From: Enorma massiliensis phI
GTDB taxonomy: Bacteria > Actinomycetota > Coriobacteriia > Coriobacteriales > Coriobacteriaceae
Length of the DNA: 64,000 nt
Reading direction: 5' to 3'
NCBI RefSeq assembly: GCF_000311845.1
Contig: NZ_HE978574.1
Coordinates: 1,339,346-1,403,345 of the forward strand
Position 1 is the stretch's first letter. Each line of letters begins with the position of its first letter. Under the pieces are notes generated by a model that ran no database searches, had not been told where the DNA came from, and saw only the letters and a list, made by a program, of their open reading frames with translations. The translations under genes were made by a program, and so were the position numbers. Of the stretch, positions 1 through 64,000 are shown in pieces.

Positions 1-122
1 TCCTCGTTCGCCGTGGGGTGTACTCGGATTACGGCTGCGACCTAGTTCCTGCGTAACAGATTACGGGCGTGAAGCTTATCGGTGAAAGCTAAAGCATTTC
101 CACGTTTTACTCGCCGGGGTTC

Positions 123-1158
<1,036 letters not shown>

Positions 1159-1191
1159 TCACGGATGATACAAACAGTTGTTCGAAAATCG

Positions 1192-1199
1192 ATTATACT
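1192..1199. promoter_or_regulatory. overlapping back-to-back -10 hexamers
   Basis: The octamer ATTATACT contains TATAAT on the minus strand (1192-1197), about 50 bases before rmlB, and TATACT on the plus strand (1194-1199), about 55 bases before the small membrane ORF at 1255. No good -35 box is seen on either side. Suggests one AT-rich site serving both directions; inference only. Confidence 0.35.
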
Positions 1200-1254
1200 T
1201 ATTTCAACGACGGGCGGTGCCCTCCCAGTCAGCAGGATAGATTGGAGGGATCCC

Positions 1255-1338
1255 GTGATCGTAAAGCTTACCGAGCTGTTGCGCGCCCTCGCGGTCGTAA
1301 CGGCGCTGGCCATCATCCTGATTCTGTTGTTCAGGTAA
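1255..1338 (+). CDS. 27-aa hydrophobic peptide, candidate small membrane protein
   Basis: A GTG start at 1255 is preceded at good spacing by TTGGAGGGA (1242-1250), a strong ribosome binding site. The ORF encodes 27 residues ending at TAA 1336-1338: a short amphipathic start (MIVKLTELLRALAVV) followed by an almost wholly aliphatic stretch TALAIILILLF and a single terminal Arg, i.e. one membrane span. A perfect 11-bp inverted repeat follows 28 bases downstream. Too short for usual gene calling. No family recognised; type I toxin peptides and other regulatory membrane peptides look like this, but no antisense RNA or antitoxin could be shown. It lies between rmlB and the DUF262/FRG pair, on the opposite strand to both. 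Confidence 0.45.
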   Translation: MIVKLTELLRALAVVTALAIILILLFR

Positions 1339-1365
1339 ACCAGCCGGTCGACGCTTCGCGATAAG

Positions 1366-1397
1366 GGAACAGCCGCCTCTGCACAAGCGGCTGTTCC
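1366..1397. terminator. 11-bp perfect hairpin after the small ORF
   Basis: GGAACAGCCGC (1366-1376) and GCGGCTGTTCC (1387-1397) form a perfect 11-bp stem with a 10-base loop. There is no T-run on either side, so a classic intrinsic terminator is doubtful. The remaining sequence to 1649 shows nothing else recognisable. Confidence 0.4.
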
Positions 1398-1649
1398 GCG
1401 TGGGCGTCACCCACCAAAAGCCTTAGCAGGAGGGCTTAAAACCTCTGCTCGCTGTAAGTATAGCCGTTGGCACTCCTGCTTGCCAGCGGGTATATACCTT
1501 TTGCAGTAAAGGCAGCCGTACCTAGATTTCCAACTCTATCGCGACGGCTTCCGAACTCAGCTGTACGCGTCACGCCTGGCGTGCCGCGCCTACAAAACGA
1601 CCCTGCCTCATTTTGCATATCCCAAAAAACAAGACGCACAACCGTCCCG

Positions 1650-2789
1650 TCAGAGCAGCTCATCCTCCAAATCATCCATTGCCTGGCAAAAGACCTCTTT
1701 ATTACCCGCTGCTCTTATGAACGCATTTATGCAGCGAGCTCTATATGTAATGGCGGACCCGTCGTTGATCGATTGGACCCGCCCGTTATAGTCTACAAGC
1801 ATCCAGTTAAATCTCTCGGTTACTCCGCTCCACTCTGAAGGATCGGTTTGCGCGACCTCGCGACGCGCAGCCTCAAATCCTTCTAACAAATCTCGAACAT
1901 CCGGCTTCCCCCAAGAATCGAGGTCCTCGCACGCCGCGTAGAAATATATGACAGCGTTGCCGATGCTGTATAACAGCCTGTCTTCATCTTGAAAGACCTC
2001 ATCCATGACCTCGAGAGTATCCTTAACACGACCAAGAAGATGGGATATACGTTTGTCATCCAAGACTCCATCGACTGCACGCTTGTACATCGCATCAAGT
2101 CGCCCCTTCTTAGTGTCGAGAATCTTATTATCATCCTCTAACATTTCAACGACTAGGACGTATTTTGCGATGATTTCATCGTTCTTATATCGCGCCCTCC
2201 GCCGCAGGCATCTCTTCGCAAAGCAATTACTCTTAGCAAGGTCGCGAACACCCGCCGACAAAGCGCTGCTCATTGCAGCTCGTCTCTCCTGCGCATTTAA
2301 TGCAACGCCCTCATTCAAGCGAATAAAGAACTCATCAATTCGTCGTTCCGCGAGGCCGTCGAACACAATAATATCGAATCGGTAATGGCACAAATCAGCG
2401 TAGATTCCAGGGTGCTCACTCTTAATCTCGCTACAGCTTAGTCCGGCAAGATTAATATCCTCATCATCAAAATACTTGAAATCATCTGCGAGCGCATATT
2501 CTCCTGCAAAGAACTCGTATAGAGCCTGAAGTCGCTGCTTTCCATCCACCACGTCATACCGATACGCGAGCCGACTCCCGTCGTTGTCGGCAAGACGGGT
2601 TATTCTATTAAAGTAGAATTTCGGGACATCGAAGCCGTTGATTAGCGAATCAATAAACAGGCGCTTTTTATCCCTAGGCCAAATATCCCCTTCGCGCTGA
2701 TATGGAGGATCGAGATTGAGCGTGCCAAAAATCGCTATGAGATATTCAACTGATGAAGTAGAATCATCGACCCTATAAAACTTTTTCAT
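1650..2789 (-). CDS. DUF262 (GmrS/ParB-like) domain protein
   Basis: A 379-aa protein of the DUF262 family, which shares a ParB/sulfiredoxin-like fold with the N-terminal half of GmrSD type IV restriction enzymes. Visible family marks are PYQR at residues 29-32 and DGKQRLQAL at 82-90 (usual form DGxQRLT). No HNH motif of the DUF1524 (GmrD) type is seen in the C-terminal half, so nuclease activity is uncertain. It starts at ATG 2789 with AAGGAT upstream and lies 12 bases after the FRG gene, so the two are very likely co-transcribed. Base composition is clearly more AT-rich than the flanking sugar-nucleotide genes, which suggests acquisition. Likely role: anti-phage defence or DNA-linked function; inferred from family and pairing only. 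Confidence 0.75.
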   Translation of the reverse strand: MKKFYRVDDSTSSVEYLIAIFGTLNLDPPYQREGDIWPRDKKRLFIDSLINGFDVPKFYFNRITRLADNDGSRLAYRYDVVDGKQRLQALYEFFAGEYALADDFKYFDDEDINLAGLSCSEIKSEHPGIYADLCHYRFDIIVFDGLAERRIDEFFIRLNEGVALNAQERRAAMSSALSAGVRDLAKSNCFAKRCLRRRARYKNDEIIAKYVLVVEMLEDDNKILDTKKGRLDAMYKRAVDGVLDDKRISHLLGRVKDTLEVMDEVFQDEDRLLYSIGNAVIYFYAACEDLDSWGKPDVRDLLEGFEAARREVAQTDPSEWSGVTERFNWMLVDYNGRVQSINDGSAITYRARCINAFIRAAGNKEVFCQAMDDLEDELL

Positions 2790-2801
2790 AACATATCCTT
2801 C

Positions 2802-3554
2802 TTATAGCGACGTCTTAGAGCTGTCGTAGTTAACCTTGATATGTTTTGCGAGATGATCGAGATCCGGATACGACGAAGCCTCATCGATGCATAGAAACTT
2901 CAGCTCTCGTAGTATTTCATCCTTTGATTCAGAAGGGACTCGGTATTTGAGGCAACAACCAGCCAGCGTATCATCTGACTGGAAACAATCCCTTGCTGGA
3001 TACAGCGTAAATACTCCTTTCTGCGCACCGATTCTTGGAAAGTGGTTGTAGGCGACCACGGCCGCGGGAATCATGCCGCGCCTGCCTCCCGCTCCAGGCG
3101 CATACGCCTCCAAAGTGTGATCGCCGTCATCAAGAAGTACCGGAAAACGGAAAGCGTTGCCGAATGCAAACCTGTTCAACTGTTTTGGATGCAATACGAA
3201 TAGCGCCCCGTCTTCGTCAGGGTGGTCGACCACTGCGAAATAGAGCGCCTGAAGCGGGCTTTGACTCCAATCCAGCAAACGCGTCGGTAAGCCATAGTGC
3301 TGCGCGAGAACCATCCATGCCCACTCTCCCACAGGGCTATACTCTGACCAGAGCAAGGCATCATGTTTAAACTCATCCAACATCTCGCGCTCATGATCAG
3401 CATGGCCTTCGTTTCTGAACAGAGAGGGGTTCAGACTGAATGCATAGTCCGCTTGCCCGCGGAACCATACCGGCTCTCCGAGGCCGAGCGCTTGGTGAAG
3501 ACCGACAAGATCGCTAACCGATTCGATTTCAATGGGGTCTTTGGATGTACTCAC
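2802..3554 (-). CDS. FRG domain protein
   Basis: A 250-aa protein with the FRG domain, named for its Phe-Arg-Gly motif: WFRGQ at residues 30-34, then HYGLPTRLLDWS at 86-97, the second conserved block of the family, and ALYFAV just after. The biochemical activity of FRG domains is not established; they occur in bacterial toxin and defence settings. Starts at GTG 3554 with AGGCGA upstream; no better start is seen. It is the first gene of a two-gene unit with the DUF262 gene (12-base gap). The pair interrupts an otherwise polysaccharide-related run between wecB and rmlB and shares a lower GC content than its neighbours. Confidence 0.8.
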   Translation of the reverse strand: MSTSKDPIEIESVSDLVGLHQALGLGEPVWFRGQADYAFSLNPSLFRNEGHADHEREMLDEFKHDALLWSEYSPVGEWAWMVLAQHYGLPTRLLDWSQSPLQALYFAVVDHPDEDGALFVLHPKQLNRFAFGNAFRFPVLLDDGDHTLEAYAPGAGGRRGMIPAAVVAYNHFPRIGAQKGVFTLYPARDCFQSDDTLAGCCLKYRVPSESKDEILRELKFLCIDEASSYPDLDHLAKHIKVNYDSSKTSL

Positions 3555-3582
3555 CGTTTCGCCTATTCATCGCTATGCAGAA

Positions 3583-4689
3583 CTATAGAGAGTGAGCGAG
3601 TATTTCGGATATTCGCTCACTGGCATGCCCGTCGCCGTAGGGATTGGAGGCGCGCGACATCTCGGCGTAGGCTGCCGGGTCGTCCAGCAGGCGCGAGAAC
3701 TCGCGGTAGATGGTCTCCTCCTCCGTCCCGACGAGGCGGAGCGTGCCGGCCTCGACGCCCTCGGGGCGCTCGGTGGTGTCGCGCATGACGAGCACGGGCT
3801 TGCCGAGCGAGGGCGCCTCCTCCTGGATGCCGCCGGAGTCGGTGAGGATGAGGTGGCTCCTGGCCATGAAGTTGTGGAAGTCCACGACCTCGAGCGGGTC
3901 GATGATCCTCAAGCGGTCGAAGCCGTCCAGCTCCTCGTGGGCGGCCTTCCTCACCTGCGGGTTCATATGGATGGGGTAGATGGCCTTCGTGTCCGGCCTC
4001 TCCTCCATGACGCGGCGGATGGCGCGGAACATGCGGTGCATGGGCTCGCCCAGGTTCTCCCTGCGGTGCGCCGTGACGAGGATGAGCCTGCTCCCCTTGG
4101 CCCAGTCGAGTGCGGGATGCGAGTAGCCCTCCCTCACCGTGTGGCGCAGGGCGTCGATGCCGGTGTTGCCCGTGACGAAGATGCGCTCGGCGGGCTTCGA
4201 CTCATCGAGGAGGTTCCGCCTCGAGGTGTCCGTAGGCGCGAAGTACCACCGACTGATGACGTCCACCGCCTGGCGGTTGAACTCCTCCGGCCAAGGGCTG
4301 TAGAGGTCCCTCGTGCGGAGGCCGGCCTCCACGTGCCCCACGGGGATCTGGAGGTAGAACGCCGCGAGCGCCGCCGCGAAGGACGTGGTGGTGTCGCCGT
4401 GTACGAGCACGCAGTCCGGGCGCTCCCCCTCCAGCACCGATTTGATCTTGAGCAGCACATCCGAGGTGATGTCGAACAGCGTCTGGCCGGGTTTCATGAC
4501 CGCGAGGTCATGGTCGGGAACGACGCCGAACACGGAGAGCACCTGGTCGAGCATCTCGCGGTGCTGCCCGGTGACGCAGACGACCGTCTCGAACTCCTCG
4601 GGCCTCGACTTGAGCTCGAGCGCCAGCTGGCACATCTTGATGGCCTCCGGGCGGGTGCCGAAGACAAGCATTATTTTCTTGCCTGCCAT
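3583..4689 (-). CDS. wecB: UDP-N-acetylglucosamine 2-epimerase (non-hydrolysing)
   Basis: Interconverts UDP-GlcNAc and UDP-ManNAc in the cytoplasm, supplying ManNAc or, with the UDP-ManNAc dehydrogenase encoded at 14543-15760, ManNAcA for the polysaccharide. Family marks: GTRPEAIK near the N-terminus, CVTGQHREM, HGDTTTSFA, HVEAGLRT, and the C-terminal DSGGIQEEAPSLGKP with RDTTERPEG. The reading frame opens at a TTG at 4713, but the ATG at 4689 (MAGKKIMLVFG) is preceded by AAGGAAAAGG and gives the usual N-terminus, so it was chosen; length 368 aa, normal for the family. High GC, like ugd next to it. Separated from ugd by a short gap, in the same direction. Confidence 0.93.
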   Translation of the reverse strand: MAGKKIMLVFGTRPEAIKMCQLALELKSRPEEFETVVCVTGQHREMLDQVLSVFGVVPDHDLAVMKPGQTLFDITSDVLLKIKSVLEGERPDCVLVHGDTTTSFAAALAAFYLQIPVGHVEAGLRTRDLYSPWPEEFNRQAVDVISRWYFAPTDTSRRNLLDESKPAERIFVTGNTGIDALRHTVREGYSHPALDWAKGSRLILVTAHRRENLGEPMHRMFRAIRRVMEERPDTKAIYPIHMNPQVRKAAHEELDGFDRLRIIDPLEVVDFHNFMARSHLILTDSGGIQEEAPSLGKPVLVMRDTTERPEGVEAGTLRLVGTEEETIYREFSRLLDDPAAYAEMSRASNPYGDGHASERISEILAHSL

Positions 4690-4731
4690 TTTCCTTTTCC
4701 TTTTCTTTTTCAATCTAGAATGCGAGCTCGA

Positions 4732-5985
4732 TTAGTCCCTCCGGAACAGATCGCGCGTGTAGACCTTCCCGGCAACGTCGGCGAGGTCCTCGCTCCAGCG
4801 GTTGGCGATGATGACGTCGCAGCGCTCCTTGAAGGCGTCGAGGTCGCCCGTGACCTCGGAGCCGAAGAAGTCGCCGCCGCGGTACGCCGGCTCGTACACC
4901 AGCACGGGCACGCCCTTGGCCTTCACGCGCTTCATGATGCCCTGGATGGAGGAGGCGCGGAAGTTGTCGGACCCGGACTTCATGGTGAGGCGGAACACGC
5001 CGACCAGCGGCTTGGCCACGCCGGAGTAGACGAGCTCGTTCACGCGCTTCAGAACCTCGTCGGCAACGAAGTCCTTGCGGGTGCGGTTGGACTCGACGAT
5101 CGCCTCGATGAGGTTCTGCGGAACGTCCTTGTAGTTGGCCAGGAGCTGCTTGGTGTCCTTGGGCAGGCAGTAGCCGCCGTAGCCGAACGACGGGTTGTTG
5201 TAGTGCGAGCCGATGCGCGGCTCCAGGCAGACGCCGCGGATCACGTCGGCCGTGTCGAGGCCGCGCACCTCGCAGTAGGTGTCGAGCTCGTTGAAGTACG
5301 CAACGCGCAGGGCGAGGTAGGTGTTGGCGAAGAGCTTGACCGCCTCGGCCTCCGTGGGTCCGAGCACGAGCTCGGGGATGCCGGTCGTTCCGTCCGTGTT
5401 GGCGCGGCCGCGCTCCGCCTCGTCCGCGCCCTGCGCCAGCAGGCGGGCGAACGCCTCCGCCGCCGCGACCGCCCCGCCGTCGTCCTTGGGCGCGCCGACC
5501 ACGATGCGGCTCGGGTGCAGGTTGTCGTAGAGCGCGTGCCCCTCGCGCAGGAACTCGGGGCTGAAGATGATGCGGGCGTCCCCGCGCTCCCGGCGGACGC
5601 GCTCGGTGTAGCCCACCGGCACCGTGGACTTGACGACGATCCAGGCATCCGGGTTCACGGAGCGCACCGCGCCCATCGCCGCCTCGACGGCGGAGGTGTC
5701 GAAGTAGTTCAGGTTGGGATCGTAGTTGGTGGGCGTGGCGACGATTACATACTCCGCGCCAGCGTAGGCCTCGCGCGCATCGAGCGTCGCAACGAAACGA
5801 AGCCCCATCACATCCCGTTCGCGCAGGAAGCGCTCAATCTCCTCGTCGCGGATGGGGCTCTCTCCCCCATTGAGCAAATCGACCTTCTCGGGCACCACAT
5901 CTACGATGGTTACCTCGTTATGCTGCGCGAGCAGCAGGGCGACGGACAGGCCCACATAGCCCGCCCCGGCGACGGCGATCTTCAT
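4732..5985 (-). CDS. ugd: UDP-glucose 6-dehydrogenase
   Basis: NAD-dependent double oxidation of UDP-glucose to UDP-glucuronate. The 417-aa protein has the N-terminal Rossmann motif GAGYVGLS (7-14), KSTVPVGYT, the SPEFLREG block, and the catalytic cysteine in [10 protein letters not shown] (Cys 273), followed by the C-terminal UDP-binding domain with [12 protein letters not shown]. Starts at ATG 5985 with GGAGAG upstream. Its product is the substrate of the epimerase encoded at 6545-7585, so together they supply UDP-GlcA and probably UDP-GalA to the polysaccharide. Confidence 0.93.
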
Positions 5986-6042
5986 AGTTACTCTCCAATT
6001 CTCAATGTACGCAAGGCGTGAAAGCGACCTTAGTTCTGCGTA

Positions 6043-6552
6043 TTAAGCAGTCTGATTGATATATCCCCTCGTTGCGTCGGACGACGGAATGACTTTACAA
6101 GGGTTCCCGAGCACGATCGACCCGCTCGGAATATCTTGGTTAACGTACGCCCCAGGCGCTATCAGGACGTCATCGCCAATCGTCACCGCCCCGACAACGG
6201 ACGCGTTAACGCCCATCCAGACTCGGTCACCGATAATTGGAGCACCTTTACGCGCTCCTCTGTTCTCCTGACCGACAGTGACTCCCTTATGCATATTACA
6301 GTTGCGGCCGATACGCGCATGAGGATTAACAGTTATATTGAAAGCATGACCAAGATAACACCCCCCTCCAATTGTTGCGGAGGGGGGAATTTCCAGCCCA
6401 TATTTGAGCTGCATACGTCTTCTCAGAAACCGCCAAACAGGATTCCTGCTTGCTTGGCACTTTCTAAAAACCCAAAGATAACGGAGTGCATGGTTATGCA
6501 GCACTGATGCTCCACCGTATCTCTCCCTATCCTCGCGAAACATCTCAAGCAT
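6043..6552 (-). CDS. serine-acetyltransferase-like hexapeptide transferase
   Basis: A 169-aa left-handed beta-helix acyltransferase, related in sequence to serine O-acetyltransferases (short N-terminal helical part, then hexapeptide repeats such as IPPSATIGGGCYLGHAF and ITVNPHARIGRNCNMHKGV, ending with IVLGNPCKVI). In this setting it most likely O-acetylates the polysaccharide or a sugar precursor rather than serine. The frame opens at TTG 6564, but ATG 6552 has GGAAA six bases upstream; the gene then overlaps the end of the epimerase gene by 8 bases, consistent with translational coupling. Lower GC than ugd. Confidence 0.8.
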   Translation of the reverse strand: MLEMFREDRERYGGASVLHNHALRYLWVFRKCQASRNPVWRFLRRRMQLKYGLEIPPSATIGGGCYLGHAFNITVNPHARIGRNCNMHKGVTVGQENRGARKGAPIIGDRVWMGVNASVVGAVTIGDDVLIAPGAYVNQDIPSGSIVLGNPCKVIPSSDATRGYINQTA

Positions 6553-7585
6553 TTTTGTTTCCAATCAGGTAATACCCCTTGTACCACTTCGCGAAGGCAC
6601 GCAGGCCGTCCTCCAGCCTGGTGTTGGGACAATACCCAAAATCGCGCTGAAGCTCGGTAGTATCGGCATAGGTAGCCACCACGTCCCCCGGCTGCATGGG
6701 AACGAGCTCACGATGCGCCTCAAAGTCGTAGTCAACGGGAAGCACGCCCTCTTCCACCAGCACGCGCTGCAGCGTGCTCACGAATTCGAGCAGCTGCACC
6801 GGCTCCGAGTTGCCGATGTTGTAAATCTTGTACTTAGCCCCAGTGCCGCAGTCCATCGGCGGACGGTTAATCACGCGCACGACGCCTTCAACGATGTCAT
6901 CAACATAGGTAAAGTCGCGCTGGCAGTCGCCCATGTTGAAGATCTTGATCGTGCCGTCAGCACGCAAGATGTTGGCAAACTTGAAATACGCCATATCGGG
7001 CCTGCCCATGGGACCATACACCGTAAAGAACCGCAAGCCGGTGCTCGGAATGTCATAGAGCTTCGAATACGCATGCGCCATGAGCTCGTTGGATTTCTTA
7101 GTAGCCGCATACAGTGAAACGGGATGGTCTACCTGATCTGCCTCAGAGAACGGAACTTTCTCGTTACCACCGTAGACAGAGCTGGAGCTTGCATACACAA
7201 GATGCTTCACCGGATGGTGACGACATGCTTCAAGCACGTTGTAGAACCCGATAAGGTTGGAATCGACATACGCCTTAGGGTTATCGATGGAGTAGCGAAC
7301 ACCCGCCTGGGCGGCGAGATTCACGACGACATCGAACTCCCCCTCCGCAAACAGTCGCTCGATAAGAGCGGCGTCGGCGAGGTCACCGCGAACGAGGCTG
7401 AAGGAGCCAGGCTCCTCCGCGGCGGCAGCCTCTACCATGCGGATACGATCCTCCTTGATGCTCGGATCGTAATACGCATTGACGTTATCGAGACCGGTAA
7501 CGTCCCAGCCTTCGCGGACGAGCCGCGCGGATAGGAACGCGCCAATGAAACCTGCGGCGCCGGTAACGATAATCTTCTTGTCCAT
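6545..7585 (-). CDS. NAD-dependent epimerase, probably UDP-glucuronate 4-epimerase
   Basis: Short-chain dehydrogenase-type epimerase of 346 aa with TGAAGFIGAF at the N-terminus, YASSSSVYGG and the catalytic SLYAATKKSNE (YxxxK). The pattern FFTVYGPMGRPDMAYFKF is typical of UDP-glucuronate 4-epimerases (GalA-forming). Start ATG 7585 with AGGAGAG upstream. Placed beside ugd, which makes its substrate. UDP-glucose 4-epimerase or related specificity cannot be excluded from sequence alone. Confidence 0.85.
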   Translation of the reverse strand: MDKKIIVTGAAGFIGAFLSARLVREGWDVTGLDNVNAYYDPSIKEDRIRMVEAAAAEEPGSFSLVRGDLADAALIERLFAEGEFDVVVNLAAQAGVRYSIDNPKAYVDSNLIGFYNVLEACRHHPVKHLVYASSSSVYGGNEKVPFSEADQVDHPVSLYAATKKSNELMAHAYSKLYDIPSTGLRFFTVYGPMGRPDMAYFKFANILRADGTIKIFNMGDCQRDFTYVDDIVEGVVRVINRPPMDCGTGAKYKIYNIGNSEPVQLLEFVSTLQRVLVEEGVLPVDYDFEAHRELVPMQPGDVVATYADTTELQRDFGYCPNTRLEDGLRAFAKWYKGYYLIGNKNA

Positions 7586-7626
7586 CTCTCTCCTATTTCA
7601 TTTTCGTGTGGACGTGTAAACGGGGC

Positions 7627-8967
7627 TTAAGACCCATAAGCTTCCGACAAATCAATCAACGAACCGAGCGTTTGATCCCACTCGCTGGGATCAAACGGCA
7701 TACAGCCGCCGCATGGCGAAAAGGTCATCTCCGAAAACCGCGCCGTTCCGGCTGACTCGAAAAAATCAACCCTTACAAAAGGAATCCCATGCGAAAGCTC
7801 CCGTGCCAGCGAAAGCATCTCCTCATAACAGACTGGCTGCTGTGGCAGAAACTCGAATGGGGCGTAATCGCCACGGTGAAAAGGAGCGAACGTCCAATCG
7901 AGATTCAGAAAACTAATCTGAGCCGTGGCATGGTTTTCCAATCCTTGGGAGACATAAAGAAGCTTCGGCTCTCCATCAAAGCAATAGAACTTATAGTCGA
8001 TAATCTCGTCGCGCCGAACAACGCTCGAGCCAACTCCGCCCGCATGCACCCAGAGCACGAAATCTTGACCCGCAAGAGCCCAATTCCCATACGGCAGCTT
8101 GACCCATGAACCAAGCTCTGAACCCCATTGCTCTGGATCGAACCTATCGAATCCCGCCTTTGGATGAATATCCACCTCACCGAAAAGCAATTTGTTACTC
8201 GACTCGTAATATTCAGAGTACTCGAGCGGAAACACCTCTGCGAGCCTATTGACGAGCTTCTTTATCTCTATATATCTACTGTTAACTGTAAGCGCGGGCA
8301 TTAGTGAGTGATCACCTTCAGCAAGATCAATCAGATGCCATTCTTCATCGAAAAAGGCGTCGATCAATCCTGCTTGGAAGAAGCGTCCTGGCGCTAGCTG
8401 CGTTACAATTCGACCATCACTGAAAGTAAACAGCGTTCTGTTGCACGGTTCGTCGACCAGCGTGGGCTCAATATACTCCTCGGCAAAAATGCACGGTTCA
8501 ACATTTTTATAAGGCCATTCTCTACACCTCCAATAATAGTTTCTATTTAAATGATCGGAGAGCTTCTTGCGTGCAAATTCGAGATCGAACGCCGACCTAT
8601 CTTTACAAACCAAAACGCCTCCGCTGTCATGATTTGTCTTAAGTACAAACTGATTGGGAAGCTTGGATATATCGATATCATGCACGTCATCCCAACGGGC
8701 ATAGGTCCTTGTAACGTGCTCCGCACCAATCCGTTCTGCAACCCACTGCTTCACAGAGTATTTGTCGACAAGTGTCGTATAAAGAGGGTTACGATCGTAT
8801 AGCTTAAGCCACTGGAGTTTCTCATTAAACGTTTGAGGGTCCTTCAAGTTTGGCCAGTATCCAACTCGCCCTTTGAATAAGAGCTTAATGGCTAGCTCAT
8901 CTGGAAGAAAATGAAGAAGGCCGGCTGATCCCAAGATCTTGCTGACTATCGAGCGTTTCGAACTCAT
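7627..8967 (-). CDS. TupA-like ATP-grasp protein with duplicated C-terminal half
   Basis: A 446-aa member of the TupA-like ATP-grasp family, which in polysaccharide loci is thought to ligate small molecules to sugar polymers (teichuronopeptide synthesis in Bacillus). Residues 1-172 hold the usual N-terminal part (DPQTFNEKLQWLKLYDR, FVLKTNHDSGGV, EPCIFAEEYIE). The usual C-terminal half appears twice: copy 1 at about 177-292 (FTFSDG, FFDEEWHLIDLAEGDHS, LFGEVDIHPKAGFDRFDPEQW) and copy 2 at about 323-441 (DYKFYCFDG, FLNLDWTFAPFHRGDYA, FSEMTFSPCGGCMPFDPSEW). Copy 2 keeps the canonical residues, copy 1 is more diverged. Usual family members are about 280-320 aa. Start ATG 8967 with GGGAG upstream. 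Low GC, like its glycosyltransferase neighbours. Confidence 0.82.
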   Translation of the reverse strand: MSSKRSIVSKILGSAGLLHFLPDELAIKLLFKGRVGYWPNLKDPQTFNEKLQWLKLYDRNPLYTTLVDKYSVKQWVAERIGAEHVTRTYARWDDVHDIDISKLPNQFVLKTNHDSGGVLVCKDRSAFDLEFARKKLSDHLNRNYYWRCREWPYKNVEPCIFAEEYIEPTLVDEPCNRTLFTFSDGRIVTQLAPGRFFQAGLIDAFFDEEWHLIDLAEGDHSLMPALTVNSRYIEIKKLVNRLAEVFPLEYSEYYESSNKLLFGEVDIHPKAGFDRFDPEQWGSELGSWVKLPYGNWALAGQDFVLWVHAGGVGSSVVRRDEIIDYKFYCFDGEPKLLYVSQGLENHATAQISFLNLDWTFAPFHRGDYAPFEFLPQQPVCYEEMLSLARELSHGIPFVRVDFFESAGTARFSEMTFSPCGGCMPFDPSEWDQTLGSLIDLSEAYGS

Positions 8968-9115
8968 GCATCTCCCAATCGACTAAATTCTTCTGAGAGT
9001 TCGGTGAACTCATCCGTAAACTTGAACCGTAATACAGGCACACAATGCTTTCCGAAATCAACGGTAGGAACCCGAGCTATTCTTCAAGCAACTCAACACC
9101 AAAAGTCGCTTACTG

Positions 9116-10627
9116 TCAGTCACCTCTTCCAACCAAGGATAAAAACTTTTTTCCGATCAACCGAAGATCTACTCGATAGAAAAGACCCGCTCCGATTAGA
9201 GCAATCGAGGAAGAAATAACAAGCACAATCGCTGCAAGACAAACCCACTCCTCATATCCATCGCATGAGAACCTAGAGCTTATCTCGAGCCCTATACAAG
9301 AGCATGTAAGAATGCCTCCGAAGGTAAAAGCCATATGCCGAAAGAAGTGATTGAGCGGCATTTTGACAATGTTTCGTAAAGCATATAGCCCGAAGTTGAT
9401 TGTTCTGAACAAGGTTGCCACCAACAGCGCCACGGCAACACCCTCCAGCCCAAAAGGACCAGCAAGCAAAAAACTCAAGACCACGCAAAGAATCGCCTCA
9501 ACAAAGGCCCCACCCCTCGTCTGCCTGTAATGGCCCGCAGCCAACACCACCGAGTTGTAAGGCAACCGGAAGCAATAGAGCGCTGTCGCAAGCAGTAGAA
9601 GGAAAGCAAAGAGTGGGCGTATGTAGTTCGCATCGCTCACCTCGCTCGTATAGACCGATACGAACGGAATAACTGTAGATATAGCGGTAGAGAATGCTAC
9701 AATGGCGGTCAAAGAGCTAATCAATTCATAGGCGCGAAAGTTAGCCAATAGCGTCTGCTGCTCATCCATCGCAATCATGTTTCCAAACGCAGCCTCAATG
9801 CCCGATGTGAACGACTGAACGATTTTCTGCAAGCCGTTTGCTATGAGGTTGTATACACTGAACACGGCGACCTCGCTTAACGAGGACAAAAGGCTCAGCG
9901 CAACGGTGGCAACATTCGATCTAAGGTAAAATGCTAAATGATGCCCAAGCCCATCCCAACGATTTGCAAGAGCGTCGTTATTTGGCACCGCATCCTCGAT
10001 AAGTCCATAGCACCGCTTAACATAAGCGCCAAGAATCAATGGCCTAATGATGAAGAAGATTGCGCTGGCAGCTTCAACAACGACAACATTGCATCCACAA
10101 TTGACAAGGATCACGATAGCAATCGCATTGATAATTGAGGTGACAATTTGCAAAACACTTGCAACATAACCTCTTTGGTCAGCCTGAAGAAGTAGCGAGT
10201 AAGTTAGACCGAAAAAATATTGAGCACATGTACCTGCAGCAATCGCTAAAGTCAAACCGAAGGAAACGGCCCATCCTCCGCTATAATCTGTGATGAACGG
10301 AAAGAAAACTGCAACGCACAGCACATACAGAATAAAAACCAGACCGATTTTTCGGAAAAATCTCTCTGTTGCCCTAACAATTGAGCTGATATCCTTGATG
10401 TCCTTATTTGCGAGTGGCTTGTAAAGCGCTGCGCGCGTTACCCCGCCAACGCCCGATTCTAACAAAGTAATGAAGCTCAGGTATTGAGTTATGGTTCCAA
10501 TCGCACCATATGTTTCCGATCCAAAAGCCCCGATTAGAGCTGCAGGAATTACAAATCCAGTCAGAACCGAAGTGAGCTGCTGCGCAAACGAGGCTAGGAT
10601 GCTTAAAATCGCTTTTCTAGTTCTCAT
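9116..10627 (-). CDS. wzx: Wzx-type polysaccharide flippase
   Basis: A 503-aa multi-pass membrane protein (about 12-14 hydrophobic segments) of the MATE-like polysaccharide exporter group. It should flip the undecaprenyl-linked repeat unit across the membrane. The N-terminal pattern, including QQLTSVLTGFVIPAALIGAFG and ESGVGGVTRAALYKPLA, matches oligosaccharide flippases. The frame opens at TTG 10636, but ATG 10627 (MRTRKAILS) gives a natural start and a 9-base gap after the upstream glycosyltransferase gene. Ribosome binding site is weak. Low GC, typical of the strain-variable part of capsule loci. Confidence 0.88.
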   Translation of the reverse strand: MRTRKAILSILASFAQQLTSVLTGFVIPAALIGAFGSETYGAIGTITQYLSFITLLESGVGGVTRAALYKPLANKDIKDISSIVRATERFFRKIGLVFILYVLCVAVFFPFITDYSGGWAVSFGLTLAIAAGTCAQYFFGLTYSLLLQADQRGYVASVLQIVTSIINAIAIVILVNCGCNVVVVEAASAIFFIIRPLILGAYVKRCYGLIEDAVPNNDALANRWDGLGHHLAFYLRSNVATVALSLLSSLSEVAVFSVYNLIANGLQKIVQSFTSGIEAAFGNMIAMDEQQTLLANFRAYELISSLTAIVAFSTAISTVIPFVSVYTSEVSDANYIRPLFAFLLLLATALYCFRLPYNSVVLAAGHYRQTRGGAFVEAILCVVLSFLLAGPFGLEGVAVALLVATLFRTINFGLYALRNIVKMPLNHFFRHMAFTFGGILTCSCIGLEISSRFSCDGYEEWVCLAAIVLVISSSIALIGAGLFYRVDLRLIGKKFLSLVGRGD

Positions 10628-10636
10628 GATAATCAA

Positions 10637-11677
10637 TTAGTCTCTAGAAGATCCGGGAAGCAAGCGATCGAACGCAACAACGCAGAACATAATCAACGAA
10701 AATAATCCACCATGAAGCAGACTCAAGATAATCTTTTCGTTCAATGATGATATATCCGCTCCCGCCTCAGCCCATGCGCTAATGAACAGTTCATCAGACC
10801 TGATTTCGCTGAGCTCTTCCCTGGCTTTTGCAGAAAACCCGTTTACACGAACGATATTCTTTGCGGCAGTGTAAACATTGTGAAGCCATCTTAAATCGAG
10901 AAGTTGCACATAGGAATCTCCCCAGCATTCCGCATGATCCCGTAGATTGATATTAACAATCCGCACTGATTCCAACCAATCGGGGCGCAAGTGGGATGTT
11001 ATACTTTCAGGATTTGCTCGATAATAGTAGAGGGTTTTATCGAGCAGCAAGACAGGCATGTCCTGATCCAAAATATACGTGAGCTGGTATGCATCTTCCC
11101 CGTTCTTATGCCCTCTCATTTTTTCGAAATCGATATCTACTTTGACAGAGGAGGCCGGGAACACCTTGCAGCACATGCTATTGTACAAATTACTTGAGCA
11201 CAGCCTTTGTCTAAGCCAAGATATATCGACGATACCCTCCTCGCTAAAGTCCGGCATAAACGCCTTTTCAAATTTGTCCGAACGAGATGCCTTGAAACAA
11301 ATCACGGCTCGAGGATTGGCGGTCGCCGCCTCATGCAGGCATTCCAAGGCATCACTTCTAAGCATATCGTCAGCATCGACATAGAGGATGTATCTGCCCC
11401 GCGCTTGGCTAACCGCATTGATCCGAGCAAGTAGCTGGCCGCTGTTTTTCTGGCGGCAAATCTTGAGCCGCTCTCCATGTTTACTCTTGTTACCCATTAG
11501 AATGTCATACGTACGGTCAGTCGATCCGTCATCAACCGCAACAATTTCCCACGAGGAACAGGTTTGAGCATAAATGGAACCTAAGCAAGCCTCAAGGTAT
11601 CTTTCCGCGTTGTAGCACGGTATGATGATGGAGAAGAACGGCTTAAGATTGCATGACTCAGTTTTATCAACATTCAT
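10637..11677 (-). CDS. GT2 family glycosyltransferase
   Basis: Cytoplasmic GT-A fold transferase of 346 aa. Visible marks: FSIIIPCYNAERYLEACL at the start of the domain, VDDGSTDRT, and the metal-binding YVDADDML (DxD-like). The C-terminus has a hydrophobic stretch (ILSLLHGGLFSLIMFCVVAF) that may contact the membrane. The frame opens at GTG 11692, but ATG 11677 (MNVDKTES) has GAAGG eight bases upstream and was chosen. It starts just after the wzy stop. Sugar donor and acceptor cannot be told from sequence. Confidence 0.87.
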   Translation of the reverse strand: MNVDKTESCNLKPFFSIIIPCYNAERYLEACLGSIYAQTCSSWEIVAVDDGSTDRTYDILMGNKSKHGERLKICRQKNSGQLLARINAVSQARGRYILYVDADDMLRSDALECLHEAATANPRAVICFKASRSDKFEKAFMPDFSEEGIVDISWLRQRLCSSNLYNSMCCKVFPASSVKVDIDFEKMRGHKNGEDAYQLTYILDQDMPVLLLDKTLYYYRANPESITSHLRPDWLESVRIVNINLRDHAECWGDSYVQLLDLRWLHNVYTAAKNIVRVNGFSAKAREELSEIRSDELFISAWAEAGADISSLNEKIILSLLHGGLFSLIMFCVVAFDRLLPGSSRD

Positions 11678-11681
11678 GGCT

Positions 11682-13004
11682 TCAGCCTTCACTTGCGTTA
11701 TTTATTTCGACGGGCTTCACTTGGGATGCAGCGCCGTCTTCCCTACATCCGCAATTGGTTAATTTATGTATGCCACCAAATATGACAATAAAATAGGGAA
11801 GGATGTAAATGTTCGAACGCTGGTAGATTGAGAGCGCAAGGCATCCGATTAAAATGTATGCCACCTTGTTACCACGAGCAATACTAAGTGCACTAACTAT
11901 AATCGGAAGACAAAGCAACGCCATCCCTACAAGGCCGCCATCAACATACGAAACCTTGATTCCCGCGTTGCCAACTCCTCCTAAGGTCTGAGCTGCTCCA
12001 TCCCCATAACCAAACAAGATATTAATTCCCGTTATGCTAAGCATAATGGAATCTAGCGCGCTTGTTGTCCTGTTATCTAAACCTCCCTCTCCAATTAACC
12101 CAACACGAGCCAGTAGAGAGCCGATTAGCTCTGAGCCAGTTTCTGTATTCGAGAAACAAAACAGAATTAAGCAAAGCACTACTAGAACAAAACCAGCCCT
12201 TTTCCCGTTTTTTGCAACGCTGATCAGCAAGCCTATCGAAAACAGAAGCACAAAGGCCATCGACAGCGTCATGATTCCTGCAATTGCCATTATTAGATTG
12301 CCCGGTTTTCTAACGTCGAAATCTTCGGCAATCAAGATCAGGGCGAGAATCGTCCCGAAATAACCAGGCTCGTTAAAAATACCGCAAAGTCGAACCGTGC
12401 CGCTATATGCCGTTAACAGCAGATAGCCAAAACCGTAGTCAACAAAACGACTGCCTTGCTCAGACAGGTAATAATAATCGACGACATTGTAACTAACTGG
12501 CAAGCTCATGACGTAACTTAGATACGCAACGATGCCAAGAGCTGAAACCACCACAAGAACTCTGCGATACCACGTAAAGCATCGCGCCTGCACGCCAGCG
12601 CTGAGCATAGAAAACAGCGTGAGTTCAAATGGAATCAGGATGCCACCTATCTTAATGCCTGAATAGGAGTTAATCGTGGAATAGAGCCAAAAAGCAATTG
12701 GCGCGAACGTAAGCAGCCAAACTTTTGAATCTCGGTCAAAGAAGATGATCAAAGCTACCACGATAAGAACGGCATAAGATGTGTACAGTAGCGGTGCGGC
12801 AAGAGGCGCCGCGGACAAACTGGCACCGCCATCACTAATCGCCCAGCCTTGGACAAACGCTAGCAAAACGAAGGCGCCTGCCAACAAAGCATCTTTCTTA
12901 CGAGAACGCGAAAGAGAAGTTTCTAAAATGCCCTTCCTAACGCTTTTTTCTCTTCTTATCGCGTACAAGGTTGTTCCGCGCATTACATCCCCGTTTTCAT
13001 TCAT
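11682..13004 (-). CDS. wzy: Wzy-like polysaccharide polymerase
   Basis: Multi-pass membrane protein of about 440 aa with ten or more hydrophobic segments and a long external loop after SYVMSLPVSYNVVDYYYL; the phrase RLCGIFNEPGYFG is characteristic of O-antigen polymerase/ligase-type proteins. It should join repeat units outside the membrane. Three starts are possible: GTG 13022, ATG 13004 (its ATGA overlaps the stop of the upstream glycosyltransferase) and ATG 12983 (preceded by GGGGA). 13004 is given; 12983 is equally plausible. Sequence is low in GC and of the type that varies between strains. Confidence 0.83.
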   Translation of the reverse strand: MNENGDVMRGTTLYAIRREKSVRKGILETSLSRSRKKDALLAGAFVLLAFVQGWAISDGGASLSAAPLAAPLLYTSYAVLIVVALIIFFDRDSKVWLLTFAPIAFWLYSTINSYSGIKIGGILIPFELTLFSMLSAGVQARCFTWYRRVLVVVSALGIVAYLSYVMSLPVSYNVVDYYYLSEQGSRFVDYGFGYLLLTAYSGTVRLCGIFNEPGYFGTILALILIAEDFDVRKPGNLIMAIAGIMTLSMAFVLLFSIGLLISVAKNGKRAGFVLVVLCLILFCFSNTETGSELIGSLLARVGLIGEGGLDNRTTSALDSIMLSITGINILFGYGDGAAQTLGGVGNAGIKVSYVDGGLVGMALLCLPIIVSALSIARGNKVAYILIGCLALSIYQRSNIYILPYFIVIFGGIHKLTNCGCREDGAASQVKPVEINNASEG

Positions 13005-14053
13005 TGAATCAGAGACAGCCACTGCTGTGCGATCTTATCTTCATCACAAACAGATGCGATTTCCCTGCCTCGTTCAGACAGAGTTCTTGCCAATTCTGGA
13101 TTATCGGCAATTTGTGCCATGGCCCGGGCGAGAGCCGACACGCTGCCTCGAGGAACTAGCAGGCCGCGCCTACCACCATCAGTTAAAAGTCGCGCACCTC
13201 CCCCAAGACAATCCGTCGCTATGCACGGAATACCCATCGACATAGACTCCATAAGTGAGTTCTGAAGGCCCTCGTATTCAGATGAACTTACAAACATTCC
13301 GGCATCGCGGACCATCTCGTGAACATTTTGAGAGAAAGGGATAACATCGGCACTTGAATCAATGCCTAGCGACGAGATAAGCTTCTCTAGTTTATCCCCC
13401 TGACTACCCCTGCCGATAATTTGTAAAGACCAATCGGGGTGTGTCTCGTGAAACGAAACAAATGCTTCAACAAGCAGGTCTAATCGTTTTTGAGGCTCAA
13501 GGCGCGCAAAGGTAACAACACGTCTCTTGCGCGCAGCGGTATAACATGTCAGCCCGGAAAGGACGGGATTCAAGATAACAGTACCTTTTGCCTGCACCAA
13601 GCTGCTATAGCAGCGCATTGCCTCTTCCGTTTGGAAAACGACCTTATCCGCCCTTCGATAAGCGATTTCAAGAGAACGCTTAAGTCGAGGCGAATACGCA
13701 TCAGGATAGTTTCTCTCGGAGAGAATGATTTCTTCTATAGGCTTCGCAAATAAATATCTAAGCCGACGGCATACTGCACCTAGAGCGAAAATATAGTTCG
13801 GACGTATTTCTAGAACCAACTTATTGAGACTAACTATCTGTTTGACAATTCTCAGGAAGCGATTCTTCGAATAGGCGCATCTCCAACGGATGATTCGGTC
13901 GTCTACAGAATAATCATCCGGCAATGGATCAATGCAGCAAAGGTGAACTTCAACCCCGTTGCGAGCGAAATAATTTGCGAGCAGTGAAGTTACTCTTTCC
14001 GCACCACCTGAGCCGAGGTATCTAACGACCATCAGCACTCTCATGTGTTCCAT
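13001..14053 (-). CDS. GT4 family glycosyltransferase
   Basis: GT-B fold retaining transferase of about 350 aa. N-terminal GSGGAERVTSLLANYFA is the acceptor-side glycine loop; the donor-binding half has VTFARLEPQKRLDLLVEAF and the C-terminal SSSEYEGLQNSLMESMSMGIPCIATDCLGG with the ExxxxxxxE signature. A similar layout is seen in GalNAc/Glc transferases, but donor specificity is not inferable. ATG 14053 (MEHMRVLMVV) was preferred to TTG 14071; neither has a strong ribosome binding site. Overlaps wzy by 4 bases. Confidence 0.87.
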   Translation of the reverse strand: MEHMRVLMVVRYLGSGGAERVTSLLANYFARNGVEVHLCCIDPLPDDYSVDDRIIRWRCAYSKNRFLRIVKQIVSLNKLVLEIRPNYIFALGAVCRRLRYLFAKPIEEIILSERNYPDAYSPRLKRSLEIAYRRADKVVFQTEEAMRCYSSLVQAKGTVILNPVLSGLTCYTAARKRRVVTFARLEPQKRLDLLVEAFVSFHETHPDWSLQIIGRGSQGDKLEKLISSLGIDSSADVIPFSQNVHEMVRDAGMFVSSSEYEGLQNSLMESMSMGIPCIATDCLGGGARLLTDGGRRGLLVPRGSVSALARAMAQIADNPELARTLSERGREIASVCDEDKIAQQWLSLIQ

Positions 14054-14095
14054 ATTTACCAAAGTCCACAATCTTATTATGCAAAAGCAAAAGTA

Positions 14096-14533
14096 CTAGT
14101 CAGAAATACTAGAATGGATGCACCGAGCAGGAACGCCAGCCCATACGGAGTTATCAGGCGCATTTGAAAGCATCACTGCATTTGCACCAATGACAACATT
14201 ATTGCCAATCGTAATGGGCCCTAAGATTTTTGATCCAGCGCACAGTTCGCAGTTATCGCCAATTTTGGGTACTTCGTAATGACCGCTTCTTCCTCCAACG
14301 GTCACACCCTGAGCAATTATACAGTTCTTACCAATCGAAGCTCGTTTATGAATGACTACTCCGATGCCCTTATATCCGAAAACGCTCCCCTCCCCGATCT
14401 CGCAAGATGCTGGAATGAATGAGTTATGTGCTTGATAGATACGCAACTCATAAAGGCGAGCAAGAAGCTTGAACCCATGTCTATATAGCCAGTTTGCGCG
14501 ACGATACTTGTTGATGGCGTTAAATGATTTCAT
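14096..14533 (-). CDS. serine-acetyltransferase-like hexapeptide transferase (second)
   Basis: A 145-aa beta-helix acyltransferase of the serine O-acetyltransferase-like group (hexapeptide repeats HKRASIGKNCIIAQGVTVGG and SKILGPITIGNNVVIGANAV, ending in GVPARCIH). Likely O-acetylation of the polysaccharide. ATG 14533 has AGGGG about six bases upstream; the frame itself opens at TTG 14539. It is followed by the GT4 gene and preceded closely by the UDP-ManNAc dehydrogenase gene, which ends 10 bases before it. Confidence 0.78.
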   Translation of the reverse strand: MKSFNAINKYRRANWLYRHGFKLLARLYELRIYQAHNSFIPASCEIGEGSVFGYKGIGVVIHKRASIGKNCIIAQGVTVGGRSGHYEVPKIGDNCELCAGSKILGPITIGNNVVIGANAVMLSNAPDNSVWAGVPARCIHSSISD

Positions 14534-14542
14534 TAGCAACCC

Positions 14543-15760
14543 CTACAGTTTGTACACGTTCGCGCCGTCGCCCATGACGTTGCGAGGGTCGATCAGGATG
14601 CGGTCGCCGAAGAGCTCCGGCCTGCCCTTGATCTCGGAGTGGCCGACCATGACGATGACCATCTCCAGCCCGTCCAGGAACTCGCTCATTGAGTGCACCT
14701 GGTTGGGGACGACGTCCGCCTCCACCCAGGGGTCGTACACCCTCATGGGCGCGCCGCAGAGGTGCTCGGCCTGCGCCCCCAGGAGCTGGAGCGTCGGGGA
14801 CTCGCGCACATCGTCTACGTCCTCCTTGTAGGCGAGGCCGTAGACGCCGACGCGGGACGGGTCGGCGATCCCGCGCTCCGCCATGGCCTCGTGGGCGCGG
14901 CGCAGCACGTACTCGGGCATGGAGAAGTTGGTCTGGAGCGCCAGCCTGATGAAGTTCGCGGTCTCGGGGTAGTCGCCCACGAGGAACCAGGGGTCCACCG
15001 GGATGCAGTGGCCGCCAACGCCGGGCCCCGGCTGCAGGATGTTGACCCTGGGGTGCTTGTTGGCGATGCGGATGACCTCGTAGACGTCCATGCCGCCGAC
15101 GCGGCAGACCTTGGCGAGCTCGTTGGCGAAGGCGATGTTCACGGCGCGGAAGGTGTTCTCCACGACCTTGGTCATCTCGGCGGTGCGGATGTCGGTGATG
15201 GCGATCTCGCCCCGGCAGAAGGATGCGTAGAGGTCGGCGACGCGCTCCCCCACCTCGGGGTCGTCCGCGCCTATCGTGCGGTTGTTGTGCACGAGCTCGT
15301 GGACCATGTTCCCCGGGATGATGCGCTCCGGGGCGTGCACGAGGGAGACGTCCTGCCGCCCCGCTTCGGTCAGCAGAGGCCGTACGAAGCGGTCGATCGT
15401 GTTCGGGGAGACGGTGGACTCGATGACGAGCACGGCGCCCTGGGGGGCGACCCCCAGGACAGTCCTGCACGCGGACACGACGTAGCTGGGGTCGATCTTC
15501 TTGTCCACCTTGTCGTAGGGGGTGGGGACGGACACGATGTAGGTGCCGCACACCTGGTACTCGGTGGTGAAGCGGATGCCCGCCGCGGCGGCCTCGGCGA
15601 ACAGCTCGTCGAGCCCCTCCTCCTTGAAGGTGGTGTGCCCGGCGTTGAGGGTGGCGACCAGGCTGGCGTTGTAGTCCGTGCCCACGACCTCCACGCCGTG
15701 CGAGGCCATCATGAGGGCGGTGGGCAGGCCGATGTAGCCGAGTCCGATGACGTTAATCAT
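14543..15760 (-). CDS. wecC: UDP-N-acetyl-D-mannosamine dehydrogenase
   Basis: Oxidises UDP-ManNAc to UDP-ManNAcA with NAD. 405 aa: Rossmann motif IGLGYIGLPTALMMA, VSVPTPYD, ESTVSPNT, APERIIPGN, and the catalytic cysteine in PGVGGHCIPVDPWFL (Cys 252). The IPGNM/HERIIPG-type block separates WecC from UDP-glucose dehydrogenases. Its partner epimerase WecB is encoded about 10 kb further on in the same locus. ATG 15760 has GAAGGA upstream. The gene is markedly GC-rich between low-GC glycosyltransferase genes, giving the locus a mosaic look. A UDP-GlcNAc 6-dehydrogenase is the main alternative. Confidence 0.88.
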   Translation of the reverse strand: MINVIGLGYIGLPTALMMASHGVEVVGTDYNASLVATLNAGHTTFKEEGLDELFAEAAAAGIRFTTEYQVCGTYIVSVPTPYDKVDKKIDPSYVVSACRTVLGVAPQGAVLVIESTVSPNTIDRFVRPLLTEAGRQDVSLVHAPERIIPGNMVHELVHNNRTIGADDPEVGERVADLYASFCRGEIAITDIRTAEMTKVVENTFRAVNIAFANELAKVCRVGGMDVYEVIRIANKHPRVNILQPGPGVGGHCIPVDPWFLVGDYPETANFIRLALQTNFSMPEYVLRRAHEAMAERGIADPSRVGVYGLAYKEDVDDVRESPTLQLLGAQAEHLCGAPMRVYDPWVEADVVPNQVHSMSEFLDGLEMVIVMVGHSEIKGRPELFGDRILIDPRNVMGDGANVYKL

Positions 15761-15781
15761 TTTCTGTCCTTCCGTTCTAGC

Positions 15782-16780
15782 TTAGTGGTTTAGGCATTCA
15801 GCAATTTCTTCGCCGTATCGCTCGATATAAAACCGCTCGGCAGATTCATGGGCTTTGATCTTCATTCGATCGAGAAGCTCAGGATTATTTGCAAGTTTCA
15901 GCAAAGCACCGGACAGCCTTTCGGCGTTGACTTCGCTCAATAGAACACCGTCGACTCCGTCCTCTATCAGGCTCCTCGTATTCTCGGTCGCGGAGGCAAT
16001 GGTTGGGATTGCCGCGATTTTTGATTCGGGAATAACTCCCGGAATGCCTTCATTGAAATATCGGGTAGGGAGAAGGTGAACGTCATATTTGTTTAGCTCG
16101 CTGTATGCATCCGAAATAACCGAATCGAACACTCCGTGGTAAAAGACATTAGCACACTTCGCAACAGCTTGGTCAAACTCAAATCGAAATTCGCCTTCAA
16201 TTTGACCGTAAAAATGGAACTCGATTTCAGGCAGGCGTGTGGCAGCCGCCAGCACTACATCCGCCCCTTTGTCTATAGATATTTTTGAGAAAAAGACTGC
16301 CTTTATTTTGTTCGCCACCGTATTGCTTACCGTGCAGGAAACATCTGGCCTTCTTCTACAGTTCGGATACAAAGAGACGGCATTGGCACCCGCTGATTCG
16401 AGTTGCCGCTTCATCTCCTCTGTTTCAACGTAAATGCGTCTAAAGGCATTTATCACCGAAATTGACTTCTGATCGATCTCGATACGACCACCCATCACAA
16501 CGAGAATCGATCTACGGGCTTTCTTTCGATTCAAATAATACAGGATTCTTGAAACCCGTCTTCTCCAAGAGGAGCTTAACCCGATGATTACCGACCCCTT
16601 CCTTCCAAGCATGGCCCCCAAAAGTCGAACCAGGGCAGTCGGATGCAAATGCTTAGCATCCATCACATCGAGTCGCTCAATATCAAGATACTTTTGAAGC
16701 TCCTCATAAAGAAGAGCATTTTTAACCGTCACTCCTCCAAATGGAGGAGGGAAGCTGCCTATGTACACAGATTCGATCAA
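15782..16780 (-). CDS. GT4-like glycosyltransferase
   Basis: About 332 aa. N-terminal YIGSFPPPFGGVTVKNALLY is a GT-B type glycine loop, and the C-terminal half has FFSKISIDKGADVVLAA, LLPTRYFNEGIPGVIPESKIAAIP and LIEDGVDGVLL, in the order of GT4 transferases. It starts at TTG 16780 with GAGGGA six bases upstream, and this TTGA overlaps the stop of the heparinase-like gene by 4 bases, which points to coupled translation. Low GC. Donor unknown. Confidence 0.78.
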   Translation of the reverse strand: MIESVYIGSFPPPFGGVTVKNALLYEELQKYLDIERLDVMDAKHLHPTALVRLLGAMLGRKGSVIIGLSSSWRRRVSRILYYLNRKKARRSILVVMGGRIEIDQKSISVINAFRRIYVETEEMKRQLESAGANAVSLYPNCRRRPDVSCTVSNTVANKIKAVFFSKISIDKGADVVLAAATRLPEIEFHFYGQIEGEFRFEFDQAVAKCANVFYHGVFDSVISDAYSELNKYDVHLLPTRYFNEGIPGVIPESKIAAIPTIASATENTRSLIEDGVDGVLLSEVNAERLSGALLKLANNPELLDRMKIKAHESAERFYIERYGEEIAECLNH

Positions 16781-18375
16781 CTCGGATCCCTCACTTTAAG
16801 AATGGCTTCGAGATGTCCTCTTCCAACCCACGCATCCGAGAGGCGCGGTTCAATCACACCAAACACAGGGGAATAAAATGCTTCCCTCTGGACTCTCTCT
16901 CCCACCAAAACGGTAAGATGGACATGTGATGTGCTTCTAGCCATCAACGTAGCACGCAAGAACGCATGAGGATGTCCCGGCGAGTCGTCGATGATCCTCA
17001 CGCTGGCATCAGAAATGGTCAGAGTCCGGACGATTTGCATACCGCTTGCCAGTGTCAAACATGCACAAATAGAATGATTAGAACACTCAACGAGCTCAAC
17101 GCATCTATACCCTCTGCCTACCCTATGCTCTCCCCAACACTCCAGCTGCTCCTCGCCGTCCACCATGCAGGTGTTGTGCGCGGCCGTCGAACGGAAGTAA
17201 GAGCGCAAATCGCTCTGATAGGCGTAGGTGCCGGAGTTTACGAAAATGGGTTTGCCTCTATACGAGAGCTCGAAAGAAAGACAGTCACAGTGGGCGTGAC
17301 CGAGCATGTACGAGGGGCCGGCCTCCCCTGCATCAAACATCACCGCTACATCACCGTTGTATAGCTTGTAGTAGCCAGCATTGGGAAACTCTGTCTTAGA
17401 ATCATCGACATCCATGTCAAGCAGACGCGCACACGAGGCAGCCAACGGGCCACATCCCTTCGCCACACCGTCAGCAGCATCGTTGAAAAACGGAGTCTTG
17501 CCCATACCTCGCTCAAGCGAAGCCATGGCGTCAAGCATACTCTTTGCCTTTGGCATAAAATTACTCGGAAGCTCAAAGCCCAGCTGATCTGAAGCAACGT
17601 AAACACGCAGCATTCCCTCGAGCACAAGTTTGTGGTACATGAGGCTGCGCTCGAAATGAACGCCGTCTGGCAAAATCTGCTCATCGAGCTGACCCGCTAA
17701 GAGACGCATCACCTTAACATGGACACCGTGTTCCCCGAACGCGGCGGACATGATTGCAAGCGTTTTCAAGTTCTCCCACCAGTGGTTTGCTCTGAGATGC
17801 GTCTCCTGGTTGGCAAGTAGATGGCGATACTGACGGTACATGCTCTCACGCATGATGGCGAAGATCTCAGCATCGTTCTGAATCTCTCCGCTAAACAGGT
17901 CGATGGCAACTAACCAGTTGACAAGCCTAAGCGAAATCGTATATGGATGCCACGCGTCTCCCTCGGGGTACGAGCAGGAACCAATCCACGAGGACGCCAA
18001 ACGCTTAAAGCAGTCAAGGTAGCGCTCATCGCCGGTTTCGCGCCAGAATGCAGCGAGCGCGACGCCCCACTCGAAGTAATGAAGGTTGAAATTCCAAAGG
18101 TGAGACGCTTCGGGGACGCTCCAAGTTTCGAGATTTACCTTGCACCGATCGTTAATGAGCAGGAACTTACCGTCAAGTAGTGCATCAGCATCGAAACGCG
18201 CGAGGTAGCTCGAGTCAAGGTCAAGCTCGCGAATGGCCATGCGCGGCATGCAGAGGTTATGGTCACCTGCAAACGTACGCTCCGGCAACCTTCGCTGGCC
18301 GCGAAGACGCGAGATGACCATGCCTGATCGCATGCGTCGTATCGTCCTGAAGTAGAGGGGGACCCTGCTAAGCAT
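16777..18375 (-). CDS. heparinase II/III-like protein in polysaccharide operon
   Basis: A 532-aa protein with an alpha-helical toroid N-terminal part (LWNFNLHYFEWGVALAAFW, YTISLRLVNWLVAIDLF, HLRANHWWENLKTLAIM) and a heparinase II/III C-terminal part (MLGHAHCDCLSFELSYRG, VNSGTYAY, RSTAAHNTCMVDGEEQLE). No signal peptide is visible. Such proteins recur inside capsule loci; a lyase acting on uronic-acid polymer is the family expectation, which fits the uronate-forming genes here, but a role in synthesis or editing is unproven. ATG 18375 (MLSRVPLYF) was chosen; it overlaps the upstream gene by 8 bases. Confidence 0.8.
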   Translation of the reverse strand: MLSRVPLYFRTIRRMRSGMVISRLRGQRRLPERTFAGDHNLCMPRMAIRELDLDSSYLARFDADALLDGKFLLINDRCKVNLETWSVPEASHLWNFNLHYFEWGVALAAFWRETGDERYLDCFKRLASSWIGSCSYPEGDAWHPYTISLRLVNWLVAIDLFSGEIQNDAEIFAIMRESMYRQYRHLLANQETHLRANHWWENLKTLAIMSAAFGEHGVHVKVMRLLAGQLDEQILPDGVHFERSLMYHKLVLEGMLRVYVASDQLGFELPSNFMPKAKSMLDAMASLERGMGKTPFFNDAADGVAKGCGPLAASCARLLDMDVDDSKTEFPNAGYYKLYNGDVAVMFDAGEAGPSYMLGHAHCDCLSFELSYRGKPIFVNSGTYAYQSDLRSYFRSTAAHNTCMVDGEEQLECWGEHRVGRGYRCVELVECSNHSICACLTLASGMQIVRTLTISDASVRIIDDSPGHPHAFLRATLMARSTSHVHLTVLVGERVQREAFYSPVFGVIEPRLSDAWVGRGHLEAILKVRDPS

Positions 18376-19546
18376 CTTGGCCCGCCATCTTCTCAATCTT
18401 ATTCACAAAGGCTTTGGCGAATTTCTGGCGAGAATGGTTCTCGACCACCCATTTCGAAGCAGCGGCGCGTTCCCCATCCAAATACGGTCGCTCAATCAAT
18501 CTATCGAACGCATCAAGAAGCGACGAGGGGTCCTCGGGAGCAGCATGAGCGCCCAATCCGCACGCGTCCAGCAGATCCGCCGCGTCGCCCTCGGCAGCAA
18601 GCAGCACCGGACATCCGCAGGCGAGCGCCTCGTATATCTTGGTAGGGATGCTATCGCGCAACCGCGAGCTCACGAGCGGCACATAGGAAACGTCAGCGTG
18701 CTTAAGGACGGTATAGACGCCACCCGCGCCCACCTTTCCGCAGAACTCGACGTTCCCAATTCCCTCCGCCTCAACCCGCGCTTCAAGGCTAGCCCTGTCG
18801 GCACCGTCGCCGAACAGCAGGAACCGCACACCGGGGCGCACCTTTGCGATGTCCAGAAGCGTACCCAGCCCCTGGGCGAGCCCAATGTTTCCCACGTAGG
18901 CGCATACCGGGCCATCGTCCAGCCGCAGCCGTTCGACGAGAGTCGGGTCCACATCGTTTTCGAGGAACGCCTCGTCGATTCCGTTGGGGACGAGGACGAC
19001 CCGGCCGTCGGGGACCCGCCCCTTCAGCTTCTCCACCTTGCCGGGCGACACCGACACCACGAGGTCGGAGGCGGCGTAGGCCTTCCTGGCAATGCGCTCG
19101 AAGAAACGTCCGTAGAGGCTGCCCGGTTCGAAGCTGCCCATCTCGTAGGCGACGTCAGGCCACACGTCACGCACGTCAATCACCAGTTTGGCACGTTTCT
19201 TCCTAGCGATCTTCACCGCCGACGACGTGAGCAGGAGCGGAGGAGTCGTGCAGACCACGACATCGAAGTCCCCAAGTCTATCGGCGGCTTTGACCGCCTC
19301 GTGCGCTCCGCCAAAGTTATTGCGTAGGCGGTTGGCGAGCGTTTTCTCGACGAGAGGGAACGTCTCGAAGTAAGTAACACCCGCCGGGGGCTCGTAGCCC
19401 CCCGGTACTCCGATCAAGCTGTCGGTTGATGCGAGTACGCTCACATCATGGCCAGCGTCGCGCAGTGCGCCGACAAGAACGGCGGTGCGGTTGGCGCACG
19501 CCGTCCTTGCGGGCCGGTAGGTATCCGCAAGGTAGAGGATCCTCAT
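18368..19546 (-). CDS. GT4 family glycosyltransferase (WbuB-like)
   Basis: 392 aa, GT-B fold. N-terminal MRILYLADTYRPARTACANR resembles WbuB-type transferases (fucosamine or related amino-sugar transfer), followed by DVWPDVAYEMGSF, VLVPNGIDEAFL, AYVGNIGLAQGLGTLLD and the donor site SIPTKIYEALACGCPVLLA. ATG 19546 has GGGAGGGGG upstream and overlaps the stop of the phosphoglycosyltransferase gene (ATGA), so the two are translationally coupled; it probably adds the second sugar. Donor specificity is not certain. Confidence 0.85.
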   Translation of the reverse strand: MRILYLADTYRPARTACANRTAVLVGALRDAGHDVSVLASTDSLIGVPGGYEPPAGVTYFETFPLVEKTLANRLRNNFGGAHEAVKAADRLGDFDVVVCTTPPLLLTSSAVKIARKKRAKLVIDVRDVWPDVAYEMGSFEPGSLYGRFFERIARKAYAASDLVVSVSPGKVEKLKGRVPDGRVVLVPNGIDEAFLENDVDPTLVERLRLDDGPVCAYVGNIGLAQGLGTLLDIAKVRPGVRFLLFGDGADRASLEARVEAEGIGNVEFCGKVGAGGVYTVLKHADVSYVPLVSSRLRDSIPTKIYEALACGCPVLLAAEGDAADLLDACGLGAHAAPEDPSSLLDAFDRLIERPYLDGERAAASKWVVENHSRQKFAKAFVNKIEKMAGQDA

Positions 19547-20364
19547 CGTGCCCCCTCCCCCGTGCTAACAACGCCCAAGGTCTTGAGAATAATCGAGACG
19601 TCCATGCGGATGCTGCGGTGCTCGATGTACTCCATGTCCAGCAGGACCTTCTCGCGCGGCAGCAGGTCGTAACCGCCGGTCACCTGCGCTAGGCCGGAGA
19701 GGCCGGGACGCACCTTCGTGCGGTAGCCCCACCCGTGGATGCGCTTCTCGAATTCCTCGCAGAACGCAGGGCGCTCGGGTCTGGGCCCGATGAGGGACAT
19801 ATCCCCCTTGACGATGTTCCAGAACTGCGGGATCTCGTCCAGGCGCGTTTTGCGCATCACCCTGCCTAACGGCGTGACGCGGGGGTCGTCGCCCTGCGCC
19901 CACTGCGCGCCGCGGCTCTCCGCATCGATGTACATAGAGCGGAACTTGTAGACCTTGAAGAGCTTCCCGTCCTTGCCAACGCGCTCCTGCGAGTAGATCG
20001 CGGGCCCGGGGCTCTCGCGCTTGATTTTCACCGCGATGACCGCCATGGGGATCGCCAGAATGATGAGCGCGCACCCGCATGCCGCGATATCGAACGCGCG
20101 CTTTACGAAGCGATATCCCAAGCCGCCGCCAACCACCGGCTCCTGCAGCTCGATGACGTCGTCACCGGGCAGCAACTTCTGCAGCACATCTTCGGGGATG
20201 CCGTTCTCCCGCAGCCCAGGCTCATATTTGCCCGCAGTATTCAATTCAGCTGCTTCTTTGCGCATCTCAACACTGATAGCTGTGTCAACTTGACTCAAGA
20301 CCGGAATCTCATCATCGAGTCCAGCGCTGGGTGCAGCATCTAACTCAGCCCTGTTTCCTAACAA
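19543..20364 (-). CDS. initiating phosphoglycosyltransferase (bacterial sugar transferase)
   Basis: Transfers a sugar-1-phosphate to undecaprenyl phosphate, starting the repeat unit. 273 aa, monotopic type: a hydrophilic N-terminus of about 85 residues, one re-entrant hydrophobic helix (IAACGCALIILAIPMAVIAVKI, about 94-114), the conserved KVYKFRSMYIDAE, the catalytic Asp-Glu pair in RLDEIPQFWNIVKGDMSLIGPRPE (Asp 176, Glu 177) and the C-terminal RPGLSGLAQVTG. The only start is a TTG at 20364 after GGTGGGGG; the gene overlaps the end of the NusG-like gene by 20 bases, so expression is coupled. WcaJ/RfbP-like; glucose or galactose donor not determinable. Confidence 0.9.
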   Translation of the reverse strand: MLGNRAELDAAPSAGLDDEIPVLSQVDTAISVEMRKEAAELNTAGKYEPGLRENGIPEDVLQKLLPGDDVIELQEPVVGGGLGYRFVKRAFDIAACGCALIILAIPMAVIAVKIKRESPGPAIYSQERVGKDGKLFKVYKFRSMYIDAESRGAQWAQGDDPRVTPLGRVMRKTRLDEIPQFWNIVKGDMSLIGPRPERPAFCEEFEKRIHGWGYRTKVRPGLSGLAQVTGGYDLLPREKVLLDMEYIEHRSIRMDVSIILKTLGVVSTGEGAR

Positions 20365-20869
20365 TTTCAGCCCCCACCTTGATGAGCTTGGTGCGCCCCA
20401 TAAGGTGCACCTCTACGTAGGCAAGGCGTTTATGGCGGTCGAGCTTCTTGATCTGCGCCTCGAAGCCAACAAGCGGGCCCTCGGTGATCACCACCCGATC
20501 GCCCTCGATGAAGCCATACGATGGCTCCACCACATGGCCCTCCCCCGCGCCCGCGAGCGCTTGGAGCCACCGCTCCTCGTCTGCACTCAAAGGGATGATC
20601 TTGCCGTCCTGCGCGAGCACCCGCGCGAATGCGGGCGCTCGCCTCACCTGCTGCGCCAACTCGTCGATATCGAGCATCGATGTCCTGAGATACACGTAAC
20701 CCGGCGTAAGCAGCTCCTCGGTGAACTGCCACGCACCCTTGATCTTTTTGCGATACCTATACCGCGGCACGAAAAGCTCTGCCCGTGTCGCACCGCCGAG
20801 CACGCGCTCGAGCAGCTGCACGGTCTGGCGCTCCCGTCCAGTGGCAACCTGCATGACATACGTTCGCAT
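20345..20869 (-). CDS. NusG paralogue, LoaP-like antiterminator
   Basis: 174-aa protein with an NGN domain (MRTYVMQVATGRERQTVQLLERVL, LTPGYVYLRTSM, RRAPAFARVL) and a C-terminal KOW domain (VEPSYGFIEGDRVVITEGPLVGFEAQIKKLD, HKRLAYVEV). It is short and lies at the head of the biosynthetic genes, as LoaP/UpxY-type specialised NusG proteins do; those proteins allow RNA polymerase to finish long polysaccharide operons. Normal NusG of the cell would be beside rplK, not here. ATG 20869 has TGGAGGGGG upstream. Preceded by a 325-base leader, the obvious place for its recognition signal. Confidence 0.87.
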   Translation of the reverse strand: MRTYVMQVATGRERQTVQLLERVLGGATRAELFVPRYRYRKKIKGAWQFTEELLTPGYVYLRTSMLDIDELAQQVRRAPAFARVLAQDGKIIPLSADEERWLQALAGAGEGHVVEPSYGFIEGDRVVITEGPLVGFEAQIKKLDRHKRLAYVEVHLMGRTKLIKVGAEIVRKQG

Positions 20870-21194
20870 AGCGCCACCCCCTCCACACTTTTAGCGGGCA
20901 AGGCTTCGCCACACCAGGTTTACCTGGCTTCGAACAGCTATTCATCCCCTTGAGGGCACAACAAGGCGCACCAGGCGTCCATTGCCTGCCTACAAGATAT
21001 GTCAACCAGATGGGGGCAAAGAACCGCACCCCCCCCCTGGCTAGAACGCACCGCGCGCTGCAGCACGTTCCCCACAGGACTCTGTTTGCACAGTTCCCTG
21101 TTGCGGAAAGGTCGTCGCCCCGACAGTTTTTCTCGGCATAATGCCGCGCCGTTGCCCGACCTGCCCGCAAGAGGAAACTCGCGTAGGCTATAGC
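20870..21194 (-). promoter_or_regulatory. leader before the NusG-like gene
   Basis: 325 bases between the cpsB-like stop and the NusG-like start, with no ORF. On the minus strand it has a TTGACA (complement of 21000-21005) without a convincing -10, a small hairpin CCAGGT/ACCTGG (20914-20927) flanked by direct repeats GGCTTCG (20902-20908, 20926-20932), and a run of nine C/G at about 21029-21037. Probably the site where transcription of the biosynthetic genes is started or processed; inference. Confidence 0.45.
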
Positions 21195-21210
21195 CTACAC
21201 TTTAAAGTGT
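21183..21210. repeat. two adjoining perfect palindromes over the cpsB stop
   Basis: GTAGGCTATAGCCTAC (21183-21198) and ACACTTTAAAGTGT (21197-21210) are perfect palindromes sharing two bases. The first covers the TAG stop of the CpsB-like gene. No T-run follows on the minus strand. Could be a terminator-like or antitermination structure, or a protein-binding site. Confidence 0.6.
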
Positions 21211-21848
21211 GCCCCCCTCACGGAATACTCGCGACGGGCGCGCTCAAGATATCTATAATGCTCCTCGCGGTGCGCGTCGCTTGCAATGAAACTGTAAAGA
21301 TTTTCCTCGAACAGGCGCTTTGCTGGCTTTTTCTCCTTGCCCAACCTTCCACCGGCGATGAAATCCGCCGAGGCCTGAAGCTTGCACCCCATCTTCACCA
21401 GACGGCGGGCAACATCGATATCCTGCTGCACCGCACGATAGCGCTCCGGGTGCGCGATGATCACGGTATAGCCACGGCCCTGGAGCTCAAAGATCGTTCG
21501 CTCGTATTCATTGAACATGAGCTTGTCGGCACGGGTGGAAAGCTCGAGCAGGAACTCGTGCCCGCCGTCGAAGGCAAGGTGATCCACCCATTCCATGCCA
21601 AGGTCCATGAGCTTCGCATGGTTAACCTCGAAGCCCATGGTGAGCGGGAAGCCTCCTGCATGCCGCTTGAGCAGCTCGAAGGCATCCCACATGGCGTTAT
21701 AGTCGAAGTACGGGTCGCGGCAGTGCGGGGTGCACACGATGCTCGTCACGCCGGCGGCACGAGCCGCCTCGAGCATACGAAGGCTCTCGTTCAGGTCGCG
21801 GGCGCCATCGTCCACGCCCGGCAGAATATGGCAATGCATGTCGCGCAT
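21195..21848 (-). CDS. CpsB-type PHP-fold protein-tyrosine phosphatase
   Basis: 217-aa metal-dependent phosphatase (PHP fold) that dephosphorylates the CpsD tyrosine kinase. Metal-binding motifs: MRDMHCHILPGVDDGARD at the N-terminus, CTPHCRDPYF, HPERYRAVQQD and ASDAHREEHYRYL near the C-terminus. The frame opens at ATG 21869, but ATG 21848 lies seven bases after a perfect AAGGAGGTG and gives the family N-terminus, so it was chosen. Together with the CpsC and CpsD genes just upstream it forms the usual chain-length control set. Confidence 0.93.
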   Translation of the reverse strand: MRDMHCHILPGVDDGARDLNESLRMLEAARAAGVTSIVCTPHCRDPYFDYNAMWDAFELLKRHAGGFPLTMGFEVNHAKLMDLGMEWVDHLAFDGGHEFLLELSTRADKLMFNEYERTIFELQGRGYTVIIAHPERYRAVQQDIDVARRLVKMGCKLQASADFIAGGRLGKEKKPAKRLFEENLYSFIASDAHREEHYRYLERARREYSVRGAHFKV

Positions 21849-21918
21849 CTTGTGCACCTCCTTGAACATGAATCGTAGACACCCGGTGTTTGTGAACCAA
21901 ATGCCTGCAAAAAGCTAC

Positions 21919-22848
21919 TTACTTACGTGAGAAGCGACTGCTCGTAGCTTGACCCGCGCGATGGACGTCCACGGGCTTTACCGCCTGCGCAGACGCCGAC
22001 GCTGCCGCAGCAGCGGTAAACGCCGCCGTCTCGGAAGGCGAGACCTTCTTCTGGGCGGGACGCTGCTGGCGTGCAGGGGTGGCGGGAACGACCGGCTCGT
22101 CACGCACCTCAACGACCGAGCCGCGCTGCTGGGGCAGCTGGGGCCCGTCCGAAACATGCCCCTCGCTCTTGCGAACGCGCTTGCCCTCCTTGTTGTAGTA
22201 CGCGTAGTAGTACTCGCTGCTCTCGGCCTCGCACATGTTCATGATGACGCCGATCACATTTGCATCGGCCTTCTTGAGCTGGTCGTAGGCGTTTTGCAGC
22301 TCGGCGCGCTTCACGAAGCGCTCACGCACCACAAGTGCGGTGGCATCGGCAAGCGTGGCGATGATGGCCGCATCGACGAACGTGCCCACCGGCGGCGTAT
22401 CGATCACCACGTAATCGAAGTCGGACTCCATCTGCGCAACGAGCTTGCGGAAACGCTGGGAGGAGAGAATATCCGCCGGGTTGGGAATATGGGGCTCGCT
22501 ATCGAGGAAGAACAGGTTGCGATGCGATGTGGCCACGAGGGCCTCATCGAGCTCCACCTGCCCCGAAAGCACGGCATAGATGCCGTGGCGTGCACGCGCG
22601 CCAACCATATCGGCAAGCGAGCGGCGGCGCATGTCGCACTCAACGATGAGGGTGCGCTTGCCACTCGAGGCGATTGCCTGGGCAAGGTTGTAGGCCACGG
22701 TCGACTTCCCCTCGTTGGGCACGGACGACGTGAGCACGATGGACTTCACCGGGCGGTCGACGCTGGCGAAGCGAATGTTGGCAAGCAGCGTTTTCGCGGC
22801 GTTCTGAACCACGAGGGCATCGGAAGAGGCCTTCTTCTTGCGCGGCAT
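21919..22848 (-). CDS. CpsD-type bacterial tyrosine kinase
   Basis: 309-aa cytoplasmic BY-kinase. Walker A TSSVPNEGKST (40-50), Walker A' LIVECDMRRRSLAD (67-80) and Walker B FDYVVIDTPP (145-153). A tyrosine cluster EYYYAYY lies at 212-218, the likely autophosphorylation site, but unlike typical family members it is not at the C-terminus: a further 90 residues, rich in Ala, Pro, Gln and Ser, follow and end in SSRFSRK. Needs the CpsC membrane activator, whose gene is 3 bases upstream. ATG 22848. Confidence 0.92.
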   Translation of the reverse strand: MPRKKKASSDALVVQNAAKTLLANIRFASVDRPVKSIVLTSSVPNEGKSTVAYNLAQAIASSGKRTLIVECDMRRRSLADMVGARARHGIYAVLSGQVELDEALVATSHRNLFFLDSEPHIPNPADILSSQRFRKLVAQMESDFDYVVIDTPPVGTFVDAAIIATLADATALVVRERFVKRAELQNAYDQLKKADANVIGVIMNMCEAESSEYYYAYYNKEGKRVRKSEGHVSDGPQLPQQRGSVVEVRDEPVVPATPARQQRPAQKKVSPSETAAFTAAAAASASAQAVKPVDVHRAGQATSSRFSRK

Positions 22849-22851
22849 GGC

Positions 22852-23514
22852 TTATCGCCCTCCCTTCATCTGGGGGATGCGCCCGATTACGGGCAGCTCC
22901 AAGAGCTCCTCGACATCCTCGGCACTGCGCACGCGCGTGTCGATGACGTCCATGAGCACCACGATGGCCACCGCGGCGAAAAGCCCCGCCATGGCGGCAA
23001 CGGCAACATAGAGCATGCGGTTAGGGCCACTCGGCGCCTCCGGCGTGGGAGCCTCGTCGATCACGTTGACGCTCTCGACGTTCATGACCTCCTGCGCCAC
23101 GTTCGACACGCAGTCTGCGAGCGCGTTCGCGACGTTGGCAGAGCCCTGTGCGTCGGAGCTCGTCACCTGAAGGGTTATCACGCGCGTGGTGCTCTCGCTC
23201 GTCACCGTGATGTCGTAGCCGCGAAGGTTCGGGAGCCCCAGCTGATCGGCGGCATCGGTCATCACGCGGTCGCTCTGCAGGAGCGTGGCGACGTCGTTCG
23301 TGAGCATCTGGCTCGCCGAAAGGTCGCTGGAAAGCGCGGAGCTCGAGTTGCTCCCATCGCTCGAGGCGAGCACGTACATGTCGGTTGTGGCGGTGTACGT
23401 GTCGTTCATCATAAGCACGCTGGCAAGGCCCATGGCCACCATGCAGACGATCGGAAGCATGATCACCAGCTTGAGGTGCTTCCGCAAGAGGGTTAAGAGT
23501 TCGAGGAGTGTCAT
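22852..23514 (-). CDS. CpsC/Wzz-type chain length determinant
   Basis: 220-aa membrane activator of the CpsD kinase. Two membrane spans bracket an external domain: LKLVIMLPIVCMVAMGLASVLM near the N-terminus and MLYVAVAAMAGLFAAVAIVVLMDVI near the C-terminus, preceded by the Pro-rich EAPTPEAPSGPN typical of Wzz proteins. The cytoplasmic tail DTRVRSAEDVEELLELPVIGRIP is the usual kinase contact. ATG 23514 with GGAAGG upstream; 27 bases after the LCP stop and 3 bases before cpsD. Confidence 0.92.
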   Translation of the reverse strand: MTLLELLTLLRKHLKLVIMLPIVCMVAMGLASVLMMNDTYTATTDMYVLASSDGSNSSSALSSDLSASQMLTNDVATLLQSDRVMTDAADQLGLPNLRGYDITVTSESTTRVITLQVTSSDAQGSANVANALADCVSNVAQEVMNVESVNVIDEAPTPEAPSGPNRMLYVAVAAMAGLFAAVAIVVLMDVIDTRVRSAEDVEELLELPVIGRIPQMKGGR

Positions 23515-23541
23515 CTGTGCCCTTCCGTGTCCTTCCTATAC

Positions 23542-24909
23542 CTATTCGACGGCAGCAACGTCGTCGGTCGTCATCGCATTCGCGGCAAGATCCTCGTAGT
23601 CGCGCGGTGCGGGAGAATTGCTCGCAGCACCCAGATCGGCGTTATTCGCCTGCTCCGAGGGAATCTCGGCCGTTGCGTCGTTAGGATCGAGCCCGGCATC
23701 CACGAGCTGCATCATGCGCTTCCACTCGTTGAACATCGTGGCCACATAGCTCACGCCGTCCTGGTTGAGCGTGTAGCTCGGGCAGATGGCGGAATACACC
23801 GTAAGCTCTTTGCCGAGGAACTCCTGGGCGTACCCCACGATATCGGTTACCGAGAGGTCGGTGGTAATGCAGTTGGCAAGCTGGCCGATGAGGCCGGGGA
23901 GCTCGACAGGCGAGCTCGCGAGCACCTGGCGGATGACCGCCTCGACAATCTGGCGCTGGGCCTGGGCGCGGCCGAAATCGCCGCCGCTCACGTGATAGCG
24001 CTCGCGGGCATAGGCAAGCGCCTGCTGGCCATTCAGAAGCTGGTTACCTGCCTCGAAGCCCATGCCGCCGTTGCCTGCAGAGAAGCTCTCGGGAACATCC
24101 ACCCAAACGCCGCCGAGCATGTCGACGATCTCTTCGAGCTCCTCGAAATGCACGCTCACGAAGTGCGAGATGGGCACGCCGGCGAACTCAGAGACGGCGC
24201 GCACCGCCATGGCCGATCCGCCATGCGCATACGCGGCGTTGATCTTCTGGGTACTCCCGTTGATGGTGACCATGGTGTCGCGCGGAATGGAGACAAGGCC
24301 CACGCTGCCCGACGAGGGGTCCACGCGCGCAAGCATGATGACGTCGCTTCGGCTTCCCGAATCGCTTTCGCGGGCATCGCTGCCCAAGATGAGAACGTAG
24401 AACGGGTCGGAAGCCGAGTTTACCGGAGTGAGCTCCTCTTCAAGCTCCTGCCGTTCGGCATTGTCCTTGATGCTCATAGACGAGCCCAGCATGCCGAACC
24501 ACACGGCGAAGATAGCCACGAAGACGACAACGAGCGCAAGCAGGCTCCCGCAGCCGATGCCGACGTACTTCAGCGCCTTGTGCTTCTTTTTCTTCACACG
24601 GCGAAGCTCCTCGCCGCCTGCCGGCTCACCACCCGCCGGCTTCACGGGCTCCGCAGCAGGGCCCCCGGCGGCGGGCTTCACGGGCTTGGCGGAGGGAATC
24701 CCTGCAGCAGCAGGCACAACGGGCTTGGCGGCACCGCGCGGCGAGCCTACCGGTCCGGCAGCCGCGTTCCTGCCGTGAGACCGCGCCTGGCTTTCGCCTT
24801 GCTCGCCCGACGACGTCTTGAAATGCGCACCCCGGGTAGCACCACCCTCGTTGCGGAACGTCGGTTTATCGGCACTTGGCCGCGTACCCTTGCCCTCGAT
24901 ATCCGCCAC
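23542..24909 (-). CDS. LytR-CpsA-Psr (LCP) family glycopolymer ligase
   Basis: LCP enzymes attach undecaprenyl-linked polymers to peptidoglycan outside the membrane. The protein has an unusually long cytoplasmic N-terminus (about 115 residues, rich in Pro, Ala and Gly with repeated KPVxPAxG phrases), a basic stop VKKKKHK, one membrane span (YVGIGCGSLLALVVVFVAIF) and the LCP domain: LGSDARESDSGSRSDVIMLARVDP, SIPRDTMVTI, INAAYAHGG, LNGQQALAYARERY. GTG 24909 (MADIEGKG) is given; TTG 24915 is an alternative and no strong ribosome binding site decides. First gene of the capsule locus, divergent from fbp. Confidence 0.9.
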   Translation of the reverse strand: MADIEGKGTRPSADKPTFRNEGGATRGAHFKTSSGEQGESQARSHGRNAAAGPVGSPRGAAKPVVPAAAGIPSAKPVKPAAGGPAAEPVKPAGGEPAGGEELRRVKKKKHKALKYVGIGCGSLLALVVVFVAIFAVWFGMLGSSMSIKDNAERQELEEELTPVNSASDPFYVLILGSDARESDSGSRSDVIMLARVDPSSGSVGLVSIPRDTMVTINGSTQKINAAYAHGGSAMAVRAVSEFAGVPISHFVSVHFEELEEIVDMLGGVWVDVPESFSAGNGGMGFEAGNQLLNGQQALAYARERYHVSGGDFGRAQAQRQIVEAVIRQVLASSPVELPGLIGQLANCITTDLSVTDIVGYAQEFLGKELTVYSAICPSYTLNQDGVSYVATMFNEWKRMMQLVDAGLDPNDATAEIPSEQANNADLGAASNSPAPRDYEDLAANAMTTDDVAAVE

Positions 24910-25193
24910 GATCAATCCGCTTTCCGAACATACCTTTCATTTTTGCGCGAGGTAATAATTAACGCCCCGGCACAATCAATTCGTAAGTGTAGCTTTTTTC
25001 AACAAGAAGTTGTGGGTCCCCCGGTTTTTCTTCCAACATTCTTTACATTCATCACGCCCCTACACCCGCCGCGCACCCAACCTCCATCACGCCTCACCTT
25101 CACCACACATGGTTTGCCTTCCCTCGTTATATGGTTAACAATGGGTCAGGGCGAACAGCCCCCGGCCTGCCAGCGGAACGGCAAAGGAGAGTC
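24910..25193. promoter_or_regulatory. divergent region between the capsule locus and fbp
   Basis: About 280 bases with no ORF, AT-rich in its first third and C-rich after. It must hold promoters for both directions. On the plus strand TTGCCT (25114-25119) with TAACAAT about 17 bases on (25136-25142) is a weak candidate for fbp. On the minus strand the stretch around 24975-25005 has TTGAAA and TACACT, but at poor spacing. No operator recognised. Confidence 0.35.
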
Positions 25194-27098
25194 ATGGTCA
25201 CATCCGAGCGCTTCGATAGGCACGCCAAGTACCTGAGGCTTCTATCCGAGCACTTTCCCACGCAGCAAGCGGTTTTCGCCGAGATCATCAATCTCCAGGC
25301 CATCCTTAACCTGCCCAAGGGCACCGAGCACTTCATGAGCGACCTCCATGGCGAATACGAGGCGTTCATGCACATCCTCAATAACTGCTCGGGCGTGGTG
25401 CGCGAGCACGTCGACGAGATTTTCGGCAACGAACTCTCCGACCAGGAAAAGGCCGACCTCTGCACGCTCATCTACTATCCTCACGAGAAAATCGCCCTGG
25501 CGCACGATGCCCACCGCGATTCGCCCACGTGGTACAAGACCATGCTCGACGAGCTCATCGCCGTGGCGCGCCGTCTTTCGAGCCGCTATACGCGTTCTAA
25601 GGTACGCAAGGCCATCCCGCATGATTACGCCTATATCATCGACGAGCTCCTGCACACGCATCCCGACGAGAACAACTACCGCGTGCGGTACCACGAGCGC
25701 ATCATCGACTCGATTCTCGAGACCGGTTCTACGGAAGATTTCATCTCGTCGCTCGCCGAGCTCATCAAGCGGCTCGCAGTGGACCACATACATCTGGTGG
25801 GCGATATCTTCGACCGCGGCGGAGGAGCAGCGAAAATCATGGACCGGCTGCTGCTCTGCACGCACCAGCGGCTGGACATCCAGTGGGGCAATCACGATAT
25901 CCTCTGGATGGGAGCGGCCGCGGGCGAGGAAGCGTGCGTCATCTCGGTGCTGCGCAACAACCTGCGCTACGGCAATTACGAGATCCTCGAGAACGATTAC
26001 GGCATCTCCCTGCGCGAGCTCGTCTCGTTCGCCGATCGAACCTATCGCGCGGGTGATCGCATCACGCCGCTCATGAAGGCGGTGAACGTGCTGCTCTTCA
26101 AGCTGGAGGGACAAATCATCCAGCGCCACCCGGAATTCGATATGGAGGGCCGCCTCCTTTTGGAGAACATCGACCTTAAGGCGGGTACCGTCCGCCTCGA
26201 GGATGGCACGTGGTCGCTTGCAACGCGCGACTTCCCCACCCTCGACCCCGAGCACCCGTACGAACTCACCGCGTCTGAGCAGCGCATCGTCGATAAGCTT
26301 GTTTCGGAGTTCACCGGTTCCGATCACCTCCGCCGCCATGTTGAGTTCCTCTTCCGCCATGGGTCGATGTATCTCGTGCGGAATGGCAACCTGCTCTTCC
26401 ACGGATGCGTTCCCATGAACGAAGACGGCACCTTCGCCAGCATGAATTGCGAAGGCACTTGGAGAAGCGGCCGCGATTACCTCGACTTCTGCGACCGCAT
26501 CGCACGCCGCGCCTGGCGCGACCACGACCGCGCCGCGCTCGACTGGCTCTGGTACCTGTGGATCGGGTATCGCTCCCCCGCATCGGGCCGCTATGTGAAG
26601 ACCTTCGAGCGCGCCTACCTTGAGGACCAGGCGACGTGGGCAGAGCCCATGGACCCCTACTTCACCCTCACGCACGAGGCAACGGCGTGCGATGCCGTTC
26701 TGCGCGAATTTGGTGTGGAGCCCGAGCACGGTCACATCATCAACGGACACACGCCGGTGAAGACGAAAAGCGGCGAAAAGCCCATACGCGCCGGAGGCAA
26801 ACTGCTCGTGATCGACGGGGGCTTTTGCAGCGCCTACCATCCGCGCACGGGCATCGCCGGCTATACGCTCATATCGAGCTCGCGCGGCATGCGGCTCAAG
26901 GCACACGAGGCCTTTACCACCGTTGCCGCGGCGATCGAGCGCAACGCCGACATCCAGAGCGAGACCGACCACTTCGCCCGCGCGGAGCGGCCCATCATGG
27001 TGAGTGACACGGATACCGGCGCAGAGATTCGCGACCAGATCCAAGATCTCCGTTTGCTCCTCGACGCCTATCGCACCGGCGCCCTCGAAGAACACTAG
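25194..27098 (+). CDS. fbp: class III fructose-1,6-bisphosphatase
   Basis: Hydrolyses fructose-1,6-bisphosphate to fructose-6-phosphate in gluconeogenesis; class III is the large metallophosphatase-fold type found in Bacillota and some Actinomycetota. 634 aa, normal length. Motifs: SDLHGEYEAFMHILNN, VDHIHLVGDIFDRGGGA, IQWGNHDILWMGAA, GHTPVKTKSGEKP and VIDGGFCSAYH. The frame extends upstream to 25131, but ATG 25194 follows AAAGGAGAG and gives the family N-terminus (MVTSERFDRHAKYLRLLSEHF-like). Only plus-strand gene next to the capsule locus; followed by two GtrA genes. Confidence 0.95.
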   Translation: MVTSERFDRHAKYLRLLSEHFPTQQAVFAEIINLQAILNLPKGTEHFMSDLHGEYEAFMHILNNCSGVVREHVDEIFGNELSDQEKADLCTLIYYPHEKIALAHDAHRDSPTWYKTMLDELIAVARRLSSRYTRSKVRKAIPHDYAYIIDELLHTHPDENNYRVRYHERIIDSILETGSTEDFISSLAELIKRLAVDHIHLVGDIFDRGGGAAKIMDRLLLCTHQRLDIQWGNHDILWMGAAAGEEACVISVLRNNLRYGNYEILENDYGISLRELVSFADRTYRAGDRITPLMKAVNVLLFKLEGQIIQRHPEFDMEGRLLLENIDLKAGTVRLEDGTWSLATRDFPTLDPEHPYELTASEQRIVDKLVSEFTGSDHLRRHVEFLFRHGSMYLVRNGNLLFHGCVPMNEDGTFASMNCEGTWRSGRDYLDFCDRIARRAWRDHDRAALDWLWYLWIGYRSPASGRYVKTFERAYLEDQATWAEPMDPYFTLTHEATACDAVLREFGVEPEHGHIINGHTPVKTKSGEKPIRAGGKLLVIDGGFCSAYHPRTGIAGYTLISSSRGMRLKAHEAFTTVAAAIERNADIQSETDHFARAERPIMVSDTDTGAEIRDQIQDLRLLLDAYRTGALEEH

Positions 27099-27179
27099 CG
27101 CGTGGGCACCCGCCGGACAGACGTGCTAGAATCCAGCACGGCCGCTTCAAACGCACGCTTTACCTTGGAGAAGGGCGCC

Positions 27180-27572
27180 ATGCGCAAGCTCATCGAACAG
27201 ATTATGAAATTCGGCGTCGTGGGCGTCATCGCATTCGTCATCGATTTCGGCGTGATGGTGTTCCTCACCGAGGTGTTCGGCATCGGCCCCGTTTTCTCGG
27301 CAACGGTATCGTTCATCATCTCCGTGATCTTCAACTACGCCGCGAGCATGCGCTACGTGTTCAGCCACCGCGAGGGTATGAGCCGCACGCGCGAGTTCGT
27401 AATCTTCGTTGTGCTCTCCGCCATTGGCCTGGGCATCAACGACCTGCTCATCTGGGCTGGAACCGACCTCGCCTCCTTCGATTACCGCCTCGTGAAAATC
27501 TTCGCAACCGCCGTGGTCATGGTTTGGAACTTCGTGACCCGCAAGATCTTTCTCGAGGGAGAAGAGTCATGA
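27180..27572 (+). CDS. GtrA family membrane protein (first copy)
   Basis: 130-aa protein with four membrane spans of the GtrA/DPMS family, thought to flip polyprenyl-phosphate-linked sugars for cell-surface glycosylation. Starts at ATG 27180 after GGAGAAGGG; the open frame continues back to 27102 but without a ribosome binding site. Conserved features: MKFGVVGVIAFVIDFGVMV, FNYAASMRYVFSHREGMSR, VWNFVTRKIFL. Very similar in layout to the next gene, so the two are tandem paralogues. Confidence 0.88.
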   Translation: MRKLIEQIMKFGVVGVIAFVIDFGVMVFLTEVFGIGPVFSATVSFIISVIFNYAASMRYVFSHREGMSRTREFVIFVVLSAIGLGINDLLIWAGTDLASFDYRLVKIFATAVVMVWNFVTRKIFLEGEES

Positions 27573-27713
27573 GAGCGACCCGTGGCAAATCTCGCCTGAG
27601 ATGGATGCGGGCCCGCAGCTCGCTCCGCTTGTCCCGAATTGCGGTCTGAGACGGACCAAATGCGCAGATTTCGCGTCGCTTCCGTGCGTTCTTAATAAAA
27701 TCGTTCGCCTAAG

Positions 27714-27742
27714 CTTACAAATCGTTGATAAATCACTATAGT
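27714..27742 (+). promoter_or_regulatory. probable promoter of the second gtrA
   Basis: CTTACA (27714-27719), 17-base spacer, TATAGT (27737-27742), in a clearly AT-rich stretch between the two GtrA genes. Start of transcription would be about 27750, some 50 bases before the GTG at 27803. Suggests the second copy has its own promoter. Confidence 0.5.
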
Positions 27743-27802
27743 ATGCAATCGAAAACGACGCGCCGTTCCATGCGGTGTGCCTCTGCGATTTGGAGTGATT
27801 AC

Positions 27803-28207
27803 GTGCGCGACGCGCTCAACAAGACTTCGACACAGCAATTCATGAAGTTCGCTGCGGTGGGGATTTTCTCCTTCGTGGTCGACTGGCTGCTGCTCGTCAT
27901 CTTGACCGAGGGCTTTGGTATCGACTACCTCGTCAGCACCACGGTTTCCTTCCTTGTGTCCGTTTCGCTTAACTATGCCCTGAGCATGAAGTACGTCTTC
28001 GAGCACCGCGACGACATGAGCCGTAAACGCGAGTTCACGATCTTCGCCATCCTGTCTTGCATCGGGCTCGGCCTCACCGACGTGCTCATGTTCGCCGGCG
28101 TCACCATCTTGAACATCGCCTACCAGGCCATGAAGGTCATCGCTACCTTCTGCGTGACGTGGTACAACTTCTTCACTCGCAAGAAGTTCCTCTCTGCCAC
28201 GAATTAA
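27803..28207 (+). CDS. GtrA family membrane protein (second copy)
   Basis: About 134 aa, four membrane spans, same family as the preceding gene: MKFAAVGIFSFVVDWLLLV, LNYALSMKYVFEHRDDMSR, TWYNFFTRKKFLS. The frame runs back to 27725, but GTG 27803 (MRDALNKTSTQQF) follows TGGAG at seven bases and makes the protein the same length as its neighbour, so it was chosen. The paralogues share the central SMxYVFxHRxxMSRxREFxIF block. Substrate unknown; a polyprenyl-phosphate sugar for capsule or teichoic-type glycosylation is the usual guess. Confidence 0.86.
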   Translation: MRDALNKTSTQQFMKFAAVGIFSFVVDWLLLVILTEGFGIDYLVSTTVSFLVSVSLNYALSMKYVFEHRDDMSRKREFTIFAILSCIGLGLTDVLMFAGVTILNIAYQAMKVIATFCVTWYNFFTRKKFLSATN

Positions 28208-28216
28208 ATAACGGCT

Positions 28217-28264
28217 TTTTGGTGGCCGCGGCTTTTGGTAGCTGCGCCTTTTGGTAGCTGCGCC
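28217..28264. repeat. 16-bp tandem repeat, three units
   Basis: TTTTGGTGGCCGCGGC, then TTTTGGTAGCTGCGCC twice, end to end, starting 10 bases after the second gtrA stop. Units 2 and 3 are identical; unit 1 differs at four positions. No function evident; a possible copy-number-variable tract. Confidence 0.8.
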
Positions 28265-28306
28265 TTTTGCTTAACCCACCTGCACGGTGTCGCTGGCGCT
28301 CCTTGG

Positions 28307-28537
28307 CTAGGGAGGCGCTGATTATTGGGCGTCGGGGCCATCCGATCAAGCGAGGTTTCAACTTTTGGGCACTTCCTGACGCGTCGGGCGGGTACAGGCG
28401 AGCGAGCGGAAAGAGAAAGCGCAGCTCAGACGGCCGGCGCTCTCCCGGATGCGGCGTTGCTACTCGGGCACTCTGCCTCAAAGTGCCCAAAAGTTGAAAT
28501 CCCGATCGCCCCGGTGATGCAATCAACGTCTCTCTAG
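28307..28537. repeat. inverted-repeat intergenic element, copy 1 (subfamily A)
   Basis: Inner arms TTTCAACTTTTGGGCACTT (28356-28374) and its exact complement (28481-28499), 19 bp, enclose 106 bases. Outer imperfect arms CTAGGGAGGCGCTGATT (28307-28323) and the complement of CTAGAGAGACGTTGATT (28521-28537) make a nested structure. The interior matches the copy at 34896-35139 in reverse orientation at roughly four bases in five. No ORF of note inside and no target duplication seen. Confidence 0.85.
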
Positions 28538-28640
28538 GACCGGGCGCCGCGCGTCGCTATCGCTCACTTCCTTGGGAACGCCGGGCGCCTCCTATTATAT
28601 TCACGCGCCGTTCGTCCCAAATTGTCTCGAACAGCCCCCG

Positions 28641-28784
28641 GAACCTTAACCTTAAAGGTGAGGTTGAAACTCCATCGTTTCTCAACGATTCGCCAAACGT
28701 GCAGGTGAAGGCTTATGTTAAACCTTCAACTTGAACCTTAAGGATTGGGAGAGGGGCTATTAATAAGAAATCGCATACTATAAT
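28641..28784 (+). promoter_or_regulatory. AACCTT-rich leader and -10 before the secreted hydrolase
   Basis: Upstream of the hydrolase gene the motif AACCTT recurs (28642-28656 twice, about 28720 and 28734), with an ATCGTT/AACGAT hairpin at 28674-28689, and a clean TATAAT at 28779-28784 that would start transcription about 35 bases before the ATG. A matching -35 is not seen, so an activator may be needed; inference. Confidence 0.4.
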
Positions 28785-28824
28785 CGCTTCTGCGTTTCAG
28801 GCAAGCAGAATGTCGAGGACATAT

Positions 28825-29946
28825 ATGCGTGATACACATCGTTCGATCGTCCGCGTGATCGCCAACCGGCCCGCCCGCGCTATCACCTGCGCCGTGCTCG
28901 CCGTCGCTCTCACTGCGGCGCCCGTGCTCTCCCCCACCATTGCTTTCGCAGTTTCCGAGGAGACGCAGGCGGAACTCGATTCGGCGAACCAGAAGGTCGA
29001 CGACTCCATGTCGGCTTACAACGACGCGATTGCCAAGCTCGAGACCCTGCAGGCTCAGATTGACGAGAACACCGCCGCCATCGAGCAACTTGAGCAGGAG
29101 ATTCCCGAGAAGCAGCAGGCAGCAAGCGACGCCATGCGCGAGATGTACAAGTACCAGCAGGGATCCAACCAGCTGGTGGGCGTCATGGTCGGCTCGAGCA
29201 GCCTGAGCGATTTCATCACCTCAAGCACCTACATGAGCCAGATCCAGGATTCCAATAGCCAGACGATCGAAGAGCTCAACGACATGCAGGCCGAACTCGA
29301 ACAGAAGCGCACTGAGCTTGAAGAGCAGAAGAAGCAGCTCGAGGAGGAGAAGCAGAAGGCCGCCGACGCGCTTGCGGCCGCGCAGCAGGAGCGCCAGCAG
29401 GCGCAGGCGCAAGCTGAGGCCGAGACCGCAGCCGAGCTCGCGGCTGCCGCCGCGGACACGAATCCCGGCGAGGGAACCGGCGTGAGCGGAGAGAACCCGT
29501 ACAGCAACGCCACCGAGAGCGGTCAGGAAGCCAACGTCGTGGTCACCCCCGGTGTTGATTGGACCGTGTCGAGGGAAGAGTTCATCGCTGAGTGGACTGG
29601 GCGCATCGATGCCTATCTGGCTGGTTCGCCGCTTGCCGGCTATGGCGCCACGTTTGCTGCCGCCGCCTGGGACTACGGCGTAGACCCGCGCTGGTCGCCC
29701 GCCATCTCCTGCATCGAGAGCAGCAAGGGCACCTACTGCGCCAACTCTCACAACGCGTGGGGCTGGACCGCCTCTGGCGGCGGTTTCCGCTCCTTCGGCA
29801 GCTGGGAAGAGGGCATCACCGCGCACGTGCGCTACCTTAAGAACATGTACGGCACGACCCTTACCGTTGCCGCAGCCAAGCGTTACTGCCCGCCTACCTG
29901 GCAGGACTGGTACAACAAGGTCGGTTCGGAGATGAACCGGATCTAA
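28825..29946 (+). CDS. secreted coiled-coil peptidoglycan hydrolase
   Basis: 373 aa. N-terminal signal peptide (basic start, then ITCAVLAVALTAAPVLSPTIAFA), then a long coiled coil (about residues 45-200, rich in Glu, Gln, Lys, Ala; PcsB-like layout), a short Gly/Asn linker, and a C-terminal lysozyme-like domain with FAAAAWDYGVDPRWSPAISCIESSKG, NAWGW and FGSWEEGITAHVRYL. The Glu in CIESS is the likely catalytic acid of a glucosaminidase or lytic transglycosylase; which one is not certain. ATG 28825 has GAGGA upstream; ATG 28810 is an in-frame alternative. Acts at the cell wall, probably in division or turnover. Confidence 0.8.
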   Translation: MRDTHRSIVRVIANRPARAITCAVLAVALTAAPVLSPTIAFAVSEETQAELDSANQKVDDSMSAYNDAIAKLETLQAQIDENTAAIEQLEQEIPEKQQAASDAMREMYKYQQGSNQLVGVMVGSSSLSDFITSSTYMSQIQDSNSQTIEELNDMQAELEQKRTELEEQKKQLEEEKQKAADALAAAQQERQQAQAQAEAETAAELAAAAADTNPGEGTGVSGENPYSNATESGQEANVVVTPGVDWTVSREEFIAEWTGRIDAYLAGSPLAGYGATFAAAAWDYGVDPRWSPAISCIESSKGTYCANSHNAWGWTASGGGFRSFGSWEEGITAHVRYLKNMYGTTLTVAAAKRYCPPTWQDWYNKVGSEMNRI

Positions 29947-29975
29947 CGTAGCTGCATATCGTACTGAAGACCAAG

Positions 29976-30033
29976 AACGGGTGTCCCAAGTCGACGGCTT
30001 TGCCGGGCAACTTTCGGACACCCGTTATTTTTT
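29976..30033 (+). terminator. intrinsic terminator of the hydrolase gene
   Basis: AACGGGTGTCC (29976-29986) pairs perfectly with GGACACCCGTT (30016-30026) and is followed by ATTTTTTT. A small CGGC-TTT-GCCG hairpin sits inside the loop. In the other direction it could also end the minus-strand activase operon, whose stop is at 30056. Confidence 0.88.
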
Positions 30034-30055
30034 CGGGCGAGATTCAGACGCCGCG

Positions 30056-31030
30056 CTATGCCACCGCGGGCTTGGGCTTCGGGCGAATGGCGCCGCGGTC
30101 GCAGCGGTTGCCCCAGGAATCGATAAGATCCTGGTCGCGATACACGCACACAATCTCGCAATGGTTAGCGCAATGTCCGCACACGACCTCTCGCGTGCGG
30201 AACTCGAAATCGTCGATGTTGAACATGAAGGGCTCGCTCCGCAGCACAGGCGCATCGGCGGCGAGGAGCGCGGCGCCGAAGCACCCCATGAGGTGCCCGT
30301 CGGGGTCCACGATCACCTTCTGGCCGAGCGCATCTTCGAACGCGCGCACCACGCCCACATTCTTCGATACACCACCCTGGAACACCACCGGAGCCTCGAT
30401 CTTCTTCCCCTTGCCAACATTGTTAAGGTAGTTCGTTGCCACGGCACGGCATAGCCCAGCAATAACATCTCGCTTCTCGTAGCCAACCTGCAGCTTATGC
30501 ACCAAGTCGCTCTCGGCGAAGACCGTGCACCGCGCCGCGATGTTCGCGGGCTTATCGGAGGTAAGCGCTATCTCGCCGAACTCCTCCACCTCGACGCCCA
30601 GACGGTGCGCCTGGCTCGAAAGGAACGAACCGGTGCCGGCGGCGCACAGAGTATTCATGGCATAGTCCACGGCAATACCGTTCTCGATGCAGATGATCTT
30701 CGAGTCCTGGCCGCCGATCTCGAGAATCGTACGCACATCCGGATGCAGGAAGGTTGTACCCACCGCATGGGCCGTGATCTCGTTCTTAACCACCTGCGCC
30801 TCGAGCATCGCGCCAACGAGGCGGCGCGCCGAACCGGTGGTGCCGATTGACATCACGTGCACCTCGTCCAGGTCGATCTGGCCTTTAAGGTCGTCGACAA
30901 CACGGCGCACAGCGCCCGAAGGGTCGCCCTCGGTCCATAGATAGCTTCGTGCGATGATCTTCTTGTTCTCGTCGATCACCACGCCCTTGGTGGAGATAGA
31001 ACCGGTATCGATACCGAGATATGCCTTCAT
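30056..31030 (-). CDS. 2-hydroxyacyl-CoA dehydratase activase (BadF/HgdC family)
   Basis: 324 aa. ASKHA-fold ATPase that injects an electron into a radical dehydratase: GIDTGSISTKGVVID (ATP phosphate loop), SIGTTGSAR, LEIGGQDSKII, and CAAGTGSFL. Cys 129 and Cys 168 match the two cysteines that hold the shared 4Fe-4S cluster in the HgdC dimer. A C-terminal extension carries Cys 284, 287, 291, 295 and 310 (CGHCANHCEIVC...GNRCDRG), which is absent from HgdC itself but seen in large fused CoA-activase proteins. Its ATGA overlaps the end of the upstream subunit gene, so it closes a three-gene operon. Confidence 0.88.
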   Translation of the reverse strand: MKAYLGIDTGSISTKGVVIDENKKIIARSYLWTEGDPSGAVRRVVDDLKGQIDLDEVHVMSIGTTGSARRLVGAMLEAQVVKNEITAHAVGTTFLHPDVRTILEIGGQDSKIICIENGIAVDYAMNTLCAAGTGSFLSSQAHRLGVEVEEFGEIALTSDKPANIAARCTVFAESDLVHKLQVGYEKRDVIAGLCRAVATNYLNNVGKGKKIEAPVVFQGGVSKNVGVVRAFEDALGQKVIVDPDGHLMGCFGAALLAADAPVLRSEPFMFNIDDFEFRTREVVCGHCANHCEIVCVYRDQDLIDSWGNRCDRGAIRPKPKPAVA

Positions 31031-32241
31031 GAACGGACCTTTCTCATCGCAATCATGTCGTAGAACGCCTCGAGGCGCGTGTCCAAACCCGCGTCCGAGG
31101 TCTGCGTGTCGAAGGTGAGGAAGAGCACCGGGATATGGTAGTCGCGGCTCAGGCGCTGCAGAACGGGCATCACGTCAATCTCCGGGGTGCACCCCGCGCT
31201 CTTGATGTGGACGAGCCCGTCGTAGCCCGCCTTTGCGAAGCGCTTTGCCGCCGCTATGTTGAACGTCGACGTGGGCCCCATGTCGTGCACGCTGTACTCG
31301 GCAATGCTCTCACGGGCAGCCTGCGCGTTATAGTGCAGGTTAAATGCCGAGATAGACATGGCGTTGCTGAGCTCGACCCCCATATCAAGAAGCTTCTGCT
31401 CAAGGTTCAGGCAGCTCGTAGGGTCTTGCGCCGTGTAGTACTCACCCACGATGCCAACGCGCACGGGATCTTCAGGCTTATTCGTTGGCAGCGCATCGAG
31501 CGCATCCATCGCGCGGCGGAACCCGTCCTCGATATCGCCGTTCGATTTCGCGGCGTTCATGGCCGAGAGGAACTCCTTGCGAACCCGAGCGAACGACCCG
31601 GGCTCGGTCTCAAAGCCGGCATTTGCAAGGTACCGGTCGCGGAAGGTATCGATGTGCTCGACCATGCGGTAGGCGCCGAGCAGGTTCTTGACGCCATGCG
31701 GAATCGAGAGGTTGGGGTTCACCACCTTCTTGCAATACGCCACGTAATCCCGGATCTTGCCGGTGGCCACATAGGAAAAGTTGAGCATCTGGAAATGCTC
31801 GTACCCCGCATCGCGCAGGATCATCTCTTGCAGCTCGCCATAATAGTTAAGACGGCAGAAACCCGTGACCTGCACGAGCGTGTCGGCACCCTGCTCGAGC
31901 GCTGCTGCGTAGTCGCCGATGATGTGCTTGAACGGCGTGCAGACGTAATCCGCGCTCATCTCCTCCCCGCGCTTGATCGTGGCGCGCGTGGGCGTAGGCG
32001 TAGGAACGAAATCTGCATCGAGCACCTGCTCGGTGAAGTATTTGAACGCTGGCTCGTAGTAGCGGAAATGGAAGAAGGCGACCTTATGGCGAGAATGCCT
32101 GCGGCGCTTGGGGCGCTTGCCGGTGAAAAAGAGCGGGCGGGGCGCGCCGTCGCGCATAACGATGCGGCCGTGCTCTTCGGCAGGATTCTTAACCTTGGGC
32201 TCGCCAGCGCTCTGCTCAGGTTGGGATTGGAAGCTACGCAT
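31027..32241 (-). CDS. 2-hydroxyacyl-CoA dehydratase-type subunit (HgdB-like)
   Basis: 404 aa. After a basic, poorly conserved N-terminus of about 55 residues it shows HKVAFFHFRYYEPAFKYFTE, MSADYVCTPFKHIIGDYAAAL, GADTLVQVTGFCRLNYYGELQ and KSAGCTPEIDVMPVLQRLSRD, consistent with an iron-sulfur dehydratase subunit (cysteines in VCTPFK, GFCR, GCTPE). ATG 32241 has GGAGG eight bases upstream. Middle gene of the set; overlaps both neighbours by a few bases. Real substrate unknown: the family reduces or dehydrates CoA thioesters, but some members act on other substrates. Confidence 0.78.
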   Translation of the reverse strand: MRSFQSQPEQSAGEPKVKNPAEEHGRIVMRDGAPRPLFFTGKRPKRRRHSRHKVAFFHFRYYEPAFKYFTEQVLDADFVPTPTPTRATIKRGEEMSADYVCTPFKHIIGDYAAALEQGADTLVQVTGFCRLNYYGELQEMILRDAGYEHFQMLNFSYVATGKIRDYVAYCKKVVNPNLSIPHGVKNLLGAYRMVEHIDTFRDRYLANAGFETEPGSFARVRKEFLSAMNAAKSNGDIEDGFRRAMDALDALPTNKPEDPVRVGIVGEYYTAQDPTSCLNLEQKLLDMGVELSNAMSISAFNLHYNAQAARESIAEYSVHDMGPTSTFNIAAAKRFAKAGYDGLVHIKSAGCTPEIDVMPVLQRLSRDYHIPVLFLTFDTQTSDAGLDTRLEAFYDMIAMRKVRS

Positions 32242-33235
32242 GGAGGTATCCTCCCTTCTTCTGATACGCCAAGATGTCGATGAAGCTCTCGACGCGCGTC
32301 TCGACGCCCGCCGTGCCCGCTTGGGCGTCTACGGTGAGCGTGAGGATGGGCTTGCCCTTGATGCAGCGCTCTATGGCATCGTCGCACATGGAATCGGGAC
32401 CGCATGGATAGGCACTCATGAGCACGATGCCGTCGATGTGCTCGTGTAGCAGAAGGGTCGCGCCGATGAGCTCGCGGTTCACGATCCACGGGATGGAATG
32501 GCTGAACTCATAGCTCTTCTTGAGCGAGCGCGCCTTGTCTGCCTCGTCGGCAAAGAGCACACAGGCTCCCTGCTCGCGCAGCGCATCTTCCACCACACCG
32601 CCCACGAATGGGTCGTGGCTCACGTAGGGATGCGCGGCAAGCAAGATGGTAAGCGGGCGCTCTGCCGCGGGCAGCTTGGATATGCTCCGCACGAGCTTTT
32701 CCTGCTCGCGCGCCATCGCGTCGTCATAGTCGCGCTGCGCTGCGATGGCCGCCTTGTAGGCTCGGCGAGCCTCCTTGCGAGTCACACCAAAGCGCGCCGC
32801 GAGACCGAGATACGCCGCCTCCTCCGTCTCGCCAGCGAGCTCATCGATGCGGAAGGACACCACGCGCACACGACGCCCTGCCACGATAAACGCATTCTCG
32901 GCAAGATCGGGAAGAGCCTGGAACTTGGTGCAGAACGTATCGAAGCGACCATAGCCCATGAGGCTCGGCACGAAGACCGCATCGACCCCTTGGTCGACAA
33001 GCGCCGCCACATGGCCCAGAAACAGCTTCGATGCAAGGCAGCACTCATCGACGGAAAGACGATCGCCCACTTCGAGCGTGCCGCGATCAGACGGCGCATC
33101 GAGCACGACCTCGAGCCCAAGCTCTGTAAAGAAGGTTCGCCACGCTATGCCGTAGCGGTAGTACAAAAGCGCGCGCGGGATGCCGATGCGCCTGATATCG
33201 GCAAGGTCGGCGCGCTGGCCAAACTCCAGCTTCAC
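32234..33235 (-). CDS. DUF2229-type dehydratase-like subunit
   Basis: 333 aa, beginning RIGIPRALLYYRYGIAWRTFFTELGLEVVL and containing DRLSVDECCLASKLFLGHV and PSLMGYGRFDTFCTKFQAL, the DUF2229 pattern found in large fused acyl-CoA dehydratase activase-related proteins. Here that fused protein is split into three genes (this one, the HgdB-like subunit, the activase). The frame opens at ATG 33301, but that position lies in the promoter-like sequence and has no ribosome binding site; GTG 33235 follows GGGAGGAAACC and was chosen. Cysteines in DECC and TFCT are candidate cluster ligands. Confidence 0.75.
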   Translation of the reverse strand: MKLEFGQRADLADIRRIGIPRALLYYRYGIAWRTFFTELGLEVVLDAPSDRGTLEVGDRLSVDECCLASKLFLGHVAALVDQGVDAVFVPSLMGYGRFDTFCTKFQALPDLAENAFIVAGRRVRVVSFRIDELAGETEEAAYLGLAARFGVTRKEARRAYKAAIAAQRDYDDAMAREQEKLVRSISKLPAAERPLTILLAAHPYVSHDPFVGGVVEDALREQGACVLFADEADKARSLKKSYEFSHSIPWIVNRELIGATLLLHEHIDGIVLMSAYPCGPDSMCDDAIERCIKGKPILTLTVDAQAGTAGVETRVESFIDILAYQKKGGYLHA

Positions 33236-33296
33236 GGTTTCCTCCCAAAGAAATTCGCAAAACGCTATTGTGCGCCTAACAAATTGCTCGGTCAAG

Positions 33297-33326
33297 AACA
33301 TATTGACGTTTCGTCGGTAATGTCAA
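33297..33326 (-). promoter_or_regulatory. probable promoter of the dehydratase operon
   Basis: On the minus strand TTGACA (complement of 33321-33326), an 18-base spacer and TATGTT (complement of 33297-33302). The spacer contains a GTCAA that is complementary to the TTGAC of the -35 box, a possible operator. It begins right at the stop of the upstream kinase gene, so the dehydratase genes are probably a separate transcription unit. Confidence 0.55.
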
Positions 33327-34859
33327 TTAGACAAATAGGCTCGCGATCACGCCGGCTGCAAAAGCAAATCCAAGGTAGATGCAAATAATCCGAGCATCTC
33401 GCCGCCGCGGGCGAGCGGCAAGGCGCGGCGCCACGCAGGCAAGGCTCCTACGGTCGACCATGAGGTACAGAATACCGAGCACGATTGGCAAGCAAAGAAC
33501 ATAGGTGATGTACGCCGCATACCAGAAGGGATACATCTGCCCGTTGATGGGCCCACCCACCTGCTGAGTAGCGATGACGATGAAAAGCAGCGCGACGAGC
33601 GCGAGCAGGATATTCCACGCATGCCCCATCGCGACCGTATGCATGCGCCGAGCGAACGCTCGCATGCGTTTCGCAAGGTCCGCGGTCGCCCGAAGCTGCT
33701 GCCGCGGCGTTGATGCCTGAGATGAAGCACGCGAGCCCGTATTCGAGGCCGTGCGGCCGCCGCCTGCGACGCCGCTCGCTGCTGGGGCCGTGCGGCTCTC
33801 GCCCCCAGCGCCGCTCGCTGCCGGGGTGGTGCGGCTCTCGCCCTCAGCACCGCTCGCTGCCGTGTCTTTCCCATCAAACGAGGCGAGATCGCCGCGTGCC
33901 GTGCACTCGACACAAACTATATGCTCACCAGAAACGGCCTGCCCTCCCCGCGCTCCACGCCGGGCGAACGCGGTGCAGAATGCCTCGGCGCTCGCAAAGC
34001 GACGTTCCGGATCGAACGACGTTGCCTGCAGAATCGCATCGGCATACGGCCCCGTCACGCCTGCATGCGCCAAAGACTCCGCACTCGGCTGCCCGTGGGC
34101 CTCTTCGCCCGTAATGCAGAAGAGGGCGATCATGCCGAGCGCATAGATGTCGCTCCGCACGCTCGTCTGCCCAAAGCCATACTGTTCGGGCGGAGCATAC
34201 GATCGCGTGCCGAACCGAACGGTATCCGCAGCTGCTCCCTCGCGATACCGCCGCGCGATGCCGAAGTCGATGAGCGTCGCGGAAAGCCCTGATGGGCCCT
34301 CGGACACGATGATGTTCGCCGGCTTGAGGTCTCGATGGACGACAGGGGGATCGAAGGCCTTATGGAGCTCCGCCACGGCCGCACACACCGCGGGAACGAC
34401 GCTCAGCGAAAGCTCGATCGAGGGGCCCGCTTCGTTTACGAAGGCGTCGAGGGTCTTGCCCGGTATGAACTCGGACACCACGACGAGCTCTCTACCCGTT
34501 TTATAGCATTCAACGATTCTGGGCGCGTGGGCAAACCGCGCACCGGAGCACTGGGCTTCGTAGAGCTCCTGATACGCCGTACCCACACCGAGGGCAAGAT
34601 CGATGCGCTTGCGCACGAAGGGGCCGAGCGTCGCCCCATTCGCCCCTTCGAACTGCACGAGCTCCGTGATGGTTCCCGCCTGACCGGCGACGGAGGGATC
34701 CGCGCCCATTCGCGCCGCCGCGCCCAGCGGACGCACCACGCGATAGCAGTCTTCGCGCGCAACAGCGGCGAGGTAAGCGCCGAGTTCGTCGCGCTCAGCC
34801 GCGCGCCCCGATTCGGGCCGAGGGCCGCTGCCCGTTGGAATGTCGTGCGGTTTGATCAT
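33327..34859 (-). CDS. membrane-anchored Ser/Thr protein kinase
   Basis: 510 aa. N-terminal eukaryotic-like kinase domain: catalytic loop HRDLKPANII (175-184), DFGIARR (198-204), FGTRSYAPPEQYG activation segment and SDIYALGMIALFCITG. The usual glycine-rich loop is not clear (PLGAAARMGAD region); the ATP-site lysine is probably in FVRKRID (Lys 84). Then an Ala/Gly/Ser linker with three imperfect repeats of about 15 residues (TPAASGAGGESR-like), and a C-terminal part with about three membrane spans. Signal input and targets unknown. Ribosome binding site weak at ATG 34859. Confidence 0.88.
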   Translation of the reverse strand: MIKPHDIPTGSGPRPESGRAAERDELGAYLAAVAREDCYRVVRPLGAAARMGADPSVAGQAGTITELVQFEGANGATLGPFVRKRIDLALGVGTAYQELYEAQCSGARFAHAPRIVECYKTGRELVVVSEFIPGKTLDAFVNEAGPSIELSLSVVPAVCAAVAELHKAFDPPVVHRDLKPANIIVSEGPSGLSATLIDFGIARRYREGAAADTVRFGTRSYAPPEQYGFGQTSVRSDIYALGMIALFCITGEEAHGQPSAESLAHAGVTGPYADAILQATSFDPERRFASAEAFCTAFARRGARGGQAVSGEHIVCVECTARGDLASFDGKDTAASGAEGESRTTPAASGAGGESRTAPAASGVAGGGRTASNTGSRASSQASTPRQQLRATADLAKRMRAFARRMHTVAMGHAWNILLALVALLFIVIATQQVGGPINGQMYPFWYAAYITYVLCLPIVLGILYLMVDRRSLACVAPRLAARPRRRDARIICIYLGFAFAAGVIASLFV

Positions 34860-34895
34860 GGGTCCATCGTACCAAAGGAAATGGCACTCGAAAAT

Positions 34896-35139
34896 CTATG
34901 GAGGCGCTGATTCCATCGTCAAGAGCGATCGGAGTTTCAGCTTTTGGGCACTCTGGAGCAGAGGTCCCGAGTAGCCACGCCGCCCCCGAGAGAACGACGG
35001 CCGCCTGGGCTGCGCCTTTGCCTCCCCCTCTTTCGCCCGTACCCGCCCGCCGCGTCAGGAAGTGCCTAAAAGTTGAAATCGCGATGGGGCGGATGGCTCC
35101 GGCGTCGAGAAGCACTTCAAACAGCCAGCATCTCCCTAG
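34896..35139. repeat. inverted-repeat intergenic element, copy 2 (subfamily A, reversed)
   Basis: Inner arms TTTCAGCTTTTGGGCACT (34935-34952) and AGTGCCTAAAAGTTGAAA (35061-35078), 18 bp with two mismatches; inner element 144 bp, exactly the length of copy 1. The interior and both flanks match the reverse complement of copy 1 (shared phrases such as CCTGACGCG, GGGCGGGTAC, GCTACTCGGG, GCCATCCG, CTAGGGAG). The outer end CTAG at 35136-35139 supplies the TAG stop codon of the XRE gene. Confidence 0.85.
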
Positions 35140-35660
35140 CTCACGAGCGTCTCCTCACCGAAGCGGTAAAGCTCTTCGTCGGTACGGGTGAGGCCCATAC
35201 CACGGTCGATGCAAAAGAGGATGATGGCGTCTCGCCGGTCCTTGCAGTAGAGCTCGTTTGCGCCGGCCGCCTTGAGCAGCCGGTTAGTCTCGACCAAATC
35301 GCACCCGAGCGCGAACGCGAGCTGCAGCACCTTATCGCGCGTGGGGTTACGCTGCCCCTTGAAGATCTGATAGCCGAAGGTCTCGTTGATACCAGCCTCA
35401 CGCACCACATCCGCGCGGCGAAGGCCCTTCTCGGCAAGCAACTGGTTCAGGTACTCGGAAAGCGTTCGATGGCCGATGTTATATGCCTCGGTAAACTCGA
35501 TGGGGCTCGAGACAGTGAGTAGCTCATGCAGCAGCTCATCAGTGAGGGGCTCTTCCGCAGACGTGACTGCGGAGCCGCTCGCATGCGCGCCCGCACCCCG
35601 ATGCGCGCTACCCTGCGAAGCGCCCGCCTCCGAAACTCCCGCATTCATCTTCCACGTCAT
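35136..35660 (-). CDS. XRE-family helix-turn-helix protein
   Basis: About 174 aa. The C-terminal half holds an XRE-type DNA-binding domain: LSEYLNQLLAEKGLRRADVVREAGIN...FGYQIFKGQRNPTRDKVLQLAFALGCDLVETNRLL, then a tail RRDAIILFCIDRGMGLTRTDEELYRFGEE. The first 60 residues are Ala/Gly/Ser-rich. The open frame runs back to 35918, across a strong hairpin and into the Ltp gene; ATG 35660 (MTWKMNAG) follows GAGGGGCGAAG and is preferred, with ATG 35708 as second choice. The stop codon is provided by the end of the adjoining repeat element. Probably a transcription regulator; target unknown. Confidence 0.75.
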   Translation of the reverse strand: MTWKMNAGVSEAGASQGSAHRGAGAHASGSAVTSAEEPLTDELLHELLTVSSPIEFTEAYNIGHRTLSEYLNQLLAEKGLRRADVVREAGINETFGYQIFKGQRNPTRDKVLQLAFALGCDLVETNRLLKAAGANELYCKDRRDAIILFCIDRGMGLTRTDEELYRFGEETLVS

Positions 35661-35732
35661 CGACTTCGCCCCTCGCCGCGACCGCTCCGTCTCTTCCTGC
35701 CCTACCATACCCCTTCTCGCCCGTTTCTGAGC

Positions 35733-35769
35733 GCGCGACCGGGCACGCGTCTCGCGCGCCCGGTCGCGC
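35733..35769. other. strong 12-bp hairpin before the XRE gene
   Basis: GCGCGACCGGGC (35733-35744) pairs perfectly with GCCCGGTCGCGC (35758-35769) around a 13-base loop. There is no T-run on either strand. It separates the Ltp-repeat gene from the XRE gene and could end the former transcript or serve as an operator. Confidence 0.5.
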
Positions 35770-35844
35770 CCACGATCCTCCGTCCGCGGGTGTAGGGTAA
35801 GCGGGCGCTTACCGTGGTACATATAGCCGTCTTTCGCCACTCGA

Positions 35845-36465
35845 TTAGAGGTTCGCGATAGCGTAATCCGCTTCTTCTTGCGTAAACTTTTCACCATATT
35901 CGGCGGTAAGTTGGTCACGAATCGCCTCGGAGGACATGCTCATCGTCTCCTGATACTCCCGAGCCTTGGCCAACGCGTTCGCATTCCAGTCTGCCTGAAT
36001 GTTGTCGACGGCGTATTGGGCCTCCTCGGAAGTGAATTGCTCTCCGTGCTCAGACGTCAGCTGGTCGTAAATACCCTGCTTCGACATGTGCATGGATTCA
36101 CTGTAGTCCTCAGCTTTAGCAAGGGCGTTCGCATTCCAGTCTGCCTCAACATTATCGACGGCGTATTGCGCTGCCTCAGGTTCAAACTGTCCACCGTATT
36201 CAGAAATGAGCTGGTCGTAGATTCCCTGCTTTGACATGTGCATAGAATCGCTGTACGTCTGCGCCTGATTGAGCGCCGAGACGTAGTCGGCCGGCACATC
36301 GGGCTCCGGGGCCTGCCCTTCGGCCTCATTCTCTTGCGTAGTTTGCTGAGCCTCAGGCTGCGCTTCCCCATCCTGGGAGTTGCCGTTTCCGGCAGACCCG
36401 AATGCCGCAATCGCGACCACCACAACGACGATGATTAGGATTATCTTTCCCTTGCCCTTTTTCAT
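35845..36465 (-). CDS. membrane-anchored protein with three Ltp repeats
   Basis: 206 aa. Basic start MKKGKGK, one hydrophobic span (IILIIVVVVVAIAAF), an acidic Gln/Glu/Pro linker, then three tandem repeats of about 47 residues: each has Y-S/Q-x-S/T-M-x-M-S-x-x-x-I-x-D-Q-L, a Y/H-G-x-x-F core and an A-x-YA-x-x-N end. This is the Ltp (host cell surface-exposed lipoprotein) repeat, known from a Streptococcus phage protein that blocks superinfection. There is no lipobox cysteine, so it is anchored by the span rather than by lipid. ATG 36465 has TGGAGG six bases upstream; the longer frame to 36519 was rejected. Confidence 0.82.
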   Translation of the reverse strand: MKKGKGKIILIIVVVVVAIAAFGSAGNGNSQDGEAQPEAQQTTQENEAEGQAPEPDVPADYVSALNQAQTYSDSMHMSKQGIYDQLISEYGGQFEPEAAQYAVDNVEADWNANALAKAEDYSESMHMSKQGIYDQLTSEHGEQFTSEEAQYAVDNIQADWNANALAKAREYQETMSMSSEAIRDQLTAEYGEKFTQEEADYAIANL

Positions 36466-37075
36466 GCTTGCCTCCAAATCAATTACGCAGCTACAAAACG
36501 CTGCCAAACCGCATGGCATATTCTGAGGAATCGCAGAGGCGATTTCATTAGCTCCGAGCTAAGAGGGGCGCCATTTCTGCTTTACAACGCCGCGCACTCC
36601 AATCTGAACCCGCGCTGCACTCCGCGCAGGAGAAGTCGGGAAAACCGATGCAGGTGCCGACCTGCCAAAATCCTCTCGGATCGAGGCCGCACCGCAGCCA
36701 TAGGACAAGGTTTCAACTTTTGGGCACTTTAGATGGTCCTGGCAAAGTATGGGCACTCAGAGCAAGCCTTCTACCTGGGCTTTTCGTGAGAGCCAACCCC
36801 TTGATACTTTGAGATACGTCCTGCAAGTGCCCAAAAGTTGAAAATCGATATATCAAACCCCGGAAGATCGATTAATCGAGCCCCGGATACAAAGCACCTC
36901 GTCGCAAAGACGAGCCAGCAACGGTTGTTTCCGGAGCATACGCACGAAACAAGCACTGAGTTCAAATCAATTGAAGCGCTTTAATTTGCCGAAGACAAGA
37001 ATTCTGCCGTTTACCGAGCTATATCTTGCTAGAATTGCGGATGTAGGGTAAGTCACCAGTCACAAGGAGAGACAC
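36466..37075. other. 610-base intergenic region between the Ltp and adhE genes
   Basis: No gene is seen. It contains inverted-repeat element copy 3 (36711-36843). Near its end, before adhE, TAGAAT (37030-37035) is a candidate -10, but a -35 at proper distance is not clear; AAGGAGAGACAC is the adhE ribosome binding site. Divergent promoters for both genes must lie here. Confidence 0.5.
36711..36843. repeat. inverted-repeat intergenic element, copy 3 (subfamily B)
   Basis: Arms TTTCAACTTTTGGGCACTT (36711-36729) and the exact complement (36825-36843), 19 bp, around 95 bases. The arms are identical to copy 1; the interior is different from subfamily A but shares blocks with the reverse complement of copy 4 (AAAGTATCA, GGTA..A.GGCTTGC). 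The outer arms seen in copies 1 and 2 are not recognisable here. Confidence 0.82.
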
Positions 37076-39721
37076 ATGGTGAAAAAGGCATCGGCACCTG
37101 CCGTCCCCGAGGTCATCGACTCCGTCGATGCGCTCGAGGCCAAGCTGGCCGACATGCGCCGCGCGCAGGCGATTTTCGCGACCTACACGCAGGAGCAGGT
37201 CGACAATATCTTCTTCGAGGCGGCCATGGCAGCCAACAAGCAGCGCATCCCGCTGGCCAAGATGGCCGTCGAGGAGACCAAGCGCGGCGTCCTCGAGGAT
37301 AAGGTCATCAAGAACCACTACGCGGCCGAGTACATCTACAACGCGTACAAGAACACCAAGACCTGCGGCGTGCTCGAGCATGACGAGGCCTACGGCATCA
37401 CCAAGATCGCCGAGCCTATCGGCATCGTGGGCGCGGTCATCCCGACCACTAACCCCACTTCGACCGCGATCTTCAAGACCCTCATCTGCCTGAAGACCCG
37501 CAACGCCATCATCATCTCCCCGCACCCCGCGGCAGCCAAGTGCACCATCGCGGCCGCCAAGGTCGTCTACGAGGCCGCCGTCAAGGCCGGCGCGCCCGAG
37601 GGCATCATCGGCTGGATCGATCAGCCCACCCTCGAGCTCACGAGCAAGCTCATGAGCGACGTTGACATCATCCTGGCCACCGGTGGCCCCGGCATGGTCA
37701 AGTCCGCCTACTCCTCCGGCAAGCCCGCCCTCGGCGTCGGCGCCGGTAACACCCCGGTCGTGATCGACGAGACCGCCGACATCCTCAACGCGGTCAACTC
37801 CATCATCCACTCCAAGACCTTCGACAACGGCATGATCTGCGCTTCCGAGCAGTCCGTGACCGTGCTCGATTCCATCTACGACAAGGTCAAGGCCGAGTTC
37901 GAGTACCGCGGCTGCTACTTCGTCAAGAAGGGCAAGGAGCTTGAGGCCCTGCGCGAGGCCATGTTCAAGAACGGCGCCCTCGACCACCGCATCCCCGGCC
38001 AGTCCGCCGCCTCCATCGCGGCCCTCGCCGGCATCAAGGTTCCCGAGCGCACCAAGATCCTCATCGCTGAGGTCACCTCGACCGACCCGATGAAGGAAGA
38101 GTTCTCGCACGAGAAGCTCTCCCCCGTCCTCGCCATGTACCATGCCAAGGACTTCCAGGAGGCCGTGGACAAGGCTGAGCACCTCGTGCTCGCCGGCGGC
38201 CCGGGCCACACCGCGTCCCTCTACGTGCATCCCGCCGAGAAGGAGAAGATCGCCCTCTTCGAGAAGACCATGAAGGCCTGCCGCATCGTCATCAACACCC
38301 CCTCCAGCCAGGGCGGCATCGGCGACCTGTACAACTTCGGCATGAAGCCGTCCCTCACGCTGGGCTGCGGCTCCTGGGGTGGCAACTCCGTCTCCGAGAA
38401 CGTTGGGGTGAAGCACTTGCTCAACATCAAGACCGTGGCAGAGCGCCGCGAGAACATGCTCTGGTTCCGCACGCCGGAGAAGGTGTACTTCAAGAAGGGC
38501 TGCACGCCCGTCGCCATCGACGAGCTCGGCCGCGTCATGGGCAAGAAGCGCGCCTTCATCGTCACCGACTCCTTCCTCTACAAGAACGGCAACTGCCGCC
38601 AGATCGAGGACAAGCTCGACGAGCTGGGCATCGCCCACGACGCGTTCTACGACATCTGCCCGGATCCGCGCCTGCAGGATGCCGAGAAGGGCGTCGAGCG
38701 CATGAAGCTCTTCGAGCCTGACCTGATCATCGCCGTGGGCGGCGGCTCCGCTATGGACGCCGGCAAGATCATGTGGCTCATGTACGAGCACCCCGAGTGC
38801 AAGTTTGAGGACATGGCCATGGACTTCATGGACATCCGCAAGCGCGTCTTCACCTTCCCCGAGATGGGCAAGAAGGCCTACTTCGTGGCCGTCCCGACCT
38901 CTTCGGGTACCGGTTCCGAGGTGACCCCGTTCGCCATCATCACCGACGCCAACACCGGCATCAAGTGGCCGATCACCGACTACGCGCTCATGCCGAACAT
39001 GGCCATCGTCGATGCTGACAACGCCATGACCGCCCCTAAGGGCCTCACTTGCGCCTCCGGTATCGACGTCATGACCCACGCCATCGAGTCCTACGTCTCC
39101 ATCATGGCCTCCGACTACAGCCGTGGCCTCTCCATGCGCGCTGCCAAGCTCGTGTTCGAGAACCTCCCCGCTGCCTACGAGAAGGGTGCCGCCGATCCGC
39201 ACGCCCGCGAGGAGATGCACAACGCCTCCTGCCTCGCCGGCATGGCCTTCGCCAACGCGTTCCTCGGCCTCAACCACTCCATGGCCCACAAGCTGGGTGC
39301 ATACCACCACATCCCGCACGGCCTGGCCAACGCCGTCATCCTCACCCGCGTCATGCGCTACAACGCTGCCGAGAAGCCGGTCAAGATGGGCACCTTCTCG
39401 CAGTATCAGTACCCGCACGCGCTGCACGACTACGCCGAGCTCGGCCGTTACTGCGGCTGCACGGGCAAGGACGACCGCGAGGTGTTCGAGAACTTCCTGC
39501 AGAAGCTCGAGGACCTCATGGATCAGATCGGCATCAAGAAGACCATCGCCGAGTACGGCGTCGACGAGAAGTACTTCCTCGAGACGCTCGACGAGATGAC
39601 CGAGAACGCCTTCAACGACCAGTGCACCGGCGCGAACCCCCGTTACCCGCTCATGAGCGAGATCAAGGAGCTCTACCTCGACGCTTACTACGGCCGTGAG
39701 CCGCAGTCCTACGAGGCGTAA
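37076..39721 (+). CDS. adhE: bifunctional aldehyde-alcohol dehydrogenase AdhE
   Basis: Reduces acetyl-CoA to acetaldehyde and then ethanol, regenerating NAD in fermentation; forms long filaments (spirosomes) in known cases. 881 aa, standard length. The N-terminal CoA-acylating aldehyde dehydrogenase has VIPTTNPTST and the catalytic cysteine in DNGMICASEQS (Cys 255); the C-terminal iron-dependent alcohol dehydrogenase has VPTSSGTGSEVTPFAII, GIDVMTHAIESYVS and the metal-binding histidines in GLNHSMAHKLGAYHHIPHG. Strong ribosome binding site AAGGAGA. Codon use is very biased, as expected of a highly expressed gene. Confidence 0.97.
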   Translation: MVKKASAPAVPEVIDSVDALEAKLADMRRAQAIFATYTQEQVDNIFFEAAMAANKQRIPLAKMAVEETKRGVLEDKVIKNHYAAEYIYNAYKNTKTCGVLEHDEAYGITKIAEPIGIVGAVIPTTNPTSTAIFKTLICLKTRNAIIISPHPAAAKCTIAAAKVVYEAAVKAGAPEGIIGWIDQPTLELTSKLMSDVDIILATGGPGMVKSAYSSGKPALGVGAGNTPVVIDETADILNAVNSIIHSKTFDNGMICASEQSVTVLDSIYDKVKAEFEYRGCYFVKKGKELEALREAMFKNGALDHRIPGQSAASIAALAGIKVPERTKILIAEVTSTDPMKEEFSHEKLSPVLAMYHAKDFQEAVDKAEHLVLAGGPGHTASLYVHPAEKEKIALFEKTMKACRIVINTPSSQGGIGDLYNFGMKPSLTLGCGSWGGNSVSENVGVKHLLNIKTVAERRENMLWFRTPEKVYFKKGCTPVAIDELGRVMGKKRAFIVTDSFLYKNGNCRQIEDKLDELGIAHDAFYDICPDPRLQDAEKGVERMKLFEPDLIIAVGGGSAMDAGKIMWLMYEHPECKFEDMAMDFMDIRKRVFTFPEMGKKAYFVAVPTSSGTGSEVTPFAIITDANTGIKWPITDYALMPNMAIVDADNAMTAPKGLTCASGIDVMTHAIESYVSIMASDYSRGLSMRAAKLVFENLPAAYEKGAADPHAREEMHNASCLAGMAFANAFLGLNHSMAHKLGAYHHIPHGLANAVILTRVMRYNAAEKPVKMGTFSQYQYPHALHDYAELGRYCGCTGKDDREVFENFLQKLEDLMDQIGIKKTIAEYGVDEKYFLETLDEMTENAFNDQCTGANPRYPLMSEIKELYLDAYYGREPQSYEA

Positions 39722-39763
39722 GCACTGATCGCTTCCTGAACGCATCTTCGTTCACCTAACGTT

Positions 39764-39800
39764 ACGCGCCGTTCGCCGTCAAAGCGAGCGGCGCGTTTCG
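39764..39800 (+). terminator. intrinsic terminator after adhE
   Basis: ACGCGCC (39764-39770) with TTCGC beyond pairs with GCGAGC and GGCGCGT (39790-39796), followed by TTTCG. Stem is GC-rich and the T-run short. Located 43 bases after the adhE stop. Confidence 0.7.
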
Positions 39801-39851
39801 TATCTGGGTACCATTAAGTCAGGTTCACCCTACTGAAAGGACGGTTGCGTA

Positions 39852-40619
39852 ATGATTCTCCCTGAGACCAAGACTGAGCTTGTCCGTCGCGGCAACAAGG
39901 TCGTTTACGACCTGGGCGATAAGATCGCCAAGGTGTTCAACGAGACCAAGCCCGTCTCCGACGTGTTTAACGAGGCGCTGAACCTCGCCCGCATCAACGA
40001 ATGCGGAATCCGCTCGCCGAAGGCACTCGAGGTCACCAAGCTCGAAGGCGATGAAGCCGGCTGGGCGCTCATCACCACCAAGGTCCCCGGCGTCACCCTC
40101 GCCGAGAAGATCGAGGCCGAGCCCCAGCGTTTTGGCGAGTACCTTGAGCAGTTCGTCGATCTGCAGATCGAAATTCACGGGTACACGTCTCCCCTCCTCA
40201 ACCGCCAGGATGACAAGTACGCCCGCATGATCAATTCGCTCGAGGCGATCAATGCGACCACGCGCTACAACCTTCTCGAGCGCCTCGATGGCCTCAAGAA
40301 GGGCACCGCGGTGTGCCACGGCGATTTCAACCCCTCGAACGTGATCGTGAGCGAAGACGGCACGCTCTCGGTGTGCGACTGGGCGCATGCCACCCAGGGC
40401 GCTCCCGCGGCAGACGTCGCCATGACCTATCTGCTCTTCTCGCTGACGAGCAAGGAGCAGGCGGAGGCCTACCTTGATACGTACTGCGAGCGCGCCGACA
40501 TGGCCAAGCAGATCGTGCGTCAGTGGCTGCCCGTCATCGCCGCCTCCGAGCTCGCGCGCAAGCGCAAGGTTAACGAGGAGTTCCTGATGAGCTGGGTTGA
40601 TGTGTTCGATTACCAGTAA
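39852..40619 (+). CDS. aminoglycoside/choline-kinase-fold phosphotransferase
   Basis: 255 aa, APH-fold small-molecule kinase. Marks: RGNKVVYDLGDKIAKVF (nucleotide-binding strand and lysine), catalytic loop CHGDFNPSNVIV (His 156 to Val 166) and the metal-binding VCDWAHA (Asp 176). The family phosphorylates small molecules (choline, sugars, homoserine, antibiotics); substrate not inferable, and nothing suggests drug resistance. ATG 39852 with GAAAGGA upstream. Stands alone between the adhE terminator and a large nested hairpin. Confidence 0.8.
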   Translation: MILPETKTELVRRGNKVVYDLGDKIAKVFNETKPVSDVFNEALNLARINECGIRSPKALEVTKLEGDEAGWALITTKVPGVTLAEKIEAEPQRFGEYLEQFVDLQIEIHGYTSPLLNRQDDKYARMINSLEAINATTRYNLLERLDGLKKGTAVCHGDFNPSNVIVSEDGTLSVCDWAHATQGAPAADVAMTYLLFSLTSKEQAEAYLDTYCERADMAKQIVRQWLPVIAASELARKRKVNEEFLMSWVDVFDYQ

Positions 40620-40636
40620 GGCGTAAGCTCCCGACG

Positions 40637-40720
40637 GAAGCCCCGCTTCCCTCTTCGCTGGTCCTCGGAACACGGCTTTGCCGTGTTCCTGCGGAATCGC
40701 TCAGAGGGAAGCGGGGCTTC
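40637..40720. terminator. nested double hairpin, element 1
   Basis: Outer stem GAAGCCCCGCTTCCCTC (40637-40653) with its exact complement at 40704-40720, 17 bp. Inside, a second perfect stem GGAACACGGC/GCCGTGTTCC (40667-40676, 40680-40689) with loop TTT. Linkers TTCGCT...GTCCTC and TGCGGAATCG match those of the element at 59281-59371, although the stems differ. Placed 17 bases after the phosphotransferase stop; may act as terminator though no long T-run follows. Confidence 0.75.
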
Positions 40721-40763
40721 CTGCGTTTACGGCTGGCATCTCAGCGGATGGGGGTCGTGGCGT

Positions 40764-40830
40764 TATTGGGCGGCATCGCTGCGCTCGCCGCGTGCGGGGC
40801 GGGGGGGCATCGCTGCGCTCGCCCCCAATA
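40764..40830. repeat. 18-bp direct repeat within a TATTGGG inverted repeat
   Basis: GGCATCGCTGCGCTCGCC occurs at 40772-40789 and 40806-40823, bounded by TATTGGG (40764-40770) and CCCAATA (40824-40830). A run of G lies between. No coding sense; function unknown. Confidence 0.7.
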
Positions 40831-40936
40831 GAAAACAGCCTTGGGTAAGGATTGCATAATTAACACGCAAAGGGATTGTTATATGCGTTGTTTTGAATAC
40901 GCATTGAAATGGACGAAAAGGGCGCTGGTTTGGTAT

Positions 40937-41092
40937 CCAAATATGCGCTAAATCGGTCTTTCTTCCTTGCATTTAGAGGTGTCCATTCTCAACCGTGCTG
41001 GTAGAGCGGGTTACGGCAAGCCTTATACCAGGTGTGTCAGAGAAACGCACCGACGAAATCCATGATGAATAACCGATTTAGCGCAAATTTGG
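40937..41092. repeat. 156-bp element with 21-bp terminal inverted repeat
   Basis: CCAAATATGCGCTAAATCGGT (written as two parts: CCAAATATGC and GCTAAATCGGT) at 40937-40957 is complementary to 41072-41092 with one mismatch. The interior of 114 bases has no ORF. It lies between two converging genes, where no promoter or leader is expected, so a small mobile element or an untranslated RNA is possible. The remaining bases of the 519-base gap (40620-41138) show only an ATGCGT/ACGCAT hairpin (40883-40904). Confidence 0.75.
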
Positions 41093-41138
41093 TTAGCAGG
41101 GCTGGCGAGAGGGGATCACTAAACCGAAAGCCGGCTGA

Positions 41139-41861
41139 TCAAGCGCCAGCGAAGTAGCCTTTGAATGCCCAGGCGGCAATGACGCCCTCGTGGCACATGA
41201 TGGCAGCGCCGTCTGAGTCGATCACGTTGGAAACTCCAAGATCAGAAAGGAGCGCGACGCGCTTGTGATCGAGGTTCCAGCGCATACCTCGCTCGGAGAC
41301 GACCGCCTCCACTGAAAGAGGGATGAACGTGAACCGCTCATCGCGATGGCAGGCAAGTTCCCAGCAATCCCCCGCCTTGAGGATACGCTGCACAAACGAA
41401 TCTTCCCAGACTTCAACGCAACCACTATATGCAGCGAGGCGGCCGAGCACTGCGAGGGCATGATCGGGCGCGCCACCCGACATGCATATACACCGCAGGT
41501 TGGCATCGGGCCAGCGGCGGGCAACCTCGGCGAGGGCCAGCCCCAAATCGGTATCGTCCTTATGGGGGTCGTAGCGCACCACATCGAAGCGGTGGGCAAG
41601 GCGCTCCCCCGCTACATCAACGGGAGCTTGGGAGGCGTTCGGCTCAGCGGCGCTCTCGGCAGCTCGAACGAGCCCGGCGCCGGCAGGGCTCACCGAATCA
41701 GCGTCTCCGCAGAAAAGATCGCACCTTATACCCGCCGCAAGCAGGGCATCAAGCCCGCGGTCGATTGCAATGACGGCAGAGCAATCTTTCGCCGCACGCC
41801 GCAGAGTATCGCCAGACGAGGGTTCGGGAGAACCTCCCACGAGCAGGACACGGTGCGTCAT
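41139..41861 (-). CDS. thiN: thiamine pyrophosphokinase
   Basis: Transfers pyrophosphate from ATP to thiamine to make the cofactor TPP. 240 aa; marks: VLLVGGSP at the start, IAIDRGLDALLAAGIRCDLFCGDADSVS (the GDxDS block), the essential KDDTDLGLAL, and GGAPDHALAVLGRL. C-terminal part has SVEAVVSERGMRWNLDH and SNVIDSDGAAIMCHEG, the TPK thiamine-binding domain pattern. Its ATG overlaps the stop of the HAD phosphatase gene upstream, so the two are co-translated. No TPP riboswitch was seen before the pair. Confidence 0.9.
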   Translation of the reverse strand: MTHRVLLVGGSPEPSSGDTLRRAAKDCSAVIAIDRGLDALLAAGIRCDLFCGDADSVSPAGAGLVRAAESAAEPNASQAPVDVAGERLAHRFDVVRYDPHKDDTDLGLALAEVARRWPDANLRCICMSGGAPDHALAVLGRLAAYSGCVEVWEDSFVQRILKAGDCWELACHRDERFTFIPLSVEAVVSERGMRWNLDHKRVALLSDLGVSNVIDSDGAAIMCHEGVIAAWAFKGYFAGA

Positions 41862-42595
41862 GAGCGCCCCTCCGCATCAAGGGAAAGGCTGCCACCCGCA
41901 TGAGAGGAAGCCGGATATTCCGCGATGCGTTTCAGCGAAAGCTCCTTGAATGAATCAATTGCAATATCCGCAAGGGAGAACACCTCTTCACGCGTGCCGC
42001 GCCCAGCGGGGTCAAAGATGCCTACCGTGTTGTAGCCAGCACGGCCCGCACTGAGCAAACCGAAGGGAGCATCCTCGAACACCCAGACATCGGAGCGGCT
42101 CACGTCGGCAAGGTTGCAGCGCTCGCAGGCGCGACGCAGGGCAAGATCGTACACATCGGGGTGCTCCTTCGAGCGACCCGCCTCACCGGTGGTTGTTACC
42201 TCAGGGAAAAACCGATCAAGCCCGTTGGCAGAAAGCCCCAGACGAACCAGATGAGCCGGCGTCGAAGTGGCGATAGCAAGAGCGATGCCCGCCTCTGATG
42301 CCGATTCGAGAAAGTCCACCACGCCGGGAAGAACCACGATGTTCTGAGAATACTCCTGCTCAAGCATGTCGTTAAAGCGATCGAGCACCTCTTTGCCGGA
42401 ATTTCCAACGCCCCAGGTCTCGTGATATGCCGCGCACTCATCCTCGAAAGACAGATGCTCGAACCGGGCAAAATCATCGGGCGTGGTTTCGACGCCGTAC
42501 GATGCAAGCAGCTTGGGTTGGCAGCTTAGCCACATGCCCATAGAATCGAGCAGAGTGCCGTCGCAGTCGAACACGAACACCGGGGGATACGCCAT
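41858..42595 (-). CDS. HAD-superfamily phosphatase (beta-phosphoglucomutase-like)
   Basis: 245 aa. HAD motifs: VFVFDCDGTLLDSM (motif I, both aspartates), ATSTPAHL (motif II serine/threonine), and VWVFEDAPFGLLSAGRAGYNTVGI (motif IV); the small helical cap lies between motifs I and II. The same frame stays open for 1.3 kb upstream through the antisense of glgB, but that part is a shadow. ATG 42595 was chosen on homology and a GAAGG nine bases before; ATG 42658 is an alternative. Could be a beta-phosphoglucomutase, phosphoglycolate-type or general sugar phosphatase. Confidence 0.83.
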   Translation of the reverse strand: MAYPPVFVFDCDGTLLDSMGMWLSCQPKLLASYGVETTPDDFARFEHLSFEDECAAYHETWGVGNSGKEVLDRFNDMLEQEYSQNIVVLPGVVDFLESASEAGIALAIATSTPAHLVRLGLSANGLDRFFPEVTTTGEAGRSKEHPDVYDLALRRACERCNLADVSRSDVWVFEDAPFGLLSAGRAGYNTVGIFDPAGRGTREEVFSLADIAIDSFKELSLKRIAEYPASSHAGGSLSLDAEGRS

Positions 42596-42916
42596 AGCTC
42601 GGGCCTTCCAATCTTCGCACGGGCGCGCGGCGCCCCAGCAGGTCACAAACGCCGCCATGGTACCACACCAAGCCCGCAGCAAGGTTAGGAGAACGCAAGC
42701 ATCGGGGTATATTTCAGCCAACCGCACGCCTACGAAACAATAGCTACCGCCCCTCGGCTTACTGGGTAAACAGAGCTCCTCCGGTGGTATCCTAGACACG
42801 TCCAGGTTCCACTTGCCTCTGCTCGTGGAACAGAATCGATCGTTATGCTGAGGCACTCCGGAACCCGCGACAACTCTATCGATGGCGGTACGCCGCCCTG
42901 ACGATTGGAAGTGCGC
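42596..42916. promoter_or_regulatory. divergent region between the HAD gene and glgB
   Basis: 321 bases, no gene. Contains a 7-bp perfect inverted repeat GTTCCAC (42806-42812) and GTGGAAC (42825-42831), 12 bases apart, about 85 bases before glgB and beside TTGCCT (42813-42818): an operator-like arrangement for the glycogen genes. No clear -10 was found. Confidence 0.4.
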
Positions 42917-45346
42917 GTGAAGAAGAGCGAAGCGACCCCGAAGACGTCTGCCTCCGGCACTGCAACTTCGGCTGGTCAGGAACCGTGCCTCATCATCACC
43001 GAAAACGATAGGTATATGTTTGCCGCCGGCACCTGGCAGCGCAGCTGGGAGAAGCTCGGCGCCCACCCCGATGTCCAAGAGGGTGTGAGCGGCTGGCATT
43101 TCGCCGTCTGGGCACCCGACGTGAAATCCGTCCATGTAGTAGGCGACTTCAACGATTGGAACCCCACGGCGAACCCGCTCTCCCCGCTTGACTCGAGCGG
43201 CATCTGGCAGGGCTTCGTGGGCGGACTCGCAGAAGGTGACCTCTACAAGTTCGTGATCGAGACGAACGACGGGCGCATGCTCTACAAAGCCGACCCGTAT
43301 GGCTTCTACGCCGAAGATGTCCCGGGCACCGCGTCGCGCCTCATGGACCTCAAGGGTTACCAGTGGGGCGACGACGCCTGGCTCGAAGAGCGCCGCGCAC
43401 ACAACCACATGGAGCGCCCGCTTAACATTTACGAGGTTCATCTGGGCAGCTGGAAACGCCATGGCAACGAGCCCCAGGGCGAGCCGGACGAGAACGGCAA
43501 CTATCCCGGCCCCGGCGATCCCTTCCCCGCCCAGCGCGGCACCTACTACTCTTATGACGACCTCTCGGTCGAGCTCGTCGACTACGTGCGCGATATGGGC
43601 TATACCCATATCGAGGTCATGCCCGTCATGGAACACCCCTTCGATGGCTCCTGGGGCTACCAGCCCACGGGCTACTACGCGGCGACCGCGCGCTTCGGCA
43701 CGCCCAAGCAGTTCATGCATTTCGTCGATGCCTGCCATGAAGCCGGCATCGGGGTGATCCTCGACTGGGTACCCGGCGGCTTCTGCGCCAACGACGAGGG
43801 CCTCGCCACCTTCAACGGCAAGATGCTCTTCGAGCGCGAGATTCACCCGAACTGGGGAACGCATAAGTTCGATTTTGGACGCGGCGAGGTGCGCAGCTTC
43901 CTGGTCTCCAACGCCCTATTCTGGCTCGAGAACTTCCATGCCGACGGCATCCGCATGGACGGCGTCTCGAGCATGCTCTATCTCAACTTCGGCGTGGACG
44001 ATCCCGGCCAAAAGAAGTTCAACAAGTACGGCACCGAGGAAGACCTTGACGCATCGGCATTCATTCGCCAGGTCAATGCTGCCGTGGGCCGCGAATTCCC
44101 CGATGTCATGATGATCGCCGAGGAGTCGACCGCCTGGCCGCTCGTGACCTATCCGCCCGAGGAGGGTGGCCTGGGCTTCCACTACAAGTGGGACATGGGC
44201 TGGATGAACGACACCCTGCACTATATGCAGACCGATTTCCCCTGGCGCCCGGGCAACCATCGCATGCTCACCTTCTCGATGATGTACGCGTTCAACGAGA
44301 ACTTCATCTTGCCGCTCTCGCACGACGAGGTTGTCAATGGCAAGTGCTCGCTCATCGGGCGCATGCCGGGCGACTGGTGGCGCCAGTTCGCAGGACTCCG
44401 CGCCCTCGCGTTCTACCAGGCCACGCACCCCGGCGCGCAGCTCTCGTTCATGGGCGACGAGATTGCCGAGTTCATCGAATGGCGCTACTACGAGTCCATC
44501 GAATGGTTCCTCACTGAACAGTTCGCCACGCACGCGCGGCACCAGCAGTTCATCAAGGCGCTTAACCACCTTTATAAAGACGAGCCTGCGTTCTGGGAGC
44601 GCTCCTACACCGACGACGGCTTCTCGTGGATCGACGCCGATAACTCCCAGCAATCCATCATCACCTTCGTGCGCCGCGGCGAAGATCCGGCGAACGACCT
44701 CGTCGTGGTGATCAACTTCGATCCGGCCTCCTACGAGCAGTTCCACCTTGGCGTGCCGAGCGAGGGCGAGTGGAAGGTCATCTTCAACTCCGACGACCCC
44801 GAGTACGGCGGAAGCGGCTACACCGACAACGAATCCTATATGAGCGTCCCGTACCCGTGGAACGGCCGCGAAAACTCGCTCACCATCGCGCTTCCCGGGC
44901 TTTCCGGCCTCGTGCTCAAGCGCGTGGGGCCAAGCACCTTCGTGCCGCCCGCGCCGAAGCGCCGCTTGACCGCCTACACCGAGGCGCCGATCACCGACCC
45001 GAGCGCCGCGCCCACCAAGAAGCCGGCACCCAAGCGCTCGGCAGCAGCCGCGAAGACCACGACCTCAAAGGCCTCCACGGCCAAGAGGACCACGTCGAAA
45101 TCGGCTACCAAGACTTCAGCCACCAAGGCTTCAGCCGCGAAATCTTCGGCGGCGAAGACCACGACCACGAAGACCGCTACAAAGACGACTAAATCGGCTT
45201 CCACCAAGAAGACGACCACGGCGAAGACCACGGCCTCGTCTGCCAAGAAGAAGACGGCTACCGCCGCTTCGACAAGCAAGGCGGGAACAAAGACTGCTGC
45301 TAAGGCCACCGCTAAGAAGACCTCTACCCCAGACTCCGAGAAGTAG
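42917..45346 (+). CDS. glgB: glycogen branching enzyme with basic Lys-Ala-Thr tail
   Basis: Makes alpha-1,6 branches in glycogen. About 809 aa. N-terminal CBM48 domain (GWHFAVWAPDVKSVHVVGDFNDWN), then the GH13 barrel (HIEVMPVMEHPFDGSWGYQPTGYYAATARFG, nucleophile Asp in ADGIRMDGV, acid Glu in MMIAEEST, LSHDEVVNGKCSL) and C-terminal beta domain. From about 45007 it carries an extra tail of about 112 residues made almost only of Lys, Ala, Thr and Ser (TKKPAPKRSAAAAKTTT-like), resembling histone H1 C-termini; not part of normal GlgB. GTG 42917 follows TGGAAG; TTG 42905 was rejected. First gene of the glycogen block. Confidence 0.94.
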   Translation: MKKSEATPKTSASGTATSAGQEPCLIITENDRYMFAAGTWQRSWEKLGAHPDVQEGVSGWHFAVWAPDVKSVHVVGDFNDWNPTANPLSPLDSSGIWQGFVGGLAEGDLYKFVIETNDGRMLYKADPYGFYAEDVPGTASRLMDLKGYQWGDDAWLEERRAHNHMERPLNIYEVHLGSWKRHGNEPQGEPDENGNYPGPGDPFPAQRGTYYSYDDLSVELVDYVRDMGYTHIEVMPVMEHPFDGSWGYQPTGYYAATARFGTPKQFMHFVDACHEAGIGVILDWVPGGFCANDEGLATFNGKMLFEREIHPNWGTHKFDFGRGEVRSFLVSNALFWLENFHADGIRMDGVSSMLYLNFGVDDPGQKKFNKYGTEEDLDASAFIRQVNAAVGREFPDVMMIAEESTAWPLVTYPPEEGGLGFHYKWDMGWMNDTLHYMQTDFPWRPGNHRMLTFSMMYAFNENFILPLSHDEVVNGKCSLIGRMPGDWWRQFAGLRALAFYQATHPGAQLSFMGDEIAEFIEWRYYESIEWFLTEQFATHARHQQFIKALNHLYKDEPAFWERSYTDDGFSWIDADNSQQSIITFVRRGEDPANDLVVVINFDPASYEQFHLGVPSEGEWKVIFNSDDPEYGGSGYTDNESYMSVPYPWNGRENSLTIALPGLSGLVLKRVGPSTFVPPAPKRRLTAYTEAPITDPSAAPTKKPAPKRSAAAAKTTTSKASTAKRTTSKSATKTSATKASAAKSSAAKTTTTKTATKTTKSASTKKTTTAKTTASSAKKKTATAASTSKAGTKTAAKATAKKTSTPDSEK

Positions 45347-45414
45347 GAGGCAGGGGATCCCAAAGGGGACATATCTGACCGCGTACCGCACGGTACAGCA
45401 TTGGAAAGGAACGT

Positions 45415-47841
45415 ATGAATACCGTTTTCGAAAGCAAAGAGGAGTTTATCGAGCTCTACGAGTCGTCGGTAATGTCGCTCTCGGGCAAACCGTTCGAGGA
45501 TACGAGCGACATCGATCGCTTCAACGCGCTCGTAAAGCTCATCGCCTCCAAATCGCGCGCCATCCAGACCGAGACCGAGGAGCGCGTGAAGGAAACCGGT
45601 CAAAAGCGCGTCTACTATTTCTCAATCGAGTTCCTGATCGGTCGTCTGCTCGATAACTACCTGCTAAACCTTGGCATCCGTGACCTTGTGAAGGACGGCC
45701 TGGCCGAGCTTGGGTGCGACCTCAACGCGCTCGAGGAGTACGAGCCCGATCCGGCGCTCGGCAATGGCGGCTTGGGCCGCCTCGCCGCCTGCTTCCTCGA
45801 CTCCATGGCGCACGAGGGCATCGCGGGCTACGGCAACGGCATGCGTTATCGCTACGGCCTCTTCAAGCAGGAGATCGTGAACGGCGCCCAGCACGAGACC
45901 ACCGACGAATGGCTCTCCCACGGCTACCCCTGGGAGGTGCGCCGCCCGGACAAGGCCGTCCGCATCGGCTTCGGCGGCCATGTCGAGCAGTATGAGCGCG
46001 ACGGGCGCATGTGCTTCCGCACCGTGGATACCGAGGACGTGCTCGCCGTACCCTACGACATCCCCGTGGTGGGCTATGGCGCCGAGACCGTCAACAAGCT
46101 GCGCGTCTGGAGCGCGGAGCCCGTCGAGGAGGTCTTCGACCTCGAAGCCTTCAACCGCGGCGACTACGCGGCAGCGGACCGTCATCGCGCCGAAGCCGAG
46201 GCCATCAGCGCCATCCTCTACCCCAACGATGCGGGTGAGCACGGACGGCTCCTGCGCCTTAAGCAGGAATACCTCTTCGTGTCGGCGGGCCTCTCGAGCG
46301 TGCTCGACACCTTCCGCAGCGAGCACGGCTCCGACTGGAAGCTCCTGCCCCAATACGTCGCGATCCACACCAACGATACCCACCCGGCCATGTGCGGCCC
46401 TGAGCTCATGCGCGTCCTCATCGACGAGGAGGGCCTCGAGTGGGACGAGGCGTGGGATATCACCACGAAAACCATCTCCTACACCAACCACACGATCCTG
46501 CCCGAGGCGCTCGAGAAGTGGCCCATCGACACCTTCTCCAAGCTGCTCCCGCGCCTCTACATGATCATCGAGGAGATCAGCCGCCGCTGGCGCGACGACT
46601 TCGACCGCTCCGCGTCCGACTGGCAGGATCGCCTGCGCCAGACCGCCGTGCTCTGGGACGGCCAGGTGCGCATGGCGTGCCTCTCGGTGATCTGCAGCCA
46701 CTCGGTGAACGGCGTGGCCAAAATCCATACCGACATCCTGAAGCGCGACACTCTGAAAGACTTCTACGCGCTCACCCCCGAGAAGTTCAACAACAAGACG
46801 AACGGCATCGCGCACCGTCGCTTCCTCGCCGAAGCGAACCCGGCCTATGCCAAGCTCATCACCGAGGCCATCGGCACGGGCTGGCTCGATAACGCCGACG
46901 AGCTCGCCAAGCTCGTCGAATTCGAGAACGACCCCGCCTTCCTGGAGCAGGTGGGCCGCGCCAAGCATGACAACAAGGTGCGCCTGGCCAACTACGTCAA
47001 GCGCGAATGCGACCTCGACATCGACCCCAACACCATCTTCGACGTGCAGGTCAAGCGCTTCCATGCCTACAAGCGCCAGCTCCTGAACATCTTCAAGGTG
47101 ATGGACATCTACAACCGCCGCCTCGCCGACCCCAACTTCCGCGTGGCGCCCACCACCTTCATCTTCTCGGGCAAGGCCGCCTCGAGCTACGCCTTCGCCA
47201 AGGAGACGATCCGCCTCATCAACTCCGTGGCCGACGTCATCAACAACGACAGCCGCGTGAACGGCGTGATGAAGGTCTGCTTCATCCCCAACTTCCGCGT
47301 CTCCAACGCCCAGCTCATCTATCCCTCCGCCGAGATCTCCGAGCAGATCTCGACCGCCGGCATGGAGGCCTCGGGCACCTCGAACATGAAGCTCATGATG
47401 AACGGTGCCATCACACTCGGCACCATGGACGGCGCGAACATCGAGATCGTGAACCTCGCCGGCCGCGAGAACGAGAAGATCTTCGGCCTCACCGCGCCCG
47501 AGGTGGACGAGCTCCGCGCGAGCGGCATGCATTTCGCTTGGGATATGTACAACGGCGATCCCGACCGCTTGGGCCGCATCATCGACGAGCTCACCGACGA
47601 CACCTTCGCCGGCCTCTCGGGCAGCTTCGAGAGCATTCGCCACGAGATCATGCTCAACAACGACGCCGACTTCGTGATGAAGGACTTCCATTCCTACGTC
47701 GAGGCATGGGAAGAGCTCACCGCGAGCTACAGCGACCATGCAGCATGGAACAAGATGGCTCTGCACAACACCGCGTCCTCGGGCTGGTTCTCGAGCGACC
47801 GCACGATCCGCGAGTACCGCGACGAGATCTGGGGAGCGTGA
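45415..47841 (+). CDS. glgP: glycogen/alpha-glucan phosphorylase
   Basis: Releases glucose-1-phosphate from alpha-1,4 glucan ends. 808 aa, normal length. Marks: YYFSIEFLIGRLLDNYLLNLG, DPALGNGGLGRLAACFLDSMA, IHTNDTHPAM, VFDVQVKRFHAYKRQLLN-like region, and the PLP-binding lysine in EASGTSNMKLMMNGAI with TMDGANIEI. ATG 45415 after GGAAAGGAACGT, 68 bases downstream of glgB. Degradative partner of the synthetic genes on either side. Confidence 0.97.
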   Translation: MNTVFESKEEFIELYESSVMSLSGKPFEDTSDIDRFNALVKLIASKSRAIQTETEERVKETGQKRVYYFSIEFLIGRLLDNYLLNLGIRDLVKDGLAELGCDLNALEEYEPDPALGNGGLGRLAACFLDSMAHEGIAGYGNGMRYRYGLFKQEIVNGAQHETTDEWLSHGYPWEVRRPDKAVRIGFGGHVEQYERDGRMCFRTVDTEDVLAVPYDIPVVGYGAETVNKLRVWSAEPVEEVFDLEAFNRGDYAAADRHRAEAEAISAILYPNDAGEHGRLLRLKQEYLFVSAGLSSVLDTFRSEHGSDWKLLPQYVAIHTNDTHPAMCGPELMRVLIDEEGLEWDEAWDITTKTISYTNHTILPEALEKWPIDTFSKLLPRLYMIIEEISRRWRDDFDRSASDWQDRLRQTAVLWDGQVRMACLSVICSHSVNGVAKIHTDILKRDTLKDFYALTPEKFNNKTNGIAHRRFLAEANPAYAKLITEAIGTGWLDNADELAKLVEFENDPAFLEQVGRAKHDNKVRLANYVKRECDLDIDPNTIFDVQVKRFHAYKRQLLNIFKVMDIYNRRLADPNFRVAPTTFIFSGKAASSYAFAKETIRLINSVADVINNDSRVNGVMKVCFIPNFRVSNAQLIYPSAEISEQISTAGMEASGTSNMKLMMNGAITLGTMDGANIEIVNLAGRENEKIFGLTAPEVDELRASGMHFAWDMYNGDPDRLGRIIDELTDDTFAGLSGSFESIRHEIMLNNDADFVMKDFHSYVEAWEELTASYSDHAAWNKMALHNTASSGWFSSDRTIREYRDEIWGA

Positions 47842-47931
47842 TGTCCGCGAACGTATAGGAGCCGACCGTGCCCTCCTCGCGGGCCTAAACGCGGGGCTGG
47901 AAAGGATTAGGACCATTTAGAAGGAGAACAG

Positions 47932-49077
47932 ATGAGCAAAAAAGAATGCATCGCCATGCTCCTCGCTGGAGGACAGGGATCGAGGCTCGGGGCGCTCACA
48001 TCGAAGATCGCGAAACCCGCGGTCTCATTCGGGGGGAAGTATCGCATCATCGACTTCACGCTGTCCAACTGCGCGAACTCCGGCATCGACACCGTCGGCG
48101 TGCTCACCCAGTATCGTCCCTATCAGCTTCATGCCTACCTCGGTTCCGGTGCTGCCTGGGACCTCGACGAGCTGGGCGCCGGCATATCCATCCTGCCCCC
48201 GTATGCCACGCAGGAAGGTGGCGCGTGGTACGCGGGCACTGCCGATGCCGTGACGCAGAACCTCGACTACATCAAGTCTCACGACCCTGAGTACGTGATG
48301 ATCCTTTCCGGCGATGCGCTCTATCGCATGGACTATCGCGCCATGCTCGATGCGCACATCGCCAACCAGGCCGACCTCACGATCGCGGTCATGCCCGTGC
48401 CCTGGGAGGAGGCCAGCCGCTTCGGCATCCTTACCGCCGACGAGGACGGCCGCATCACCAAGTTCACCGAGAAGCCTGAGAAGCCCGATTCGAATCTCGC
48501 GTCCATGGGCATCTACATCTTCACGGCGGACTACCTCATCAAGACCCTTGAGGACGACGCCGCGGACCCGCGCTCGAGCCACGACTTCGGCGGCGACATC
48601 ATCCCCGGCGCGCTGGCCGCGGGCAAGCGCCTGTTCGTCCACGAGTTCCATGGCTTCTGGCGCGACGTCGGCACCATCGCGAGCTACCACGAGACCTCGA
48701 TGGACCTTCTTGGCCAGAACCCCGCATTCGACCTCTTCGACAACACGACGCCGGTCATGTCGAACGATACGACGCGCCCGCCGCACTACATCGGGCCCGA
48801 CGGCCGCGTTGACGACTGCCTCATCTCTAACGGCTGCAAGGTCCTGGGCACCGCCCGCCACTCCATCATCTCCACCGACGCGGTCATTGAGGAGCGCGCC
48901 GTGGTCGAGGACTCCGTGCTTCTACCCGGTGCCGTCGTGAAGTGCGGTGCCCACGTGAGCCGCGCCATCCTGGGCGAGAACGCCGTGGTCGAAGAGGGCG
49001 TGAAGCTCGGATCCGTCGATACAACGAAGGACACCGCCGTCGTTGGAAACGACGTGGTGATCGGGAAGGGGGAATGA
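47932..49077 (+). CDS. glgC: glucose-1-phosphate adenylyltransferase
   Basis: Makes ADP-glucose, the committed step of glycogen synthesis. 381 aa. [27 protein letters not shown] (nucleotide site), [37 protein letters not shown], and [19 protein letters not shown]; a C-terminal beta-helix follows ([22 protein letters not shown]). ATG 47932 with GAAGGAGA upstream. Followed 4 bases later by glgD, as in Bacillota, where GlgC and GlgD form one enzyme. Confidence 0.96.
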
Positions 49078-49081
49078 TCCG

Positions 49082-50187
49082 ATGATCAACCATAAGGCCA
49101 TCGGCTACATCACTGCCAACTACGCGAGCGAGGCCACGAGCGTGCTGCTCGACTCGCGCCCCATCGCGTCCATCCCGTTCATCGGGCGTTACCGCCTGAT
49201 CGACTTCCCGCTCTCCAACATGGCGAACGCCGGCATCAAGACCGTCGGCCTCGTGATGCCCGGTAACTACCGCTCCATCATCGACCATGTGGGCCACGGC
49301 AAGGAGTGGATGCTCGACCGCAAGAAGGGCGGCCTCTTCCCTGTTCCCGGCTCCCCCTTCGGTGGAACCAAGCGCGGCCGTCGCTTCCTGCTGCGCGACA
49401 TCATCGCCAACAAGGAGCTCTTCACCCGCGCCCAGGAGCCGTATGTGGTCATGATGGGCTCGAACATCATCTTCAACCTCGAGCTCGACGAGACCATCGC
49501 CGCCCATGAGCGCTCTGGCGCGGGCATCACCATGGTCTACGTCAAGGCTGAGCGTAGCCAGACCGACTGCACCTCGCTCGTCATCGGCGACGCGGGCCGC
49601 GTGAGCCACGTGAAACTCGGCTGCGAGTACGGTGACAACAAGTTCCTCGACTGCTTCATCGTCAACCGCGACCTCCTGCTGCAGATCATCGACCGCTACG
49701 CCACGTCGGATTATCTCGATGTCTTCGAGGCCACCGAGCCCGACTTCTCTCTCATCGATGTGTGCAGCTACGAGTTCAAGGGCCTTGCGATGGGCATCTT
49801 CGACGAGAAGACCTATTACGAGCGCAGCATGGAGCTGTTGAACCCGTCGCGTCCGACCAACTCTTCCGTCGCGACCGTCCGATTCTTACCAAGGCCCACG
49901 ACGCGCCCCCGGCGAAGTACTCGACCGGCAGCAATGCCACGAACTCCCTCATCTCCGCCGGCTGCAAGATCATGGGCACCGTGCGCAACTCCATCCTCGC
50001 GCGCGGCGTCGTGGTGGAGAGCGGCGCCAGCGTCCAGGACAGCATCATCATGCAGTCCTGCACCATCAAGAGCGGTGCTCGCGTGGAGCGCGCCATCATC
50101 GACAAGAACAACACCGTGCCTTCGAACACCGTGGTGTGCGGCACGCCCGATGATATCCTCGTCGTTGGTAAAGGACAGATGAACTAA
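49082..50187 (+). pseudogene. glgD: GlgD subunit of glucose-1-phosphate adenylyltransferase, single-base frameshift
   Basis: Non-catalytic partner that raises GlgC activity in Bacillota-type pairs. The first 258 or so codons read well (YITANYASEATSVLLDSRPIASIPFIGRYRLIDFPLSNM, to YYERSMELLNPSRPT) and then turn into Arg/Pro/Ser-rich out-of-frame sequence. The correct C-terminus continues in another frame from about 49859 (QLFRRDRPILTKAHDAPP to VGKGQMN, stop at 50185-50187). Total is 368 codons plus two bases, so one base is missing near 49855-49862. With it the protein would be about 368 aa, normal. May be a sequencing error; no homopolymer is at the site. Confidence 0.9.
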
Positions 50188-50220
50188 CCGACGACCCCCG
50201 TGCATACGAGGTATCATTAG

Positions 50221-50252
50221 AACCGCCGCTCGGGCATCCCGGGCGGCGGTTT
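50221..50252 (+). terminator. hairpin between glgD and glgA
   Basis: AACCGCCGC-T-CGGG (50221-50234) pairs with CCCG-G-GCGGCGGTT (50238-50251) with one mismatch and a three-base loop, followed by T. Short T-run; may only lower read-through into glgA. Confidence 0.6.
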
Positions 50253-50313
50253 GCGAAACCCGGCACCGCGCCGGAACGCAGCAGCCCTTTTGGGCGAGAG
50301 TTGGGAGAATAGC

Positions 50314-52548
50314 ATGTCAGATAAAAAGATGCAGGTGGTGTTCGCCTCTGCGGAGGCGGCCCCGTTCGTCAAGACCGGTGGCCTGGGCGATGTCGCGGGA
50401 TCGCTGCCCCGCGCGCTCGTAGCCGCCGGCGCCGACGTGATCGTCATGGTGCCCAAATACGGCACCATCGCCTCCGAGTACACCGACCGCATGGAGCACG
50501 TCGCCGACTTCTACGTGAGCCTTGGCTGGCGGAACGAGTACTGCGGCCTGGAGCGCCTGGTCATCGACGGCGTCACGTACCTCTTCATCGATAACGAGCG
50601 CTACTTCAAGCGCGACTACCCCTATGGCTTCTTCGATGACGGCGAGCGCTTCGCCTTCTTCTCGAAGGCCGTGACCGAGAGTCTGCAGCACCTGCCCGAG
50701 GGCTTCCAGTGCGACGTGCTCCATTGCAACGACTGGCACACCGCCCTCGCACCGGTGTTCCTCCGCGAGTTCTACCAGGGCCTTCCGCTCTACGAGCGCG
50801 TGAAGACGGTCTTCTCGATTCATAACATCGCATTCCAGGGCCAGTACGCCGACACCATCTTGAACGATATCCTCGGCATGGCGCACATCCCCAACGCCGC
50901 GCGCCAGCTGCGCTGCGACGAGCGCTCGATCAACTACATGCAGGGCGCGCTCGATTACTCCGACGCCATCACCACGGTGAGCCCGAGCTATGCGTGGGAG
51001 ATCCAGACGCCTGAGTACGGCGAGGGCCTCGACGGGATCTTGCGCCGTCGCTCGAACGTGCTTTCCGGCATTCTGAACGGCATCGATACCGACGCCTGGA
51101 ACCCGGCGACCGACCCGATGATTCACGCCAACTACTCCGCGGCAGATATGTCGGGCAAGAAGGCCTGCAAGGCCGCCCTCCAGGAAGAGCTCGGCCTCGA
51201 GGTGCGCGACGACCGGCCGCTCATGGTCATGGTCACGCGCCTCACCCGCCAGAAGGGCATGGACCTCGTCACGTACGCGCTCGACCGCATCCTTTCCGGC
51301 GGCGTGCAGGTGGCCGTGCTCGGCACCGGCGATTACGAGGAGCCGATGCGCTACTTCGCCAATAAGTATCCGGGCACCTGCGCTGCGCGCATCACATTCG
51401 ACAACGCCCTCTCGCATCGCATGTATGCCGGCGCCGACATGTTCCTCATGCCGTCGCTCTTCGAGCCGTGCGGCCTCTCGCAGATGATCGCCATGCGCTA
51501 CGGCACCCTGCCCGTGGTGCGTGAGACGGGCGGTCTCCGCGACACCGTGGCCCCCTACAACCAGTTCACCGGCGAGGGCACGGGCTTCACGTTCGCTAAC
51601 TTCAACGGCGACGAGATGGGCGACGCGGTGTTCCGCGGGGCACGCCTGTACTGGGACGACCACGCAGCATGGGATCAGCTGGTGCAAAACGCCATGGCAG
51701 CCGATTTTAGCTGGGTCCGCTCTGCCGATGAGTACATGAACCTCTACCACAACCTGCACCCCGAGATCGACATCACGAAGCCCGAGCCCGTCGTTCAAGA
51801 GCCTGAGCCTGCTGAGCCCACGGCTGTTGAGGCCGAGCCCGCGGCACCGGCACCGGAGCCAGCGGTGACGGAGGCTGAGCCCGCACCGAAGACCGAGCAA
51901 GCTGCCGAGCCCGCCAAGAAGACGGCTGCGAAGAAGACCACCGCATCCAAGACCGCCGCGAAGAAACCGGTGGCGCGCAAGACGGCAGCAACGAAGTCGA
52001 CCGCTACGAAGGCTGCCGAAAAGCCTGCCGCGAAGGCAACGGCCACCAAGCCTGCAGCATCCAAGGCTGCAGCCACCAAGCCTGCAGCATCCAAGGCTGC
52101 AGCCACCAAGACGACGGCGGCCAAGGCCACGGCAACTAAGACGACGACCAAGGCAACGGCATCTAAGGCAACAGCCGCAAAGACCACGGCCAAGAAGCCG
52201 TCCACCGCATCGGCGACCAAGACTGCCACCAAGTCGACCACCACGAAGGCCGCTCCCGCCAAGGCCGCCGCAGCGAAGACGGCAGCGGATAAGCCTGCTA
52301 CCGCAGCCGCAACGGCCCCGAAGGCCGCCGCAGCGAAGACGGCACCAGCCAAGGCAAGCACCTCGAAGGCAGCCACCTCATCGGCAGCAAAGGCGACTGC
52401 AAAGCCCGCGACCCCCAAGGCGACGGCAGCAAAAGCAGCGGCCCCGAAGGCCGCCGCGCAGGATTCCTCCGCCGCGACGCCAGCTGATAAGCCGGCCCCC
52501 AAGGCAAAGAGCGTTTCCGCAGCTAAGCGCACGACGCGCAAACGCTAG
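50314..52548 (+). CDS. glgA: glycogen synthase with long basic Lys-Ala-Thr tail
   Basis: GT5 ADP-glucose:glycogen glucosyltransferase. The core, about 489 residues (to 51780), is complete: VKTGGLGDVAGSLPRAL, DVLHCNDWHTAL, KTVFSIHNIAFQG, VMVTRLTRQKGMDL, PSLFEPCGLSQMIAMRYGTLPVVRETGGL. It is followed by about 255 extra residues: first an acidic Pro/Glu/Ala hinge, then over 200 residues of Lys-Ala-Thr-Pro repeats (KTAAKKTTASKTAAKKP-like) ending TTRKR, like histone H1 or AlgP tails. Normal GlgA is about 480 aa. ATG 50314 after GGGAGAAT; the upstream frame to 50251 is rejected. GlgB has a similar shorter tail. Confidence 0.94.
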   Translation: MSDKKMQVVFASAEAAPFVKTGGLGDVAGSLPRALVAAGADVIVMVPKYGTIASEYTDRMEHVADFYVSLGWRNEYCGLERLVIDGVTYLFIDNERYFKRDYPYGFFDDGERFAFFSKAVTESLQHLPEGFQCDVLHCNDWHTALAPVFLREFYQGLPLYERVKTVFSIHNIAFQGQYADTILNDILGMAHIPNAARQLRCDERSINYMQGALDYSDAITTVSPSYAWEIQTPEYGEGLDGILRRRSNVLSGILNGIDTDAWNPATDPMIHANYSAADMSGKKACKAALQEELGLEVRDDRPLMVMVTRLTRQKGMDLVTYALDRILSGGVQVAVLGTGDYEEPMRYFANKYPGTCAARITFDNALSHRMYAGADMFLMPSLFEPCGLSQMIAMRYGTLPVVRETGGLRDTVAPYNQFTGEGTGFTFANFNGDEMGDAVFRGARLYWDDHAAWDQLVQNAMAADFSWVRSADEYMNLYHNLHPEIDITKPEPVVQEPEPAEPTAVEAEPAAPAPEPAVTEAEPAPKTEQAAEPAKKTAAKKTTASKTAAKKPVARKTAATKSTATKAAEKPAAKATATKPAASKAAATKPAASKAAATKTTAAKATATKTTTKATASKATAAKTTAKKPSTASATKTATKSTTTKAAPAKAAAAKTAADKPATAAATAPKAAAAKTAPAKASTSKAATSSAAKATAKPATPKATAAKAAAPKAAAQDSSAATPADKPAPKAKSVSAAKRTTRKR
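52051..52110 (+). repeat. exact 30-bp tandem duplication inside the glgA tail
   Basis: Bases 52051-52080 are repeated exactly at 52081-52110 (unit begins CCTGCAGCAT and ends GCAGCCACCAAG), encoding PAASKAAATK twice. A further 24-base exact repeat (AAGGCCGCCGCAGCGAAGAC...) occurs at 52261 and 52321. In-frame, so the tail can grow or shrink by slippage. Confidence 0.85.
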
Positions 52549-52572
52549 CGCGCTTCCACAGCCTCTACAGGG

Positions 52573-52608
52573 AAGGCGGGCAGGCACCAAGGTGCTTGCC
52601 CGCCTTTT
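52573..52608 (+). terminator. intrinsic terminator after glgA
   Basis: AAGGCGGGCA-GGCACC (52573-52588) pairs with GGTGC-TTGCCCGCCTT (52591-52606), then TTTTGC. Strong stem of about 14 bp and T-run; separates glgA from the GH13-GH77 gene. Confidence 0.88.
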
Positions 52609-52762
52609 GCTTGCATAGAAATCCAGATTGCCCAGTGAATGCAGCGAATATACTACCAGATGGCATGATAGCGCCTATAATTAAGAAGTTTGTCTGCTGC
52701 TTGGACCGCCATCTCCTCCCCAAGAGAACGGCGATACAAGAGCTCGTCATGATCGGACTTCT

Positions 52763-55700
52763 ATGAGACTCATTCACAACAGCCGCCTCTCGCAGTTCCG
52801 CTTCCCCTTCGGTGCCGTCGAGAGAGGAACGGATGTCACCCTCTCGGTGCTCGTCGAGGATGCCGAACCGCGCACCATCTCCATCGATCTGCGCGTCTGG
52901 ATCGACGGGAAGGGCGAGACGATCATTCCCCTGCGCTATGAGGCCGACGGCATCTTCACCGTCACCCTACCCTGCCCCGAGCCCGCACTCATGTGGTATC
53001 GCTTCAATGTGACGGCAACGTTCGAGGACTCAACCCGTACCCTCTACCTCGGCGCACCCGAGGGCCGCACGGGGGGCGAGGGCGCCACGTACACCTACCC
53101 TGAGTGCCCGTCATTCCAGCTTACCGTCTATAAGCACCGCGCCATCCGCCCCAGCTGGTACGAACGCGGCATGGTCTACCAGATCTTCCCCGACCGCTAT
53201 CGCCGGGACGCTGCGTGGCGGGAACGCTGCGAGCGCGTGATTGAACAGCCCAAAGCTGGCATCCCGCGCCGTATCGTCGAAGACTGGGACGAGCCTCCCT
53301 GCTATGAGCGCGCAGAAGACGGCTCCATCGCAAGTTGGGATTTCTATGGCGGCTCCCTAAAGGGCATCACCGCGGACCTTGACCGGCTCGCCGAGATGGG
53401 CATCACCGCCATCTACCTCAATCCCATCTTCGAGGCAGCAAGCAACCATCGCTACGACACCGCCGACTACCTCAAGATCGACCCGATGCTCGGCACTGAG
53501 GAAGATTTCCGCGAACTCTGCGGAGAAGCCGGCACGCGTGGCATCTCGATCATCCTCGACGGTGTATTCAACCACACGGGCGATGATTCCGTCTACTTCA
53601 ACCGCTATGGCAACTATCCCGAGCCGGGTGCCTGGCAGGGCGAGGGCTCGCGCTGGAAAGACGCATACCATCTCAACGAGGACGGAACCTATGCGAGCTG
53701 GTGGGGCATCGGCAACATGCCGGCGCTGAACCAGGATTCGCTCGCCGTTCGCAACCTCCTCCTTGGTGAAAACGGGGTCATCCGCCGCTGGACGCGCGCC
53801 GGCGCACGCGGCTGGCGCCTCGATGTGGCCGACGAGCTGCAAGAGTCGCTCATCTCGGATATCCGCCGCGTGCTCCTTGAGGAAAAGCCCGATGGGGTGC
53901 TTATCGGCGAGGTCTGGGAGGATGCCTCCAACAAGATCAGCTACGGCTATCCGCGCCACTACCTGCTTGGCAACGAGCTCGATTCAGCAATGAACTACCC
54001 GTTCCGAGACATGGTGCTCAACTTCCTGCTGGGCCATGCCGGCGTCGCAGACGCCGTCGAGGCCATCGAGAGCCTGCGCGAGAACTACCCCCGCGAGGCG
54101 CTCGCGTGCTGCCTCAACCTCTTGGGCAGCCACGACCGCCCGCGCATCGCCTCGCTGCTCGGCGGCGGCCCCGACGAGAGCAAGCTCCCTGAGGAAGAGC
54201 GCGGCCGGTGGAGGCTTTCGCCCGAGTCCATGGGACTCGCCAAGAGCCGCTTCTGGCTGGCAACGCTCATGCAGATGACCTTCCCCGGCGTTCCATCCGT
54301 CTATTATGGCGATGAGTTCTGCCTCGAGGGGCTATCAGACCCCGGCAACCGCCGCACGATGCCGCTTGAGAAGGACATCCACGACCGCGACATGTTCGAC
54401 ATCATCCGCAACGCGTCTGCCGTGCGGCGCGCCCTTCCGTTCATGGTCGACGGAAGCATCGAGTCGTTCGTGCCCGAGGGCGCTGACGACGACGTGCTCG
54501 CCTACACGCGCCGGGGAGCTCAGAGCGAGGCAGCGACGGTGCTTATCAACCGGAGCTCGTGCGAGAGCCACACGGTGCGCGTTCCTTCCCTGGGTCCGTG
54601 CGCGACCGATATCATCTCGGGCGGCGAGCTTGCGCCTGACGAGGATGGCATGGTTGAGTTTACGCTTTGGCCCTTCGGCTCGGCGGTGATCTATTTCCAC
54701 GAAGAGGAGCGCCTGCAGCTTCCCATGGAGCCCGGAGCGGGCGTGCTCTGCCACGTGACCTCCCTACCCGATGAATCGGGCAAAAAGGGCTCCCTCGGCG
54801 ACGTTGCCAAGCGCTTCATCGACCATCTGAAGGCCATGGGCATGCGCTACTGGCAGCTCTTGCCGGTCAACCCCACCGACTCCTTCGGGTCGCCGTATTC
54901 CGGCCCGTCGGCCTTCGCGGGCAATATCGCGCTGCTCCCCGAGTCCGAAGACGAGCTACGGCGCGATTATCGCCGCTGGCGCATGACGGGCGGTCCTAAG
55001 CTCGATATGGATTTCCGCGCGTTCAAGAAGCGCCATGCGAGCTGGCTCAAGCCCTATTGCGCCTTCATGGCGGTGAAAGCGCATTTCGACGACGCCCCGC
55101 GAAGCGAATGGCCGGCCGAGTTCGCACGCTACGACGAAGCCTTCCTAAAGGACGATCGCTTTGCCGCAGAGGCGGAGGCGCAGGCATACCTCCAATATCG
55201 CTTCGATACCGCATGGCGCGAGATTCTTGCCTACGCCCATCAACACGGCATCGGGGTGATCGGTGATATCCCCATGTACGTCTCGGATGATTCCGCCGAC
55301 GTCTGGTGCGCGCCCGAGCTCTTCAACCTCGATCGCGATGGCCGCCCGACCGAGATCGCCGGCGCGCCGCCCGATGGCTTCGCTCCCGAGGGGCAGGTCT
55401 GGGGCAATCCAACGTACCGCTGGGACCGCATGCGCGAGACCGGGTACCGTTGGTGGCTCGACCGTCTCGCCCGCGCGTGCGACCTGTACGACTACGTGCG
55501 CCTCGACCATTTCCTGGGGTTCCATAACTACTACAGCATCCCAGCCGGCATGCCGGGTAGCGACGGGAGGTGGCTGGCAGGCCCTGGGATCGACCTCTTC
55601 CGAGCCGCGCGCGACGAGCTGGGAGCGCTTCCCTTCATTGCGGAGGACCTCGGCATCCTCACGCCAGGCGTTCGCTCGCTCATGAGCACCTGCGGTTTCC

Positions 55701-56077
55701 CCGGCATGGACGTGCTCGAGTTCGCCGACTACGATGTGCGAAACGGGCTGCATCCGCACCCCGGCAAGGTGTTCTACACCTCCACGCATGACACGACGAC
55801 GCTCGTGGGCCATTGCGCGAGCTCGCTCGTTGCACCGGATGACGATAATGCCGCGCGCGAACTCGGGGCACGGCTGGTCAAAGAGGCGCTCGAGAGCGAT
55901 GCGCGCGTGGTCATGATGCCGCTGCAAGATGTTCTCGGCCTCGGTGACGAAGCGCGCATGAACGTACCCGGCGTCGCGAGCGGCAACTGGAGCTGGCAGG
56001 CGTGCGAGGAGGACGTTGCTCGGGCGATTGAGCCTACCGCCGCCCTCATGCGCGAGACGGGCCGTTTCGCATCGTGA
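52763..56077 (+). CDS. GH13 alpha-glucanase fused to GH77 4-alpha-glucanotransferase
   Basis: 1104-aa two-enzyme protein. Residues about 1-130 are a beta-sandwich; about 130-640 a GH13 barrel of neopullulanase/cyclomaltodextrinase type (GMVYQIFPDRY, DGVFNHTGDDS, nucleophile Asp in GWRLDVADEL, acid Glu in LIGEVWED, third acid in LLGSHDRPR). From about 652 to the end is a MalQ/GH77 domain (GVLCHVTSLPDESGKKGSLGD, YWQLLPVNPTDSFGSPYSG, IGVIGDIPMYVSDDSADVW, YVRLDHFLGFHNYYSIP, FIAEDLGILTPGV, STHDTTTL). Together they would trim, debranch or rearrange glucans produced by GlgP. ATG 52763; TATAAT at 52676-52681 is a candidate -10. No signal peptide, so cytoplasmic. Confidence 0.93.
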   Translation: MRLIHNSRLSQFRFPFGAVERGTDVTLSVLVEDAEPRTISIDLRVWIDGKGETIIPLRYEADGIFTVTLPCPEPALMWYRFNVTATFEDSTRTLYLGAPEGRTGGEGATYTYPECPSFQLTVYKHRAIRPSWYERGMVYQIFPDRYRRDAAWRERCERVIEQPKAGIPRRIVEDWDEPPCYERAEDGSIASWDFYGGSLKGITADLDRLAEMGITAIYLNPIFEAASNHRYDTADYLKIDPMLGTEEDFRELCGEAGTRGISIILDGVFNHTGDDSVYFNRYGNYPEPGAWQGEGSRWKDAYHLNEDGTYASWWGIGNMPALNQDSLAVRNLLLGENGVIRRWTRAGARGWRLDVADELQESLISDIRRVLLEEKPDGVLIGEVWEDASNKISYGYPRHYLLGNELDSAMNYPFRDMVLNFLLGHAGVADAVEAIESLRENYPREALACCLNLLGSHDRPRIASLLGGGPDESKLPEEERGRWRLSPESMGLAKSRFWLATLMQMTFPGVPSVYYGDEFCLEGLSDPGNRRTMPLEKDIHDRDMFDIIRNASAVRRALPFMVDGSIESFVPEGADDDVLAYTRRGAQSEAATVLINRSSCESHTVRVPSLGPCATDIISGGELAPDEDGMVEFTLWPFGSAVIYFHEEERLQLPMEPGAGVLCHVTSLPDESGKKGSLGDVAKRFIDHLKAMGMRYWQLLPVNPTDSFGSPYSGPSAFAGNIALLPESEDELRRDYRRWRMTGGPKLDMDFRAFKKRHASWLKPYCAFMAVKAHFDDAPRSEWPAEFARYDEAFLKDDRFAAEAEAQAYLQYRFDTAWREILAYAHQHGIGVIGDIPMYVSDDSADVWCAPELFNLDRDGRPTEIAGAPPDGFAPEGQVWGNPTYRWDRMRETGYRWWLDRLARACDLYDYVRLDHFLGFHNYYSIPAGMPGSDGRWLAGPGIDLFRAARDELGALPFIAEDLGILTPGVRSLMSTCGFPGMDVLEFADYDVRNGLHPHPGKVFYTSTHDTTTLVGHCASSLVAPDDDNAARELGARLVKEALESDARVVMMPLQDVLGLGDEARMNVPGVASGNWSWQACEEDVARAIEPTAALMRETGRFAS

Positions 56078-56169
56078 GCCGAGCAGCCGTCGCTTCATCT
56101 GTTGCTAGATGAGCGATTAGGGTACAGTACCGTTGTTTGTTTGAATGCAATCCTTTCGTTGGGAGAACT

Positions 56170-56463
56170 ATGGCACGCTATGATTACCGTTGCACCGCAT
56201 GCGGTGAAGTCTTTGAAGTTGAGCACGCGATGACCGAGCGCCCCGAGGTGAGCTGCCCGAAGTGCGGTGCGAAGGCCGAGAAGGTCTTCACCGCGAGCGG
56301 CATCAAGTTCGCAGGAAGCGGCTTCTACAACACTGATCAGCGCGGAGGGAGCTCCTCGACGGAAGCGACCTCTGGATCGAGCGACAGCAGCGCATCTACA
56401 GATTCCGGCGCTTCTGCCGGCTCGTCGCATTCCTGCGAGAACTGCCCGCACAAAGACGCGTAG
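56170..56463 (+). CDS. FmdB family zinc ribbon protein
   Basis: 97 aa. N-terminal zinc ribbon: MARYDYRCTACGEVFEVEH with Cys 8, 11, 29 and 32 (CPKCGAKAEKVFTASGIKF), then FAGSGFYNTDQ and a Ser/Thr/Gly-rich tail ending in another cysteine pair (SCENCPHKDA). FmdB-type regulators are widespread small proteins of unclear role. ATG 56170 after TTGGGAGAA; the frame upstream to 56137 was rejected. Confidence 0.87.
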   Translation: MARYDYRCTACGEVFEVEHAMTERPEVSCPKCGAKAEKVFTASGIKFAGSGFYNTDQRGGSSSTEATSGSSDSSASTDSGASAGSSHSCENCPHKDA

Positions 56464-56492
56464 GCGCACCTACCCAATACGACCTGCTACCT

Positions 56493-56530
56493 GCGCTGGC
56501 TCACGCGTTTGTGGGCCAGCGCTTTCTGTT
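56493..56530 (+). terminator. terminator after the FmdB gene
   Basis: GCGCTGGC (56493-56500) pairs with GCCAGCGC (56515-56522), followed by TTTCTGTT. Thirty bases after the stop at 56463. Confidence 0.7.
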
Positions 56531-56618
56531 GCAAATCCAAACGGCTCCGACGAACCCGCGAGCGCGCCAGATGTCTCCCCTGCATGTGAAAACCGCTCAA
56601 CGTGTATCCGGCGTGGCC

Positions 56619-56662
56619 CGCATGCACGGCAACGCCGGGTCGCATGAACGACAACGCCGGGT
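56619..56662. repeat. 22-bp tandem repeat, two units
   Basis: CGCATGCACGGCAACGCCGGGT (split here: CGCATGCACGG, CAACGCCGGGT) at 56619-56640 is followed directly by a copy with two changes at 56641-56662. Lies just outside inverted-repeat element copy 4. Confidence 0.75.
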
Positions 56663-56687
56663 TGTATGCACCGCCTCGCCAAGGCGG

Positions 56688-56829
56688 TTTCAACTTTTGG
56701 GCACTTCAGCGGCATACGAGAAAGTATCACTCAGAAGACCGAAAGAAAGCAGCAGGTAAATGGCTTGCCTTTTCGCACTTTCGCGCTCGATACTCAGCAA
56801 CCCCGCAATCAAGTGCCCAAAAGTTGAAA
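56688..56829. repeat. inverted-repeat intergenic element, copy 4 (subfamily B, reversed)
   Basis: Arms TTTCAACTTTTGGGCACTT (56688-56706) and exact complement (56811-56829), 19 bp, identical to the arms of copies 1 and 3. The 104-base interior resembles the reverse complement of copy 3 (AAAGTATCA, CAGGTAxAxGGCTTGC). Sits between converging genes. Apart from this, the tandem repeat and the terminator, the 437-base gap shows nothing. Confidence 0.82.
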
Positions 56830-56900
56830 ACTCGCTCCGCATGCTTCTCGCAAGAGGCATTCAGAGCGCTGAGTAGAACGATATGAAGCCCGCACAATCG

Positions 56901-58328
56901 CTAAACGGTTTTGCGACGGACAAACCGGGCGCAGAAATGACCATCGAAGCTGTCGAGCGCGGGAACGGTTTGGAAGAGGCCACGATTGGTTTCCTGGGAG
57001 CGCACGTATGCGGCCGCATCAGCGAACTCAGGGCGCTCGAATATCGGAGCCTGCGAGACGGGCGCGAGCGCGAAGCCATGACAAGCCTCACTATTGAGAA
57101 AAGCATCAACCACCGCCGCGTTTTCCTGCTGGAGCACCGAGCAGGTCGCGTAGATAAGCTGCCCGCCAGGACGCACGCGCCGCGCCGCCTCGGCAAGCAG
57201 GGCAAGCTGCAAGCCAGGCATGTCGCGATCGATATCTTCAGGCAGAAGGCGCCAGGGAATCTCGGGGTGGCGACGCATGGTGCCCGTGCCGGTGCAGGGC
57301 GCGTCTACAAGCACGCTATCGAAGAGGCGCCGCTCCCCTGCCCGACGATCAGTTTCGGAAAGGGCGCGATCAAGATCGCAACCATCACCGGTGACGAAGC
57401 AGACGCAATCGATGAGCCCCGCGCGCTCGAGGCGACGGCGATTCAGGCGATTCTTCTTCTTTGAAAGCTCAACCGCAACAGCCGAGCGCCTCATGCCGCA
57501 GCGAGTCGCTTGCGCCGCCATGACGAAGCTCTTGGTACCGCGGCCCGCGCCAACCTCGAGGCAGTCGCCCGGCATCGTGGCAGCCGTTGCCACCACCTGG
57601 GCATTCAGATCGCAGACCGCAACGGCAGAACGCTTGGGCAGATCGGTGTGCATAAGCTCTGAGCTGGCGACCGGCGCGATGCAGCCGGGTAGCTCGGCAA
57701 CATCGGAAGCGCCGACGCGCAGGCTCGCAAGGACGTCTTCCGCCGTAGCATCATGCGGGTTGAGGTGCACCGCAACAGGGGCCGGCTCAAGCTCGCAACC
57801 AAAGAGCAGGCGAGCGCGCTCGAAACCAAGCGAGGAAATGACCTCCCCTGCAAGCCATGCCGGCAGGCCCGCCGAGCGTGCAGCCGAGACCGTATCGCGC
57901 TCGGATCCCGCCGGAACATCCTCGGCAGCCAGATACACCCCTCGGTCGGCAACGATGCGCCGGAGCACGGCGTTCGCGAAGCCTGCAGCGCTCTTTGCGC
58001 GGGTGCGCACGAGCTCCACGCCCTGGCTCACCGCCGCCCGGGGCTCAGTGCCCAGATAGACGATCTCGAACGCCGCGATGCGAAGCGCCTCGCGAATGCG
58101 GGCGTTCATACGGCCGGGCTTCTCACAGTAGGTATCGATAAGCTCGTCGAGGCAGCCATAGGTTGCCACCACACCGAGCACAAGGCGGGTCGCAAGGCCG
58201 GCGTCTCGGCGGCTCAGCTCACGCAGCTCCGGCGAGGCGTCGAGGCCATCGCGGGCATAGGCTCCGCTTTCCTCAAGATCGAGCAGGATATCGAGGGCAA
58301 CCCGACGCGCGGGTGAAAGTTCCGTCAC
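56901..58328 (-). CDS. rsmB: 16S rRNA m5C967 methyltransferase
   Basis: 475 aa. N-terminal NusB-like RNA-binding domain (SPARRVALDILLDLEESGAYA, RDAGLATRLVLGVVATYGCLDELI, FEIVYLGTEPRAAVSQGVELV, FANAVLRRI), then the SAM-dependent domain (CLEVGAGRGTKSFVMAA, VDAPCTGTGTMRRHPEIPWR with the PCTGTG cysteine, IYATCSVLQQENAAVV with the second catalytic cysteine). GTG 58328 follows GGGAGA and overlaps the fmt stop (GTGA); a longer frame to 58376 was rejected. Last gene of the metK-priA-def-fmt-rsmB run. Confidence 0.93.
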   Translation of the reverse strand: MTELSPARRVALDILLDLEESGAYARDGLDASPELRELSRRDAGLATRLVLGVVATYGCLDELIDTYCEKPGRMNARIREALRIAAFEIVYLGTEPRAAVSQGVELVRTRAKSAAGFANAVLRRIVADRGVYLAAEDVPAGSERDTVSAARSAGLPAWLAGEVISSLGFERARLLFGCELEPAPVAVHLNPHDATAEDVLASLRVGASDVAELPGCIAPVASSELMHTDLPKRSAVAVCDLNAQVVATAATMPGDCLEVGAGRGTKSFVMAAQATRCGMRRSAVAVELSKKKNRLNRRRLERAGLIDCVCFVTGDGCDLDRALSETDRRAGERRLFDSVLVDAPCTGTGTMRRHPEIPWRLLPEDIDRDMPGLQLALLAEAARRVRPGGQLIYATCSVLQQENAAVVDAFLNSEACHGFALAPVSQAPIFERPEFADAAAYVRSQETNRGLFQTVPALDSFDGHFCARFVRRKTV

Positions 58329-59257
58329 GAGAGCGTCTCCCAACTGCCCTCGCGCTCGCGCTGCCCCGCAGCCCATGAAGCGGCGTCCATCGCACGCTTT
58401 CCGTCGGGCTTGAGCTCAAGGACCTCGATGATTCCATCCGAACAGCCCATGTACAGCCGCTTATCGTGGATTGCGAATGCTCCGGCTTCAAGGTTCGAGA
58501 TGGAAGAGGATGCGAGCGCTTCTTGCGCCGAGACGATTCGAGCTGCCTTGCCTGCTACGACACAGCGAGCAGGCGCCGCATCCGAGGAAGCGAGCACGCG
58601 GCGCACGTTATCGCACGCACTCGCCGCGGGGTCAAGGCGCATCTCGGCCTTGGAAATCTTTGCCGCATGGGTGACGAGCGACTCATCCTGCACGGTCCAG
58701 GGCGCGGTGCCGTCAACAATCGAGGGAAGCATCTTAACGAGCAGGTCGCCGCCGAGCTGGCCGAGCTCCGCGGTAAGCTCGTCCGCGGTCTTGCCCGGAA
58801 CGCTGCACGAAGCCTGCGCGCAGTAGTCGCCCGTATCGACCCCCTGGCCGATGTGCATGATGGATACGCCCGTTTCGGCATCGCCGGCAAGAATGCAGCG
58901 CTGGATGGGAGCCGCGCCGCGCCAGCGGGGCAGAAGCGACGCGTGCACGTTCACGCACCCGGCAGGAGCCATGGTGAGGACCTCGTTGGGCAGGATGCAC
59001 CCGTAAGCCGCCACGCAGAACACATCGGCTTGAGCGGCACGCAGCGCCTCGAGCGCCTCAGGGGTCATGCGCGCGGTCTCGAGCACGGGAAGACCGAGCT
59101 CGAGCGCCGCCTCCTTAACGGGAGAGGGCTCGAGCTTCTTGCCACGCGAGCGAACCGCATCGGGCCGCGTGACCACGAGGGCAACATCGAAGGCGGCATC
59201 GAGCGCCCTGAGCGAGGGCACAGCGAAGGCCGGCGTTCCCATGAATACGACACGCAT
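58325..59257 (-). CDS. fmt: methionyl-tRNA formyltransferase
   Basis: Formylates initiator Met-tRNA. 310 aa, normal length. MRVVFMGTPAFAVPSLRALD, then VAAYGCILPNEVLTMAPAGCVNVHASLLPRWRGAAPIQRCILAGD containing the catalytic Asn-His (VNVHASLLP), and MHIGQGVDTGDYCAQ. The C-terminal tRNA-binding domain follows. ATG 59257 has AAGGAG six bases upstream; the open frame beyond it to 59659 is a shadow of def. Pairs with the deformylase gene 220 bases upstream. Confidence 0.95.
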   Translation of the reverse strand: MRVVFMGTPAFAVPSLRALDAAFDVALVVTRPDAVRSRGKKLEPSPVKEAALELGLPVLETARMTPEALEALRAAQADVFCVAAYGCILPNEVLTMAPAGCVNVHASLLPRWRGAAPIQRCILAGDAETGVSIMHIGQGVDTGDYCAQASCSVPGKTADELTAELGQLGGDLLVKMLPSIVDGTAPWTVQDESLVTHAAKISKAEMRLDPAASACDNVRRVLASSDAAPARCVVAGKAARIVSAQEALASSSISNLEAGAFAIHDKRLYMGCSDGIIEVLELKPDGKRAMDAASWAAGQREREGSWETLS

Positions 59258-59280
59258 GAGGGCTCCTTTCTGAAGCGGCA

Positions 59281-59371
59281 ACCAGGCCGTGCGCTCTTCG
59301 CTTCGGACAGTCCTCGCAGGTTCAGCTTTGCTGAACCTGCTGTGGAACTCGTGGCGAGCGCACGGCCCGGT
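59281..59371. other. nested double hairpin, element 2
   Basis: Outer stem ACC-A-GGCCGTGCGCTC (59281-59296) with GAGCGCACGGCC-C-GGT (59356-59371), one mismatch; inner perfect 11-bp stem GCAGGTTCAGC/GCTGAACCTGC (59316-59326, 59330-59340) with loop TTT. Linkers TTCGCT...GTCCTC (59297-59315) and TGTGGAACTCG match those of 40637-40720 while the stems are different. Lies between def and fmt. Confidence 0.75.
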
Positions 59372-59477
59372 CGCCTCACGAAACTCGTAGGGATAAGAAC
59401 ATGAGGCGGCTGCGGAACTCACGGCGGGCAAACGGAATCGGAGGGGGCTCGAAACTCGCGCAGGAAAAAGAGGGTGC

Positions 59478-60014
59478 TTACTCCGTTTCGCCGGGCTTGG
59501 CTCCGCGGCGCAGCGCCTCCTGGTACTCGCGCATGGCATGCATGCGCTGGGCAGGCTCGAGTCGCTCGAACATGGTGATGCCGTGCAGGTGGTCGATTTC
59601 GTGCTGCAGGCACACGCAGAACACGCCGCCCTCGGCCTCGTACCGCATAAGGTTCGCATCGAGGTCGTACGCCTCCACCACCACGCGGTCAGGACGCTTG
59701 ATCTCGCAACTCACACCCGGGATGGAAAGGCATCCTTCCGAGAAGGGGACGAGGTGGTCAGACTGCTCGACGATAACGGGATTGATGAGAACGATCGGAT
59801 CGTAATCGTCAGCCGACTCGTAGTCCGTGTCGATGACCACCATCTGCACGAGCTCGCCAATTTGCGGGGCGGCAAGGCCGACTCCGGCATTTTCGAACAT
59901 CTCGCGCTTCATACGCTCGGCGAGCGCCTCGATTTCGGGCGTTATCTCTTCGATGGGCTTGCACTCCTGCCGCAAGCGCGGGTCGGGAGAAAGCACGATT
60001 CCGTTCACTTCCAT
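59478..60014 (-). CDS. def: peptide deformylase
   Basis: Removes the formyl group from new proteins. 178 aa, normal length. All three motifs are present: GVGLAAPQIGE (motif 1), FSEGCLSIPGV (EGCLS, metal-binding Cys) and CLQHEIDHLHGI (HExxH). Start ATG 60014 (MEVNGIVLSPDPRLRQ) follows GGAAGG at five bases; the open frame continuing to 60482 is antisense to nothing real and is the shadow of priA. Functionally linked to fmt downstream. Confidence 0.95.
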   Translation of the reverse strand: MEVNGIVLSPDPRLRQECKPIEEITPEIEALAERMKREMFENAGVGLAAPQIGELVQMVVIDTDYESADDYDPIVLINPVIVEQSDHLVPFSEGCLSIPGVSCEIKRPDRVVVEAYDLDANLMRYEAEGGVFCVCLQHEIDHLHGITMFERLEPAQRMHAMREYQEALRRGAKPGETE

Positions 60015-60166
60015 GGCAACCTTCCCTATGTCGGCGCGCCGCCTGCGCGCGGTACTCTCAAACGCTAACCACTGTACCCCCACGTGCCGCGCGCGAACCT
60101 GCCACCAGCAGCGCTTCACGATAAAACCCGCAGGCACGGGGTAAGACAAAGAGCCGCCCCTTTGCC

Positions 60167-62779
60167 TCACATGAGGTCGTAAGGGTCGACGTCGACGGAG
60201 ATGCTGATGCCGCGCTCCTCGCCCACGCGGGCCAGCGCCTCGGCGATAGCAGACGAGACATCGTAGTCGAGCGGGGCCTTGACGAGGAAATGGAAACGAT
60301 ACCGGTCCTTCGCCCGCTCGATGACACAGCTCGCGGGTCCGAGCACTACGGGAAGACCGCCCACCACCAGACCGCTGCCCCTTCCCGCAGATGCCGGCGC
60401 CCTGAGCTTGAGCACGCGCCGCACCTCCGTGGCAAAGCGATCGGCAAAGGAACGCGTGCGCTCCTCCGAGCGGCCGCGGCACACGACGTTCACCAGGCGC
60501 ACGTAGGGCGGGTACTGGGCATCGAGGCGCATGGCAAGGTCGTGGCTGAGGAAGACCGAGCGGTCATGCGACGCCACGGCACGGATGACGGGGTCGTGCG
60601 GCAGATAGGTCTGGATGATGACCTCGCCCGGACGCTCGCCGCGCCCCGCTCGACCGGCCACCTGCTCGAGCAGATCGTAGGCGCGCTCGCTCGCACGGAA
60701 ATCGGGCATCTTGAGCGCGTAGTCGGCATTGATGACGCCCACGAGCGTGACCTCGGGGAAATCGAGGCCCTTCGCGATCATCTGCGTTCCCAGCAGCACG
60801 GCGCACTCAGCCGCGTCGAATTCCTCGAGGAGCCGGGCGTGGCCATCCTTGCCGCGCGTGGAGTCGGCATCCATGCGAATCACGGCAACATCGCTCGGGA
60901 GCAGTTGCCTGAGGGCATCTTCTACCTGCTGCGTCCCCAACCCCATCTTAGCGAGATACGGGCTCCCGCACTGCGGGCAACGCGAGCCTGGCGCCGGATA
61001 CGGCCACACGCGATAGACCGACCCGCACGTATGGCATTCAAGGGTATGCGTGCGCTCATGGTAGGTGAGCGCCGTCGAGCAATGCTTGCACGTGGGAACG
61101 CATCCGCATTCCCGGCACATGAGAAACGGAGCGAAGCCGCGACGGTTATGGAGGAGCACCGCCTTCTCACGGCGCTCGACGATACCCATGAGCGCATCGT
61201 GAAGCGGGCGGGAGAATATCGATCGGCTTCCGCCGGAGAACTCGCGCCTCAAATCTGCCACGACGATGCGCGGAAGCACCGCGCCGCCGGGACGCTCAGG
61301 CATCTCGACTCGAGTCCACGCCTGGCCGCGATGAGCCCCCCGGCGGCAGCGCTCGAGCGCCTCAGACGAGGGCGTGGCGGATCCCAAGACGAGCGGGCAG
61401 CCATAGCGCCGCGCCATCTCGGCCGCAACATCGCGCGCATGGTAGCGCGGGCTCGAGCCCTGCTTATAGCTCTGCTCGTGCTCCTCGTCGATGATGATGA
61501 TGCCGATCTCCCGGTACGGGCAGAACAACGCCGAGCGCGCGCCCACAACAACGCGCGCAGCCCCGCTTCGAACCATATCCCATTGGTCGAGCCGCTCCCC
61601 GTCAGAAAGGCGCGAGTGGAACACGGCAACCGCATCCCCGAAGCGCGACCTGAAACGGCCGACCGTCTGCGCGGTGAGCGAGATCTCGGGCACGAGCACG
61701 CACGCGGACTTTCCCGCCGAGAGCACGGGCTCGATGGCGGAGAGGTAGACCTCCGTCTTGCCCGAACCGGTCACCCCGTCGATGACCACCACATCGCCGG
61801 CCTCGGCCTTCCGCGCGCGCTCGATGGCGGCAAGCGCGGCGCGCTGGCCTTCCGTCAAGCTTTCCGGAACCTGCGCGCGCGCAGACGAGAGACAGTGCTC
61901 CTCAGACGGCACGCCGCGCCAGGCACGACGTTCCTCGATGGCAACGATGCCCTTCTTCTCAAGCGTTCTTATCGTCGCCGACATGCTGGAATAGAGGAAG
62001 TTGAGCTCGCGCGTGGTCACCGGCCCGCAGGACAGGGCCTCCATGAGCTGGCGCTGGCGATGCGCGTTGACGGCGGGCCTATAGCCGCGGCCTTCGTCGG
62101 TAAGGGTCACCCACCGCTCGTGCACCTCCTTCGTCTTGGGTCGCTCCACCTCGTAGCTGCCGTCCTCGAGCTTGCGCACGCGCGGCGTTGCCTTGGGAGG
62201 CAAGAAAAGACGGAGGCATTCAGCGACCGAGGCAACGTATTCGCGCGACATCCAGAAGGCGAGCTGCGCAGACACCGGTCCGAAGGCACGCTCGGCGAGC
62301 ACGGAGCGCACAGGCAGCACGCGCTCGGGCGCAAGGCCCGCCGCTCCCGGCAGCTCAGCAAGCTCGGAAGCGCGCATGACGACGTAGCCGGCAACCATGC
62401 GGCGATGGAACGAGACGAGCACGATGGCGCCCGGCACCGCCTCCCCATCAAACGATGCGGGAACCGCATAGGCGAAGGGATCAGACAGCGCACGCGAGGG
62501 AACGTCGACCACCACAGAGACGTAGCCGCACACGGGCTCCGAACCCTGCGCAAGCCGGCGCTCGCCTGAAGCCGTCACGGTATCGGGAACGAGGCCGGCC
62601 GCGGCGCGCGTTCTGCCAGCGCCCCGGGAGGACACGGTGCCATCCGGCGCTACAGCCCCCTCCGAAGAGGCATCCGGGGTAGCGTCAGCCGGGCGAAGCG
62701 GCTCCATGCCATCGGGAGAGCACGCTCCCCCGGCGCCCTCTTCCCCTACCAAATCCCACAGCGAAAGCTGCTCAGCCAT
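60167..62779 (-). CDS. priA: primosomal protein N' (PriA helicase)
   Basis: Restarts stalled replication forks. About 870 aa, a little long because of an extended, low-complexity N-terminus (MAEQLSLWDLVGEEG, then about 70 variable residues). DNA-binding domain VVVDVPSRALSDPFAYAVP; helicase motifs GVTGSGKTEVYLSAIE (Walker A), LVPEISLTAQTVGRFRSRFG, IIIDEEHEQSYKQ (DEEH); zinc sites CRECGCVPTCKHCSTAL and CHTCGSVYRVWPYPAPGSRCPQCG (shown in part); motif V/VI LLGTQMIAKGLDFPEV and QVAGRAGRGERPG. ATG 62779 chosen; TTG 62788 and ATG 62785 lie just upstream. 33 bases after metK. Confidence 0.95.
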   Translation of the reverse strand: MAEQLSLWDLVGEEGAGGACSPDGMEPLRPADATPDASSEGAVAPDGTVSSRGAGRTRAAAGLVPDTVTASGERRLAQGSEPVCGYVSVVVDVPSRALSDPFAYAVPASFDGEAVPGAIVLVSFHRRMVAGYVVMRASELAELPGAAGLAPERVLPVRSVLAERAFGPVSAQLAFWMSREYVASVAECLRLFLPPKATPRVRKLEDGSYEVERPKTKEVHERWVTLTDEGRGYRPAVNAHRQRQLMEALSCGPVTTRELNFLYSSMSATIRTLEKKGIVAIEERRAWRGVPSEEHCLSSARAQVPESLTEGQRAALAAIERARKAEAGDVVVIDGVTGSGKTEVYLSAIEPVLSAGKSACVLVPEISLTAQTVGRFRSRFGDAVAVFHSRLSDGERLDQWDMVRSGAARVVVGARSALFCPYREIGIIIIDEEHEQSYKQGSSPRYHARDVAAEMARRYGCPLVLGSATPSSEALERCRRGAHRGQAWTRVEMPERPGGAVLPRIVVADLRREFSGGSRSIFSRPLHDALMGIVERREKAVLLHNRRGFAPFLMCRECGCVPTCKHCSTALTYHERTHTLECHTCGSVYRVWPYPAPGSRCPQCGSPYLAKMGLGTQQVEDALRQLLPSDVAVIRMDADSTRGKDGHARLLEEFDAAECAVLLGTQMIAKGLDFPEVTLVGVINADYALKMPDFRASERAYDLLEQVAGRAGRGERPGEVIIQTYLPHDPVIRAVASHDRSVFLSHDLAMRLDAQYPPYVRLVNVVCRGRSEERTRSFADRFATEVRRVLKLRAPASAGRGSGLVVGGLPVVLGPASCVIERAKDRYRFHFLVKAPLDYDVSSAIAEALARVGEERGISISVDVDPYDLM

Positions 62780-62812
62780 GCACATCAAATCCCGCGAATG
62801 GACGCTCGTTGT

Positions 62813-64000
62813 CTAGAGGCCGCACGCGGCGCGCAGCTCGTCCACGCGGTCCGTATGCTCCCAGGTAAAGTCCTCGTCGTCACGACCGAAATGCCCATAG
62901 GCCGCTGTCTTCTCGTAGATGGGACGGCGCAGGTCAAGGTCGCGGATGATGGCGCCGGGGCGAAGATCGAACACCTCTTCCACGGCGCGTTCGATCGCAT
63001 CCTCGGCGACGACAGACGTCCCGAACGTGTCGACCATGATGGAGAGCGGACGCGCCACGCCGATGGCGTAGGCGAGCTGAACCTCGCAACGGCGGGCAAG
63101 ACCGGCGGCGACCACGTTCTTGGCCACCCAGCGCGCGGCGTAGGCAGCAGAGCGATCGACCTTCGTGCAGTCCTTGCCCGAGAAGGCACCACCGCCGTGA
63201 CGACCCGTGCCGCCGTAGGTGTCGACGATGATCTTGCGGCCGGTGAGGCCGGTGTCGCCCATGGGACCGCCCACCACGAAGCGGCCGGTGGGATTCACAT
63301 AGACCCGGGCGCCGTCCCAAGGGATACCCGCCCCATCGAGCACGGGCGCGATGACGTGTTTCAGCATATCCTCTTTGATAACGCCCATGTCCTCGATCTC
63401 GGGGGCGTGCTGCGTAGAGATCACGACCGTCTCCACCGAGACGGGGCGGTCGTCCTCATAGCGCACGGTCACCTGGGTCTTGCCGTCCGGGCGCAGATAC
63501 GGAAGCGTTCCATCGTGGCGAACTGCCGCCAGGCGCTCTGCCAAGCGGCTCGCCAGATAGTGAGGCATGGGCATGAAGGCAGAGGTCTCGTCGGTGGCGT
63601 ACCCGAACATCATGCCCTGGTCGCCGGCGCCGATAAGGTCGAGCGGGTCGGTCGTGGTGCCGGCCTGCACATCAAAGCTCTCGTCCACACCCTGCGCGAT
63701 GTCCGAACTCTGGCCGTGGATCATGTTGATGACGCCGCATGCATGGCCGTCGAAGCCGTACTCTGCCCGGTCGTAACCGATGCGGCAGATGACGTCACGC
63801 GCGATCTGCTGCACGTCGACGTAGGCCTGGGTGCGAATCTCGCCCGAGATGACGACCATACCGGTGGTGAGAAGCGTCTCGGCAGCGCATCGCACGTTTT
63901 CGAGCTTGGCGGGAACGCCGTCCGTATCCACGTAGCCCATGGCTTCGAGGCGCGCCTCCTTGTCGAGGATGGCGTCGAGCACTGCATCCGAGATCTGGTC
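62813..64000 (-). CDS. metK: S-adenosylmethionine synthase, N-terminus beyond window
   Basis: Makes SAM from methionine and ATP. The visible part is at least 395 residues and reads to the window edge without a start: the last codons on the minus strand give [13 protein letters not shown], the usual continuation of the family N-terminus GHPDKxCDQISD. Other marks: [76 protein letters not shown] (shown as two blocks in the protein), [19 protein letters not shown]. Only about 20 residues are missing. First visible gene of the minus-strand housekeeping run. Confidence 0.96.

Follow-up and report, generated by a model that had tools for sequence, protein, structure and literature searches.

The window, a stretch of 64,000 nucleotides from the genome of Enorma massiliensis phI, contains four copies of an element bounded by inverted arms (Table 1). 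All four copies are intergenic, and their eight arm sites sit at the coordinates that had been read from the sequence alone. Such sites are not a product of chance, as 0 are expected in the window (100 dinucleotide shuffles). The lengths of 144, 144, 133 and 142 bp and the exactness of the arms in three copies had also been correctly described. The interiors of copies 1 and 2 align in opposite orientation, and both copies have the outer arms (CTAGGGAG...) that had been noticed around them. The common interior proposed for copies 3 and 4 does not stand, since these two interiors are not alignable and only have in common short motifs at fixed spacing, namely AGTAT, ACCTG...TTT and TACT, which are also carried by copies 1 and 2. 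Between positions 37019 and 39745, the window also holds two long overlapping ORFs on opposite strands (908 aa on the minus and 881 aa on the plus strand), the first of which has no Pfam match.

Table 1. Elements of the window with their parts (positions within the window), and arm families of the whole genome.
Feature	Position	Strand	Sequence or remark
Copy 1, left outer inverted repeat of carrier MITE	28307–28323	+	CTAGGGAGGCGCTGATT
Copy 1, element	28356–28499	-	144-bp class, arm family A; core on minus strand
Copy 1, arm A	28356–28374	+	exact
Copy 1, center motif	28415–28429	-	CTGAGCTGCGCTTTC on minus strand
Copy 1, core half-site	28460–28467	+	CTACTCGG (GAGTAG on minus strand)
Copy 1, arm A, inverted	28481–28499	-	exact
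Copy 1, right outer inverted repeat of carrier MITE	28521–28537	-	
Copy 2, left outer inverted repeat	34896–34912	+	CTATGGAGGCGCTGATT
Copy 2, element	34935–35078	+	144-bp class; 2+1 mismatches in its family-A arms
Copy 2, arms	34935–34953 / 35060–35078		
Copy 2, right outer inverted repeat	35126–35139	-	CAGCATCTCCCTAG; shifted outward by about 20 bp
Copy 3, element	36711–36843	+	133-bp class, arm family A; exact arms
Copy 3, arms	36711–36729 / 36825–36843		
Copy 3, left core site	36746–36749	+	AGTA
Copy 3, center motif	36771–36784	+	CTACCTGGGCTTTT
Copy 3, right core site	36805–36809	+	TACTT
Copy 4, element	56688–56829	-	142 bp; exact family-A arms; flanked by malQ-like and rsmB genes in convergent orientation
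Copy 4, arms	56688–56706 / 56811–56829		
Copy 4, center motif	56745–56759	-	TTACCTGCTGCTTTC on minus strand
Arm family A			TTTCAACTTTTGGGCACTT; about 46 copies in this genome
Arm family B			AAGTTCGAGGCTCGAGTCGGAAGGTTTTT; 7 copies in this genome
Arm family C			CAAAACTCCCGCCAAAGGATCGAATTTT; 6 copies in this genome
Arm family D			ACGGTTATCAACGGTTATTTT; 2 copies in this genome
Arm family E			AAAACTTTCGGTTTTACACGGTTATA; 1 copy in this genome; near arms of other genera

The idea of a dispersed intergenic family is borne out by the whole genome (2.28 Mb, 99.9% complete), in which a search with the arm gave 79 sites with up to two mismatches. Nearly all of them pair into elements of either 133 (131–134) or 144 (142–145) bp, about 46 in number; exceptions are rare, and one element is truncated (C1:626804) while another runs into an assembly gap (C1:1335547). 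When all arm families are taken together, about 60 elements are found between the genes. The 133-bp class, represented by copy 3 and by the diverged copy 4 of 142 bp, has no outer repeat, and its interiors are unalignable except for short motifs that keep their positions, with AGTAG about 35 bp from the left end, CTACCTGCGGTTTT in the middle, and CTACT about 35 bp from the right end. Pairwise identity in this class is 0.29 in the variable spacer columns, which is the level obtained by shuffling columns, and 0.92 in the arms. This is the older class, with spacers at chance level while the arms, the motifs, and the spacing have been kept. The 144-bp class (copies 1 and 2) has alignable interiors, its arms being conserved at 0.94–0.97 versus 0.78–0.84 for the inner spacers, and it is younger, the product of a recent wave of modules carried within a separate MITE. 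For these two copies the earlier label "MITE-like" was appropriate, as they lie inside a unit of about 230 bp with outer repeats (CTAGGGAAACGCTGATT...AATCAGCGTTTCCCTAG) that belong to a MITE family of their own. The extra 11 bp of this class are located between the left AGTAG and the center and correspond to about one helical turn. The outer repeat defines an independent MITE family, which often starts at the stop codon of a gene and has different cargo at other places; CTAG is present at both ends of the 144-bp-class carrier and is ambiguous as a target-site duplication. The gene upstream often ends with a TAG stop codon that coincides with the first bases of the MITE terminal repeat TAGGGAAACGCTGATT (L317, L323, L325, L326, and L329), and the interiors of these MITEs vary, the core-arm module being carried in this genome and in that of the relative G005.

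A feature missed in the sequence-only reading is a common core with the structure AGTAG – 20 bp – CTACCTGCGGTTTT – 20 bp – CTACT. A model built only from the sequences of the 133-bp class (R1) had tens of matches in the other genomes of this family, all of them through the interior only. Nearly every one of these cores is again framed by an inverted repeat of about 16–28 bp, with a different sequence. The core, conserved across relatives in which the arms vary, is the deeper signal of the two. Its consensus, taken from 55 aligned cores of relatives, is C-R-AGTAG-(A/C)C--GAAAA---GCAA--CCTTCTACCTGCGGTTTTGTT---GTCTACTCGG, and 58 of the 75 cores of relatives have a spacing of exactly 20/20. The distribution of the elements is order-wide: a core-only model (R2) has matches in 135 of 221 sampled Coriobacteriales genomes, a figure that counts genomes (R2 counts per genome are lower bounds) and in which lone weak matches may be due to chance unless they fall in the window's family or in the one labelled f5. 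Within the window's family the fraction rises to 56/57, and the complete member G007 has no core in the R1 and R2 searches. A core variant is also observed in which both outer AGTAGACC sites are symmetrically replaced by ACCACACC and the center motif is kept (L356, L358, L359, and L361; G058, G039, G054, and G038). The center motif was also considered as the site of a general regulator; this was rejected, as in 800 kb of the close relative G001 the full-context motif occurs only inside an element.

The core model also detected additional cores without arm A in the genome of the window. The inverted repeats at those examined have scores of 13–30, compared with a maximum of 11 at 150 random places. 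At least five arm families are found on one core in this genome, and the arms of the relatives form 16 clusters separable at below 60% identity. Regarding their sequence, the inner ends of the arms tend towards GCGGTTTT, like the center motif. The arms are only one module of the elements, and an interchangeable one. Hybrid elements with two different arms are conserved in two species (L124 and L350 in G012; L127 and L353 in G022). Tandem pairs of elements about 147–165 bp apart are found in G117 (L366), G017 (L369), and G013 (L370); the pair of G013 and G017 is composed of two different arm families and has been kept at the same place.

Concerning their location, for 37 of 43 elements of this genome the nearest gene end is a 3′ end (p=1.6e-6), and the elements are over-represented in convergent gaps (p=0.02), gene positions for both statistics having been obtained with a home-made gene caller. 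The neighboring genes are heterogeneous, with no recurrent protein family. Most of the orthologous sites checked lack the element; for instance, none is present at the malQ–rsmB site of copy 4 in 19 relatives. At a site between Bax-like and flavodoxin genes, the close relative G001 has the same family-A copy, G005 carries an unrelated element with other arms and spacers, and G002–G004 have none. Persistence at orthologous places was found for L045 and L066 in G001 and for L048 in G014. According to these comparisons, the copies are lineage-specific and yet able to persist in orthologous places. The intergenic regions of G001 are too diverged or rearranged to give exact empty sites, and no copies were found in viral, phage, and plasmid collections. 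In four comparisons of orthologous copies, there were 0 changes in 118 arm bases versus 18 in 408 bases inside, a result slightly favored by the location of the arms as exact substrings. As judged from these alignments, the arms are under constraint.

It had been suggested that the elements could be structured RNAs or could extrude a long stem. A non-coding RNA or a single-stranded DNA hairpin with the arms as its stem would agree with the almost perfect pairing of the two arms of every element around a fixed axis (z about 12), and also with folds that, owing to the arms, are in most single strands far more stable than those of shuffled sequences. However, the compensatory changes for which a search had been proposed are not seen, the left and right arms of one element being no more alike than those of different elements: within- and between-element identities are equal in families A and B and in the family of G002 (p about 0.3–0.55). 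Only family C has some concert within elements (p=0.0015), which counts against an independent reading of its arms. The arm mismatches (42 G-T vs. 45 A-C) are symmetric, with no strand-specific wobble. In addition, RNAalifold gives no structure for the core (energy 0.0), the spacers have neither hairpins nor covariation beyond weak lineage effects at one column, Rfam has no match for the elements, and hybrids with non-matching arms are conserved (L124/L127). On this evidence, a folded RNA or DNA strand is very improbable. The lack of co-variation and the symmetry of the mismatches suggest that the arms act as two independent, sequence-specific, double-stranded binding sites, and in the aligned copies they behave as such sites for a putative family-specific protein rather than as a hairpin. 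Site-specific inversion deserves as little credit as the hairpin. Invertible promoter switches (invertons) also have inverted repeats of 19–29 bp around a short asymmetric segment and several repeat families per genome, and here the families have distinct arms, as though each relied on a recombinase of its own. Nonetheless, G023 has elements and only two tyrosine recombinases (presumably XerC and XerD), and G011, G014, and G117 have no serine recombinase match, for which reason both enzyme types were rejected as mobilizers in these genomes. No promoter-like hexamers are seen in the first three elements of the window, and three orthologous pairs are all in the same orientation. An attC-like reading of the motif TTTCAAC...GTTGAAA was dropped when other arm families were seen. 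The attC sites of integrons conserve their ends, vary in the middle, and are arrayed; the elements described here resemble them as palindromic elements of the 130-bp class with a structural blueprint, but they vary at the ends, conserve the middle, and are scattered.

Comparison with known dispersed repeats leads to two further explanations. The elements might be plain MITEs of several unrelated insertion sequences, in which the arms would be the terminal repeats by happenstance. Certainly, they are short, multi-copy, non-coding, and dispersed, with terminal inverted repeats, the 144-bp class is carried by a real MITE, and bacterial MITEs such as RUP, the Correia elements, and RU-1 are likewise intergenic and non-autonomous sequences of 100–250 bp with inverted ends. 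However, unrelated insertion sequences are not expected to share a core at fixed spacing, and here interchangeable arm families are combined with one order-wide core. Moreover, no enriched flanking direct repeat, that is, no target-site duplication, was found in the 133-bp class, and in the nearly complete genome of the window neither arm A nor the outer repeat flanks a parent or autonomous element. An origin as plain MITEs is improbable. The other comparison, already raised by the mention of BIME/REP-like sites, is with REPINs, which are doublets of REP sequences mobilized by RAYT (TnpA-REP) transposases and whose populations have inverted conserved ends, diverse spacers, several types per genome, and long persistence (PMC3116915). 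The elements follow this same population logic, being dispersed between genes and with spacers of fixed length; GTAG is found within the core, and RAYT genes are present in the genome. On the contrary, the three RAYT loci of this genome and 17 loci of relatives are flanked by other repeats (GGGGACGTGTTCC, TGAGACAGTT...), and G013, G017, and G042, with many elements, have no match to Y1_Tnp (PF01797), so RAYT was rejected as the mobilizer. Unlike REPINs, the elements have a conserved asymmetric core, single arms that are not palindromic, AGTAG about 14 bp inside of the arm, a spacer without hairpin or compensatory changes, and no signal of arm pairing. The RAYT and recombinase results make both RAYT-moved REPINs and recombinase-driven invertons unlikely, and the REPIN explanation is quite improbable. 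In terms of population behavior the closest known elements are REPINs, and in terms of size and ends they are MITEs; the defining features of both that were tested are absent.

The explanation that best accommodates these observations, with a probability of about 0.5, is that they are non-autonomous, protein-read dispersed elements of the Coriobacteriales, with a fixed geometry and putative arm- and core-specific proteins, which would be mobilized in trans. Each element would be a docking site in which the two inverted arms of 19–29 bp are bound by a family-specific DNA-binding protein, and the core by a conserved factor or domain placed on the three AGTAG-type sites and the center motif. The arm and core proteins might form one synaptic or wrapped nucleoprotein complex able to mobilize or copy the element in trans, in the way that RAYTs act on REPINs; the several arm families of a genome would then spread, persist, and be lost, with the core remaining. 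In this sense, length classes one helical turn apart and a constant spacing of unconserved spacers support a nucleoprotein site of fixed geometry; the several families, the turnover of the arms, and the lineage-specific sites make mobilization in trans the most likely purpose; and the same blueprint across the order argues for a class of DNA elements, so far undescribed, that are read by proteins and probably mobile. It is important to note that no trans-acting protein for the elements was found, which counts against this explanation, and that old copies persisting under selection would fit a host function as well. The main rival is precisely that the elements are host-domesticated architectural or regulatory sites on the 3′ sides of genes, with anchoring, insulating, or transcript-end functions, kept by DNA-binding proteins of the host with a specificity that drifts from one lineage to another. 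Arms and motifs are under strict purifying selection in old copies that have been inherited vertically; this, together with the fixed helical spacing and the preference for gene 3′ ends and convergent gaps, is in its favor. Nevertheless, a single genome has several arm families, arms are replaced wholesale between relatives, the sites are lineage-specific, the complete genome G007 has no detected core, and the functions of the neighbors are heterogeneous, all of which makes domestication unlikely, although less so than the alternatives weighed above.

No published description of these elements was found among open-licence papers. We tentatively propose that they could represent a new kind of dispersed element, a two-key module in which an exchangeable pair of arms (the "address") and a universal core are read together by putative proteins. 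The arm families of each genome would be parallel "channels" on one conserved machine, and either selfish replicators or a host code for the organization of the chromosome. Almost all members of a family to which common gut bacteria belong carry the elements, with up to dozens per genome. They separate a fast-changing specificity part from a part that is constant across the order, two parts usually fused in small repeats; this gives the search for two cognate proteins a clear definition and provides a natural experiment on how DNA-binding specificity co-evolves. As selfish elements, they would join REPINs as a second type of persistent replicator; as domesticated ones, they would form an unknown layer of chromosome organization at gene 3′ ends.

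In the family, the RAYT (Y1_Tnp) genes have short REP-like repeats of their own on their flanks (GGGGACGTGTTCC, TGAGACAGTT...AACTGTCTCA; L218–L237, for instance L223, L231, and L234). Some of these repeats are arranged as inverted doublets of about 101–103 bp, with a REPIN-like pair at L239:849–951, and they probably constitute an undescribed REPIN system of the Coriobacteriales. Upstream of several RAYT genes adjoining secG (L224, L228, L233, and L234) there is a CTACCTGCGGAAA-like motif that resembles the center of the elements.
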